NCBI GenBank assembly: GCA_017163975.1 | Contig: JAFFSR010000397.1 | Location: forward strand, 494,501 to 558,500 | Reading direction: 5' to 3' | Length of the DNA: 64,000 nt | Source: Anastatus disparis | Lineage: Eukaryota > Arthropoda > Insecta > Hymenoptera > Eupelmidae | Shown here: piece by piece, positions 1 to 64,000 of the stretch | Numbering within the stretch: the stretch's first letter is position 1 | Layout of the letters: each line of letters begins with the position of its first letter | Program-made: the position numbers and the translations under genes | Notes under the pieces: generated by a model | Databases searched by the model: none | What the model was told of the DNA's origin: nothing | The model's input: only the letters and a program-made list of their open reading frames with translations

Positions 1-885
1 GGTAATTTTGAACAAGGGATTTGATGGAGACCTTGGATTTGACCTTGAACCTCGTTTCCAAGGATATTTCTAAGTCAACCTCATTTTTTTAAATGGGAAT
101 CCCTACTTTCCATACCGTAATCGAAAAGACCGGAAAATTTTATGTCCGGATATGTGTTTAGGTATGAGGTTAACGTAACTTCTAGTGGTCAAATAGAGGT
201 CAGAGTATGACTTCTTAAAAATCTCCTTAGTTTAGTGGTAGAACAAAACAAACAAAAGGCATACCCTAGGTAACTTTGAACAAGGAATCCGATGGTGACC
301 TTCGATTTGACCTTCAACTTTATTTTCAACTCACTGTAGAAAAGCACCCCGAAGGGAACATATTCCTTCTACGTCCACGTCGTTGTTCCTGGGTAGCGCT
401 AATAGGAGGATTAGGGATTATGCTATTTTCGTACTTTAATTATTCCTACGCGTACAATTTCCCGCTTTTTTTGGATACAGCATCGAAAATAGGGGTTCAA
501 AAATGAGGTTGACCTTGAAATAACTTTAAAAATTAGGTTTCAAGTGAAATTAGAGATCACCGTTGGGTTTATCATTGAAAGATACCTAGGGTATGCCTTT
601 TGTTTGTTTTATTTTACCACTAAACTAGAGAGATTTTTAAGAAGTCATACTTTGACCTCTATTTGAACTCTAGAGGTTACGTTAACCTCATACCTAAACA
701 CATATCCGGGCGTAAAATTTTCCGCTTTTTTCGATTACGGTATAAAAAGTAGGGGTTCCTATTTATAAAAATAAGGTTGACCTTGAAATAACCTTGGAAA
801 TGAGGTTCGAGGTCAAATCCAAGGTCACCATCGGATTCCTTGTTCAAAATTACCTAAGGTATGCCATTTGTTTGTTTTGTTATAC
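1..885. repeat. Long inverted-repeat element, cut by left window edge
   Basis: The first ~340 bases reappear in reverse complement at about 505-856; for example GAACAAGG...CCTTGGATTTGACC at the left matches GGTCAAATCCAAGG...CCTTGTTC at the right. A related start (TAACTTTGAACAAGGAATCC) recurs in direct orientation near 271, so the arms carry subrepeats. The right end runs into AAGGTATGCC and a TTTGTTTGTTTTG stretch that also occurs inside the arms. No transposase is visible. A 76-codon frame at 276-506 is an accident of the repeat. This is a foldback-type non-autonomous element whose left end lies outside the window. Confidence 0.75.
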
Positions 886-929
886 TATAAAAGTCGCAAA
901 ATTTCCAGGGGTTTTCATACTATTTTCTG

Positions 930-1140
930 ACACTGTATATCAAAATTTTTAGATTTTGTACAACAAATCTAAAATTCTGAAAAACTAATGAATAAATTTA
1001 TTTGAAAATTTAACTGAATAATCTTCGTGGTAAATACTACAAGCTGAAGCATTTCTTTTCTTCAAGTTTCGCCATAAAATGAAAAGATAAGCCAAATTCA
1101 TGAGTAAAGATGTAGTGGCCGTTTTACATCCTCTTAAGAG
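930..1140. repeat. Half copy of the 43787-44168 palindromic element
   Basis: The stretch with ACTAATGAATAAATTTATTTG, TTTAACTGAATAAT, ACTACAAGCTGAAG and GTAGTGGCCGTTTTACATCC matches the right arm of the palindrome at 43787-44168. Only one arm is present here, and it ends at CTCTTAAG. It is a truncated old copy. Confidence 0.65.
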
Positions 1141-1174
1141 TCAAAATGTATTCGTACATGAAGTTTAGTCATGT

Positions 1175-2090
1175 TGTAGCATGGCAAATTGGCCATGTTA
1201 CTTAAAGTTTACTCTTATAATAAGACAGTATATGCGGCAGAAGGAAGACATTGAATTCGCACGCGGTTAAGAGAGAGACAACGCCAGTTAACCCAAAGCC
1301 AACCTCAAGCCACCAACCATACACGCGTGCACAACACATAACTATACAACTGATATACAGCACAGCCAAGATTAGCAAATAGCCGTATCTAGTATACGTA
1401 TAGTATGACTCTAGCAGTAAAGTAGACGGAAAAGGTAAGAGCATAAGGTGGCGCGCCACGTGAAGAAAGAAGAAAACTAATCTTAAGATGTTTACTCCTT
1501 CTGTCGGTAGCCTTCAAATCGGTCGACGTACATTATGTCAACTGCGCAGCAGATTATACAAGGCGAAGCCTTTTACTTATATGTTTTTGTGTGTGTGAAG
1601 GAGTGAAAATTTTGCGTGAGTACTTATAAGCATAAATACTTTACGATAATTCTAGATTTTGTTGGCTTTAACGATAAATATATCGTTTCTTGTTTTTATT
1701 GCGTTATGCGCGTGTGTGTTGGTGACCACGTGCGCAGCATTAGATAGTGCGTTCGTTTTTCTTTCTAGCTCTCGTTCAAGCTAATTACCATTTTAGCTTT
1801 CAGGTTTAACGTACCATAATCAGATAATTAAACGTATCGTTGGCTCTCTTTTCGTTGTGTTTGATTTATATAAATATAATTAGGATACCTCACGGAGTCG
1901 CGCCCATATCATGCAACTGGCGCCTTTTTCTGTGTATAGATAGTGTTTAAGCGTAGTTCAGTAAAATCTATAAGTTTTATATATTTCAGCTTATTTTTTT
2001 GTCTGTATTTTCTAGTGTAATTATTAATTTTCCTTCTAGCTATACATTTAGCTATATTAGTGCGACCACCTGATCTCTACGGCCGTTACA
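1175..2090 (+). mobile_element. Solo LTR, copy A (916 bp, TSD ATGT)
   Basis: It begins TGTAGCATGGC and ends GGCCGTTACA, so it has the TG...CA ends of an LTR, and it is flanked by the direct 4-bp repeat ATGT (1171-1174 and 2091-2094). It is homologous along its length to 12959-13881: shared blocks include AAATTGGCCATGTTACTT, GGCGGCAGAAGGAAGAC-like and AGAGAGAGACAACGCCAG. No internal retrotransposon sequence adjoins either side, so this is a solo LTR left by LTR-LTR recombination. The 4-bp duplication fits Ty3/gypsy-type integrases, but the family cannot be named without the internal region. Confidence 0.85.
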
Positions 2091-2111
2091 ATGTCTTGCC
2101 GCTGCAGCTTG

Positions 2112-2226
2112 GCCTTTGCAGGCTAGAAGAATAACGCAAGAGAATAAGGTAAACATAAGTGTTCTCATGTCCAACTTATTCTATTTTATTCCTATTCCCT
2201 CACATTATTCTTCTAGCCTGCAAGGC
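2112..2226. repeat. Short inverted repeat
   Basis: GCCTTTGCAGGCTAGAAGAA at 2112-2131 is mirrored by TTCTTCTAGCCTGCAAGGC at 2208-2226, with about 75 bp between the arms. It sits 20 bp outside the solo LTR and may be a small MITE or hairpin remnant. Confidence 0.6.
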
Positions 2227-3394
2227 ATTTAACAGCTATTACACGCTGTACGATATGCAGGGCGTTTTTCATAAGTCGTACATATGCACCAACGTTTGTT
2301 CCTTAAGTTCCAAACGTTCATTTAATTTTAAGACGTTTTAAAATGCAAGCCTTGAATAGTTTGATAAAAGCTAAAAATATGCACATTTTGCACATACCTT
2401 TTTTACATTTCGAAACAGTCTGCGTAGTTTTGGAACGTTTTGTAACAACTTTTCAAAAAAATATGTATGCGTATGTACGAAATACATCCACCGCGCGATA
2501 TTAACGTATATGTATTTATGTCGCAGTAGGTGGTATCTGGTTGAATATCTATAGACCATGCTAAATTTGTATTACGTACGTTAAATAGGCATTACATACG
2601 TTCACGCTCATATTGTCGAGGTATCGTTCAGCATGGTCGTATAAGACGCGAGTGCAAGGTTGTTACACAACTGGAAAACCGTGAAAACCTGGAATTATTA
2701 GGGAATTTTCAGGAAATCACTTCTAAAAGTTGGGGAATTTTATAAAAATCAACATTCTACTAGAAATTTAGTGTTTTTAAAATAAAATTATTTAGGGCAT
2801 TATTTTTTAATCTAGTAGCGCGCTTACATATAAAAAAGAAAATTTTTTTTCTCTTTCATTTGTATATTCGAATCTCTACGTTAAACATGTATTAGATTAA
2901 ACTATACTGTTTTCTGAATCATATTCAAGAGTTCAAACGTATTAAAAAATTACACCGAATACGGCATTGATATTATGAGTATAAACTAAAAAACTTACAC
3001 ACACATGCAAATTTTAGTGTCATACCAAACTTTTTATTTTTCATAATCAAGAAAAGAAGCTTTGCTTCATACATTTTATTGTTCCCTTCTCTTTTTTAGT
3101 TTTACTACATTTTTTTAATTCAATTTCATTCTATTTACTGGATTTTAATTTAGTTAAAACAATAGAAAAACTCTCTACCTTTATTTTTTTTTGGCTTGTT
3201 GATCTCTACTACCCCACAACGTCAGTCCTTCTCGTTTGATGTTTGGCTGCTTCTTGAATTTCTTGAGTTTTAAAAAAAAACTACTTCTACTCTCAATTCA
3301 AGTTTCCCAGGTTGCTGGCTTCTCAGATATACGGTGGCTTGCTGCTGCTTGACCTGATGGCGTTCAGGCTACTTGACGAAATCGATGTGGCCGG
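2227..3394. other. Intergenic, no gene recognised
   Basis: AT-rich sequence with only short open frames of random composition. No convincing coding potential, RNA gene or element boundary was seen. Confidence 0.5.
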
Positions 3395-3562
3395 TAAGAA
3401 ATTGGTTAGAAAAAAGAAGTTTGGCTCCATTGCCATCTGATGAGAAAAAGAGTTGTTACTCCCCTGGCCATCCGATCTGGAAGAGAGCTGTTGCTCCGCT
3501 GGCCACCCCATCTAGAAGAGGGTTGTTGTTCCGCTGGCAGTCTAATCTAAAAAGAGGGCTTC
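3395..3562 (+). repeat. Degenerate ~36-bp tandem repeats
   Basis: Four to five degenerate copies of a unit of about 35-36 bp resembling AAGAGAGCTGTTGCTCCGCT followed by GGCCACCCCATCT. They are clearest at 3440-3550 and partly GC-rich compared with the surroundings. A 99-codon frame runs through them but has no recognisable domain. They could be repeats in an old LTR or UTR. Confidence 0.6.
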
Positions 3563-5003
3563 GCCCACATGCTCAAACCTTTTTATACTCTAATCTTCTT
3601 ATTGGTTTCTCATACTACGAGAATCTTCGCTTGCTGCTTACGGTGATATCTTTTTTTTGCCGATTCGTATGATTTTTAGTCATATGATTGGTTGCCAGTC
3701 AGCCCTCAATGAATGATTCTTTTCTGGAAATAATAATTTCGGTTTTAAATGATAAGAGGATAACTTGAAGTTTATTGGTAGTTAATTTCTACCGTTATCA
3801 TTTCGGCTTCTTGCTGTTAAAACTTCATCAAAGCTTTTATTTCCAATTACCACACTGACTTTAGATAAATAGTTAGCATAAATTTTATTTAACGTTCCTC
3901 TACTTCGAATTTTTTCAGGGACGGCCTTATAAATCTGACTCTTCACTTTATTCTTTTACCGCTTCGCTAAAATTTTTTCATACTCATATGTTGTCTCTGA
4001 AGTCGTACGTTGTTGTCAGTCTTATCGCTTATAGTCCAGTAGAATTAGCCAAAAAAGACCTAAAATTTAATGTAATTAGTAACAGGTGCACACCACAAAA
4101 AATGGCTTTGTTAGATGACTAGAAATGAAATTCTTGAGAGACCCTAAAAATTTCAGCCGTCAGGAATTTGTAAACAATGATTTAAGGTGCAAAATTCGTA
4201 AAAATCACTGTTTTTGAGGTAGATTGAGATTGTTCGCGATTTAGTATATGAAAATTATACTATTTTCAGGTGTTTCAAAGACAATTAATTTGAGACGTCA
4301 TTAATCAAAATCGCTTAATAAATTTTATAAATAATGATAAACAAAAATCGAAAATCGCGAAATTTTCAAATATTTGTCATTTGATAACAAAAGGATGTAC
4401 ATGTTTGTAATTCAACAAAAATATGCCTCTTATGATAATAAGAGTTACCATGAAAATTAATTATTATTTACCAAAAAATATTACCAAATAATATTAATTA
4501 TTTTATGAGATATTCTATTTGTTTATTATAAAGAGATCAAATGTACGTTAAAAATTTCACCTAAAAACGTGATTGTAGAGAATTCATGATGATCATATCA
4601 TATTTAGATATTAACGTAGATTTTATGAATTTGATGTGAAATCGTGTCCATTTTATTATTTTCAACCTAAATATGGCAAAAATAAAAAAGTAAAATTTTT
4701 TCTTAATGGTTTTTTTAATAGTTTTGCAACTAATAAAAATATCAATATAGGGATTTGATATTCTTATTACTGGCAATTTCACGCAAATTTAAAAAAAAAA
4801 GAATGCTCTAGCTCATTTAGTAGCCAAGATAATTTTTTTTTTTAAATTCGCAAATTGTTTATTTATAAAGATTAAGGACTGATATTTTTATCACAGCTAA
4901 TATAATACTTGAAGTTTATGATTCTATTATATTAGAGATAAAATAAACATTTTGCAATTTTAAAAATTAATATGAAAGTAATCAAGATTGTTACTAGTTA
5001 AAC
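3563..5003. other. Intergenic, no gene recognised
   Basis: Strongly AT-rich. The short frames (for example 4561-4782 on the minus strand) are Lys/Ile/Phe-rich and look like chance. No repeat boundary could be assigned. Confidence 0.5.
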
Positions 5004-5938
5004 AGAGTCACCTTTGATGGCCTCTGTTGTTTTGCCTTTACATTAATAACATCCGTGACACGCTCGACCCCTGTTTCGTTGAGCACATATTATATGCTGA
5101 TGACCTCTAAATCTATACTCAGGTCCCTCATGAACATCTGGATGAAGGTATTCGTATTATGCAGAGGTCGGCCAGGGCGGTGTCGGGGTGGGCTGTCGAT
5201 GCTTCTCTCACATTAAATGCAAGCAAAACTAAGGCGATCGTTTTTGGCAGTAGTCGATTTATTAATGACTTTTATGCTGGTGAGCCAAGAACGATTGAGC
5301 TTGAGGGAGGTGTTGACATATCTTTCTCTGATACCGTTACGAGCCTTGGTGTTGTGCTTGACGCTAAGTTATCATGGGAGCCGCACATTGATATGGTGAC
5401 TAAAAAATTCAATAGGATAATGTATAGTTTGCGGTTCTTTCGTCGGTACACCACTGAGGCCCTGCGTAAACATCTCGCAGCCGCCTTGCTGTTTCCGCAC
5501 CTCGACTACTGATTAGTAGTTCTGCTCGATGCTTCGCAGGGGTTGAGAAGACGATTACAAAGACTACAAAATTCATGTGTGAGATATATATTAGGCGTAG
5601 GAATGGGCGATCATATCTCTCCTCATAGAGCTGCGCTTGTTTGGCTGCGTACTGATTCAAGGAGATAGTAATTTATGGCTGTACTTATGTACAAAATCGT
5701 GCGCATGAACACTCCCGAGTATCTAGCGAGTCTCTTCACTAGATATGTACCTAGGGTAGCCACTAGGGAAGAGATTAAGGACTTCGCGGTGCCCTTCATG
5801 CGTAATGAGACTGGAAAAAATTCCTTTCAAGTTCAAGGTGCGCATTTTTGGAACTCCCTGCTTGCTGATATAAAAAATTTACCATCGCTCGGCAGGTTTA
5901 AGTCGGCTTTGAGGACGTACTTACTCGACCTCGAGTGA
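5004..5938 (+). pseudogene. LINE ORF2, reverse transcriptase and C-terminal part, with nonsense codons
   Basis: One frame runs through the whole segment. It encodes the RT palm (LLFCLYINNI, then VEHILYADDL with the catalytic YADD at about 5091-5102), the thumb region (LTLNASKTKAIVFGSS, TSLGVVLDAKLSWEPHID) and a conserved C-terminal block (RLQNSCVRYILGVGMGDHIS, FWNSLLADIKNL) of Jockey/CR1-like non-LTR retrotransposons. The frame is broken only by nonsense codons: near 5013, directly after YADDL near 5107, at 5510-5512, and a TAG-TAA pair near 5668. I see no frameshift, so the copy decayed by substitution. The endonuclease and fingers are missing: a 5'-truncated insertion. A diverged relative lies at 36580-37363 on the minus strand. 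Confidence 0.88.
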
Positions 5939-6552
5939 AATTAATTTTAAGTATTTTAATCTTTATGTTAATTTGTTTTGTTTTTGTCTTATATATCGAT
6001 TTAAGGTGTAAATGTACTTATTAGCGTGATTGATGGATGAATCTATGCGGAAAGAATGAGTGGTTCTGTTTTTATTAGAAGTCATGACATCTTCGGTATT
6101 AAATTTTTATTCTTTAAATGTTATTATTATTTTATATTTAATAATTTACTATTACTCTGTTATTGTATTGTTCAATCTTATTTTTATAGTATTGTCTAAT
6201 TTTATTTTTTAGTATTGTCCAATTTTATTTTTATAGTATTGTCCAATTTTATTTTTATTGATGTCATGACAGTGATTCTTCTTTTAAATTATGTATTTTA
6301 ATTCTATGACTGATAGATATTTAAGACTGTTTTTTATTGTAATTTATGTTTTCTGCGTGTATTTAGAATAGTCTGTGATATCACTTTTACATGGTGACTT
6401 ACTGATACAGTATATATTAATTTTAATAATTGACTGTGATATCTTATCTTATTATGTGCAATACTGTATATAGAATTATTACTTATTATTTCATGTATTA
6501 CACGCCTTTTTGTACTCTTTTTACAAAATAAATCAATATCTATCTATCTACC
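5939..6552 (+). mobile_element. 3' UTR and tail of the LINE, with tandem repeats
   Basis: This non-coding stretch follows the LINE stop and ends in ACAAAATAAATCAATATC then CTATCTATCTAC, a short simple-sequence tail in place of poly(A). At 6161-6258 it contains about four copies of a ~28-bp unit (TATTGTCCAATTTTATTTTT plus ATAG). The related minus-strand LINE at 36.3 kb ends with the same kind of ATCTATC tail, which supports the family link. Confidence 0.65.
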
Positions 6553-6968
6553 TTATTAACATCAAGAATTTCTTTTCTTATAAGATCAAGAATGAATTTT
6601 TTTTATTAGAAAAAAATTGAATGTCATTGAATTTCTTGAAAATTATGATTAGTAATATATAATAATATTCTTATATAGATTGAGTATATAACACACACTG
6701 ACTTGAATTTTATTTAATCAGTTTAGTTAAGATTAAAGTATCTACTGATGTTGTTATTAGGTTCAGTTTTAGAAATTGATTGATTCTGATTCTTGTTATA
6801 TGTTTTAAATATATTTGATTATTTTTATATTAGTAATAAACATTATAATTCTATGGAAATTGGTTATCGTAATTTAAATTTTCTTAAAATTTGTCATTGA
6901 TTCTAATGATGTGACAGCAATAATTGTATGTAATTATGTATAAAAACTTAGAATTAATTTGAACAAAT

Positions 6969-7261
6969 TGTAACGGCCGTGGGGATCAGGTACCCGTATT
7001 TATTTAGCTAAATGTATAGCTAGAGGTATAAATGGTTATTACACTAAAATATACACATAAAACAGAAAAAAAAAAGAAATCAGCTAGAACATACTAAACT
7101 TATAGATTTTATTAAATGACAAACACTAGCTATACACTGAAAAGGGCGCCAGTCGCGTGATACGGATGCGACACCGTAAGTTATCTTAATTGTACAAATA
7201 TTAAGCCATGCGGCGAAAAGAGAGTCAACTGCGTTCGATTAGTTGCTGTGGGGTATTTTAT
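6969..7261 (-). mobile_element. Fragment of the same LTR family, inverted
   Basis: TGTAACGGCCGTGGGGATCA at 6969 is the reverse complement of the 3' end of the solo LTRs. The match (GGCGCCAGTCGCGTGATA, GGCGAAAAGAGAG, TGTGGGGTATTTT) runs to about 7261, roughly 290 of 920 bp, and then stops. It is a truncated copy with no detectable target duplication. Confidence 0.8.
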
Positions 7262-7308
7262 TAGGAAATTATACAAAAAGAGTAGTGCAATTAATATATA
7301 ATAGAAAT

Positions 7309-7311
<3 letters not shown>

Positions 7312-7360
<49 letters not shown>
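7312..7360. repeat. (TA)n microsatellite
   Basis: About 48 bp of uninterrupted TA dinucleotide, close to the broken end of the LTR fragment. Confidence 0.95.
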
Positions 7361-7366
<6 letters not shown>

Positions 7367-7857
7367 CACTTTTTCTTATTGTCGTCTTGGTGAATAAAAT
7401 CAGGTGATTAATCACCTGATTATTTTTAACAGGGCAGTGATATGTAACTGAAATCATGTCTCTTTGTATCTCAGTACGTAAAAGATCAGTATAAGGCAAT
7501 TTGTGAATCAATATCCTAGTGTATGAAATTAGTTAGACTTAAATTGAATAATAATCAACAATATTCTTATGAATTTACACAAAAAGTTCTAAAAGATAAG
7601 TAGAAGTGCATTTTTAGTTTTTTATCTTGTAACTGATACATCTAAAAAAAAGGTATAGGCATATAAATTTTGTATTCAGTGTATAAGAAATTGAATTTAA
7701 ATATGGGTTAGTTATAAAATTGAGTTATATTTACTGTAAAAATGCAATAACAAATGCGATGAATCATCAGTACAAAGCGGATCGTGTCTTATCATCTCTT
7801 GGACTGTTAACATTATTCAATATGTAAAATTATTTCTTAACTAAAAATTAAATTAAT

Positions 7858-8087
7858 CCCATATGGAAGAAAATTCTGGAAATAATTGTAAATAAGTGTT
7901 AAAAAATGTTGAAATTAAGACATAAATAACAGTTATTAAAAATTATTTACTGTTATTTACACTTATTTACAGTTATTTACATCATTTACAGTTATTTAAA
8001 TTTATTTCTTTTTTTTTTACAATTATTTACATTCATTTACGATTATTCATATTTTTTTACAGTTTTTTACAGTTAATTACAGTTACC
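7858..8087. repeat. Partial copy of the CCCATATGG / TTATTTACAG element
   Basis: It begins CCCATATGGAAGAAAAT and then TCTGGAAATAATTGTAAATA, matching the left end of 11055-11870, and continues as runs of TTATTTACAGTTATTTACA. The right terminal repeat is absent; at 8088 the sequence changes into the AAGCTTCC array. Confidence 0.75.
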
Positions 8088-8665
8088 CACATAGTAGTGA
8101 AGCTTCCGGGAAGCTTCCAGAAAGCTTCCATAAAAAGTTCGGAAATTTCCCGGAAGCTTCCATATAAGCTTCCTGGAAGCGTTAAATTTCCTGCGCACTT
8201 TTCTTTTAGAAAGATTCAATGGAAGCTTCCAGGAAGCTTCTGTAGGAGAAATCAGTAAGTTTTCATGAAAGCTAGCATGAAGATCTTTTTGCATCTTACA
8301 AGAAACTTCTAGGACAGATTGCCGTAAGGTTCCCAAAGTACTTCATGGAAGTTTCCACGGAATAATGCAAGAAGCTTACATGCAAGCTTCCGTGAAAGCT
8401 TCAACTAAAGCTTCCTGGAAGCGTAAAATGTCCCGTGCACTTTCCTTTTGGAAAGATTCAGTGAAAGATTACAGGAAGCTTCCGTGGAAGAAATCAGTAA
8501 GCTTCCATGGAAGCTAGCATAAAGACATTTTGAATCTTACAAGAAGCTTTCCAGGAAGATTGCCGTAAGGTTCCAAAAATACTTCATGGAAGCTTCCATA
8601 AAAAATGCGAGAAGCTGCCAGGAAGATTCCAGGGTAAGATTCCCGAAGGTTTTGGGGAAGTCAAC
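8088..8665. repeat. Array of short palindromic AAGCTTCC-type units
   Basis: It starts with TA then CCCACATAGTAGTGAAGC and consists of irregularly spaced copies of GGAAGCTTCC or GAAGCTTCC. A larger block (TAAATTTCCTGCGCACTTTTC... then again AAATGTCCCGTGCACTTTCC) shows a direct duplication of roughly 240 bp. The start matches 40799, 51240 and, inverted, 63000, so one end is conserved between copies that use different internal units. Confidence 0.75.
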
Positions 8666-9769
8666 AATTCAAATATCTATTGATTAATTTTATCCTTTTT
8701 CACCGTTCGGAAGGTATTTTGTTATGATTTTGTACAACATTCTATTTTTTATTTTATATTTTATAAATATTTGCTGTGAAAAACACATATTTACTTACAA
8801 CATACTATTTTATATACTATTATATCATATTTATGCGTCAATACATATTCACACATATTAGGATTTACGTATAATTACAAAGACGCATTTACATTTCTAA
8901 GGCAGGCGCTGTGGATACATACTCAAAACCGGCAACGTTCGACTTATATAGTAAGTGTGGTATCATCTCACCACTTATAAGTGGCGTTTTGTCCCTATAG
9001 GAACAAAACGCCTATTCAACGCGTATCCCCTGTAGGCGTAACTGCGAATCGAAGGTGACGGATTTGTAAGATATCTGTCGGTAGTTCGATTTCCGACTAA
9101 ACATAATTTTTTTTTTTTATAAAATATGTTGCACATGCATATATTTCACTATTTTTTTATATTTAAATATTTTTTATGTATACAGATAAATGTATATGTA
9201 CATGTACTTACGTATTATTCACACACAAAAATTTTCATGCTATATGAAGTCGAAAAATTCATTTTATATAGATTTTAAAATAAATTTATTTAAAAAAACT
9301 TAAATAAATAATACAATACTCTTTCTTAAAACTTTATCCAATTAATGACTTTTTTTAAAAAAACAACAAAATGTTTTGTGTGCTTATTTACTAACTTAAA
9401 TTAATATTAAAAGAAATTTTTTATCTAAAATTATAAAAACTTTTAATCATTTAACTTGTAATCTGTTTTATTCGTATTTATATAATTATCCAATATTGAT
9501 TTTTATATTAAAAAAAATATCTTTATACATTAATTTAACAAAAAAGACTATATTTTAAATTTATAAAATTAATGGGGGATTATTATATAAATACGGAAAA
9601 AGCAGATTGCAAATTAAATTAATTGATTTTTATAATTATGTAACTTTGGGTAGAAACTTTTTATTACTATTAATTTTTAGTTAGTAAAAGAACACAAACT
9701 ATTATGCTTTTTTGAGGAAAAATCTTTTATTTGATAAAATGCATGTATTCAAAACATTAAAATCATTTA
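8666..9769. other. Intergenic; one GC-richer hairpin, no gene
   Basis: AT-rich, with a GC-richer patch at 8905-9105. Inside it, GGCGTTTTGT at 8983-8992 pairs with ACAAAACGCC at 9003-9012 around CCTATAGG, a near-perfect 30-nt palindrome. It does not fold as a tRNA that I can recognise. No coding sequence seen. Confidence 0.45.
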
Positions 9770-10490
9770 ATGATACTTTGTATCAGCATATGTTGCAAGA
9801 AAGTCATAATGGATCACTTCCATAGCCTCTTCGCTGTAAAAACATAGGCCTCGATTTTCTTCAATACAATCTTTTATATTACAATTTTAATTTCCCAATT
9901 TGCCCGTAATTTCCAAATTTTATTATAAATTTAAATTTTTCGTCACTTGTTTTATTTTAACCAATCAAAACTGTCTTATCGTGATGACAAATTCTTGCCA
10001 TCAATTTTTTAAAAGAGAAAAATTGTACTTTTGGTGTTACTGAAATACCAAAAGTACATGCAGTGTTCTTATAGAATATTAATACACAGTATTTTCTAGT
10101 CACAATTACTTTAAGTGCTGTTTTGAAATAATTCAAAAACGTATCATTTGTCATAGTCTTTATCACTATAATGTTTTACATAAAATATTGATTTTAACAT
10201 TATGCTAATATTATTACATAACTTTAGATTTTCCTAAATATATTTACAATGATATTTGCTTAAAATATGTAAATAATTCATAATTCTATTTGAAAACGGC
10301 ATTCTAGAAATTAAGCTCATCGATACAAATTTTTTTTTATAAGATACATATTAAAAATAAAATTTGAATAAGTGCTCATTCTTCGATTTTGATTTTTGTT
10401 GGAATTCGATCCTAAATGTGCCTAGCATCATGTCCAGAAAGGTGCAAAAACTTCACGGTCAAATTTACTCAAGGATCACCGTGTACTTTA
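9770..10490 (+). repeat. Dispersed repeat X, uninterrupted copy
   Basis: It matches in reverse orientation the two segments that flank the 3.5-kb transposon (25380-25564 and 29068-29390), and also parts of 29640-29900. Shared blocks include CAAAAGTACA, GAACACTGC-like, GGCATTCTAGAAATT, AAATTTGAATAA and CCTAAATGTG...CACGGTCA. It is therefore an empty-site copy that marks where the transposon entered the other one. No ORF. Confidence 0.7.
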
Positions 10491-11054
10491 AGGTCCATAA
10501 TATATCTGGCCCCTTTATCAACTTTCTTTTAAAATAATGGTTTACATGCAATTTTCGAAGCGAAGCTTTTATACGGACGTTCTGGGTGCTTGCCTCGCAG
10601 CCGCTCTATCTGTGCTAAGCGTCAGATTTTAAAAGCGTTACACGATATATATAGGTATACAGAGTGGCAGTTGCGGCGCGCGTGTATACATATCGTGCCA
10701 GTATGTGCATACTGCCTCCCATCCCCACCTCTCCCTAACTCAGTGTGCGTGGTCTTCTGTCTCTCTCTCTCACTTATATCAGCCATCGCTTTCTATCTCT
10801 TTCTCTTGAATATCCGTTGCGATGTGCTGTTTCGTTTATCCCGCTTTTTGTCGATTGTTAATAAATCGTGTAAATTGTAATTTTATAAGAATAGAATTAA
10901 AAACATTTGTATCATAATTTAGTTACCATCAAGCAATAATTACTTTGGTACAATCAAAGATGAGAATAGTAGTGTACAAATTACTGAATGTACTTCTGAT
11001 GAACATACAAATTTATGAATGATTCTATTATTGTATTTTAAAATTTTGTACATA
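10491..11054. other. Intergenic with a ~60-bp block repeated at 12540
   Basis: GGTCCATAATATATCTGG... at 10491-10550 recurs in direct orientation near 12546-12600. A 96-codon frame at 10590-10880 begins in a GC-richer patch and becomes Leu/Ser-rich; it has no domain I recognise and I do not call it a gene. Confidence 0.45.
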
Positions 11055-11870
11055 CCCATATGGAAAAAATATCTGGAAATAATTGTAAATAAGTATTAAT
11101 AACTGTAAATAAATGTAAATAACTATAAATAAGTGTTAAAAAATGTGAGAATCGAGACATAAATAACATTTATTTACAATTATTTACAATTATTTACTAT
11201 TATTTACTATTATTTACACTTATTTACAGTTATTTATATTTATTTACAGTTATTTATATTTATTTACAGTTATTTATATTTATTTACAGTTATTTACATT
11301 TATTCACTTTATTTTACAATTATTTACAGTTATTTACGATTATTTATAGTTTTTTACAGTTATTTGCAGTTATTTACATTTTCGAATATTTTCACAAATT
11401 GATTCAATTTTTTTTATATATATGCGAAAATTTTTGAAAATGTGAATAACTGTAAATAATTGTAAAAAACTATGAAAAATTGTAAATAATTGTAAATAAT
11501 CATGAATAACTGTAAAAAACTGTAAAAAATTGTAAATAATTGTAAATAACTATGAATAATTGTAAATAATTATTAATAACATTAAATTATTCACTAATTC
11601 AAAACATTTTTGAAAATTTAAATAAGTGTAAATAATTATGAATAATTGTAAACAACTATAATAAACTGTAAATAATTGTAAATAATTGCAAATAATTGTA
11701 AATAACTGTAAGTAACTATAAATAACTATAAATAATAGTAATTAATGATAAATAATAGTAAATAACTGTAAATAACTATTATTTGTGTCTCAATTCTGAC
11801 ATTTTTTAATAGTTATTTACAATTATTTACTACTATTTACAGTTATTTACAGAAATTATTTCCATATGGG
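11055..11870. mobile_element. Foldback MITE with CCCATATGG ends and TTATTTACAG units
   Basis: The ends are CCCATATGGAAA and TTTCCATATGGG, flanked by TA on both sides (11053-11054, 11871-11872). Most of the interior is TTATTTACAGTTATTTACA-type repeats in one orientation on the left and the complementary TGTAAATAATTGTAAATAA on the right, so the element folds on itself. The motif GAGACATAAATAAC near the left is mirrored by GTTATTTGTGTCTC-like sequence near the right. Non-autonomous, no ORF. Confidence 0.85.
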
Positions 11871-11957
11871 TAAAACTAATTAATAAATCTTATCATGCAA
11901 AAATTACAGTATTCAAATTATTTCAACTTTTCTACTACTTGAAGGACATAAAAAAAA

Positions 11958-12402
11958 CAACAGTGCCGTCTAAGGACGCTGAGAAAAACGAAGCTTTGTA
12001 TAAAGCTTAGGAACCAAGCGTTAAAAAAAATAATGAAAAAAATACGTGAGGGAAAAAAATTAAGACTTGAGAAAAAATAAAAAAAATAAATATTTTAGGA
12101 AATAAAAAAAATACATTTAAAATAGAATACACGCCCAAAAACGCAAGGCTACAGCGGAGCTCTCTTTTTTTCTTCTTCTGATCGTGAAGAGAGCTCCGCT
12201 GTAGCCTTGCGTTTTTGGGCGTGTATTCTATTTTTAATGTATTTTTTTTATTTCCCAAAATATTTATTTTTTTTATTTTTTCTCAAGTCTTAATTTTTTT
12301 CCCTCACGTATTTTTTTCATTATTTTATTTAACGCTCGGTTCCTACGCTTTATACAAAGCTTCACTTCTTTCGGGCGTCCCTAGACGGCACTGTTGTTTT
12401 TT
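11958..12402. repeat. Near-perfect palindrome (~200-bp arms)
   Basis: AACAGTGCCGTCTA at the left mirrors TAGACGGCACTGTT at the right. The arms meet near 12177 around TTTTTTCTTCTTCTGATCG, with AGAGAGCTCCGCTGTAGCC forming the base of the inner stem. The arms are very similar, so the copy is young or maintained by conversion. The 83- and 99-codon frames here are the same palindrome read on both strands. Confidence 0.85.
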
Positions 12403-12958
12403 TATAGAATTATTACTTTTTGTTCACTTTTCTATCTATTATTTCTATTCTACGCACTCCATATTTCAATTTGATTACATTTTTTTGTGCATCATGCATA
12501 TAATAAATTTTTAAATTTTTTTCTTTTTTATTTACTCCTCTAAAGTCCATAATATATCTTGACCTTTTATAAATTTTCTTTTAATATAATAGTTCACTAT
12601 ATTTTTAGGAATGTTTTACAATTGAGTTAAAGACGTAAGTTATGGGTGCATTGCTTGCTTACATAAAAAAATTATTTCTTTTATTTACTACATTGCCAAA
12701 CAATAATGACGCTTGTGTGTATATAAAGAGACATATGTAGAAATATCTTTTTTTTTATCTTATTAAACTTCTCTCAAAAGTGTCATTATTCTTCAACGTA
12801 TACATCTCGGTTACAGCTTTTGTATACTCAACGCTTTTCATCTAATTCAAGGAGTTATTTCTTTTATCAATTCGCATTTGCTGGCATTATTTTCATGCTT
12901 TTGTACAATATATGCGAGTATGCTTAAGAAATTCACAAAACTATATTAGATTTTATTC
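12403..12958. other. Intergenic, no gene recognised
   Basis: AT-rich; contains the second copy of the block also seen at 10491. Nothing coding. Confidence 0.45.
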
Positions 12959-13881
12959 TGTAACATGGCAAATTGGCCATGTTACTTGAACCTTGGTTTT
13001 ATAATACGAGAATATAGGCGGCAGAAGGAAGACGTTAAATACGCGTGCGGTTAAGAGAGAGACAACGCCAGTCAAGCTAAAGCCAATCCCAAGCCACTAA
13101 CTATACACGTGTGCATAGCACATCACGATACCATTAACATACAGTAAAGCAACCAACGTGCCTAGTCTACGCATAGCCTGACTCTAGTAATCAAGTAGAC
13201 GGAAAAGGCAAGAGTATATGGTGGCGCGCATAGCGTGCCACATAAAGAAGGAAAAAGCATCCATTTTGAGATGCTCATTCCTTTTGGCGTTTGCGTACAG
13301 GTCGGTCGACTTGACGTTTTTTGTGCTTGCGCAACCGATTGTATAAAGCGAAATAAGTCTTATATACCTCTTGTGTTTTTGTTTTCTTAGTATAAAGGAG
13401 AGTACTTATTGTCTGAGTGTAAAAGCATAAATGCTTTTTATAATCTCGATTCTATTTAAGCTTTAACGATTAAGTTACATCGTTATTTTTCTTTGCTCTG
13501 TGCGCGTGTGAGCTGGTGACCACGTGTGCGGTATTAATTCATGCGTCCGGCTTTCTTTCTAGCTTTCGTTTAAGCTAATTCGTTGTGTAGCTTTTGAAAA
13601 AATACCCCACATCAATTATTTAAGCGCATCGTTGTCTCTCTTTTCGCCACATTGATTTAATATTCGTACGATTAAGATAAGTTACGAAGTCGCGTCCTTA
13701 TCACGCGACTGGCGCCTTTTTCTGTGTATAGCTAGTGTTCATCATTTAATAAAATTTATAAATTTCAGCTGATTTCTTTTTTTTTTGTTCTGTGTGTATG
13801 TTATAGTGTAATAACCAATTTTACTTCTAGCTATACATTTAGCTAAATTAATACGACCACCTGATCCCCACGGTTGTTACA
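12959..13881 (+). mobile_element. Solo LTR, copy B (923 bp, TSD ATTC)
   Basis: Ends TGTAACATGGC and CGGTTGTTACA (imperfect inverted termini within TG...CA), flanked by ATTC at 12955-12958 and 13882-13885. It aligns end to end with copy A at 1175-2090. No internal retroelement sequence adjoins it, so it is a solo LTR. Confidence 0.88.
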
Positions 13882-13894
13882 ATTCATCGCTATA

Positions 13895-15303
13895 CTCTAC
13901 TGAAAAAAACCACATGGGATCCCTTATGGGATCATTTACGGTTTCCCATATGGGGTTTAAGCACGGGATCCCATTAAGCGTCCACAAACTCAATTCTAAA
14001 TATAATATAGGACCAAATATGGGATCCCACATGACGTCGACAAAACTTAATTTTAAATGTGGGATCCCACATGGAGTCTTATATGGGGTCCACAAACTCA
14101 ATTCTAAATATAATATGGGATTGCATATAGCATCACATATGGGATCCCATATGAGGTCGACAAAACTCAATTTCAAATGCGTGGTATCTACATGGGTCCC
14201 ATATAGGGTCCACAAATTTAATTCTGAATATAATATGGGATCGCAAATGGGATCATATATGGGAACGCATATGAGGTCGGCTAAACTTAATTTCAAATAT
14301 GTGGGATCCCATATGGGGTCCACAAACTTAATTCTAAATATAATATGGGATCACGTATGAGATCACATATGGGACTCATATAAGTTTAGTCAGAATTTTT
14401 TACTCAATTTTTTTTCTATTTATTTTAATGAGAAAATATAAGTTAAGAAATATTAATTGTTTACGTTAAATAGATGTTAAAATATATTCTCGGGATGAAA
14501 ATCTTTATTCAATATTTTTTGAAATATTTTCATTAATTATTAGTCAAATACAATATAAATAAATAAATGAAATTATAAGTAGTTGGGGACTTTATTTTTT
14601 ACTTAATTAGTAATTGTAACAAAGTTTAAGTTCTTTTAGGCAATAAAAAAGATATGTTTTATTTTATATAAATCTATCCTGTGCAATAGTCCACGTATTA
14701 GCATCAGCAACAATGATAGTGTCATCAGCATACGATGTAATAGTCTCCTTAGGCAAGCCATTCAGTAGATCATTAACTTACAGAATGAATTATGAAGGTC
14801 CCAATATTGTTCCTTAGGGAACATCAGTTATCACAGTTTGAGGTATACTTGTTTCACTCTGTATTTAACCATCTACTTTCTATCTAAAAGATAGCTTTTT
14901 AAAAGTTTCAATACTTTTCCTCTAAATATATAAGTATATAATAAATTTTTTTTACTTTTATGACATATTTTTTGTTTAAAATAGATGACTTAAATGACTT
15001 AAATAAAAGAAAAATATATTCTGATTTTAGCTATATGGGTCCCGCATGGGATCCTATATGTGATCTCATATTATATTTAAAATTGAGTTTGTGGACCCCT
15101 TATGGGATCCTATGTGGGATCCCACATATTTAAAATTGAGTTTTGTCGACCTCATATGGGATCCTACATGTGATCCCATATTATATTTAGAATTGAGTTT
15201 GTGGACCCTTTATGGGATCCTGCGTTAAAATCCCATATGGGAATCCATAAAGGATCTTATATGAAATCTCATAAGGGATCCTATGTGGTTTTTTTCAGTA
15301 GGG
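13895..15303. mobile_element. Foldback element with ATATGGGATCC-unit arms and captured RT fragment
   Basis: Left end CTCTACTGAAAAAAACCACA and right end TGTGGTTTTTTTCAGTAGGG. The flanks are TA on the left and TG on the right, a possibly decayed TA duplication. The arms (13895-14390 and about 15035-15303) are built from GGGATCC/ATATGGGATC units inside a larger ~120-bp tandem unit that also contains GGTCGACAAAACT and GGTCCACAAACT. The 148-codon frames on both strands are repeat translations. The ~640-bp centre is unrelated to the arms and holds a dead LINE RT fragment. Confidence 0.85.
14675..14905 (-). pseudogene. LINE reverse-transcriptase fragment inside the foldback
   Basis: On the minus strand one frame reads SETSIPQTVITDVP, stop, GTILGPS, then VNDLLNGLPKETITSYADDT and IIVADANTWTIAQ. 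This matches RT motifs 4-5 of Jockey/CR1-like LINEs: GVPQGTxLGP (Gln now a stop), INDL and YADD. At least four nonsense codons are present, so it is a fossil of about 75 residues. It lies between the two repeat arms, so it was either captured by the element or inserted before the arms spread. Confidence 0.8.
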
Positions 15304-15313
15304 TGTTCCTTAA

Positions 15314-15742
15314 GAGGCGGTCGGAACCAAATCGGTGACTTGCGGTATATATCAAGTCAGCATTTTTCGCTTTACGATAATATTTTGTATATTTTTATGG
15401 CTTAAACTATTTCAAATCATTCTTTATATACATGACTAGAGGAAATGACTATATTTTTACCATATGAATAAGTAAATAAATTATTATAAGCATTTATTAC
15501 AAATATCAAACTGACTTGACATATACCGCATGCAAAAAACTGTCGTGTCGATTGTTAGGTGGCATTTTTCGCTTTATAACAATATTTTGTATATTTTTGT
15601 GGCTTTAACTATTTTAAATTATTCTTTATATACATGACTAGAGGAAATGATTATATTTTTACCATATTAATCAATGAATAAATTATTATAAGCATTTATT
15701 ACAAGCACCGAACTAAGTCACCGATTTGGTTCCGACCGCCTC
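15314..15742. mobile_element. TTAA-flanked MITE with GAGGCGGTCGG ends
   Basis: Terminal inverted repeats GAGGCGGTCGGAACCAAATC and GATTTGGTTCCGACCGCCTC are flanked by TTAA (15310-15313, 15743-15746). The interior is a ~190-bp direct duplication beginning GCATTTTTCGCTTTA (15370 and 15569). The TTAA target suggests piggyBac-type mobilisation; no transposase is present. Confidence 0.82.
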
Positions 15743-15789
15743 TTAAAACCTTTTTCCCCTCTTTTCTCCCCTTTTGTTTTAACTTGTTT

Positions 15790-17800
15790 TTCCTATGTTT
15801 TAAATTCCCGGTCAAAAAAGGTTAGCTATAAAATATAGCTAAAAAAATAGTTAAAAAAATAGTTAAATATATAGCTATATCGAGCTGTTTTTACAGCTAT
15901 ATCGATGTGTTTTTTTAGCTCTTTTTTATAGTTAAAAATGTACTTAATTTTATAGTTAATAATTTCGTTATCTACCGAAAATATTAATAGCTACCTTTTC
16001 AACTATATTTTATAGCTATTATTATAGTTAAAAAAACACTTAAATTTTTAGTGTATTTATTACAATATATTAATAGCTAGATATTTAACTATACTTTATA
16101 GCTGAAAATAAATGGTTTTTTAGATATTCTTTATCGTTGAAAATATACCTAAATTTTTAGTTGATAATTTGTTTATTACTCATAGATATTTAGCTGAAAA
16201 AACATGAATATTGCTATAATATAAATGAATATAGCTGTATTTTACATATATTTTTAGCTGTTTTTATAGATGCTTTTTTTTGACCGAGAACAGCTGAAAA
16301 TATAACTGTAATTTCAGCTGTATTTTTAGCTGTTTTTTAGCTATATTTTTAACAATTTTTTTCAGCTAAACATTATAAGAGTAGCTTTCAGATATACTCG
16401 AGTTTATTTATATTGTCCTTCCCTATCTTCGCTGTAAATTGATTAAACTATACATACACTAAATCTAACTAGGAGAGTATCAGACCTCCGGATCACGGAT
16501 TTTGCTCAAACTTTGTGATAAGTTTTTAGATGTCAAAATATGAAAGGAAACAGAATTTTAGACCCCATCGCTCAATATTTCCCTAGTTACAGGCAATTAA
16601 AGAATATCACTAAAAAAGTTACTAGATTTTCAAACGCATATAGTTCCTTAGCATTGATAGCTAGAAGCTTATACCTTTTTTTAAATGAAAGCTAAGCTCA
16701 AATCCTTTCGAAATAGTAGTTATAGCATGTAAAAATATTATTTTTTCCCAAAGTTATAGCGTGATAAACATTGGACCTGATTTTTCTTTTTAAAACATTA
16801 ATTAATAAAAAAAGCTGAAATTGGGTCTAATGTTTATTACGCTATAACTTTGGGAAAAAATAATATTTTTACATGCTATAACTACTATTTCGAAAGGATT
16901 TGAGCTTAGCTTTCATTTAAAAAAAGGTATAAGCTTCTAGCTATCAATGCTAAGGAACTATATGCGTTTGAAAATCTAGTAACTTTTTTAGTGATATTCT
17001 TTAATTGCCTGTAACTAGGGAAATATTGAGCGTTGGGGTCTAAAATTCTGTTTCCTTTCATATTTTGACATCTTAAAACTTATCACAAAGTTTGAGCAAA
17101 ATCCGTGATCCGGAGGTCTGATACTCTCCTAGTAAGTAATAATGTCCCTGGGGTCGCTAGAAAACACGCACGCATTTTTTAGTAACGGTAAGATAGATCG
17201 GTCTTATATACAAAGTGTACTCAACTCTCACCACTTGCGGGAGTTGGACACAAATTTCAACGAGTCAAAACAGCTATATTTTAAGCTTAATTTTTAGCTA
17301 ATTTTTTTAGCTAAACGTTTTTGACGCACTTTGTATATAAGACCGATCCATCTTACCGTTACTAAAAAATGCGCGCGTGTTTTCTACGACCCCAGGGACA
17401 TTATTACTTAGATTTAGTGTATGTATAGGTTAATCAATTTACAGCGAAGGTAGGGAAGGACAATATAAATAAATTCGAGTATATCTGAAAGCTACTCTAA
17501 TAATGTTTAGCTAAAAAAATTGTTAAAAATATAGCTAAAAAACAGCTAAAAATACAGCTGAAATTACAGTTATATTTTCAGCTGTTCTCGGTCAAAAAAA
17601 ACATCTATAAAAACAGCTAAAAATATATGTAAAATACAGCTATATTTATTTATATTATAGCAATATTTATGTTTTTTCAGCTAAATATCTATGAGTAATA
17701 ACCAAATTATCAACTAAAAATTTAGGTATATTTTCAACGATAAAGAATATCTAAAAAACCATTTATATTCAGCTATAAAGTATAGTGCCCTTCATTGACC
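15790..17800. repeat. 2-kb palindrome built of AGCTATA/TAGCTA units
   Basis: The left arm (about 15800-16465) and right arm (about 17402-17800) mirror each other, e.g. GAGTAGCTTTCAGATATACT versus AGTATATCTGAAAGCTACTC and AGCTGTTTTTATAGATG versus CATCTATAAAAACAGCT. Inside is a second stem: GTCCCTGGGGTCG...TTTTTTAGTAACGGTAAGAT at 17150 mirrored at 17335-17400. Short TTTAGCTAT-type units make up the arms. A younger MITE (16469-17132) splits the left arm. No ORF. Confidence 0.8.
16469..17132. mobile_element. Palindromic MITE with TAA target, nested
   Basis: CTAGGAGAGTATCAGACCTC at the left and GAGGTCTGATACTCTCCTAG at the right; the whole element is a near-perfect palindrome with its centre near 16800. 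It is flanked by TAA (16466-16468, 17133-17135). The unoccupied site survives in the opposite arm of the host palindrome (about 17400-17425, CATACACTAAATCTAAGTAA in reverse complement). A 3-bp TWA-type target is typical of PIF/Harbinger elements. Relatives: 49944-50338 and 56072-56205. Confidence 0.87.
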
Positions 17801-17960
17801 TAGTCCTTCTTTCTATATGCTATATCTCCTTTATTGTGTTCAATAGCTTTATCGTCTTCATCAAATACTTCATTTATTATTACATAGTTTTATATTTTTC
17901 TTCAATAACTTATTTTCATTTTTCAATATAAAATTATCGACGTGCCCATCATTGGCTCTC

Positions 17961-18246
17961 CCGGACAAAAAAATCCAGCTGTGTTTCCCAGTTAAATTTC
18001 CCAACCTGGCTGGGCAGGGCTAGATTATAGCTGGATTTCACTAGATTTCCTAAAGGATTCCCAGTCAGACAATTCACGTATATTTATTCCTGGATGTCCA
18101 CCTATTTTTAACTGGAAATCTATCTATAAATCCAGTTGAAAGTAGGTGGACATCCAGGAATAAATATACGTGAATTGTCTGACTGGGAATCCTTAAGTAA
18201 ATCTAGTGAAGTCCAACTGGGAAATCCAGCTGGATTTTTTGTCTGG
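17961..18246. mobile_element. Small palindromic MITE with CCGGACAAAAAAATCC ends
   Basis: Ends CCGGACAAAAAAATCCAGCT and AGCTGGATTTTTTGTCTGG, with TC on both sides. The interior carries TCCAGCTG/CTGGGAAAT units and a central stem (TGTCCACCTA...TAGGTGGACA). It interrupts the repetitive 3' part of the Gag-protease relic between ATTGGCTC and TGTCTTCC. Confidence 0.75.
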
Positions 18247-19304
18247 TCTGTCTTCCTTTATGTAAACAATATCTCTTTCTATATTTTTCACTTCTACAAT
18301 TTATCATTTATTTTTATATAATTTACGTGTTTACCTTTTTTCAATAATTCTTATCCATCATTTAAAATAACATTTGTGGCATGCCCATCATTGGCTTTGC
18401 CCTTCGTTGTGTCAACAGCATTTTTCTCATTTTTATAAAATATATCATTTATTTTGATATAATTCACATATTTACCTCTTTTCAATAATTCATTTTCATC
18501 ATGAAATTCAAAATTATTGGTACGCCCATCTCTGGCCTTGCCCTTCTTTATAGTAACAAGATTTTCCTTCTTTTCTTTTATATCTTTAATATTTACATCA
18601 ATTACTTTATTTTCTGTAATATTAGTCATACTCTGATTTTTCTTCAATAATCTGACTTCATTATTACAATTAATTCTATTGACATGCTCATCATTAGCTA
18701 TGCCGTCATTTACATAATTATTATTTCCTTCTTCTTCATCATAACATTATTCTATATCTACAGCATTTTTCTGTTTATTTTCATTTTTTCCTAATGTGTT
18801 ATTACGCTTTATATTAGTAGCCTTCTTCATTAATTTCTTGTTTATTTCTTTATTTGTATCTTCTATAAGTATCGCATCATCGTTTTGGGTTTTCATTTGA
18901 CCTTTCTTCGGTTTTTTTCATCATAACATTTCGTTATTTAACGTCACTGCTCTTCTCTTTCTTCTTTCTCTGGGTTATTAATATTATGTCACTCTTCTTG
19001 TTTTGATTTAAACTTAGTTGGTTTGATTTTCTGTTTATTTTTCAATGTCACTGATGATATGCAATGGGTCTTGCGATTCTTCGGTACTTGAATTGTATGT
19101 TTCTTGCTGTAAATGTCTTATTTCTGTTTTTCCTTGCTCGACTTTATCGAAATCTTCGTCGTGTAATTGCTTATATCTCTCTTTAAATTCTTCTTGTGTA
19201 CTATCGCCGCTTTTTGAAACACTTTCTTGTTTCTCAAAATTAAATTTGTTAGAACTAGTATTTATACTTTTACCCGCAGTATCTAAGTCTCCAATATTTA
19301 ACAA
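18247..19304 (-). pseudogene. Repetitive downstream part of a decayed LTR retroelement
   Basis: Broken minus-strand frames (18351-18647, 19035-19304) carry a degenerate tandem module of ~165 bp that encodes GKARDGRTNN / GKANDGHATN-like words followed by ELLKRGKYVNYIK. Further copies of its core (GCCCATCATTGGC on the plus strand) lie near 17945, 18378 and 18690. It follows the protease-like frame, where a reverse transcriptase would be expected, but no RT motif is visible. The function of the repeats is unknown. Confidence 0.5.
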
Positions 19305-19397
19305 TCATCTATCATATTCTTCTTCTTTCTCCGTCGTTAAATCTACATCTTAATTTTTCTTACATTTTTCTTGTTTTTCTTTGCGTTTGTAAGATTT

Positions 19398-19843
19398 TTA
19401 TTTATGGCTCTTATTCCTGACAAACACAAAATATTTCTCTGTCTGGGAATGATTTTCTTTATACTCATTATCCATAATATTTGCCTCATCTGAGGAGCCC
19501 TCCCACGCTATTTCAAAAGGTATCACATAACCTTCATATTCTAAGTTATTTGCAAAGTAATTAATTTTTTCTTTTGTTCGCGTTAAAAAATCCGTGCTCA
19601 AAATTCCGCTTCCTTTATGAGAAACTCGTCGTCTATTAAATAAAATTTAATTTCTTTATTTTCTAAATTTACAATGAGTTTTCCTACTGTTACTAAATAA
19701 TAAGACGTAATACCTCTTAATCTTATCGATTCTTGCATGTCAATATGAATATAGAGGGATACTTCGGATTTCTTTACTATACTTACAGAGGCTCTAGTAT
19801 CTAACATAAACTCAAGTGGCCTTTTAAATTCTCCCACGTCCAC
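19398..19843 (-). pseudogene. Retroviral-type aspartyl protease domain, degenerate
   Basis: The minus-strand frame at 19843-19598 reads KRPLEFMLDTRASVSIVKKS, the flap-and-active-site region of a retropepsin in which the expected DTGAS is DTRAS (Gly to Arg, expected to abolish activity). A second frame (19601-19398) continues with MSTDFLTRTKEKINYFAN, corresponding to the GILGxDFL strand of Ty3/gypsy-type proteases. The two frames overlap by a few bases and differ by a shift. It lies just downstream of a zinc-knuckle gag remnant, giving gag-protease order. Confidence 0.72.
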
Positions 19844-20023
19844 CCTTATTAATTGATGCAGTACTTGCTTGATTCAAGTTTACTGTTTCAACGTGGACGA
19901 GCCATCGCTCGCTGCATGTGACGTAGTTGGGTGCATGCTAGCCGTTGTCTCTCTCTCCACGCCCAGTTGAGGGAGAGTCAAACCATTTCTCTGTGACTCT
20001 TGTCCTAAACGCGTGTCTTGCTG

Positions 20024-20330
20024 TCATTTAAAACACTGATTGCGAGTGTGGCCAGGTTTACCACAGTAATAACGTGTTAAATTTGAAAAATTATTAGTAT
20101 TCCGAGATGGCGAGTTATACGGGCCTCTTCTTGAAAAATTATTATTATTATTCTGATTGTTATTGCTGTTATTTCTAAAATTTGCAGCATAATGATTTCG
20201 CCCTATATTTTGATTTTCGCTGTTATTTCCTCTAGTTTTCCTATACGAGTAGAAGAAATTATTAGTTTCCCGTGTATTCCCTACTAAAGCATTTCCATCC
20301 TCTGGCAAAGCTCGTTAATTTCTTTGGTTC
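20024..20330 (-). pseudogene. Gag nucleocapsid remnant with defective zinc knuckle
   Basis: The minus-strand frame is Asn-rich (NNSNNNQNNNNNFSRRGP) and ends in RYYCGKPGHTRNQC, a CX2CX4HX4C retroviral zinc knuckle whose first Cys is Arg (CGT in place of TGT). It stops right after QCFK. The 180-bp gap to the protease frame still reads as Gag/Pol linker with scattered stops. Together with 19843-18247 it marks an old LTR retrotransposon of gypsy-like type inserted in minus orientation; neither LTR was identified. Confidence 0.72.
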
Positions 20331-20440
20331 TGTTTCTGCTGCTACATCTTCTACTTCTGCTGGGTCTACCAGATAGCTTTGATCCAAAGGGTAAAGCCAG
20401 GTAAGGTTGTGAAAATTGCCCACGCAACTTTTGAGACCTA

Positions 20441-20971
20441 CACTGTTAAAATAAATATGAAATTTAATGCATGTACATTAATTTTCAGTGAAAATCGCAC
20501 ATGAAATTTAATTTGTTTCGTGCATTAAAATGATATTAAAGTATATTGCACATGGAAATCAATGATTTTTATTATAAATTTAATGCAGATTTGCATAAGA
20601 ATTAATACATTTTACTGTAATTTTACTATGAAATTGTATGAAATTCAATTCAAAATCAAATGAAACTTAATGCAAAAATTACATGAAATTTGCTTCCAGT
20701 GCGTACATGAAATTTAATATGTTTACTGGAATCTAGTTTCACGTAATTTTCGCATTAAATTTCATGTGATACCATAATACAATTATATGAAATTACATGA
20801 AATTTAATACAAAATGTATTAATTTTTATGCAAATCTACATTAAATGTATGTTAAAAAACATTGTTTTTCATGCATATTGTACTTAAATATCACTTTAAT
20901 GGACAAAACACATTAAATTTCATGCGGAACTGCATTAAATTTCATGTATTTTTTGGCCATTTTTTGCAGTG
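20441..20971. mobile_element. Foldback MITE with CACTG ends and ATGAAATTTAATGC units
   Basis: The ends CACTGTTAAAATAAATATG and TTTTTTGCAGTG are bordered by TA (20439-20440, 20972-20973). The interior repeats CATGAAATTTAATGCA-like words on both strands and folds on itself. The other arm of the host palindrome (about 23318-23334) lacks the insert and keeps the same spacing, though it has AG where TA is expected. Confidence 0.8.
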
Positions 20972-22981
20972 TAACCTATACCACTTTGTTTACTATGAAA
21001 AAAAAAATCTTTCTAAAAAGATTTAAACCCAAGGTTGGACATGCAGATCTAAAAAGTAAGGTTATGTTTATTTTCGATGTTTTGATGACATCTCGGCTTA
21101 ATTTTAATTGACTTGAAAATTTGAACGGGAAGTGATAGGTAATTGTAAATGTAATAAAATAAAATGCATTCCGAAATTTTGATAAAAATTTTTTAAAAAA
21201 TTCAAATTAAAAAAAAAAATTAAATTAGAATAAATTAATTTTATTTAATTTTCAAACTAAATTAAAAAATTAACATTTTTTTTACACGTTTGAAAAATTT
21301 TAAATGCTATATAAATCACATTTTGGGATGAGTCAGCTCAAAACAAATATATGACTCATATTTTGTGTATATCTTTAATTATGAATTGAGAATTTTTGTT
21401 TCTCAAGATTGAGATTTGTATATGAATTATAATTATATTTAATCCATAACTATTAAATATCATTGTAATAATTTTAGAGTATCTTGTAGTAAGCTCATAA
21501 ATAATTACTGCGCATGCGCATATTTTACAATTGCGAACTTGTATGCATAATGGGCGTATTTCGCAAGTCGTACGTATGCACTAATGTAATAATATTAATA
21601 TAAATATAATTATAAATACTATTAATATTAATATCCATGTAATATTTTAATTTGTGTTATTTTGAGATATTTTCATATTAGGTTTTATTATTTAAGATTA
21701 GTTTTCATTTCCTTTTGTTATTCAAAGTTAATATATATTACACTTTATGATGGAAATTAATTTTAATTATATTTTCTAATTTAAAATTTATTTTTTTATT
21801 ATTTTTTTTTTATATTGATTAATTTTTTTTTTCATCCTATTAAAGTGTCTAAATTCAGACAAAAAATAACAAAAATTAATTGAAAAGAATAGAAAGTAAA
21901 AAATAAAATAACAATTAATAGCAATCATTTATAGAAAATAATAAAAACTATATTTTTCTGCCAGGGTTCTCGGAAATATTTTCGATTTAATGTAATCTTA
22001 TCAGAATAATTGTTCAATAGAGCTCAATGATTTTAGAACAAGTTCACAGCTGATAAACATGACCATGCATTGTAACCCTTTTTGAATTTTTCGTATTTCC
22101 GTTGTTATTTATAAATAAATCTCAATTTTGATGGATGACGATTCTAAGTCCCAATTTTAATCTTGAAATGACGCAAGTGCCATCATTGATTTCATTATGG
22201 ATTCGACAATTATGAAAAATTCAAACATATGAGTAATAACTTTTTTACAATTTAATGGTTTTGTTTGAGATTTTTCCACTTTTGACGTGAAATCATAATT
22301 TTAAAGCCCAAAACGAATTTTCTCTTACCAATAATGTATACTATGATAATGTTTATTGGAGAAGAACGATACAATATTAATACGATAGGCTGATTTTCCA
22401 AATATCTGTGGAAAAAACTAAGTTTATTTTGAAATTTTCTCAATTATTCTGTTAAATATGACTACTTTTCGATTCGTACCTCAATTTGTAGAATCTATTA
22501 CAATTTCATATTGTATGATATGATGGTTTTTAAAGTTTTTTGAATTTAAAAAGTTAGTGCATAAGTTTGCCCGTCCGTTAAAATCATAAAATTATGAAAA
22601 AAGTGAATTTCAATTATTTTAATGACGGCACACCACTTGAAAAAATATGAAAAAATTCATAATAAAAGATATATACAAAATACAAGTCACATATTTGTTT
22701 TGAGCTGACTCATGCCAAAATGTGATTCTTAGAGCATTTTGAATATTTCAAACGTGTCTCAAACCTTCAATTCTAGATAAAAAATTTCGGAATGCATTTT
22801 ATTTTATTTCATTTGCAATTAGCATTTTGCATGAAAAAAAGTATTATATCCGTCAAATAGAATACGAAAAAATAAAAGACCCGTATTTTTTTGTTTTTCA
22901 AAATATGATGAATTGCAAAAGTTACAGCCGATATAAGTTATTACAATTTTGATATATATAGATATAGTGCTATGATTAATG

Positions 22982-23021
22982 ACGTCACGATTGCTATTGG
23001 CAAAATGACAATCGTGACGTC
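22982..23021. repeat. Hairpin with two TGACGTCA sites
   Basis: TGACGTCACGATTG and CAATCGTGACGTCA face each other across a 16-nt loop, at the tip of the inner stem of the 3-kb palindrome. Each arm carries the canonical CRE octamer TGACGTCA. It may simply be a palindrome tip; regulatory activity is not shown. Confidence 0.6.
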
Positions 23022-23389
23022 ACACCAATTTCAGCTGCTTCTATCTCTTTAAGTTTTCATTTTCACGAAAAAAGAAAAAATACGTGTCCTTAATTTTTTC
23101 ATTTTCTTAATAACGGATGTAATGGATTTTTAAAAAAAATTTCATGCAACATCCCAATTACCTATCACCTCCCGTTCGAGTTTTTCAAATCGATTAAAAT
23201 TGAGCCGAAATATCGTCAAAAATCAAAAATAAACATAACCTTACTTTTTAGATCTGCATGTCCAGCCTTGGATTTAAAACTTTTCAGAAAGATTTCTTTT
23301 TTTTTATAATAAACAAAGTGGTATAGGTCTGGTCTCAAAAGTCACGTGGGCAATTTTCATACCCTTACTTGGCTATACCCTTTTTAAGC

Positions 23390-23570
23390 CGTTCGCTTTC
23401 TAGCGCCAGGCAGTGACATAGGAGATGTTCCAAGGTTTCTTCTTCCTTATTGTATTCTCTACAGTAGTTATCTTTGGTCTTGCCCATTGGTTTGAGCCTG
23501 GTTTTTGTAGCACAGTGATTCGTTTTTACTCCTGTGATTATGCTGACTAGGGTTCTCTTATGGCCTAACC
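23390..23570 (-). pseudogene. LINE C-terminal fragment (His/Cys-rich tail)
   Basis: The minus strand encodes GHKRTLVSIITGVKTNHCAT, then RLKPMGKTKDNYCREYNKEE and ETLEHLLCHCLALESER. This follows the conserved tail of R1/Jockey-like LINE ORF2 proteins (MG...C..C.....ET.EH.LC.CPAL), with the second Cys of the first pair lost (CREY). Only about 60 residues survive. It abuts the right end of the 3-kb palindrome. Confidence 0.72.
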
Positions 23571-23763
23571 GCTCCTTGGTTTTCTTTTCATCTATTTTCG
23601 GCCACGATTTCCTGGATATTTTTCAATCACTGAAAAACTATGCTAAAGAAAATGGTTTTAAGTTTGTTTGGCATAGAGGTTGTAAATTTATGGTGAGGAG
23701 GAAGAGAGGGGAGAAAGTACATAGTGTGACGTCACAACTTGTTATTTAGACGAATAGCAAGTG

Positions 23764-24525
23764 TGTAACGCACTTTTTAATCGTACACGAATTTCCTATT
23801 CGTACACTTTTAATGTACTCACATTTATAGGTGAGGTTTTTGTTTAATAAACGAGTAAGCTGAGCTAAACCGTGCACCACAGAGACGCCATGCTCTGTAA
23901 GCTCGGGTTCGTATGCACCAGCTTACTCAAAATGTATTAATTTTAGGTGATTCTTCCTAAAAAGAAAAGGATAAAGGAGGAAGGAAATAAAGCATAAGGA
24001 TTCTTGGGCCTCATGTATCACCTGTTACGCGAATATATTCAATAAACCTCGCGATTATACTTTATTCTTGCAACGGCGTGAAAACTCCAAGCTATGCTTT
24101 GCTAGTCTCACGCTTCTGCAAGAGTTTAACTTTTAGGCTTTAGCCTTTTTACGAGAATTTAGTTAGACAAGTGTGGTAAATTAAACAAATATACACCACA
24201 CTTAGTTACACTTTTTAATCACTCGCGATAATTAATCTATCACGGTTTAATTATTTGTAAAATGTTATTCGCTCACTCAAGGTTAGGAAGCTGCTCTTTC
24301 GGCAAACTTCTTCACCATCATTTGTGAGTGAATAACACAAAGAAAAGGCACTGACTCGGTAATTACATTTTATTTGGACCTTTATTTCTGACGAGATGAC
24401 ACACGAGTGCGGAGCACAAGCTCTTCGTTAAGCAAGATGCTTCGCATTTTCGGCGCTTGCCGCTATATTCCTACTCTGCCGCATCAGAGTAGGGATATTA
24501 TACATTAGAAAGTATACGCGTTACA
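23764..24525 (+). mobile_element. Possible LTR (TGTAACGC ... GCGTTACA)
   Basis: A 762-bp stretch with exact 8-bp inverted termini TGTAACGC/GCGTTACA and a composition GC-richer than its surroundings. It contains AATAAAC and a long internal palindromic patch. No matching target duplication (AGTG versus CTTA) and no second copy lie in the window, so the LTR call rests on the ends and on its position next to retroelement debris. Confidence 0.4.
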
Positions 24526-24869
24526 CTTAATAGTCGCTTGGCTGTCAAAATTAGGGGCGTAGCTGCGCGCTTGTGAACGCGCGTTCGGGTCTTTTCTATA
24601 TCCCCTCTCATTGCGCTGATCAATGCGATGCTTCTCTCTCCGCGAGAATCATGTATAAGAGGTATCAATAGATTTGAGAGTAAACATAATGTAAATGAAA
24701 AATTAAATAAATTTAAATGTAATGTAGAGAATAATGTTAACGCAATCAATATCCAGAAACACGGCGAAGTTCAACCTCAAAATGCTGAGATGAACTCGAA
24801 TCATAAATTTATTAAAAATAATGCAATATCCTTAAATAAGGCCTCTTCCCAATGACTATGCCGGTCCTC

Positions 24870-25377
24870 TTCGTGGAGTCAAACAAAGAGGAGAGTCGAA
24901 CTGCGTGCGTGCTTCCTGAATGTGATCTCATTGAAAGCTCATGTTGGGCAAGTGCGTGAGTTTCTAAGCGCTGATCCTTCTTACATGTTTGGAGTTGCTG
25001 AGACCTGGCTGGGTCCGTCTGTATCGGATGACTTAATTGGGGTCAAGGGGTACAAAGTGTTTAGACAGGACAGAAACTTGTGTGGTGGAGGAGTTACCTT
25101 GTATATTAAGAATAATTTAAAATGCACTATTTTGGCCACTTTAGAGACGCAAACTAGTAATAGTAGCTGTAAACTGGAGGTGCCTGAATATATTTTATGT
25201 TTTTGCAAGTTGGCGACTCCGAACCCGTGCTAGTTTCTGTTATTTATCGTCCTCCTGCTGTTTCGTTTTTCAAAAACTCTAATTTGCTAAATGATTTGAA
25301 AAATTTTAGTTCAGACTATTCCGATAAAATTATAATGGGAGACTTGAATGCCGATCTTTTTAAAGGGGAGCAATGAT
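24870..25377 (+). pseudogene. LINE ORF2 endonuclease (APE-type) fragment
   Basis: The plus strand encodes ISLKAHVGQVREFLS, MFGVAETWLGPSVSDDL (the AETWL motif), GGGVTLYIKNNLKC and, after a frameshift near 25200, LVSVIYRPPAVSF and KIIMGDLNADL (the GDLN motif). These are in order in the exonuclease-endonuclease-phosphatase domain of Jockey/CR1-like LINEs. The fragment ends at a stop and the junction with repeat X at about 25378, so the RT is missing. The upstream frame 24628-24855 (Asn/Lys-rich) may be the degenerate end of ORF1 or the 5' UTR. Confidence 0.85.
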
Positions 25378-25379
25378 GC

Positions 25380-25564
25380 CAAGTTTCTTTAGAGCATGAC
25401 GAAACTGCCTGCCTTCTAATCACGGTGGTCCTCGAATAATTATGACCGTGATGTTTTTGCACCTGAGATTTTCCTTTTGGATATGATTCTAGACACATTT
25501 AGGATCAAATTCCAATAAAAATCAAAATCGAAGGATAAGCACTTATTTATTTATTCAAATTTAA
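25380..25564 (-). repeat. Repeat X, part split by the transposon (left flank)
   Basis: Reverse-orientation match to 10375-10490 (ATCCTAAATGTG, GGTGCAAAAAC, CACGGTCA). It continues on the far side of the transposon at 29068. Confidence 0.7.
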
Positions 25565-26119
25565 TTTTTTATATATGGCTGATTCCATTCAGATTCATGC
25601 AGGCCGTCATTGATCGAACTTTTTTTTCTTCTAAGTAATAAAAATACCTTCTATTATGTATATAAAGATAAAATTTACCTCGTAGAACGCTCAAAAATTT
25701 TTTTTTTTACTACAGCAATTTTAGTGTTGGATGTAAAAACGAAAATTCAAAAATTGAAAATGAACCTCTACTTTTAAATGATTATAGCTTCGTCAATTTT
25801 TAACCTTTTTAGGCGTTCTTTTAACGAAAGTGTGCGGAATTTTGTCTAGTTTTAAATGCAGTCTCGATTTTTGTAATACAATTTGATCTCACTGAGTTAT
25901 TTACGAAAAACCGAAATAAGCGATTTTTTTCAAACACGATTTTCTCAAAAACTATATACAATTAAGAAAGAACGCTAATGAATTGAGAACTAATGTGAAT
26001 AAAAAAATCCGAATTTAAATAAAACCTTTCAATTTACTTCTTGCCACTCATGTCTCGAAGTTTTGGCAGTGTGGATTTGGTTTCGTTCACTTTTCCAACA
26101 GTGAATCTTTTGAATACCT

Positions 26120-27184
26120 TTAATTTCTTTTGCATTTTCTAACCATTCCATTTTTTTTTGCCAGTCGAAAAACTTCTAACTCATCCTTGCGGATAACAAG
26201 AATGTTAATCGACGGAGTATATTTTGATACGTGAGTGGCGAAATTTTCAGCGTTTCTTATAAAATCTGCACTCTTCTTAGACAGATTATGCGTGGTAGCA
26301 TAATGTTTAACTAAACCACCAATACCATCACAAGCGCCTTTACCATGACCTGTTGCAGAAAAAAGCCATTTTCTGTTTACTTTTGAGTTTTGAAGCTCAT
26401 AGAATTGATATCTATTTTTAAAATGACTGGCAGCTCCATCGGAAATGGTTATGATTTCATCAAGATCTTGCGTAATATGTTTTTGTTTTAAGTTATCGAT
26501 AATTAAATTTATAGCCATTAGGGCATGAGACGAATCATGTTTAATAACGTCAGAGACGGTGACATAACTGACTGTTTTATCATTTCCAAAATAGCATACC
26601 GACGTAAATATTGATATTTGGTTTTTACTCCAATGATAGCTTTGAATTTTATTTTGAAGCAGAACTGTCCGATTTTCTGCAAAATCGACATGAACAACTA
26701 ATTGGAAGTCATTATTTTTCGCTAAAAGTTGAACCTCTTTAATTGCTATACGTTGAATTTCTTTTACCAATTTATGAGCTCTTACAGTGAGAGCGCGCTC
26801 TCTCAACTCTATTAAGAAATTTTCAATTGTGCTAGTTTTATTCAGTAAATTTGATTTTTCCCAAACACCATAAATTATTTCTTCATATAAATCTTCTTCT
26901 GTCAAAGAAATTACTTGTGAATCAATAGAATCGCCAATGGGACATTCTTTACATTCTCTTAGTACACATTTCATATCATCTTTTGAACAAAAAAGTGAAG
27001 AACATATTTTTAATTCCAAATCTGCAATGTCTTGTTTATTCTCTTTTTTATAATTATTCAAAGCATCTAACATAAGTTTAAGATTCTCACAGTAAACGCA
27101 AAGACACGAATCGGTGGGTGGATGTGGTATAACCCACTTCGGTCTTAAAGCGTAGAATGTTGATTTACCAATTTTTGTTTTCAT
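26120..27184 (-). CDS. Transposase-like protein, C-terminal ORF (354 aa)
   Basis: I recognise this as the widespread invertebrate uncharacterised family with the blocks ALRPKWV and CLCVYCENLKLMLDAL near the N terminus, VVHVDFAENRTVL at about residue 165, ITISDGAASHFKNRYQF at about 245 and FSATGHGKGACDGIGGLVKH at about 280. The Asp residues of DFAEN, SDGA and CDG are candidates for a DDD/E RNase H-like catalytic triad; that assignment is inference. The location between long inverted repeats supports a transposase role, cutting and joining element ends in the nucleus. The ATG at 27184 overlaps the stop of the upstream ORF by 4 bases (ATGA), but conserved family sequence (NPEM before KTKIGK) begins upstream of this ATG. 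The real protein therefore probably starts in the upstream ORF. No internal stop. Confidence 0.8.
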   Translation of the reverse strand: MKTKIGKSTFYALRPKWVIPHPPTDSCLCVYCENLKLMLDALNNYKKENKQDIADLELKICSSLFCSKDDMKCVLRECKECPIGDSIDSQVISLTEEDLYEEIIYGVWEKSNLLNKTSTIENFLIELRERALTVRAHKLVKEIQRIAIKEVQLLAKNNDFQLVVHVDFAENRTVLLQNKIQSYHWSKNQISIFTSVCYFGNDKTVSYVTVSDVIKHDSSHALMAINLIIDNLKQKHITQDLDEIITISDGAASHFKNRYQFYELQNSKVNRKWLFSATGHGKGACDGIGGLVKHYATTHNLSKKSADFIRNAENFATHVSKYTPSINILVIRKDELEVFRLAKKNGMVRKCKRN

Positions 27185-27981
27185 TTCAGGATTTTCGTCT
27201 TTAAATAATTGTCTTTTATACTTCGCGTAAGAAATCGTTTGACTTTTTTAGTTTTTATACCATTTTCTTTGATAGATACTGTGTCGCTTTTATTTGCACT
27301 TTGACGAGAACAATTAAAATCATCGTTCAGATAATAATCGTTTACTTTCATTACAATTTCACTATCCAAAGAATGGCCACAATAGTTATCAGACTGCAAG
27401 TAAATTTTTTTATTATTTACCAATGATCGTGCTTGATTATCTAATGCAATTTTAATATTCTCAAGCCATTTATCATTTGTTTTACATTCATTATTTTCAT
27501 TCAATGCGGGCAAATCCGTTATATCGTAGACTTTCATCATTTTACTTGCTATTTGTGAATCAAATGCATCGTTTATTTGTTTTCTTTTTCGGAGAGCATA
27601 AGATTCTCGCATCTTGATATTGATACTTTGAGGCATTTTAATTGGTGAAATGTTTAATTTCAAATTACTTGAAGTCTCGTTGAGCTGTTCTACCACAGCC
27701 TCACTATGAATAAAATCTTCCGAAGATTGTTGACTGCTTGAAGTCGATGAAATAGGCGCATTTTTCACTTCATCTAATAATATTTTGTAACACGAAGGGC
27801 ATACTTTATCTTCTCTAGAGAAAGAAGTATTTGGATACAAGCGCTTCAAAGACTCCGTTAGATCACCTAATTCTCTAAGCGGACTTTTGGAGCAATCATA
27901 AACAACTTTTTTGTACCTTTCTTTTAAATCCTTGCACTTCATTTTAACAATCAGTGATGCCATCATTGATATTCTGTTCAA
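27181..27981 (-). CDS. Transposase-like protein, N-terminal ORF (266 aa)
   Basis: This minus-strand frame sits immediately 5' of the transposase ORF. It contains a Cys pair (KVCPSCYKILLDEV) near residue 70, a Ser/Gln-rich linker (SSTSSSQQSSEDF), a basic word YALRKRKQ and a C-terminal basic segment VKRFLTRSIKDNY. In the family this last segment is followed directly by the ...KIGxSxFxxLRPKWV block, which here lies in the -1 frame. The last eight codons after the shift point are therefore probably not part of the functional protein. It may be the DNA-binding half of the transposase. Whether the shift is programmed or a disabling 1-bp indel cannot be decided here. Confidence 0.72.
   Translation of the reverse strand: MNRISMMASLIVKMKCKDLKERYKKVVYDCSKSPLRELGDLTESLKRLYPNTSFSREDKVCPSCYKILLDEVKNAPISSTSSSQQSSEDFIHSEAVVEQLNETSSNLKLNISPIKMPQSINIKMRESYALRKRKQINDAFDSQIASKMMKVYDITDLPALNENNECKTNDKWLENIKIALDNQARSLVNNKKIYLQSDNYCGHSLDSEIVMKVNDYYLNDDFNCSRQSANKSDTVSIKENGIKTKKVKRFLTRSIKDNYLKTKILK
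27199..27205 (-). promoter_or_regulatory. Candidate -1 frameshift heptamer TTTAAAG
   Basis: Read on the minus strand in the frame of the upstream ORF, the bases are T TTA AAG, which fits the X XXY YYZ slippery pattern. A -1 slip here leads exactly into the frame of the downstream ORF (next codons GAC GAA AAT CCT GAA ATG). A GTGGGT/ACCCAC stem (27114-27119 and 27132-27137) lies about 60 nt downstream, farther than the usual 5-9 nt spacer, so a stimulatory structure is not evident. Confidence 0.4.
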
Positions 27982-29067
27982 TGACAGATCGAAAAAAATA
28001 ATTTCTCTTAAACAACTTTATTTTTTATCTTCCTTTTCTTATATTTTTCAACGCGTCAAGTCGTTGATGAGAATGCAAAGAACGAATCATCGCCACCTAG
28101 TAGTGACATGCGTCAACTCCCCACAAAATAAATTCAAATTCTAGGCGCGAAATTCAAACTAATAAAAAATTTATATTCTTCAACAAAAAAAATTTTTATT
28201 ATAATAATGTACCATAAAAAGAGGATAAATGGTTATGTATTCTTTCATCAAAATAACTTTTCTTTTAAATTAAAAAATTTATATCTTCAGATTTTAATCT
28301 TTAACGAAAATTGCGTTTCCTCAATGTAAATATCATATTTATTGAAAGTTTCAGCATTTTTTTTTAAACTTTAAATCGTCATAACTTTGGTTCTAATTGA
28401 TCAAAATATTCGATACGGGGTTTATTTTAAAGATTATTGTTGATATTTTTGATATATTAATAAATAAAAGCATAAAAATAGTTGTAAGAACACGTAAAGT
28501 TGGAAAAATAGTACGATGCGCCATGGTATCAATGTTTTAAAATCGAAAATATAAAAAAAACGTTTAAAAATCTGTTAAAAAAAAATAAGGCAAAATCGCA
28601 TATTCACACCTACCCTTAAAGTTAGTATTTTTTATGTATAAAATCATATAAAAATTTCAAAAAAAAAAAATATATAGTTTTTGAGAAAATCGTGTTTAAA
28701 AAAAATCGCTTCTTTCGGTTTCTCGTAAATAACTCAGTGAGATCAAATTGTATTACAAAAATCGAGATTGCATTTAAAACTAGACAAAATTCCGCACACT
28801 TTCGTTAAAAGAACGCCCGAAAAGGTTAAAAATTGACGAAGCTATAATCATTTAAAAGTAGAGGTTCATTTTCAATTTTTGAATTTTCGTTTTTACATCC
28901 AACACTAAAATTGCTGTAGTAAAAGAAAAATTTTTGAGCGTTCTACGAGGTAAATTTTATCTTTATATACATAACAGAAGGTATTTTTATTACTTAGTAG
29001 AAAAAAAAAATTCGATTAGTGACGGCCTGCATGAATCTGAATGGAATCAGCCATATATGTTTTTTAT

Positions 29068-29390
29068 GAAAATTTTTTTATTCATAATTTATGAGCTGAA
29101 TTTCTAGAATGCCATTTTCGAATGGAGTTATAAATTATTTATACATTTTAAGCAAATATTATTGTAAATATTTTCAGAAAAATCTGAATTTATGTAACAA
29201 TGTAAGCGTAATGTTAAAATTAAGATTTTTTTTGTAAAACATTATACTTATAAAAACTATGAGAAATGATACATTTTCAAATTATTTAAAAACGTCATTT
29301 GAAGTAATTGTAATTAGAAAATACTGTGTATTAATATTCTACAAGAACACTGCACGTATTTTTTGTATTTCAGTAACACCAAAAGTACAA
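29068..29390 (-). repeat. Repeat X, part split by the transposon (right flank)
   Basis: Reverse-orientation match to about 10020-10340 (GAATTTCTAGAATGCC, GTAACAATGTAAGC-like, AACACCAAAAGTAC). It continues from 25564 across the inserted transposon. Confidence 0.7.
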
Positions 29391-29900
29391 TTTCCATGTT
29401 TGGATTTAAAGCTTTCACGGTGAATGTTAGTCATTGTTAGAGTTTTTACAGCGAACAGCCTATGAAAGCGGTCCATTTTGATTTTTCTGCAACATGGTCT
29501 AATACAAAGTATTATAAAATGATTCTCATTATGCAGATAAATTATTAAGGGCAGTCTGCGAATATAATAATTTACTATACATAACTTCAGTAAAAACTAT
29601 GTATATGTTATCTGTACATATATATACATCTGCATAATAAGAATCATTTTATGATATTTCGTACTAGCCCATGTTGCTGGAAAATGATAATGGACCGCTT
29701 CCATAGCCTGTTCGCTGTAAAAACCTAGGCCTTAATTTTCTTCAATACAATCTTTTACATGGGAATTGTACTTTTCTAATTAAAATTACTTTAAATGCCA
29801 TCTTTAAATAATTTAAAAACGTATCATAGTCTTTATCATTATAATGTTTTACAAAAAAATCTTGATTTTAACGTTATGCTTACATTGTTACATGACTTTA
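29200..29900. repeat. Inverted repeat of repeat-X arms
   Basis: TCATTATAATG/AAAAACGT...GTACAATTTCCATG at the left mirrors CATGGGAATTGTAC...TTAAAAACGTATCAT at the right. GAGTTTTTACAGCGAACAGC at 29440 mirrors GCCTGTTCGCTGTAAAAACC at 29706, and ATGATTCTCATTATGCAGA mirrors TCTGCATAATAAGAATCAT. The spacer is about 40-60 bp of TATA-rich sequence. It shares sequence with 9770-10250. Confidence 0.75.
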
Positions 29901-29902
29901 GA

Positions 29903-30833
29903 TGAAAAAAAGAGAGAGAGAGAGAGAAATAGAATGAGTCGCCAGGTTAGGTGAAATGACACAATGTGAGTGAGTATGACAGATTCATGCGTGCAAGAGA
30001 AAATTTTCAATGCTTTGTGTGGGTGTATGTATATACAACTAGAAAAAAGACCATGTACGCACAAAATAAAATTGACAGACTAAATAAACGACAACACGAA
30101 GTGAAGAGGGTTTTTACGTATGTGTACGTGTGTGTCTATGTGTATGTGTATACATATATGTATGTATAGTGGATGCACTGAACAGTGGGGTCTAAACAGA
30201 TTTATGACGGTATAGACAGAAAGAAATGAGAACCGGTAAAAAACTATTTGCAAAAAGTGCCGCTTGGATTTGGTTAAATTTCACTATAATAAAAAATAAA
30301 TGTAAAAACAGCCTCGTTTTTATGTCGAAACACTTAGTATGATTGCTTGAAGGAAGAAAGGCGTTGACCTGACTTCCAAAAACTGAAAGATGATAATGCA
30401 CACAAACATGGTGGCCATAGGCCCAAGTCGAGTTGATGAAAAGACGTCGACGCTGTGTACCAGTAAAGTTCCAGGATTAGGTAGCAGTTTCGACTACTTG
30501 AGCCAACAACATTTACCAACCACCCACCAAGCGTATAGCGCAACAAAATGAAGCAACGACAAACAAAGATTCACCCCGCCCCCCTGGCGAGGAACCGAAG
30601 ACAAGGAAGACTATTAGAATACACTGCGTCTTATCTCATAGCTAAAACCGAATACAAAATAATTGTACACTGTTAGTAATATTCTTAAATTCAGGAACAT
30701 TTAAGTTGATAGTGTCTTAGTTTTAGGAATAATGTCATTTAAAATTGTTTAAGAGTTAGCTGTATACCGACACAGTTACCTGTTTTACCGATACTATTTA
30801 AAATTTATTTTTTATAAAAACTAATAGCTTCAG
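29903..30833. other. Intergenic with GA and GT simple repeats
   Basis: (GA)n at about 29907-29926 and a TATGTGTACGTGTGTG stretch near 30118-30160. The short frames at 29966-30169 and 30192-30546 have no domain I recognise. No element ends found. Confidence 0.45.
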
Positions 30834-31087
30834 GCAGAAATAAAGAGATAGTTTCGATTCGTGTAATAGAAAGCAATATTTTCTATGATAAGAATAATTT
30901 AATTCCACCGCTTTATTTTCAAGAAAAGTTGGAATAACTTGAAAATCACATTATTTGACACTAATTTCTAATGTTTTAAGTTATTCCAACTTTTCTTAAA
31001 AACGAAGCAATAAAATTAATTCATACTAATCAAAGAAAATATTACATTTTATTAAACACATCGAAACCATCTCTTTATTTTTGCCTC
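30834..31087. repeat. Palindromic MITE (~108-bp arms)
   Basis: GGCAGAAATAAAGAGATAG at the left mirrors CATCTCTTTATTTTTGCC at the right; AAGAAAAGTTGGAATAACTT mirrors AAGTTATTCCAACTTTTCTT around a ~38-bp centre. The right arm and the following ~75 bp (to GGACAGAG...CTCTTAAG at 31160) recur at 37540-37712. Confidence 0.78.
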
Positions 31088-31160
31088 TTGTTGCTAATTT
31101 TGGGAAAAAAGTCAATTTTTTAATTAGAAAAGGACAGAGATACAGCGGACTCTTAAGATA

Positions 31161-32916
31161 AAAGATTATTGAAATTAATAGAAAAAGGTATTAAAATTTC
31201 TACCGAAACTTTGGAAATTAAGATGACGGTTACGAAAGTTTAGTGGTATGAGTATTAAAATCCAATATTATAATTAGAACTGTATCAATATTCGAATCTA
31301 ATGAAAATGTTATTAACCTTAATAATTACTTAAGTTATTTGAATCTAAGATAGTTATTAAAATACAGGGTGCTGAACTTTATAAATGCGATGAATAAGCT
31401 ATTCTAAGATTTGATATAGTATTTTAAAAAAATATTTGATGTATAAAAAAAAAAATAAGGTGTAGTACGCAGATCATGCTCTAGATGGTTACTGTTTCTC
31501 AGCCTACAAATATTAAATCATGTCACATAAGATACTATTTTTTTTTATCACATTTTTATCATTAAAATATATTAAATTCAGCAACTATAGTAAAATTTAT
31601 AATTAGATTCTGAGATTTTTATTAAAATTAATAAAAAAATGTAAAAAAAAATTTTTTCTTACCAAATGTCATTTGATAAAATTTATGAACTGAGCTTCCG
31701 TTACTTTCATCTTAAAGGGTACCCCCGTTAAGATAGTCAATTTTGCCCTGTCCCTGAAATTTTTGTTTGACTTTGTGACTTTGTTTTGGATAAAAAAAAA
31801 ATAGTTTTTGTCATATTTGCAGACCGCGACCCCCCTCCCCCTGTCCACAGCATGAAAAAGATGACTTTTTCACTATTAATTTTTTTTCTCCGCATCTAGT
31901 CGGTAAAAAAACCCCAAGAAAATCGTGCTTATAGCTTGAATGGTTACAAATCATGTAGAATTTTTTCATAATGATTTGATGATGCTATATAACCTAAAAG
32001 GATGAAAAAAAAATTCAAACACTTCCTATTTTTACGGGAAATGCGGTACAGGGCCAATTCTTGCAAAAAAAACTTGTATTTCGTTTGAAATTACTTGCCT
32101 GAATTTTTCCAGATATTTCCTGTTGGTGCGCCATAGTTAAAAATGCAAAAAAACTCATTTTTCCGACGTTTTTGGCTGATTGCAGCTCATTTGCAGACTT
32201 TGTATTATTATTTATACTATGAAATTGTATTCTAGAACTTTATTTATGAATTTAATTATGCAATCAAGTCAGAAAAATAAGATTTACAAATATTCGCATC
32301 ATATTTTTGCACGAATCCACATTTTAGATTAGGTATTTAAATACTTCTTTCATGATTTTGTTGATATTTCACTACTTTATATGTGATAAAATCTTTTAAA
32401 TATTATATTGCTTTAATAAAAGAAAATATTTTTATAAATGAGTCATTTCACAGGTACAGCTATATTAAGTACGGTCAAAATATCAACTCGAGATTACATA
32501 TGAATTTATATTTCGTAAAAAAAAACTTATCAATACAAACATTATCATCATGATTTAATAATATGAACCTTGACTTTGGCATTTTTAACACTATGTAATC
32601 TAAATCTACACTTAAGTTACACTTTTGCGAGAGCTATGTGGCCTATTTTTACACTGTGTAAAAAAAATGTGAGCATGCGAGTACATTGAAATTTTGTTTA
32701 CATGTCTCATATTAATATTACAATATATTTTTGTTAAAAAGCGCATATTATTCGCCATTATTTTATGACATTTGCAATTGTTTTAAAGATCATAAATAAA
32801 TTTTGCACTTATGTCATGTATTGTATTATATTATCTCCATTGACATAGGTACGAATCCAGTAACATAACTTAAGTAACAATCGTTAGGCTGGAAGATATA
32901 GTCTTTAGTCAGTTCT
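31161..32916. other. Intergenic, no gene recognised
   Basis: AT-rich. A GC-richer run CGCGACCCCCCTCCCCCTG lies near 31826-31844. GGGTACCCCCGTTAAGATAG at 31717 looks like one MITE end but I found no partner. Nothing coding. Confidence 0.45.
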
Positions 32917-33790
32917 CAGATATCTATCTATGTTCTTACTTTTTTTCCATAAGAAGAACAAGAATAGAATATTTGAGAACTGAGTAACAACTACAACTTC
33001 TGACCTTAGACTTGAGTTGGGTCTATGAATTCGAGCCATAAAAAAACATCATGGCCCGAATTCATAGTCGTGTCTTGGGTATTAAGTATGACTTAAAACT
33101 TAAGTTTCGTTACTTGCGTATCAGCTGTTACTTCAATTAAGTGCTACATGAAGAGGTTACCACAGTTAGTTATGAAACAAAATCACACAAATAAGATAGT
33201 CGTCGGTAAGGATGTAACACTCAATTGAAGTAACAGCTGATACTCAAGTAACGATACTTAATTTTTAAGTCATACTTAATACTTAAGACGCGACTATGAA
33301 TTCAGGCCTAAGTTCGGGCCAAAGAAAAGTAACATGTAAAATATTTTGTAAATAGAATAACGAATATTAGTATTGAAACAGTATTACGAATATTATTATA
33401 AAAATAAAATCCTATATTTATTAATTTTATATATTAGGTAAGGATTTATTTCTAACGAAATTGTAGTTTAAGACGATAATATTATTTCATGGGCTATATT
33501 ACAATATTAGAATAACATTGTATAATAAAAATTAATTCGATATTAAATGGTTCGTTACAATCATCATCGTAGATGTTTAAGAAGATCTTTCGATAAAACA
33601 CTAGGGCAAAATATTCGAATTATAATTTGTATATGGTTAAGATAATAAATCTAATACCTTTGATAATATATAGGGCTCTTACACGCTAGAAAAAGAATAG
33701 GGAACAGATATAAGAAATACATTACTTCTATATCTATATATATATATATATGAGAAATAAGCGTGTTGTTCCTAGCAACAACTCGCTATT

Positions 33791-33845
<55 letters not shown>

Positions 33846-34340
33846 TATAGAAATAACGTATTTCTTATATCTGTTCCTAGCAACAACTCGCTATTCCTCA
33901 TATATATAGATATAGAAGTAACGTATTTCTTATATCTGTTCCTAGCAGCAACTCGCTATTCTTTATTAAGTATGACTTAAAAATTAAGTATCGTTACTTG
34001 AGTATCAGCTGTTACTTCAATTGAGTGTTACATCCTTACCGACAACTATCTTATTTGTGTGATTTTGTTTCATAACTAACTGTGGTAACCTCTTCATGTA
34101 GCACTTGATTGAAGTAACAGCTGATACTCAAGTAACGAAACTTAAGTTTCAAGTCATACTTAATACCCAAGACACGACTATGAATTCGGGCCATGATGTT
34201 TTTTTATGGCTCGAATTCATAGACCCAACTCAAGTCTAAGGCCAGAAGTTGTAGTTGTTACTCAGTTCTCAAATATTCTATTCTTGCTCTTCTTATGGAA
34301 AAAGAGTAAGAACATAGATAGATATCTGAGAACTGAGTAA
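32917..34340. repeat. Palindrome with ~380-bp arms and a TA-microsatellite core
   Basis: The left arm (32917-33300, starting CAGTTCTCAGATATCTATC) is mirrored closely by the right arm (33960-34340, ending GATATCTGAGAACTGAG). Each arm itself has nested stems (ATCAGCTGTTACTTCAATT versus AATTGAAGTAACAGCTGAT; TGAATTCGAGCCATAAAAAA versus CATGGCCCGAATTCATA). The core holds three imperfect copies of CTAGCAACAACTCGCTATTC separated by a (TA)n run (33798-33842). Arm identity is high. Confidence 0.85.
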
Positions 34341-34417
34341 TTTTTATATATGTAAGCTTAGCATAACCAAATTAATTTTATTATAAGAATTAACAGCATT
34401 TGAAGTATTAGTTATTA

Positions 34418-35172
34418 GGAAGTTTCACTATAAAGCTCAGCGCAGATGGCGCCAGGGCCAATAAGCGACTAACCAATGAAATTTCTTCGCTTCAAAATAT
34501 TTTCACACCAATACTATGATGTGCATACGGTTGTGTAAACACGTAGGTGTGAGTATTGATGTAAAAGCAGGAGTTCAAAAATATGAATGAAGAATATGAA
34601 AATAAATATTTTAATTTTACAATTAATCAATTGAAAGATGAATTGCGTAAAAGAGGTGCTCGCCTAAGTGGTAGAAAGGCAGAGCTTATTGAAAGGTTAA
34701 CATGAGAGATGTTATAATATTTTTTTGGTTATTTGTACATAAAAAAGCAACTGTTAAGAAAATTATTATTATTTTAAAACATGATTTTATTACTTATATA
34801 GATTGAAAAATTATGACAAAAAAAATGCTTTTGACATAACCCATCAAACGGCATTGGTCGAAATTCCGATCTTTTTATTGCTTCGAGCCACATTTTTTTT
34901 CTAAGTGGATTACTTGGAAACTTAAATTTAACTACATTCTTGCAATTTATCACACAACAAGTTTTAATAATATTTATTTATCTAAATATCGATTATGAAA
35001 TGATAAACACTAAAGGTTGTTTACTCCGAAATTCGAGTCACTCACATATGAGCTCATATACATGATTTCACACGCATGTTTACAAATATGTGTTAGTGCG
35101 AGATCATTCGAAAAAAAAAAAATTCTTATTGGCCCTGGCGCCATCTGCGCTGAGCTTTACAGTGAAACTTCC
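34418..35172 (+). mobile_element. TA-flanked DNA element with long TIRs and a SAP mini-ORF
   Basis: Left GGAAGTTTCACTATAAAGCT continues CAGCGCAGATGGCGCCAGGG, mirrored at the right by CCCTGGCGCCATCTGCGCTG and AGCTTTACAGTGAAACTTCC; the TIRs are about 52 bp. TA borders both ends (34416-34417, 35173-35174). The interior is unique and carries a single short ORF (34583-34705). No transposase domain is present, so it is non-autonomous unless the rest of its gene was deleted. Confidence 0.85.
34583..34705 (+). CDS. 40-residue SAP-domain ORF inside a transposon
   Basis: The ORF starts at ATG 34583 and encodes an acidic/aromatic lead (MNEEYENKYFNF) followed by TINQLKDELRKRGARLSGRK and AELIERL, a complete SAP motif. 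SAP is a ~35-residue helix-turn-helix that binds AT-rich DNA in nuclear proteins. The key pattern is present: L..ELR.RG...SG.KAELI.RL. The frame ends three bases after the domain. A possible donor (AAG|GTTAAC) overlaps the last codons, so this may be the first exon of a once longer transposase. Alternatively it is a genuine micro-protein that coats element DNA. It is too short for chance-ORF filters but the domain match is strong. Confidence 0.7.
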   Translation: MNEEYENKYFNFTINQLKDELRKRGARLSGRKAELIERLT

Positions 35173-35174
35173 TA

Positions 35175-36335
35175 ATATCTGTCATTTAAGTATGGAATAA
35201 CTTTTCTACCAATTTCACAGATCGGTTACGGTTTAAGAAGAAGAACAAGTTTAATTCAAGAAGAGAAACAAATATTCCATCATCGTTTTAGTGTAATAAT
35301 GTATTTTTAACAGTGTACAGGTTAAAACTTTTATTTTAAGCATTTGTTATTTCTCTGTTAATTTGTAACACACGTTTTCTCTTCAATTCAACTCTCATCA
35401 TTATTTGGCGTTCAAAATTTTGTGCAAATCTAAAATTTCTAACTTAAAGGAGAAAAGAGGAAACTTTCATAAAATTCATTAAAACATCTTAAAATCAACC
35501 ACAGAGCCACGAAAATAAAAACTAATAAGCACCTTGTAAAATTAGTAATTTGTTAAAATAATCTATTCAATCATGTCACAATTAGTAATTATTGTAAGCT
35601 GATACACCGCTCTCTCTTCACCACCGACTGACTGCAATTGTCGAGGATGACAATCATTTTAAGTAAGGGGGGTGTTGCGTGACACATATTTAAATTTTAT
35701 TTAAATAATTTATTTCTCTAAAAAAATATTAAAAGCATACTAGGAGTCATGTTTGGTCTGCATTGTTTCCTGCGATAAGGAAGCTGCATTCCTTTCCCAG
35801 GAAATAGTGCTGACTTGGCATACTGACTTCCATCATACGACTTATTACGCGATTGTTAAATAGCCAATGTGCTTTCACTTTCTTTCACCTTCTTTCGCAC
35901 AACGTGAGCGAGAGGAGGATGGGGGAGAGAGAAAGCACTATAAGAGTTATACTGATTGAAGTGATGAAGACTGATCTCTGGCTATGGGAGAGAGAGAGAG
36001 AAGGCAAGTTTCTGCGTTGTCTCTCTTTCCCTGATCGTTTGAGGGGAGAAGCTTATCACTTTGTCAAGGAAGTTGAAGTTTAGGCTGTACAAAAGGAGGT
36101 CATTCTGGTGCCGGATCTAATCTAGAGCGGGCTGGTGAATCTCTTCCCTGAAGAAATTTCCAATTCTGCGAAAGTTCAAGTAGTCGTTTCTTCTAAATAT
36201 CTATATTTTTCCAAATTCTTGTAGAACTTAAAAAGTTAACCCATCTGGACATTAGAATCAATTTAAATTTATATTAAATTTACCGCGGGAACCTGTAAGG
36301 CATTTGAAGATTCATTTAATGGATTATTGGAACGA
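35175..36335. other. Intergenic; purine-rich and GA-rich patches
   Basis: AAGTAAGGGGGG followed by TGTTGCGTGACAC at about 35666 resembles a polypurine tract next to an LTR start, but no second LTR or internal retroelement is visible. GA-rich repeats lie at 35911-36003. A 76-codon frame (35853-36083) through this low-complexity DNA is not called. Confidence 0.4.
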
Positions 36336-37305
36336 GAGATAGATTGATAAATAGATAACCAAATTTATTATATGTACATTAAGTTGTACAATTAAATACA
36401 GTAATACATTAGAATTAATAAAAATAATATCAAGCACAATAATAATAATAAACAGTAAAAAAAAAAACAGTAATCAAGCAAATGTAACAATAAAATAAAC
36501 TCTACAGCAATACAATTAATACAATATAAAACAGTTTTATAAGTTAGCATGAAGCAGAGGTCCACTCTCCAAGGCAAGTTAGTGTGCAAATGAGGATGTC
36601 TTGAACGTCATGAGCGAGGATGAGTTGCGTGAAGTCGCATGAAGATCTTTCCATAGCCGCGAGGAAGTGACCAGGAACGATCGTAGGCAATACTCAGTGA
36701 ATGAGAAAGGAATGGTCAAAGGTTTCACATTACCCCTCAAGGACCTCACCGGTCGGCTCCACTGATACATAGAATACAAATAGGATGGAGTACAAGATAA
36801 GAACATCTTATACAGAAATGTGGAAGAAAAATAGTTTCTTCTACCCGCAGTGGATAACCAGCCTAATGAGAACCTATAAGCAGAGATGTGCTCACGCCTA
36901 CTTACACCGAAGATGTAACGTATACCAGAGTTGATGATCCTCTGAAGTCTAAGGTCAAGCTCAGCCGAAAGGTCACAGTAAACCAGACAGCAATAATCCA
37001 GAAGTGGAAACAGCGGTGTTTTTATAAGATGTATACGAAGAGCAAACGTAGTGCTCTTTCTAAAGAAGTTTAGTCTGTAAAGCAGAGAAAATGACATATT
37101 ACACACTTGTGTAACGTGCTCTCTCTCTAGTTAAGCTTACTGTCCAACCAAACACCCAGGCTACGAACAGAGGATTCAAATTTAATAATAACACCGTTCA
37201 ATGGTACGCCAGTTACAGGTGATGAGGACAGCATATTAATATAAAAATAAGAGCCTATAATTATTGGCTTTGTTTTGTCAACATTCAATTTCAGATGGTT
37301 ACTAG

Positions 37306-37347
<42 letters not shown>

Positions 37348-37363
37348 GTGGAGCAGCACCCAA
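36336..37363 (-). pseudogene. Diverged LINE ORF2 3' part with (GA)n interruption
   Basis: The minus-strand frame 37106-36579 encodes SFSLLYRLNFFRKSTTF, PLFPLLDYCCLVYCDLS, LDLRLQRIINSGIRYIFGVS and SSRLWKDLHATSRN. This is the same C-terminal block as the LINE at 5004-5938 (FPHLDY, LQNSCVRYILGVG, FWNSLL). Upstream, in another frame, LKLNVDKTKPIIIGS and SVRSLGVWLDSKLN (37127-37300) match the thumb region, so at least one frameshift separates them. A (GA)n microsatellite at 37311-37345 replaces sequence further upstream. The 3' end (36335-36380) has the TCTATTTATCAATCTATCTC-type tail. Confidence 0.82.
37311..37345. repeat. (GA)n microsatellite
   Basis: About 17 GA units at the 5' break of the LINE fragment. 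Confidence 0.95.
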
Positions 37364-37539
37364 CTTTAGCTAAGTATTGTTCACATTAAAAATTTATAAA
37401 ATTGTAGATCTTTAAAATAAAAATAAAATGAATAATATTAAGTTGTGAGAAATAATTTAATTTATGCATCCTCAAACTGGCAGCGCTTGGGGGCGTATAA
37501 CACCTTGAAAAACTGAATTTTTTATCCTCTATATTTAAA

Positions 37540-37712
37540 GTTTTTCAATGTTTTCTTGGAAACGAAGCGATAAAATCAATTTTTTTTTCATCACAGAAAA
37601 TATTGCTATTTATAATAGGAGATGCGGCTTTCTCTTTATTTTTTACTGAAATCATTAGGTTTCGTAAAAATATCAATTCTTTGATTAGAAAATATATATG
37701 ACCTGCTCTTAA
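37540..37712. repeat. Partial copy of the 30985-31160 repeat
   Basis: GAAACGAAGCGATAAAATCA, AGAAAATATTGC, TCTCTTTATTTTTTACTG and CAATTCTTTGATTAGAAAA match in order. It leads directly into the TTAA-flanked element at 37713. Confidence 0.6.
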
Positions 37713-38313
37713 GAGGAGGCCGTATAGCTCTGTCCTTGTCTCATCTAAATTTTCGTTATTATTAACCCCTTAACTGGTAAGGCTTTTATAACTTTTCGTG
37801 CTAAAAATGGTAGCCACAAATTCTGTGTTTAGGTGTACAGAAATATTGTTTTTCGAGGTTTTTAAGCATGCTGATTCCATTTCCATGATTATTTTTACAA
37901 TAAAAAATATGTGCATTTATGATACATAGCCAGTTTTGGCACAGTTTTTTTCGTGCATATATGTTATATAGCCAGTTAAGGAGTTAATAAATTAAATATC
38001 GATATACAAAAGTAAGGGCGTAGCCCAATAGATTTCAGGACGAGCAACCGATCTTATTTTATGAAAAAGTATAAAATTTTCACCAGTTTTTGAGTGCAAT
38101 CTGAAACGGAAAAACAGTTATCAAGTTCAATTGTTTTTCCGATTCAAACCTCACTCGAAAACTAATGAAAATTTTATATTTTTTCATAGAATAGGATCGT
38201 TTGCTCGTCTTGAAATCTATTGGGCTATGCCCTTATTTTTGTATAACAATATTTAATTTATTAATAATAACGAAAATTTAGATTAGACCAGGACAGAGCT
38301 ATACGGTCGCCTC
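37713..38313. mobile_element. TTAA-flanked palindromic MITE (host of a second MITE)
   Basis: Ends GAGGAGGCCGTATAGCTCTG and CAGAGCTATACGGTCGCCTC, with TTAA at 37709-37712 and 38314-38317. Inner arms: AAGTAAGGGCGTAGCCCAAT versus ATTGGGCTATGCCCTTATTT, GTGAAAATTTTATA-type stems, centre near 38122. It shares the GAGGCGG-type terminus with 15314-15742. Confidence 0.85.
37766..37983. mobile_element. 218-bp TTAA MITE with CCCCTTAACTGG ends
   Basis: TIRs CCCCTTAACTGG and CCAGTTAAGGAG (11 of 12 pair), flanked by TTAA at 37762-37765 and 37984-37987. The other arm of the host palindrome (about 38255-38271) preserves the empty site GTTATTATTAATAAATT exactly. A piggyBac-like target with a short C-rich terminus; no coding capacity. 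Confidence 0.92.
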
Positions 38314-38324
38314 TTAATGCTTAT

Positions 38325-39115
38325 TCCAATCATAAACATAATTTATTTGTCGCCAATTTGACAATTAATAAATTCGTAATATCATTATTATTTTAAAATA
38401 AGTTTCAAAAAGTAATAAATTATTTGTGATAAACTTAAAATATTAACTTACTTAAAAATATACATTTAATTTTATATCATAACTAAACGTATGTCAATAA
38501 TTTTTTTAGCATTGATTAACTTAAAAAAACATGATTCTTCTCAGGCAGACGATAATGAATCATTTCGAGTTGATTTATTTCTTATCACAATTTGAAAAAT
38601 CTACATCGATACTTAGTACGCGCTAGAAGTGTCTGGCTTTAGGTTAGCGCGCGGTTTTTTTATTCAAATTTTATCATAAAATAAAAGGCAGACGGTAATG
38701 AATCGAAAAATTTTTAAATGATTTTTAACAATTCATATTGCAATTATAAACATTATTTAATTTGCTGCCAATTTGACAATTAATAAAGTCGTATTATAAT
38801 TATTATTTTAAAATAAGTTTCAAATTGTAATAAATTGTTCGTGATAATCTCAGAACGTTAACATATTTAAAAATATACCTTTAATTATATATCATAGTAA
38901 ACTGTCTACCAATAATTTTTTTAGCAATGATTAAGTTAAAAGGCATAATTTTTCTTTGGCAGACGGTAATGAGTCATTTCGAGTTGATTTATTTTTTATA
39001 GCAATTTGAAAAATCTACATCAGTACGCGCCAGATGAGTCTGCCTTGAGGTTAGAGGGTGGTTATTTTATTTAAACTTTATCATAAAATAAAAGGCAGAC
39101 GGCAATAATAAGTTT
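38325..39115 (+). repeat. Two tandem ~413-bp direct repeats
   Basis: CGCCAATTTGACAATTAATA recurs as TGCCAATTTGACAATTAATA 413 bp later. GGCAGACGGTAATGAATC, CATTTCGAGTTGATTTATTT and TTATCATAAAATAAAAGGCA also recur in order. A third partial unit (GGCAGGTGGTAATAAATG) lies at 40751, beyond the inserted palindrome. Non-coding. Confidence 0.8.
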
Positions 39116-39206
39116 TTAAAGCAATTTTCCCCCACGTTTCCTAAATTCGAGCCATCTACGCGAGAGGAGATAATAAAAACACTGATTACAAGTTACTCTT
39201 ACCTTA

Positions 39207-40728
39207 ATAGGCCAGTCAAAATAAGGTTTTGTTCTGCCAAAATTAGTAACTTGAAACGAACTATGCGATCATTTAAAAGATAGTCCATGAATGTTTACTT
39301 ATATGTTTTGGACTAGCAACTATGATTTATTAATTAGTTATTAAAAAATTAGTGCAAAAAAAGCGTTTTTTTTTTTATTTTTGCTAATAAAACGAAAACT
39401 ATTTGACAAAATATTATAGTGTCAATGGAAAAGTTGTAGAGAATTGAATTCTACAACTTCAACAAAACGAGAGGTCAAACGATCCGATCAGTTTATTAGA
39501 ACCAAAGAAAATTCGGAAAAACCGGAAAATTTTCATTTTTTTTTTAATTCATAACTCTGTTGTTTATGGATATTAAGAGCTGAAATTTGGCACAGAAGTA
39601 GATAATTATATCTACTTTTAACATGCCAAAGACAGATAGTATCGAATAATTGGTTTCTGTGCAATCGCAATTGTTTTTTTTTTCGGTATTCCTCCCTTCT
39701 TTATATTACCGATTGAGAACGTCGCACATACATTTTTAAAAGGGTTTTGAAAATTAGAAACAATATACTATTGAACGTATATTCTAAGTTTTCATTAAAA
39801 TTGTGTAAAAAGGGTGAAATATGCACTCGAACATCGACGCAAACGATCGAGCGCGCAGTACACAGCAAAAAGTGGGGATGAAGGAGAAACTGTAAAATAC
39901 CTTTAGATTTCATTATTCGTGAAATTTGAATAGGAAATCAGATTCATCGGTTAAAAATACCCTAATTAAAAAAAAAAACACTTTAATATAAGTGCATTAA
40001 TCGCCAAGAACATTTCACGCCGCGCGCCGGTATATCTATATATATCGTTTCTCCTCCATTCCCACTTTTTGCTGTGTACCACGCGCTCGACCGTTTACGT
40101 CGATGTTCGAGTGCATATTTCACCCTTTTTACACAATTTTAATGAAAACTTAGAATATACGTTTAATAGTATATTGTTTCTAGTTTTCAAAACCCTTTTA
40201 AAAATGTATGTACGACGTTCTCAATCGGTAATATAAAGAAGGGAGGAATACCGAAAAAAAAAATTGCAATTGAACAGAAACTAATTATTTGATAGTATCT
40301 ACCTTTGGAATGTTAAAAGTAGATACAATTATCTACTTTTGTGCCAAATTTCAGATCTTAATATTAATAGACAACAGAGTTATAAATTTTTTTTTAAAAA
40401 TGAAAATTTTCCGGTTTTTCCGAATTTTCTTTGGTTCTAATAAACCGATCCGATCGTTTGATTTCTCGTTTTGCTGATAATTCAATTCTCTACAACTTTC
40501 CCATTGACACTATAATAATTGGTCAAATAGTTTTCGTTTTATTAGCAAAAAACAAAAAAAAACTTGTTTTTTGCACTAATTTGTTAATAACTAATTAATA
40601 AATCATAGTTGCTAGTCTGAAACATATAAGTAAACATCTACGGACTATCTTTTAAATGATCGCATAGATCGTTGCCAATTACTAATTTTGGCAAAATAAG
40701 ACTTTTTTCGGTCTATTGACTGGCCTAT
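39207..40728. repeat. 1.5-kb palindrome with ~700-bp arms
   Basis: ATAGGCCAGTCAA at the left mirrors TTGACTGGCCTAT at the right, and the arms pair almost throughout (TAGCAACTATGATTTATTAA versus TTAATAAATCATAGTTGCTA; ACACAGCAAAAAGTGGGGAT versus TTCCCACTTTTTGCTGTGT). The centre is near 39970. It splits the tandem repeat at 38325. The frames at 39701-39913 and 40289-40477 are palindrome shadows. Confidence 0.87.
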
Positions 40729-40798
40729 AAAAATAATAGAAATCTGCAAGGCAGGTGGTAATAAATGATTTTCTAATTTTGGTCGCTATTGTGTACCC

Positions 40799-42240
40799 AC
40801 ATAGCACGAAAGCTTCCAAGGAAACTTCCCATGAAACTTTCACGTAATATTCCAGCGGAAGCTTCCATTAGCCTCTCTGTAAGCTTACCGAATCTTTCAT
40901 TAATATTGCATTGTAATATTTCATGTAATCTAAAAGTAAGCTAAACGTAAGTATGAATAAATGGCTAATGAAAGCTTACGTGAAATATTCCACAAAATCT
41001 TTTTAAAATCTTACAGTAACCTTTCAGCCAAGCTTCCATGAATGGATCCAGAAAAGTTACATGTAAGATAGTGAGAAAGATTACTGTAATCTTCCCAAAA
41101 GATTCATCGGTTAGATAATCGTAAAGCTTACAAGAAGTTTACTGAAAAGATTCGTGTCATCTTTCATAAAATATTCCGCTAACGTTTCATACAATCTTTT
41201 ATGAAAGATAACTGCAAGCTTTCCGAAAGATTCATTTGTAAGCTTTCGCCAGAAACTTTCCTGAATCTTTCAAAAAAGGTTAATAAAAGCTTTCACGTAA
41301 TCTTTCACGAAACATAAATGGAAGATTTAATGAAAGATTAATGTAAATAAAGTTGGAAGATTACAGAAAGAATTTTCACCATCGTTAATGTAAGCTTTCT
41401 AGCAAGCCTTACAGGAAGATGCCACTGGAAGATTTCATGAAAGTTTACAGTTAGCTAAATGTAATCTAGAAAAAAGGTTACTAGATAATAACGTACAAGA
41501 TTCCTTGAAATATTTTTACAATCTTACAGTAACCTTTCAGCAAATCTTCCATGAATGTATTCAGAAAGATCACATGTAAGATAGTAAGAAAGATTACTGT
41601 ACACGGAAAGACTTTTGCCTCAATAAACTTGATGCGCGCCCTCACTAGAAAAAATGATGCCTTCTGCTTCGTAAATCATATGTATTGCCTTACATTTTAT
41701 AATGCATGCATCACTTTTTTTCGTGCATTAATCGTAAAACACAGCGCAAGGTGGCGCCGCATCGATATTTATCTTGCATATTCCAAAAATATTGTGCATG
41801 CGCGCCACCTTGTAGAGCGTTTCTAAAACACACTATCTTTTATGGTGCAAAAGTCTCTCGGTGTAAGCTTCCCGAAAGATTCATCGGTTAGGTAATCGTG
41901 AACGCGTGCAGGAAGCTTACTGAAAAGATTCGTGTCATCTTTCATAAAATATTCCGCTAACGTTTAATACAATCTTTCATGAAAGATAACTGCAAGCTTC
42001 CCGAAAGATTCATTTGTAAGCTTTCGCCAGAAGCTTTCCTGAATCTTTCAAAAAAGCTTAATAAAAGCTTTCACGTAATCTTTTACGAAATATAAATGGG
42101 AGATTTGATGGAAGATTACAGAAAGAATTTTCACCACCGTAAATGTAAGCTTTCTAGAAAGCCTTACAGGAAAATTCCACTGGAAGATTTCATGAAAGTT
42201 TACATGAAAGTTTAATATTACTTGAAAGTTCATATGAAAA
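40799..42240. repeat. AAGCTTTC-type array with a 512-bp tandem duplication
   Basis: It starts TA then CCCACATAGCACGAAAGCTT, as at 8088, and consists of GAAAGATT/AAGCTTTC-like words. A ~512-bp unit is tandemly duplicated: TGTAAGATAGTGAGAAAGAT at 41062 and TGTAAGATAGTAAGAAAGAT at 41575, then AAGATTCGTGTCATCTTTCA in both. The second unit contains a MITE (41602-41863). No right terminal inverted repeat recognised. Confidence 0.8.
41602..41863. mobile_element. 262-bp MITE with CACGGAAAGAC ends, TA target
   Basis: TIRs CACGGAAAGACTTTTGC and GCAAAAGTCTCTCGGTG with TA at 41600-41601 and 41864-41865. The first tandem unit of the host keeps the empty site (ATTACTGTAATCTTCCC near 41080), so the 2-bp TA target is directly demonstrated. 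The interior has a GGTGGCGCCGC / GCGCGCCACC stem. The 91-codon frame here is not a gene. Confidence 0.9.
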
Positions 42241-42713
42241 ATAAATCATACATGAAAATATATATTTTAAAGTGTCATAACTCCTTTTTAATGGCTCTGA
42301 CTTACATGATCAAAAATTTATTTCATAGTTCATGTAAAATGAAAGAAAATAAGCCCTCGAAAAGCAATTTCTGAAGTGGCAAACAATGAGTAATTTCTAT
42401 TACTATGTAATACATATAAGAACCAATAGAAAACTTCAAAATTCAGGTCTATGAAAAATCATTCTTACTCTCCTCTTCATTTACAACAAGAAGTATTCTT
42501 ATGAATTTTTCTCTAAAATATCAGGATTTTCAGAAAAAAATAATAAAATTGGGATTTTTCCAAAAGTTTTGAAAAATTTTTAAATTTCAAGGATCTATAG
42601 CTCTTGATACTTTCAATCTAGATCCTTGAAAATTTGTTTACATATTTTGAGTAACAAACAGAATACATTCTCAGGGTTTCATCGATTTTTAATTTTTTGC
42701 TTTTCCACTTGGT
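42241..42713. other. Intergenic, no gene recognised
   Basis: AT-rich; no repeat boundary or coding signal. Confidence 0.4.
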
Positions 42714-43010
42714 ATGAAATGTCCCATATATATATATAAAGATAATGATTTTTTTCTTATCGGTAAAATAGTATCTTTTTTTGCATCAATGGTGTTTGTA
42801 TTGTGTACAAAATATGGAAGACGTGCTGTATTTGTAAAAAAAAACTATTGGATATTGATTGAAAACACCAAAAAATTTAATATTGGAAATATAAAAGAAA
42901 CTCTATTTTCAGAACCCATGAAACTATGTGTACATGAAAAAGATATTTTAATAAATGATTATTTTTTTACTAATAATTTATGCAAATTATTCGATATAAG
43001 GGTAATGTAA
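42714..43010 (+). CDS. Hypothetical 98-residue ORF, possibly one exon
   Basis: ATG at 42714. The translation contains LIGKIVSFFASMVFVLCTKY, GRRAVFVKKNYWILIE, TLFSEPMKLCVHEKDILIND and YFFTNNLCKLFDIR. The composition is more protein-like (Cys, Trp, spaced hydrophobics) than chance frames in this AT-rich DNA, and no repeat covers it. The end AGG|GTAATG could be a splice donor, leaving a last coded residue Arg. I do not recognise the family and no flanking exon is identified. Confidence 0.3.
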   Translation: MKCPIYIYKDNDFFLIGKIVSFFASMVFVLCTKYGRRAVFVKKNYWILIENTKKFNIGNIKETLFSEPMKLCVHEKDILINDYFFTNNLCKLFDIRVM

Positions 43011-43786
43011 ATAAAAAAATATACTTTATAACCGGCTAGGCTATTCATTTACCAATACATCTATGATTTTATAGATCCACTTTAACATCGATCATCTTAT
43101 CCTTTTTCTTCTATTTCTTTATCCCTCTCTTTTGCGACATGATCCTTTTATACCAAATTTGAAAACTAATTTTAAAAGTTTAAATAAATTCAAATTTCAT
43201 TTAAAATGAAATTCGATTGCTATTTCTTGTAATATATTTTCAATGATATTATTTATTTTTTTTTATTGAACATCAGAATCTGATTGAGTTTGGGCTTTAT
43301 TACTTTAAATTATTTTAAAAAATTTCTAAGTATATATTTTATACATAAAAAAATTCTTTGTAAATAATCTTTTGATCATTTTTTTTATTAAGGTGATTTA
43401 ATAGGGTATATGTTTAATACATAGTTAACGACATTACAGTTTTCCAAATTTTTAATCTATATTCAAAAATTTTCTGGCATATCTATATATTAGGCTTTTT
43501 TTAAATTAAAATAAAAGGCGAAACTGTAATGTCGGTATTTCACATCTACTTAAATATAACATTTTTCCATCTTATCTTTATCTAATGATTTTTATTAATT
43601 TTTTAAATAAATGGTTTAATTTTTTTAAGATTTTTTTAAAATTATTAATCACTAATAAATTTAATATAAAATAATCTTAAGATTCTATAAATTTCTTATT
43701 TCTTAAAATTTGATATAACTAAATATTGAGTTTTAAATTTATATTGTAAATTCATGAAACTATATGATTTGTTTACAGTAAAATTG
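43011..43786. other. Intergenic, no gene recognised
   Basis: Very AT-rich, with no assignable structure. GGCGAAACTGTAATGTCG near 43518 weakly mirrors CGACATTACAGTTTTCC near 43429, hinting at one more short palindrome. Confidence 0.4.
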
Positions 43787-44168
43787 ATTCAGGAAATGTA
43801 AAACGGACACTACACCTGTACTCATAATTATTGCCTAACTTTTCATTTTATTGCAAAATTCCAGGAAAATAAATACATTAGCTTGTAGTATGTATCGTGA
43901 ACATTATTCAGTTAAATTTTTAAATAAATTCATTTATCAGTTTTTAATAACTTTGCGTTTTTGGTGCAACATCAACAAATTTTAATACATGATATTGGAA
44001 TCAAAAGTTACTAAAAACTAATGAATGAATTTATTTAAAAATTTAACTGAATAATGTTCATGGTACACACTACAAGCTAAAGTATTTATTTTCCTAAAAT
44101 CTTGCAATAAAATGAAAACATAGGTAATGTTTATGAGTACTAGTGTAGTGTCCATTTAACATCCTCTT
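43787..44168. repeat. Palindromic MITE (~180-bp arms)
   Basis: ACGGACACTACACCTGTACT at the left mirrors AGTACTAGTGTAGTGTCC at the right; CATTTTATTGCAA mirrors TTGCAATAAAATG; TTCAGTTAAATTTTTAAATA mirrors TATTTAAAAATTTAACTGAA. The centre is near 43985. The right end is CATCCTCTTAA. A half copy lies at 930-1140. Confidence 0.82.
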
Positions 44169-44839
44169 AAAAGAAACAAATATTTGCAAATAAATCGGTA
44201 GAAAAATATTGAAAGACAGCCAAATCGTAAAAAATAATGAATTAAATTACGAATATAACGCATATTCTAATATATTAGCTAGAAGTTTCCAAGGAAAACC
44301 AATGTTGTGATGCCGATATCAAGCAAGTTTCGTGCGTAATCACAATAGTCATGAATAGAAAACATTAGAAAATATTATTAATATTTTAAATTTACCAAGA
44401 CAACGATTTACATATTTTCATACAACTCTACATCGATTCGACAAGAGAAAAAAGTTAAGAAAGAAAAATCAATTTAAACTATGAATTATGCGGAAGAATT
44501 AGTGTTAAGCAGATGTTTTCAGAAGTTTCTTAGTACAATCTATGTTTTGTCCATTATGGCGGTCAGTGAACACATAAACTGGTAGTACTATGCTAACCTG
44601 AATCGTCACGCTAAACTTACAAATATCGATTGCTACAATAATTTATTCACGCTCTCACAGTATATACAATTCCCCCTTTTTTAATGTACAATAAATACGT
44701 TCATACACATACAATACGATTCTTTGGTGCGCAGCGCTGGACAGTCTCGTACATTTCTACAGGTGTAAGTGTACGATAATATAGTTTGGCCAAGTCTTGC
44801 GTCCGAAAAACATCGGTTTGTACATAAAAGTTGGTTTTG
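44169..44839. other. Non-coding, upstream of the Rab exon
   Basis: No gene or element boundary recognised. It may hold the promoter and 5' UTR of the GTPase gene that starts at 45065, but no specific site can be defended. Confidence 0.35.
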
Positions 44840-44977
<138 letters not shown>

Positions 44978-45064
44978 TTACGCAAAAGCATATAAACTGA
45001 AAGTTTAGAGTACAAAACAGGTACGCAAAATCTGTTGATAAGTTTGGAATAAGTATATTCCCAT

Positions 45065-45139
45065 ATGTCCGAACCAGAGAATGAGCTTGTCGAAAAGCGA
45101 CTGAAAATTGTTTTAGTTGGCGATTCTGGAGCTGGAAAA
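45065..45139 (+). CDS. Rab-family small GTPase, first coding exon (Rab28-like)
   Basis: ATG at 45065 followed by 25 codons: an acidic lead (MSEPENELVEKR), then LKIVLVGDSGAGK, a textbook beta-1 strand and P-loop (GxxxxGK; the following T/S would be in the next exon). The exon closes with AAA|GTAAGT at 45139/45140, a consensus splice donor in phase 0. The acidic start leading into LKIVxxGD resembles Rab28, a vesicle/cilium-associated Rab, more than Rab1-like proteins, but 25 residues are too few to be sure. No second exon (switch I, WDxxGQ) was found downstream on this strand up to 64 kb. Intron 1 is therefore either very long, enclosing the Myb/SANT gene at 47264, or this is an isolated fragment. 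Confidence 0.68.
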
Positions 45140-47263
45140 GTAAGTTTTTTCATTTTTAAAGCCAGTCGAAAATGTAGATTTTGTACAACCGACGGAAACA
45201 TTCTATGATAGTTATTTTTCTGATATTTAAAAATTAACTTGTAATAATAAGCAGACTCATGGAAGCATCTAGTAAAATCACGTTATTTTAAAATTACAGA
45301 AAAATATCTATTATAAAATGTTTTCGGCGACTGTATTTCATGTCTAATTTATGGAATGTTCAATATTACGTTAATTTTAAACTAGTCGGATATACTCCGC
45401 ACGTAAAATTTAATAACACGTAGTTTAATTTGTATATTGAAATAATTTTTATTTTTCATCATTGATTATGGCATTTATACTTTGGACGCATAAACATAAG
45501 AGAATAGACCGTGTGTCCTTACTGGACGAGTTGGACCCTTGTATAAAAAGAAAAAATATGATATGGGTTTCCCTCTTTTTCTAACTTTTATATAACTTCT
45601 ACGTAAGAGAAAGATAGAAACCCATTTTATGAATATTTTTTCTTTCTCACACTAAGAACCACAAAAATTACACAACACCATAGGTCTATTCTTTTAAATC
45701 TATGTTTGAACGTTTCTCCGTCATAATTATTTTTCAGCAGTAATCTAATTTATTGTCATTTAGTTGAAGCTTGAAAACATTATGCGTTATTCATTTCTTT
45801 TGCATTACAATGTAACCATATATATTTGATTATAGGCTATAGATATTTATACACTATTACCGAATATTATCCGATTCATATTTAATGTTTCATAAATTTT
45901 TACAAATAAAAAACGCTACATTTTTTATAAAAAATAAATGTTTACCCTCCCCAGTAAAAAAAAAATAAGATTCACATAAATGTGTAAAAAGATACAAAAA
46001 TATTCAGAAAGGTTCAGAAAGGTACATTAATGTACAAAAATGTGTGTTTTTGTCTCACTTGACCACCTAAATCTGTAGTTTTGATATATTTATTCACATT
46101 AATATACTTTTTTTTAAATTTTCGTTCTGTTTGATACATTTACTTGCATTTTAATTTTTTCGATTACTAAACTGAGCCCCCGGATCGTACAACTCGCCGA
46201 GCGCTCGAACGCAAGGAAAAGTATTGTACACAGAGCTGATTTTTTGAAAAATTCTAATTTAAATTTTGATAGTAGAGTTTTGAAGAAAATTTTATTGCGC
46301 ATATTTTTTACAAATAAAAAAAATTTCTAATTATTTTAGTTTTTAAGTTATTGAAAAAAAATAACGGTTTTGTAGCGAAAAATTTTAATCGCTCTTTTCA
46401 CTTTAACCTGCCGGATTTTAATATTTCTTGTTAAAATTTTCATACTTTAAGCCATTGTATGAGCAGTAAAGCATTTACGAAGCTTTAAAAATCATAAGAA
46501 GGTCATATATCGAATTTTCTTGAAATTTTTTGAAAATTCTCAGATGCATTTGTTTAATTAAAAAGGTGTGTGAGGAAGTTTCGAGTACGGAAAACTTTGA
46601 GCGAAGAAAAGTTTAATTAAATATTAAGGAAGTTTTTCCAGAAAGATTCAGACCTTCAACTATTATAGAAAAAAAATTAGAGCGATTTACAAAATTGAGT
46701 AAAACGCTGCCGCGTTCGCGACTTATAGCAAGAGAGTCGCGACACCGATAAAATACAGCTGATTTCTGATTGTCATTTGTTTTTGCAGCAAATGATAATA
46801 TTGTTCACATGTTAATTTATAATTTTAACTTAAATTAATATTAATTGTAAATTATATATTAATTGTTTGATAATAACATTTTTTGAATATTTAACTTTAT
46901 TTCATAGTTAATGATTACATCAATAATTAAATATTTAATCCTAACGAAAATCACAATATAAAACATTGTGCGCAATTTTTCTAGATCTTTTAGACTCTTA
47001 TAGAATCACGATATAAATATCTGAATGTATTTCTAAGCTAACCCTAATTTTAATAACGTTAAAAAAACTCACTTGATTTTGACATAATTTTCTTTTATTT
47101 TCCTTCCAGTCATGTTCGTTTCTTTCTCTCTTTCTGCTACCTTGTTTATACGCTTTATCAGACATTACTTTATATAAGCCAATGTAATAAAAGCAATATA
47201 TTTTTAACTTATTTTACTGAATATAAATTAAATAACCTAAATAACAGAAAAAGGGGTAAAAAG
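45140..47263. other. Non-coding interval, probably intronic
   Basis: AT-rich and lacking the next GTPase exon. One GC-richer patch (46175-46240, CGGATCGTACAACTCGCCGA) has no assigned role. TTTATATAAGCC near 47171 is a TATA-like sequence about 90 bp upstream of the next gene's ATG. Confidence 0.4.
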
Positions 47264-50200
47264 ATGAATTTTACAACAACTGAAAAAAATTTGTTGTTTA
47301 ATATTTTTAATAAATATTTATCTACAATAATCAACAAGAGTCGTTCATCGCTGATGGTGACTGCGAAGGAGAAGGCGTGGGCAGCTATTTTTGAAGAATT
47401 CAACCAACAAGTTAGTGAAGATCGTAAAGTAAGTATCAGAAATTAAAACTTCTTTATTTTTGTTGCAGTCAACTAAAAAAACATATTTTCTATTTTAGAG
47501 ATCTAATGATCAATTAATAAGATTCTTCTACAATCACAAAAGTGATGCAAAATTAAAAGATAATTTAAAGATTGATCGTAAGTACATAAATTTTAGTATT
47601 AAACTAGCTCTCGACAGTGGCCCTTCAGGGCGCTGTGGCTCGCCTCTCGGGCCTTGCATCACGAAGCGATCGAGTGAGGCACGACCGGATACACTCGCAC
47701 TTCGTACTCGCCCTTGAATTTACTTAAAGTATAAAGAAAATAAACGATTTTTTTTAAATCAAATAGTTTAAGTTTTCATTCGATCTGAATTATTGGGTAC
47801 CTTTATTATTGGGTCACCCGAATTATTCTTACATGAAATAAGTTAAAATAATAATACAAATGAACGTTCTTATTTTTAAAAAAAATTGTTGGAACCGTTT
47901 TAAAATGGTAATCCTTTTAGAGGTTAAAAAAATGATTTTTTGGTAATAATTTGAAAAAAACAAGTTTCGAAAAAAAGTTATAGAGAAAAGAAAGATACAT
48001 CTTTTTAATATTACAAATTTTTTTAAAATTCATATTTACTAAGTTATTACTAAAAACGTTCAATTTCAATATTTCTCATGAAAAATATTAACTTTAGAAA
48101 AAAATGTATGATATCAAAAAGATTTATTTTTTTTATATTCTATAAATTTAATTCTATATACTTTTTGAAAAAATTCGTTTTTTGACCTTTAAAAGGGCTA
48201 TTATTTTAAAATGGCTCTAACGATTTTTTTAAAAATATAAACGTTTACTTGTATTATTATTTTTAAAAATTTCCCGTTGGAATCATTCAGATCGTATAAA
48301 AACTTGTGGAGAAAATTCATAAATTTGATTTCTCACATACATACATCCATACTTACATTTTACAGAAGGCTTGTAATGACTTTATTTTGCAATGAAAATA
48401 ATTGTTTTATCATAATATTACATATTTTTAAGGGTTACATTTTTCGCGATGTCGACAATATAAGACTGCCCTATAGCGGTCGTGCCTAAAAAACGTATAT
48501 TTTATTTTAAAGAAATAATTATGAATATTAATTTTGATTTTTTTAAATTTAGTTATTAAATGAAAATTTGAGATTTTTATATGGTTTGAAATCATTTACA
48601 ATCTTGTTTGTTTCCATTGCAAAAACAAATGCGGATGCACATATAGAAAAAGAAGAAATGAATTCAAAGATAAGGAATGCCGAACATCCTACTGGACCTC
48701 CTGCTATACCTCCTACTGAGCCTTCTACCATGCTTACTACTGAGCCTCCTACCATAACTCCTACTAAGCCTTCTACTATACATACTGCTGAACCTCCTAT
48801 CGTACCTCCTACTGAACCTCCTACTAATCTTCCTATCATACCTACTGCTGAATCTTCTACTATACCTCCTACTGAGCCTCCTATTAATCTTCCTACCATA
48901 CCTACTACTGAACCTCCTACTATACCGCCCACTGAACCTCCTACCATACCTCCTACTAATCTTCCTACCATACCTTCTACTAACTCTTCTATCAAACTTC
49001 TTGCAGAACCAATTGTACAAAAAACTATAGAACAAAAAAGTACGTAACAATATATACTATTTTTGTAAGTTAAATGAAAAAAATAATAATTTGGACTCAT
49101 CATTTATATATAATTATTCCATTTTTATTTTAGATGATATAAAGCTCTCGAAAGCAGGGTCTAGTTCGAAACTTGAAAATCAGTGTGGTATGTGAAGTTA
49201 ATTTTCATTTTTTATAATTTTATATTTCATTGATTAAAACCGAAAAATTTATAAAGATAAATCCTACGAAAGCTATTAGTTATTTTTGATACTAATGCAA
49301 GAAAATGATTTTAACGTCGTGTGGATGTTAGCAGCTGAGCGAAATAAAGGTGAAAAGATCACACAAAGTTAAAATTACTTTCCATCTCGAGTATCGAACA
49401 CAATATTTTCGTATGACGTGCAAAAAGTAGTATTACCTGTGCGTAGGTCTGGTACTAAATAAAACTAACATACTCATAATATATTATATTTTAAAAATAT
49501 ACGAAATTGTGTATATTTACTGTGACAAAGCATATTTAATTGCCATATATGCGCCAACAAATTTTAATTTTTAACACATGTTTATATATTACATTTATTT
49601 AAATGTAACTTTGAAAAAATTTTCTGAAATGCAAACAAAATTATCTAAAAATACATCTTTGAGACTTCTAAATTTCATGATACATTAGATTATATGCAAT
49701 TCTTTAATTTATTTTTAATCGTTATAATTTCAAATTATAAATTTTTAAGTTTATTTAGTTATGAATCAAAGTATTTTATTGCTACAATAAAGTTGTTTTT
49801 CTGATTTGTAACCTTGTAAATTTTTGGTAGTTGTATACATTTTTGTCTTGTGTTATTTTGTATTTTATTAAATTCATTTTTTAATTATTCATAACAATCA
49901 CAATAATTTAAAGATACACAAGTAAAATTTTGTACGAGACTTACCAGGAGAGTGTCAACGTTTCGGATGACCGATTTTGCCCAAATTTAAATTATACGAC
50001 GACATATAAACATGCAGAAAGCCAAAATTTCAGACTCCAACGCTCAATATTTCTCTAGTTATAGGCAGTCAAAGAAAGTCACTGAAAAAGTTACTATATT
50101 TTCAAACGCTTATAATTCTTCAGCCTTAACAGAAGCTTTAATCTCTTTTTAAATAAAAGCTGAGTTGAAATCCTTTCGAAATAACATTTATAGTATATCA

Positions 50201-53200
50201 AAATATTATTTTTCAAAAGCTACAGCATAATAAAAATTAGATCTAAATTAACTTTTTAAAACATTAATTAATAATAAAAGTTAATATAGTCTAATTTATA
50301 TTATGCTGTAACTTTTCGAAAAAAATAATATTTTGATATAGGGGAAAGTAGGACAAAACGGGATACTTTTCGAAAGTCGTTTAATAATTTGGTGGATTCC
50401 GCGTACACCTTTACGGTCTTTACGTATTACCCCACACCTTTATTTATCTTTCTTTCCTTACAGTCTTTTTCCCAACTAGCCCCAAACCCACCCCATTCCG
50501 CATTCGCCCGGGGTTATGCCCGTGAAGAAGGGAAAACCTGTAGGCAAACCCAGTGGGGTAAATCCTTAGGAAAACCTTCTCCGGAATGGGTCGGTGTATA
50601 TAGCAGATTCGGTATTTGATACCCTTGGTACAGGATACCGAATAGCCGTATCTGCCACACCTCCCGCTCGCATTGTCATGTGGTTAGCACGCCCAAGCGG
50701 CCGTCACACGAAGCAAGGTGCACTAAGTAGCGGGGTTTCATTGAATTTTTGGTTCCCTTGCGGTCACCCATCATCCAACTACTAACCATGCTCAGTGCTG
50801 CTTAACTTCGCAGACCGCCTGGCGCGCGCCGAACCACTCGGCCAATGCGTCGGTCGAAAGTCGTTTAATAAAAAAGAGGTAAATTAATATTTATACCACC
50901 TAATACAATATTTGTTTTTAGTTTACATCTAAATAACTAAAAATTAAGCGAGCTAGTCGAAAAACATTAGCAAAAAATATTAAAATTTAAGAAAGGTATT
51001 CCATTTTATCCTACAACAAAAAAGTTGGGGCAAAACGGGATACTTATCTTATTCTTTCCAAAATAAATTCCAAACAATTTTTGTAGTCAAGATATTATAA
51101 AAAAATAAAAAAAAAAAACATTTAATATAGAAATTTTTATTATCAATTATAAATTAAACATTTTTTTCATAAAATTGATACATTTTCTATGTTCTATAAA
51201 AAAATTGATTTTTAATCAATAAATAAATTTAATATAATTCCCACACAGCATGTAAGGTTACAGTGCAAGGTTGCTGTAACCTTTTTATGTCCCTTGCACA
51301 TATCTTGTAGCAATGTTTCATGAAATCTTGCTGCAAGGTTGCTATGAAAGGTTCTTGCAAGATTATATGAAACCTTGCTGCAAGTTTGCTGCAAGATTGC
51401 TATGAAAGGTTCTTGCAAGATTATATGAAACATTGCTGCAAGTTTGCTGCAAGGTTTCAATGCAAGGTTGCTACCCTATTAAAAAAAATCACGTGAATAA
51501 TTTAAATAAATTATTCACGTGATTTTTGTTTCATTTCATCACGTGAATTATTCACGTAAATTATTCTCGTGAATTTTACCTTTTTAATATTAGAAGTATT
51601 TCAATAAATATAATCTCTCAAATCAAAAGTATTTAAATTAATATGATTTCGTAAATTAAAAGCAATATGATTTTTCAAATAAATTATGAGTTACTAGAAA
51701 AAATTTGTGTTTCATTTCATCACGTGAATTATTTACGTAAATTATTCATGTGAATAATTCACGTAAATAATTCACATAATGAAATAAAAATCAGTTTTTT
51801 TAGTGATTTTTAATTTATTTGAAAGATTACATTAATTTAAATACTTTCAATTTACAAAATTATATTAATTTAAATACTTTTGATTTGAGAGATTATATCT
51901 ATTGAAATACATCTAATATTAAAAATATAAAATTCACGTGAATAATTTACGTGAATAATTCACGTGATGAAATGAAACAATCACGTGAATAATTTATTTA
52001 AATTATTCACGTGATTTTTTTCAATAGTGAGGCTAAAATTAGCACTTTTCGTTTTCCGTGCCGGGAGCAAAAGTGGTATTTTTAGCCCACTGTTAAAAAA
52101 AAATTATAATTTTTGCAAGTTCCGTACTCTCTAGTTTATTTAATATTTCTTTGAAAATAAATAATGCATCAAGTGAAAAATAACAAATTCTAATAACAAA
52201 AATGATTATAATTTTTTTAATTATTTCTATTACTATTAATTAGCATCATTATTAGTATATCAGTCTATTATTATTTTTATTAAAAATTAATAATTGATCA
52301 AATATATAACAAATTCAATATAAAAAAAATTATAATTTTAGCAAGTGCCACACTCTTTAGTTTCTATACATATAGTGGAAGCATAGCTTCTGTCGGCCAG
52401 TCCCCACGACTGCCACATTTTTTTATCTAGATTACTACACGATTTATGAGCCCACTGATAGTATATAAATAAGCTATCCCGTTTTGCCCTAAGGTGAAAA
52501 AAAAATTAATTCTGAATTTTTTCTAATTACAAGTAAAATTATACATCAGAACTATGAAAAACTTTTAATTATAATCAAAATTTAAAAGTTTATGTGCTTA
52601 CTGAATGTAAATGTTGCTTATGAAAAGATTAAGCGCACTATGATTACTACGAAAGAATTGGAAACTCAAATTCAAAATCTTTTGACTTCCGCCAAAGTCA
52701 ACGCTAGGGTTGTTGACATACTAATCATATAGAAAATGATAGTAAAAATATTTGCAACGAAATTCTATGGCTATTATGTGTCTCTACACTTTCGCTCCAA
52801 GGGGTCGTGGGTTCGATTCCCGGTGAAAACACTTGAGATTTTTTCTCTCGTTATTTCATCGGAAAAAGTATCCTCGACTCTCAAAAAAAATCCGATCTCA
52901 TTGATTATCGGTGGATTGTTGGTCACAGAAGTGTCCGATCATCCATTGGTAGTCAAAGTTTTCGGTATGATGTATCTGACAGTCTAGCCTGGGTAATGTG
53001 GTAAACGGGTACCAGGTTGGACTCCCTCGATATCATCATATTAAAAAGAGTTAACATATAGAGGACAATATCCTCATATATTAACTTTTTTAAAAAAAAA
53101 AAAAAAAAAAAGTGGCTATTATGTAGATGGCACCAGTAGCAGCCGAGAAATCGAGGTATCCCGTTTTACCTCGGTATCCCGTTTTGCCCGAGTTTCCCCT

Positions 53201-54840
53201 ACTATAAGTACTATTTCGAAACTATTTGAGCTCAGCTTTTATTTATAAACAGTTTTAAATCTCTAAATAGGGTAGATGTGGGTATTACAGCGGAATCGAC
53301 GTATGATGAATTTAAAACTCATAAATTAAAGCTTATAGATGAAGAAAACTTATCACTTTTATTTTTAATAAAATATTTAAACATTGATTAACTAGAAAAA
53401 AATTAATTTAGCATTTAATTATAGAGTTAAAATTAAGAAAAAACGAATTTAAAATAAAATGTATTTGTGGCTATTGCTGCGGCCGTGTTTCTAATGCTGT
53501 GTGCCAGTTACTATTGACACTTTTATATATTCCGTTCGAAAAGTTGAGGTTAGGTTAACCACGTGTTATAATAATAAAAGGATGCCACAGTAATTCATAT
53601 TTGGTGATTTTAATGACGCATAACTAAGGTGTAAAATTAAAATATTAAATGTGTGCTAGGTGAAATTTCCAAAAAATATATAACAAGCAAAGATATATTT
53701 TATTTAATAATGATCTTATTTTACATAAAAAAAAAATAAAAACAGAAAATATTGTCAAATTTAGGATGCATACGTAATCGCGATTTTACGAAATTTATCA
53801 AGATTTTAGAACAGTTCAATTTCAAATAACCAATATTAAATATTTTTAGACTTTTTTTGTGAGATATATTTTTTAAAATATTAAATAATACTTATAATAT
53901 TTGATTATGCATTCAAATATTATTTATGGACTTGGAAAAAATTATTTTTACGAATTTTATATGAAAAAACAGTAATTAGCACCTCCGTAGCAATACCCAC
54001 ATCTACCCTATCTAAACTTTTGGTTTTATTCATGTTTATGGGTAAATCTTTCGAAACCATTGAAGTTGTTACTGAATCAAACCGCGGAAATCAGAGATGG
54101 CACATCTCTCTAAATAGCGGTTATTGATTCGTTGCAATGAAACATAAAGCTTACTATATTTAGAATTATTATATTAGAATAGTCTTAAAAAAAATTAAAA
54201 ATAATGAAAATTTTATTCAATATTGAAGTGTTATCCGCTTATGTAAAATCTACAAGTTTCACTAGAAAAAGACTATTTTTCTTTAATTCTGAAACTCACA
54301 AAAAATGTTTTGCAATCTAGCTTTTACAAAATGAAAAAAGGAAGATGTGCTTATCGATAAAATAGTCTTTTTTTTTTAGTATTTTATAGGTATATACAGT
54401 GACACTAAAAATACCTTTAAAGGAGACAATTTCATCGACGTAAAAATAAATTATATGCAAATCTGGAAGCAAATCCATCGAGTAGTTTAAAAATGGTGTT
54501 TGGCATAACAATTACAATAATTTTTTTAGAAATGTTCAAAATGCTCTAAAATTGAAACTACGCTAAATAAATTAGTATTCGAAAGTTTTTCTTCTTTTGG
54601 CATTTGTAAAGAATTTCCATGCAAATTTTTAAGCTAATTCATCGAGTAGTTTACGTAAAATACAAAAAAAATGAAAAATAAAAAAAAAATTTTGTTTTTA
54701 AATGGCTGTAAAAAAAAACTACGCTAAGAAAGCCAATTTTGAATTGCATCCCCGCAAGTTAGACAATAAAATTAATTTTATTCGAAACTGGAAAGAAATC
54801 CATCGAGTAGTTTTCGAGATATGATTGACGTTACCAACCA

Positions 54841-54874
<34 letters not shown>

Positions 54875-55323
54875 GCGCACGCACGCACACACACATTTTC
54901 TAGAAATTATTTTTTTCGACTCCCTGAGTTCAAATATGTACAAATTAATGAAAAAAAATGAAAAATTTTTTTTTATCGATACAATGCTTTCTCTATGAGA
55001 AAGCAAAAATAGATAAATTTTTCATAAATAACCGGTTATTGAAACGTATTTCAGAATAAGAATCATCAATCATAAACATTACCTTATAAAATATATTATT
55101 ATCTACATTAATGAACTTTTTACATTTGTTTGCAGATGTGAAACAAAAAAAAAGAAAATTACGTAACGATGAGTGTGAGAATTTGGATCGACAAATATTG
55201 GAAAACAAATTAAAGTACGAGAAATTAATTTATCAACAAAAATTGAAGGCTACTAAGACGGAGGCGCTATATTGGGAATATAAACTTGCAAAATTATATA
55301 ATGAAAATAAAGAAAATAAATGA
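47264..55323 (+). CDS. Myb/SANT-like DNA-binding protein, five exons (292 aa)
   Basis: Exons 47264-47428, 47499-47577, 48647-49039, 49134-49187 and 55136-55323. All junctions are GT-AG (donors GTAAGT, GTAAGT, GTACGT, GTATGT) and the phases 0,1,1,1 agree exactly. Exons 1-2 encode a Zeste-like Myb/SANT helix-turn-helix: FTTTEKNLLFNIFNKYLSTI, then EKAWAAIFEEFN, then DQLIRFFYNHKSDAK. Exon 3 is a Pro/Thr-rich linker of PPTEPPTIP repeats, exon 4 is short and Ser-rich, and exon 5 is a basic (KQKKRKLR), Lys/Glu-rich predicted coiled coil (LENKLKYEKLIYQQKLKATK) ending in a stop; AATAAA follows at about 55424. It is probably a nuclear DNA-binding protein. It could be a host gene or one derived from the Myb-like accessory ORF of Harbinger transposons. 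Intron 4 is 5.9 kb and full of nested elements. The exon 3 acceptor is the least certain. Confidence 0.75.
47610..47718. repeat. GC-rich patch in intron 2
   Basis: About 110 bp of far higher GC than its surroundings, with the hairpin CAGTGGCCCTTCAGGGCGCTG and CTCGC/CTCG-rich words similar to those near 55920-55980. Probably a fragment of a foldback element. Confidence 0.5.
47781..48294. repeat. Palindromic MITE in intron 2
   Basis: CGATCTGAATTATTGGG at the left mirrors GTTGGAATCATTCAGATCG at the right. AATAATAATACAAATGAACG mirrors CGTTTACTTGTATTATTATT, and TTTTAAAATGG mirrors CCATTTTAAAA. The arms are ~150 bp or longer with an AT-rich centre. Confidence 0.75.
48700..49000 (+). repeat. Pro/Thr codon repeats in exon 3
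   Basis: About a dozen degenerate copies of a 24-27-bp unit around CCTCCTACTGAACCTCCTAC, translated as PPTEPPTIPPT-type repeats. Units stay in frame. The antisense frames (48549-49103, 48664-49050), with Gly/Ser- or Arg/Ser-rich translations, are shadows of the same repeat. Confidence 0.85.
49944..50338. mobile_element. Harbinger-type palindromic MITE, interrupted
   Basis: CCAGGAGAGTGTCAACG, AACGCTCAATATTTCTCTAG, CCTTTCGAAATA and the central TTTTTAAAACATTAATTAAT follow the order of 16469-17132. It stops at TTTTGATATA (50340), where the 50341-53199 element has entered, and resumes at 53200 with TACTATAAGTACTATTTCGA up to about 53250. The far right end is missing. Confidence 0.8.
50388..50853 (-). 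mobile_element. SINE with tRNA-like A box plus 5S-rRNA-like head
   Basis: An 18-bp perfect target duplication TCGAAAGTCGTTTAATAA flanks it (50370-50387, 50854-50871). On the minus strand it begins CCGACGCATTGGCCGAGTGG, with TGGCCGAGTGG a perfect tRNA A box about 10 nt from the start. It then enters GAAGTTAAGCAGCACTGAGC, TGGTTAGTAGTTGGATG and GGGTGACCGC, collinear with the box A-IE-box C internal promoter of 5S rRNA apart from a 3-nt insertion (GATGATGGG). The body is GC-rich, contains a strong stem (ATTCGGTAT...ATACCGAAT) and ends CCACCAAA without poly(A). Transcription would be by RNA polymerase III; mobilisation needs a partner LINE that I cannot name. Confidence 0.9.
50751..50820 (-). promoter_or_regulatory. 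5S-like internal Pol III promoter of the SINE
   Basis: The minus-strand bases carry the 5S elements: AGTTAAGCAGC (box A), GGATG (intermediate element) and GGGTGACCGC (box C). In the SINE they follow the tRNA-type A box at 50832-50843. Not a functional 5S gene: the first ~45 nt and the 3' stem of 5S rRNA are absent. Confidence 0.8.
51240..51472. repeat. CCCACACAGCATG-started array of TGCAAGGTTGC units
   Basis: It opens CCCACACAGCATGTAAGGTT and then repeats GCTGCAAG / CTTGCAAGATT / GCAAGGTTGCT words with two direct ~60-bp copies (CTATGAAAGGTTCTTGCAAG). It shares its end with 63000 (inverted), 8088 and 40799. Confidence 0.75.
51474..52029. mobile_element. Foldback MITE with TCACGTGAATAATT units
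   Basis: Ends CCCTATTAAAAAAAATCACG and CGTGATTTTTTTCAATAGTG; TA on the left, AG on the right. Many copies of CACGTGAATAATT and its complement lie near both ends and in the middle, and AAGTATTTCAATAAATATAA mirrors the matching sequence near 51896. Non-autonomous. Confidence 0.82.
52780..53112 (+). mobile_element. tRNA-derived SINE with poly(A) tail
   Basis: Target duplication TGGCTATTATGT (52768-52779, 53113-53124). The 5' part has GGTTCGATTCC at 52810-52820, a perfect tRNA B box; a good A box is not visible, so the head is 5'-truncated or diverged. The body lacks similarity to the 5S-type SINE and ends in A20 or so. The 83-codon frame through it is not a gene. Confidence 0.85.
53270..54008. 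mobile_element. TA-flanked element with GGGTAGATGTGGGTATT ends
   Basis: GGGTAGATGTGGGTATTACA at the left mirrors GCAATACCCACATCTACCC at the right, with TA at 53268-53269 and 54009-54010. 739 bp; the interior has no ORF. CAAATATTATTTATGG-type words form weaker internal inverted repeats. Confidence 0.85.
54430..54830 (+). repeat. Three ~160-bp direct repeats with CCATCGAGTAGTTT
   Basis: AAATCCATCGAGTAGTTT (54472), TAATTCATCGAGTAGTTTAC (54635) and AAATCCATCGAGTAGTTTTC (54797) recur at about 160-bp spacing, each preceded by GCAAAT/CGAAACTGGAAG-like words. A diverged copy (AATACGCTAAGAAAACC ... GAAGCAAAT) is at 58205-58300. Confidence 0.6.
54841..54894. repeat. (AC)n microsatellite
   Basis: CACACA interrupted by GCGCACGCACGC near its end. 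Confidence 0.95.
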
Positions 55324-55439
55324 AAGTAATATTAAATTAAAATTTGTATATATTATTGTTAAAAATTATAGTAAAAATATCAAAATTGACTCACTAAATT
55401 TCTTCTACATCAACATTGAAAAAAATAAAATATAAAAGT

Positions 55440-56048
55440 AAAAAGAAATAGTATCTTTCTTATTGGGTCAGGAAAGGGTTTATTATCGAAACGAGGAGTT
55501 TACAGGACGAGCCGAAGGCGATGACGACTGTATTGAAGTTCAAAAGGATCCTTTCCTGAACAGGTGAGAATAGTGGTACCCGAATAGTATATTATTCACC
55601 TAGGGAGTAAAAACGAAAAATGTCTTATATCGATTTAAGTGATTTTTCCTTTACTCCCGTGGTGAATATACGATTTTTTTGCCTAGCGAGGCCAAAAATG
55701 CAACTTTTGCGATTGAGCACAATGAGCAAAAGTTGTACTTTTGACCCGTTAGGAAAAAAGTATATTTTTATGCAATTCTGTGCGTGAAGTTAGTGCGTGA
55801 AGCGCTTTTCTCTGTGCGTGAAGTACTACTTCACGCACGGAAAAAAGCGCTTCACGCACTAACTTCACGCACTCATTGCATAAAATATTGTATGCAACAA
55901 GTGCGTGGGTAACACATCTCACACTCGTGGGAACGCCAAACACTCGTGCCCGGCTGCGCTGGGCACTCGTGCGCATGCGTTTCCTACTCGTGCTTGAAGT
56001 GTTACTTCACGCACTTGTTGCATAAACTACTATTCTGTCTGAGAACCA
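55440..56048. repeat. Cluster of short strong palindromes
   Basis: CACCTAGGGAGTAAA / TTTACTCCCGTGGTG (55597-55665); GGCCAAAAATGCAACTTTTG / CAAAAGTTGTACTTTTGACC (55689-55746); GTGCGTGAAGCGCTTTTCTC / AAAGCGCTTCACGCAC (55795-55860), with further AAGTGCGTGG/ACTTCACGCACTTG words to 56018. The 75-codon antisense frame here is a repeat translation. A related GAGTAAA/ACTCCC pair is at 61150-61235. Confidence 0.7.
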
Positions 56049-56071
56049 CAAAAGAGTAACTAACAAGGAGA

Positions 56072-56205
56072 GTATAAGGGTATTGGGAAGCCGATTTTTC
56101 TCAAATTTTAAGAAATGATTTTGGATATAGAATTATGCAAAAAGCCTAGGTACTAGACTCTAACGCTCAATATTTCTCTAGTTACAGGCAATTAAAGAAA
56201 ATCAC
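56072..56205. mobile_element. 5' fragment of the Harbinger-type MITE family
   Basis: AGGAGAGTATAAGG, AACGCTCAATATTTCTCTAG, TTACAGGCAATTAAAGAA and ATCACT follow the first ~135 bp of 16469-17132. The rest is missing. Confidence 0.75.
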
Positions 56206-57082
56206 TATGAATATTTGCAACGCTTCATTCATTATAGATTACCGACTATGAAAAAAAAATAAAATAAAATAAAATACTACTTAGGAAATATGTACAATCA
56301 TCGTTACGTAATCAAGCTTGCATTATTTTCAATATCTTATAAATTCGTTTTCAAAATGTACTCCAACTATATATTATGATGGAGCTTTTAATTTTAAATT
56401 AATTTCTATGAATATTGTAACAATCTCAAAACATTAGAACTATTATAACACGGTTTCTATTTTTTATTAATTTATTTGAAAACATTATTAAATTTTTCAT
56501 CCCAGGCGGACGCATTCGGGTTTTTATGTGCAGAGAATCCTCAATCGATAAATAGGTTAGATACGCGCCAGAAGCTCCTAGGCTGCAATAGCAGTCATTA
56601 CTACCTAGGAGTATAAAGCTCCTGGATTGCATTAAATTCATTACAACCCAGGAGTAACTTTTCTCGATCGTATTTCGATTGAAATCAAAAATAAAAGAAT
56701 CAATAGTGCAAAACTGCAAGTTCAGATGTATTCGATATTCAAGCGACAGCTTATGCTACAGATTTTTATTACTTTAAAAATGGATATTAATAAAAAAAAT
56801 TTTTTTTAATGGCAATATCACTGTTAAATAAGAATAATTTTTATGATGTTAATTTTATTATTTCTTGTTGATTTTATTATTTCCTGTTGATTTTATTATT
56901 TCTTGTTAATGTTATTATTTATTGTTAATTTTATTATTTAATATTAAAAATTAATAAATTCTAATAAAAAAGTACCATATAATTTTAATTTTATCATATA
57001 AATATAAAATTATTTGTAACAAAATTTCTGCACCTAAAAATCCTCATGCGTCCTTGCTTGGGATGAAAACTTTTTTAAGCAC
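56206..57082. other. Intergenic with small palindromic motifs
   Basis: ACTCCTGGATTGCATT/AATGAATTTAATGCAATCC-like and CTCCTAGGCTGCAAT/CTACCTAGGAG stems lie near 56570-56655. A TTATTTCTTGTTGATTTTA-type ~25-bp tandem repeat occupies 56850-56940. No gene. Confidence 0.45.
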
Positions 57083-57199
57083 CCTGGGCGAGCCTTGCGC
57101 GATGACGGCCTTAGGACGATATTTACATCGGCCGAGGCTTTATTATCCCACCATGTAAATATTGTCCTCAGGCCATAATCGCGCAAGGCTCGCCCAAGG
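57083..57199. repeat. GC-rich 117-bp hairpin
   Basis: CCTGGGCGAGCCTTGCGCGA at the left mirrors TCGCGCAAGGCTCGCCCAAGG at the right, and TTAGGACGATATTTACAT mirrors ATGTAAATATTGTCCTCA around a 24-bp loop. Confidence 0.8.
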
Positions 57200-57205
57200 T
57201 ACATA

Positions 57206-57606
57206 CCCTATCAAGAAGATCCAGCTGGATGTGCCTGGATAGTCGATGGATATCCAGCTGGATTACCCAGCTGGATATTTAGATGGACGATCCACCTGGA
57301 TTTTCCAGGTGGATATTTAGATGGATAATCCACCTGGATTTTTCAGCTGGATACTTATGGATAATCCATGTGGTTTTAATGGTAAAAAAAATAGATAAAT
57401 AAATAAAAAACATTCACCTAGACTATCCATATATATCCAGCTGAAAAATCCAGGTAGATTATCCATCTAAATATCCATCTGGAAAATCCAGGTGGATCGT
57501 CCATCTAAATATCCAGCTGGGTAATCCAGCTGGATTTCCATCGACTATCCAGGTACATCCAGCTGGATAATCCGCCTAGATATCCAGCTGGATCATTTTG
57601 ATAGGG
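57206..57606. mobile_element. 401-bp foldback of CCAGCTGGAT units, TA-flanked
   Basis: Ends CCCTATCAAGAAGATCCAGC and GCTGGATCATTTTGATAGGG, with TA at 57204-57205 and 57607-57608. The arms are made almost wholly of CCAGCTGGAT/TCCACCTGGAT words and fold on each other. The centre is a short A-rich loop (57380-57410). The PvuII-type CAGCTG core recalls the 17961-18246 element. Confidence 0.88.
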
Positions 57607-57608
57607 TA

Positions 57609-58567
57609 AATAACTAATAAACTAGTGGGAAAAAATGCGGTAATTAAAACTTTTAAGACCTGTTGCGCCGAAAACAAACGTTCTATAGAATAAAATAATT
57701 CGCACCTACACGCTTTCATTTTTTTCTTTTGATCGTCGAAATGCGACACTCCATGGTACGTCTGAGTCCGCAAAACTACGTCTTCATTATTTTTTTCATA
57801 CTTTGTTTCCTATTCGATATTATAGAAATCTGCTTCTCTTTATAGATCTAGCATGGAACTTCAACTTGTTGGATGTAACAAGTATTTTTATATTAAACAC
57901 ACTTGAAACGTGTCGAGTTATAACAAAAATAATATCACAAGTAATTACTCAAGTAAATCTCAAGAAACAATTAAATAACAACTAAAGTATTAACTTCGAT
58001 AATATCCGAAGTAATAACTCAAGTAATTATATAAACAATTGCATATATAAATACTTAAGTATTATATACTATTCCCCCTGTAACCTCTTACATTCATAAC
58101 CTGTCTGTGATTGACGGGAGATTTTTATTATTCTCATCTCCTATTGGTAGAAGATTTGTCCTCTCGGAGAAATGTCCATGACGCTTTTTTCTTAAATGAC
58201 TCTAAAATTAAAAATACGCTAAGAAAACCAATTCTCAATAGCTCCCCCCCAAGTTGTACAAAAAAAAAATTATATGCAAAATTTGAAGCAAATAGGGTTG
58301 ATAAATTAGACTGATATTTTTTATTAAGAAACATGACATTTTTATGTGTCTCTATTTACGAATTAAAAATTAAATTCGTTTCAAATACTATTTTTAAATT
58401 CATGAAAAATTAAATTACTTTTATACTATTTTAAATACAAGTTTTGTATCGCTGATTTTTATAATTCTATATGACCTTTTTATTTTTTTTGTCTGCTCTA
58501 CATTCTGTGATTCTTCTATCTCCTGTAAGTAAATTTTTTTATAGTAATGATTATTATTTTCATATTT
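57609..58567. other. Intergenic, no gene recognised
   Basis: AT-rich. Contains a diverged unit of the 54430 repeat near 58200-58300. Short frames are not supported. Confidence 0.4.
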
Positions 58568-61500
58568 TTATAAAAAAAAATTTATTACTTCAATATCCGA
58601 ATGTAAGTCAAAATTGGCTGATTTTTCTTCAGGGAAAAACGAAAGATTGCTTATGAAATCATTGATGTTCCATTGAGGTTCTTTGACTCCATCAAGATGA
58701 TCCCAAGCGTCATTAATTTCCTGGTCCCTATCCATTTGTGACCGACGTTTTTTGATCACAGGCTCATTATCATAAAAATTTATTTTTGCGACTGTAACAT
58801 GCGCCATCATCTGAACTTTGAGTAATTCAGCTGCAATATATGAATATAATAAAAATTTTTTTATTTATTTTCATCAATCTCTACCGATCTCTTCTGGAAA
58901 TAGTTTATTTAAAAATAAGTTTTTTCATAAATTTTTTATAGATATTTATAGATATGGGGAAATCCACGAAGTTGTTAATTTTCTTGTTACTCATCTTTAT
59001 AACCCTTATAGCAAAAATTTATATTATGTATTTCAGCTTACTTTGATAAAATATTGAATCAATAATATGTTAAATGTGAAATATATGGAATTTTTAAAAA
59101 CAAGATTAATGATTCAACATTTTAAGGGGAAAAATGACGAAAAATAAAAATTTTTGTGTGTCACTCGTCAAAATTATAAATTTTTTTTTTCTATAACGTT
59201 TTGATCGTTAGAAATTAGGCTTTGAGGCTCCGGGTAATCGACGATAATATAAAAATTCAAATTATTTTAGAATTTCAAGAATGTGCCACTGAACTGGAGT
59301 GAATAACTGTTAGCAGCATTTATGTCGTAACTTTTTTGACAATTTTTCATTTTTGTACTTTTTTAATTGCAGATATTTGAACAAGCTTTGAAATATAAAA
59401 TTTCAAGCTCAAAATTATTGCTTCTTTAATAACAAAAATATCAAGCTAAAGTAAAGTAGCGTGCCACCAAAAATGAAATATTTATAATTCAGAATATAAC
59501 GATGCATGCTTGCGAAACTCATATCCAAATTTCTTACTTTTTACTGGCACATCCACAGACATTGTTGAAACACTTATATACATAGAGAAATTTTTGGGTC
59601 TATGTTCAAGAAATATTATAAAAAAATGTTCAACAATAATCTCTTTATTTCTTAAAATTACACACGTTTTTATTAAATTCTTTTATTCAATCAATTAAGT
59701 TAGAATTAGCTATTTCATATCGGTTTTTTTGTTTAAGGCAACTTCGGATTTTAGGTTAGGTTTTATTGTTGAGTTTACAAATTACTCTTTCAATATGTGA
59801 AATTTTTCATATTTTTTTAATTTTATACCATTTATTATAATCCGTAGAATAGTGGAAAACTTAAAAATTCAAAAAATTATAGAAACTGAAAGAATAATTT
59901 GTAAACTACGAAATGAAATTTAACCCAACTTCCGTAGTCGCCTTAATGAAGTACAACTTTATTGAAAATTGTTACTCTGGTAAAATCTTGTTCTTTATAT
60001 ATGTATTAACGTAAAAAAACTTCAAAATTTAGCGCGCCACTGTTTATACAAAAAAATATTTTTTAAAGAAAAAGTAACAACTTTATGGATTTCCCCATAT
60101 AGAAAACATTAAAATTTTTAGAGTGTAATAAAGTAGAAAAAATTTGAAATATTTCTATTTTTATTTTTGATATCTTTGAATGTTACCAAAAAATTTTGTT
60201 AAGGCTGGACGCCTGCCTAACATGCGATTGATAGTCCGATGGTATGATTCTATTGCATTATTGGTTCTTTGCGTTTGCCTATAAACGCAAAATTTTTCTG
60301 GCTGTTCCAGCCATTCGTTTTTATAATAAGTTAAAAATTTTTTTGCGTTGGTATCATGCCTAAACCTTTTATTTACTTCCTCTTCAATATAAGAAAATCC
60401 TTCTTTAATCTTTGATTCAGGCAATAATGCCAAAGCAATTAATTTTTTTACAATCTTATGTTTTTGCGGATCGTCTTTTTTTTGTTTTTTTATGTTTATA
60501 AATTTTGTTTGCCTGCATTTTTTTTGGATTGCCTGAAATATTTAAAATGAAATAAACTAATTTTTATAGTATTCTGATAGAAAACACTGAATTGACAAAA
60601 TAATTTTAGACACTTTAAAAAATTGTTTGAATTTGTTGAATAATTGTAATTATGCAACAACATATTCTTATTATACACATCTCTATTACAAAACATGTAT
60701 CTTTCAAATTTTCGTTAAAGTGGCTTCGGTTACTTTTAATAAAAATATAGAAAATTTAGTAAAAAAATATCAAGAAAAGAATAAGTTAAAAACTTTTCTG
60801 AGAAGCTTTAAAAATACGAATTCATCGACCAAAAACAAAAACAAAATTACAGATATTAAAAAATTTAACATCGGCTTTAAGAGAAAAACATCTATTACGC
60901 TTCGAACTTTGTAATGAAATTATAGATTTCTATAAAACAAAAATTGTAAATTTTTTTGTTATAAATTGAAATTGAGCAAGAAAACGCCAGTTTCTTGATG
61001 AAATAAAGATATTTGAAAAATTAATAACAATTTTAATAAGTTATAGGTATTTTTTGTTAAATAATATGATATTAAAATATTAATATCAGAAGTATAATAA
61101 TGAATTTTATAAACATTTTTTATAAATATTATGTAATAAATAGTACATTATGCAACTAGGGAGTAAAGTCCCATATTTCAAGCGAGGAGAGCAAATTCCC
61201 CTGGTAGAAATTAGATTTCACTCCCGAGTTGCATATCGTGCTTTATTCTTACCTTAACAATGGTCTAATATTAATATTTAATAAACAAATTTAAATCTAT
61301 TCAATTTTATAAGTTTTAAAATTAGCGGGAGAAATGGTTATTTCTCCCACAAAATTTTAGAAGTTAGAATTATTTTTCTTTCAGCCCGCTTTTTGAGTTA
61401 ATAAGGTAGTCTGTTTCTGATAAGGTAGGAATAAAAGTGTTTTTTGCACGTGTAAAAAACACGTGTGAAAGATACGTGTTTTCTACAAGTATTTTGTAAA

Positions 61501-63458
61501 TGTTAAATTTGTGTTTTTTCATGTATTTTTTCAAATACGGTTGATGCGCTAGTTATCGAGCCTTTAAGATGACTGCAGAGACATTTTGTTTAATTAGACA
61601 AATTTCATAATTCTTTAAAAGTTTAATGGATTATTTATTCAAAGTAAAACACATTTTTTACGGATGGAACAAATTTCCTTAGTGAAAATTAAAGAATTAT
61701 TAATTTATTGCTTAAATTTATAAAGCTTGTTCGATGCGTCATTTACCGTCATGTCGTCTGCTTACCATATAAATACATATTTTTATTACCGTGCTCTGAT
61801 TATCGACATCCTATGCTTTAACATGGGCCACGGTAATCGGGGAGGGCTCGATAACTGGCGCATCGACCCTATTAAGTGTTTTTTTAAAAAGTTTTTCATG
61901 TATTTTTTACAGTTTTTCAAAAATTGAAGAGCTGTAAAAAATACTTGGAAAAATATGCTATTTATTCAGGTATTTTGGAATAAAATAATAACTTGTGCAT
62001 AATGGAAGTAACAGCCAACCAGGACAACATCAGGAAACTTTCTTTTTAAAGTATTTCTTATGGCTTTTTCAAAGTCAGTTGTTACTCTAATGGGTTGCAG
62101 CTCAGGAAACTGATCTTTGAAATGATCCAATAATTGATCATAAGCCATGATCGTTTTTTCTTCCATGATTACCCATGCGATAGGAACCATCTGAAATTTA
62201 GTTGTCAAAATTACTTACAGGAAGAGTGCATGACTTTGGGTCTCGGATTTTATTTTAAATTTCAGCTATTTTTCTTATATAAAATTATAAAAAAAGCCTT
62301 ATTCTTACTACAGTTCTTGTTTTTTATTTAATTTATCAGCAGTTTTGTTAAGGTCTTAAGGCTTTAAAAAAAAACCAAAAAAACTTTTTGATGAAAAATT
62401 GCTGTAAGGTTGCTGGAAGGTATCGTACAATCTTTGAACGACTGTTTTTGTAATGTGTCTGAAATATTTCGTAAAATTTTGAAGGAACATTTCATAAAAG
62501 GTTTCTTGAATGATTCGCAAAAGTTTCGATGAAAAGTTGCAGCAAGTTTGCTGGAAAGTATCGTGAAACTTTAGAACAATTATTATTGTGATATCTCTGA
62601 AATCTTAAGTGAAAGCTTACAAAAAATGAAATGTTGCTTGAATGGTTTGCGAAAGTTTAGTTAAAAAGTTGCTGCAACATTACTGAAAGGTAATGGTAAA
62701 CGTGAAATCTTTCTACAATGGTTTTTGTAATGACTCTGAAAGCTCTCGTGAAACCTTGCAAAAAATTTTCATAGAAGGTTTCTTGAATGGTTCCCGAAAA
62801 TTTTGATGTAAGGTTATTGTAAGGCTGCTTAAAGATGTTTCACCCGTTTCTTGTAAGCATTTTATAACGTTGCCGTAACCTTTCATAGAAACCTGGTGTA
62901 ATCTTGTATAAAAATTATAAAACTTTTTTGCAACCTCGCAGGGATCTTTTACTGAATCTGTTTTTAGAAACTTTTCCTGAAATCTTTCATGCTGTGTGGG
63001 AACTCGTCTTAGTTCATAAAATTTAGATTTGTAAGATTATTAGTGAGAATAGTGTATCGGAAATAAGCTCATTGAATAATAAATACTTTTCCGTGCCATT
63101 CCGCCATCATGGTAAGTAATTGGGAAAACGAATTTTCGGTCGAGCTTTATAAGTGCCATCTATACTTAATTTTGCCTCTTTGAATTTTTCTACAAAGCTT
63201 TCATTATACCAAATCACACTCCAAGCCTTCCCATCTTTGGTTTCATGGCTTAATAAATTTGTCGTCAATCGATGATTTTCTCCATTATATTTGTATGTAA
63301 GGGATTCGTCAAGAAGACGTTCTCCCAATTCTTTCACTGTTGTAACCTCTTTTAAATTAGTGATATAAAAGTCTTCCTCGCGAACCTTTTTTTGCTTTCT
63401 TCTTGCATTACGAGCAATACTATCGTAACATATTCGGGATACTACACGTTCAGGATAT
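58568..63458 (-). CDS. MULE-type transposase-derived gene, spliced (partial)
   Basis: Minus-strand exons: 63458 to about 63107 (acceptor TTTTTCTAG), about 62213-61993, 60532-60187 and 58830-58568 (stop). Motifs in order: KLSIDGTYKARPKI (DGT motif of MULE transposases), MVPIAWVIMEEKT, VTTDFEKAIRNTLK and GCYFHYAQ (catalytic D...E region), then LIALALLPESKIKEGF and TQRTNNAIESYHRTINRMLG, and an acidic tail. CAA|GTTATT to TTTCAG|GCA (phase 0) and TTTG|GTAACA to TTGCAG|CT (phase 1) restore frame exactly. The junction between the first two visible exons is unresolved, and 5' exons (often a FLYWCH zinc finger in this family) lie beyond the right edge. Multi-exon structure with open frames suggests either a domesticated gene or a recently active element; no terminal inverted repeats were found. 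Confidence 0.78.
58955..60097. mobile_element. TA-flanked 1.1-kb element in a MULE-gene intron
   Basis: TGGGGAAATCCACGAAGTTG at the left mirrors CAACTTTATGGATTTCCCCA at the right; TA at 58953-58954 and 60098-60099. It fills most of the last intron and carries a nested TTAA MITE. No transposase ORF. Confidence 0.85.
59737..59942. mobile_element. 206-bp TTAA MITE with GGCAACTTCGGA ends
   Basis: GGCAACTTCGGATTTTAGG pairs imperfectly with CCAACTTCCGTAGTCGCC; TTAA at 59733-59736 and 59943-59946. AACAAATTAC-type inner arms (GTTTACAAATTACTCTTTCA versus TGAAAGAATAATTTGTAAAC). Nested in 58955-60097. Confidence 0.82.
61143..61240. repeat. Short palindrome
   Basis: ATGCAACTAGGGAGTAAA mirrors ACTCCCGAGTTGCAT; inner GAGGAGAGCAAATTCCCC. 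Similar in design to 55597-55665. Confidence 0.55.
61538..61869. mobile_element. 332-bp TA-flanked MITE
   Basis: CGGTTGATGCGCTAGTTATC at the left mirrors GATAACTGGCGCATCGACC at the right, with TA at 61536-61537 and 61870-61871. It lies in the intron between the second and third visible MULE exons. No ORF. Confidence 0.82.
62385..63000. repeat. Inverted CCCACACAGCATG-type array
   Basis: The right edge is CATGCTGTGTGGG at 62988-63000, the reverse complement of the start at 51240. The interior repeats TTGCTGTAAGG/TTGCTGGAAGGT and GAATGGTTCGCAAAAGTTT-like ~120-bp units four times. It sits between the first two visible MULE exons. Confidence 0.75.
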
Positions 63459-63474
63459 CTAGAAAAACGTTTAA

Positions 63475-63725
63475 GGTATCAGGCCTGAGTTTAAGTTTGA
63501 AAAAAAATCAAATTTAAATGTTATCATAATTATTTTTTTCTAATAATATTAATTAATAAAACTTCTTTTTACTTTTTGAGGTTTTATAAAATTATTCACG
63601 AATTAAAGTTTAATATTGAATATACATTCAAGCTAAAAAGAAGTTTTATTAATTAATATCATTAAAAAAAATAATTATGACTACATTAAAATTTTTTTTT
63701 CAGGCTTAAACTCAGTCCTGATACC
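63475..63725. mobile_element. 251-bp TTAA MITE next to a splice acceptor
   Basis: GGTATCAGGCCTGAGTTTAA mirrors TTAAACTCAGTCCTGATACC; TTAA at 63471-63474 and 63726-63729. Arms continue with ATAATTATTTTTTT and ATTAATTAATAAAACTTCTT. The MITE boundary is about 12 bp upstream (in the minus sense) of the first visible MULE exon. Confidence 0.88.
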
Positions 63726-64000
63726 TTAAGGAAAATCATTGTAAATAAAAACAAAACCATATTATAAAAATGTTTATTACAAAATCAAAACTAAAATCAA
63801 GAAATAATTGATTTAATAGGAGCACGTACGACCATTTCTCGTCTGTATTGATCTAGATCAAGAAAATACATTTATTAGTGATTTTTGTTAATAAAAGTTT
63901 ACAAAGAACAAGCTTACATTTCACATAAAATCATATTGAATTTATTTATTTATTTATTTATTTAAAATCAATTTTTTTATAAAACATAGAAAATGTATTA
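63726..64000. other. Unassigned right edge
   Basis: The minus strand has CTTGATCTAG then a short open stretch encoding DQYRREMVVRAPIKSIIS and a stop (about 63866-63809). It has an acceptor-like start, so it could be the end of another exon, but the support is weak. (TTTA)n runs near 63945-63965. Confidence 0.3.

Follow-up and report, generated by a model that had tools for sequence, protein, structure and literature searches.

SINE heads are grouped by their origin from tRNA, 5S, 7SL or snRNA, and an element on the minus strand of the 64,000-nt stretch of Anastatus disparis DNA analyzed here (the window) raises the question of whether a single head can be built from two of these classes. A sequence-only reading of the window had proposed that it can, and that a fused tRNA/5S head may mark a distinct SINE family. 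Our comparison of the element with the host's own tRNA and 5S genes and with its other genomic copies supports this proposal, the head being tRNA-like over nt 1-36 and 5S-like over nt 37-91.

Anatomy of the element and its insertion site

The element occupies 50388..50853 (466 bp, minus strand) and is bounded by an 18-bp target-site duplication, whose 5' copy (TTATTAAACGACTTTCGA on the element strand, 50854..50871) is identical at 18/18 positions to the 3' copy (50370..50387), just as had been claimed. It begins with a tRNA-Ser-like third of the head (nt 1-36, 50818..50853), which contains the tRNA-type A box TGGCCGAGTGG (nt 10-20, 50834..50844). Behind this third lies a 5S-rRNA-like promoter stretch with box A, IE and box C (50760..50817), the names and limits of which we take to be those of Xenopus 5S. 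This stretch corresponds to nt 40-94 of the host's own 5S plus a 3-nt insertion, and the alignment extends to 50751. The alignment of the copies further delimits a conserved central domain at 50491..50593 with complementary ends (ACCCATTCCG and CGGAATGGG). The 3' terminus reads GGAATCCACCAAA (50388..50400), while most other copies end in a T/A-rich tail followed by the target duplication.

At gathering score, Rfam reported nothing across the window and hence no 5S, and ARAGORN predicted zero tRNAs in it. With a relaxed Rfam 5S search, two of six copies scored 19.8-20.7 bits (cut-off 38) and the other four, including the window-type copy L009, gave no score. RNA folding of the window head yielded an uninformative z of -0.90.

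Copy L009 is 100% identical to the window SINE, lies in surroundings that are 99.4% identical and shows the same target duplication. L010 carries a 98% identical SINE with a nearly identical target duplication, and the 2.3 kb compared, SINE included, are 96.6% alike. Rather than having inserted independently, the copies in the window, L009 and L010 result from segmental duplication or represent partly unmerged haplotypes. As target duplication and surroundings are common to them, they go back to one insertion that is older than the duplication. The view of this copy as a real, fairly recent insertion consequently holds in its first part, since the target duplication is real, and only partly in its second: the window copy predates a duplication with copies that are 96.6% alike, whereas other copies differ by only 0-0.7% from their consensus. 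L011 and L012 likewise lie at one common site.

The region 48885-52842 of the window has a duplicate on contig C4 (99.4%) and a third version on C30, compared over part of its length (96.6%). The duplicate on C4 is devoid of a ~447-bp piece (51528-51974), in which inverted repeats around TCACGTGAATTATTCACGT abound.

Family size and recent amplification

The assembly comprises 939,413,245 bases in 399 contigs. A methyltransferase gene from one sampled stretch of it finds its best named relatives in Copidosoma, Eretmocerus and Phymastichus (67-73% identity, some hits that rank higher carrying no name), and this one gene points to a chalcidoid wasp as the host. We scored 40 of 830 candidates, all of which matched the element (40/40), one being the window copy itself; the 39 others were fetched with their flanks and form the basis of the clustering and of the repeat counts. 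Across the entire assembly, 139 places combine an exact 22-nt head piece with an exact 9-nt piece of the 5S box A 3-33 nt further on (0 for the reversed-pattern control), and an exact 26-nt head piece occurs 134 times, both exact-pattern counts being lower bounds. With at least 139 copies carrying both halves, the element is far from being the single genomic copy that the sequence-only reading had named as fatal to its proposal. Among the matches listed, 85 of 99 comparable head 26-mers have an exact box A in place. Five of the remaining 14 were fetched, and all of them (5/5) proved chimeric and altered in their 5S part, which is badly degraded in L083.

Clustering placed 19/39 copies in a young group, which differ by 0-0.7% from their 437-bp consensus and lie in different flanks; the sole long block common to two of their left flanks is a TA run. 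A middle group of seven copies shows 2.3-5.5% divergence. The remaining copies belong to two duplicated sites or are single, and the nine single copies are 4.6-16.9% away from a joint consensus. The large share of copies within 0.7% of their consensus indicates recent activity of the family. In 20 sampled stretches totalling 200 kb, one of them partly masked, no further copy turned up, the script-sampled locus L048 lying inside the window; therefore, abundance was taken from the pattern counts. Scans of viral contigs for the central domain and for the head gave 0 and 0 matches. Two head copies on contig C283 (positions 627516 and 628474) lie ~0.93 kb apart in opposite orientation, and both show the unusual junction bases CCATC(A/T)TTAAAG.

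A script detected direct repeats of 10-23 bp beside 30/39 copies and none beside the other nine, some of the 30 lying in simple AT-rich flanks (sample GC 28%) and being trivial or doubtful (L027). The second base of the repeat is an A in 28/30 cases, but the flanks are AT-rich. The tails after CCACC consist of runs of T, of A or of mixtures, and TTTT precedes the repeat in 19/30; we infer that the T-runs may be Pol III terminators carried along. The hallmarks of a SINE are thus all present: short dispersed copies, target duplications that vary in length and a 3' tail of retroposon type.

Composition of the head

A Ser/Leu-type A box at the right distance from the 5' end had been claimed for the element, and its nt 10-20 are indeed identical to nt 8-18 of the host's own tRNA-Ser(GCU) (L077), so that a tRNA A box lies close to the 5' end, as in SINE2 elements. 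The match reaches beyond the box. Nt 3-22 agree with nt 1-20 of this tRNA at 17/20 positions in register, including a 13-nt exact block with GACG before it and, after a 1-nt gap, GGCG behind it. Under strict scoring of nt 1-36 of the window against three own Ser/Leu tRNA genes, 1/1000 shuffles was as good; overall, the tRNA score for nt 1-36 was equalled by 0-2/1000 shuffles, the match resting on ~25 nt. Because shuffles can reach these scores at that rate, we regard the tRNA assignment as good, though less overwhelming than the 5S assignment. Nt 23-36 are not clearly tRNA. The three reference genes were fetched from 17 places that carry the A box together with a canonical B box and look like Ser/Leu tRNA genes; as the A box was part of the search pattern, the comparison tests the Ser/Leu family named beforehand, not all tRNAs. 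The first 38 nt are identical across all five lineage consensuses.

Nt 37-91 align without gaps to nt 40-94 of the host's own 5S, with 49/55 identical positions in the young and dup2 consensuses and 50/55 in the mid and old ones. Boxes A, IE and C, which characterize SINE3 elements, are thus present at ~90% identity to own 5S over 55 nt, and under strict scoring 0/300 shuffles were as good in the four consensuses tested. The window lineage aligns to the same 5S positions via its 3-nt insertion. The 5S-like stretch from box A to box C with one such insertion, as described from the window, is therefore present, but the insertion is no family trait: 37/39 fetched copies are without it. It doubles a GAT to GATGAT (50770..50775) and is private to the window lineage, occurring in the window, L009 and L010 alone (2/39 fetched copies), and L034 has one extra base there.

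The 5S reference draws on 47 scored genome matches, all of which lie above the cut-off (47/47) and eight of which were treated as loci. These 5S genes are spread along contigs C4, C260, C328, C240 and C220 over long distances, with either orientation represented, and their tandem runs are short, with four at ~815-bp steps on C4.

An alignment of the first 45 nt to 5S rRNA had been named in advance as the result that would reduce the A box to a coincidence. In the consensus heads, however, nt 1-45 matched own 5S on either strand no better than chance (298/300 shuffles as good for young, mid and old, 149/300 for the window lineage), and the same was true of nt 1-36 (287-298/300 for the young, mid, old and window consensuses). 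The 5S similarity hence does not start at the 5' end of the element, as it would in SINE3, and the junction lies near nt 36/37.

Past 5S nt 94, a continuation of the 5S similarity is weak in the young consensus (5/1000 shuffles as good) and not significant in the mid, old and dup2 consensuses (77, 787 and 242 of 1000, respectively). The score of the window over these 30 nt (3/1000) comes from an out-of-register AACCCCGC, and GGGAACC also continues in register. The block CATTGAGC is common to the old consensus and the host's own 5S and is not exact in the young, mid, window and dup2 consensuses. Since fly and human 5S presumably differ from the host 5S at this block, its sharing hints that the family may have originated in or near the host lineage.

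Element positions equal tRNA positions plus 2 and 5S positions minus 3. Given the tRNA-Ser register of nt 1-36 and the ungapped 5S alignment of nt 37-91, a tRNA 5' third of nearly equal length has taken the place of the 5S 5' third, and these small offsets mean that each promoter keeps its natural spacing from the 5' end. The chimeric nature of the SINE head is well supported. In our view, it is probable that the family carries a length-preserving fused Pol III-type head, in which the first ~36 nt of tRNA-Ser(GCU), or of a SINE descended from this tRNA, replace nt 1-39 of own 5S; the 5S sequence sets in at nt 40 and extends across boxes A, IE and C.

Origin of the fusion and promoter function

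Judging from the sequence, a template switch is a plausible origin of the fusion: a LINE reverse transcriptase copying a 5S-type RNA would have switched near 5S nt 40 to a tRNA-type RNA. Pol III, directed to the internal 5S-type boxes by TFIIIA and TFIIIC, would transcribe the copies, and the tRNA A box, at its normal distance from the start, may aid the placement of TFIIIC. Transcripts would end in the T-runs carried by many copies, and a LINE would insert new copies by target-primed reverse transcription.

A working hybrid promoter is plausible. The tentative idea that the tRNA A box cooperates with the 5S A/IE/C block in a true hybrid promoter we consider possible but rather doubtful. If true, the element would no longer depend on the upstream sequences presumed to be required by retroposed 5S copies, every new copy would be born transcribable, and the laboratory tRNA/5S hybrid genes that exist would have a natural counterpart. 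Retroposed 5S promoters are described as weak owing to their dependence on upstream signals (PMC8010984, PMC3272025). Fusion with a tRNA A box would offer a possible way round this weakness and would represent a natural case of promoter assembly.

It is a serious possibility, falling somewhat short of probable, that the fusion is real but its tRNA third, as a passive relic, does no more than supply the 5' end, with transcription driven by the 5S boxes alone. Besides the presence of boxes A, IE and C, the absence of a canonical B box after the head would fit such a relic: SINE2 elements carry a B box some 30-60 nt behind the A box, but the motif GGTTCRANNC is found in none of the five lineage consensuses, and a genome pattern of the head plus this motif in its canonical form at 20-50 nt gave 0 matches. 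The tRNA part is, however, as conserved as the 5S part, with a mean pairwise difference among 19 representatives of 0.104 (nt 1-36) versus 0.120 (nt 37-91), although shared descent from few source copies could explain this. Across the rest of the element, the values are 0.117 (129-195), 0.217 (196-235), 0.110 (236-346) and 0.151 (381-437), as well as 0.257 in the linker (92-128) and 0.391 in the variable 3' stretch (347-380). Head, second block and central domain are thus similarly conserved, and the stretches between them less so. The consensus fold of the head contains 32 pairs (581/606 cells paired, five pairs changed on both sides) and that of the central domain 24 pairs (439/452, two pairs changed on both sides); as both structures derive from the same alignment and compensatory changes are few, support for the folds is weak.

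A fusion at the DNA level, by gene conversion or recombination between tRNA-head and 5S-head elements, we judge unlikely, albeit well worth weighing against template switching. The host has many 5S genes, which favors such an event, but no tRNA-head relative with a B box, and hence no donor SINE, was detected with the narrow genome pattern of head plus canonical B box. Both registers are kept at the junction, as expected of a switch near the 5' end of an RNA, an outcome with which recombination is also compatible.

In lepidopteran SINE3 families, the sequence ahead of the 5S promoter region is reported to diverge (PMC10886601), and the Anastatus family could in principle be an ordinary 5S-derived SINE with a diverged 5' third and an A box gained by chance or convergence. 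This is improbable, as nt 1-36 and 1-45 resemble own 5S no better than shuffles do, yet the next 55 nt are ~90% identical. A chance A box was dropped as a candidate; the 13-nt exact tRNA-Ser block stands in register, preceded by GACG and followed by GGCG. It is vanishingly improbable that the family is a miniature element of LTR type carrying a small-RNA promoter, and this reading was dropped as well: Cassandra-, Ajax- and Helenus-type elements are described as carrying 5S or tRNA promoters (PMC10886601), but instead of long terminal repeats and a short target duplication of fixed length, as in TRIMs, the aligned copies show no terminal repeat, direct repeats varying between 10 and 23 bp and T/A-rich 3' tails.

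Comparison with known elements

The fused-head family spans two SINE head classes within one 91-nt head, has many young copies and leaves the tRNA and 5S parts as far from the 5' end as they naturally lie. In AmnSINE1, the 5S part comes first and the tRNA-derived part behind it, whereas the Anastatus element places its tRNA third first and is without a canonical B box. Zebrafish SINE3 is 5S-like from its 5' end, and 5S nt 1-39 are missing in Anastatus. AmnSINE1, a member of the DeuSINE superfamily, is summarized as 5S plus a tRNA-derived SINE (PMC6337102).

Among insect SINEs, HaSE3, which was proposed to be a template-switch chimera, and the lepidopteran SINE3 families PxSE4 and PxSE5 resemble the Anastatus element in having 5S boxes A, IE and C (PMC3272025, PMC8010984). 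By their descriptions, they join a 5S head to a tRNA-derived SINE body and tail, whereas the Anastatus head is itself part tRNA and part 5S. The tree-shrew Tu and hagfish SINE1-1_EBu elements are also characterized as chimeric SINEs built from different small-RNA-derived parts, but they join 7SL with tRNA-derived SINEs instead of 5S with tRNA (PMC7245038). Ajax and Cassandra TRIMs are likewise listed as retroelements with 5S-derived promoter sequence (PMC10886601); these are LTR elements, while no LTR was seen in the Anastatus copies. Searches of the open literature yielded no SINE in which a tRNA third precedes 5S boxes A to C in a register-preserving fusion and 0 matches to the literal element sequence; a match may nevertheless be listed in Repbase or SINEBase.

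Other features of the window

Adjoining the 3' side of the SINE, a repeat at 49940-50334 has two inverted copies in the window (16465-16869 and 16732-17137), which are ~75% alike. Two adjacent ORFs of 354 and 266 aa on the minus strand (26120-27981) gave zero Pfam matches at cut-off and are perhaps a mobile element. The 354-aa ORF has relatives in ticks and an ant, and by eye, a look-alike ORF (L055:3053-3904) contains the same KGACDGIGG stretch. At 48568-49047, a repetitive ORF is open on both strands and proline/threonine-rich on the plus strand.
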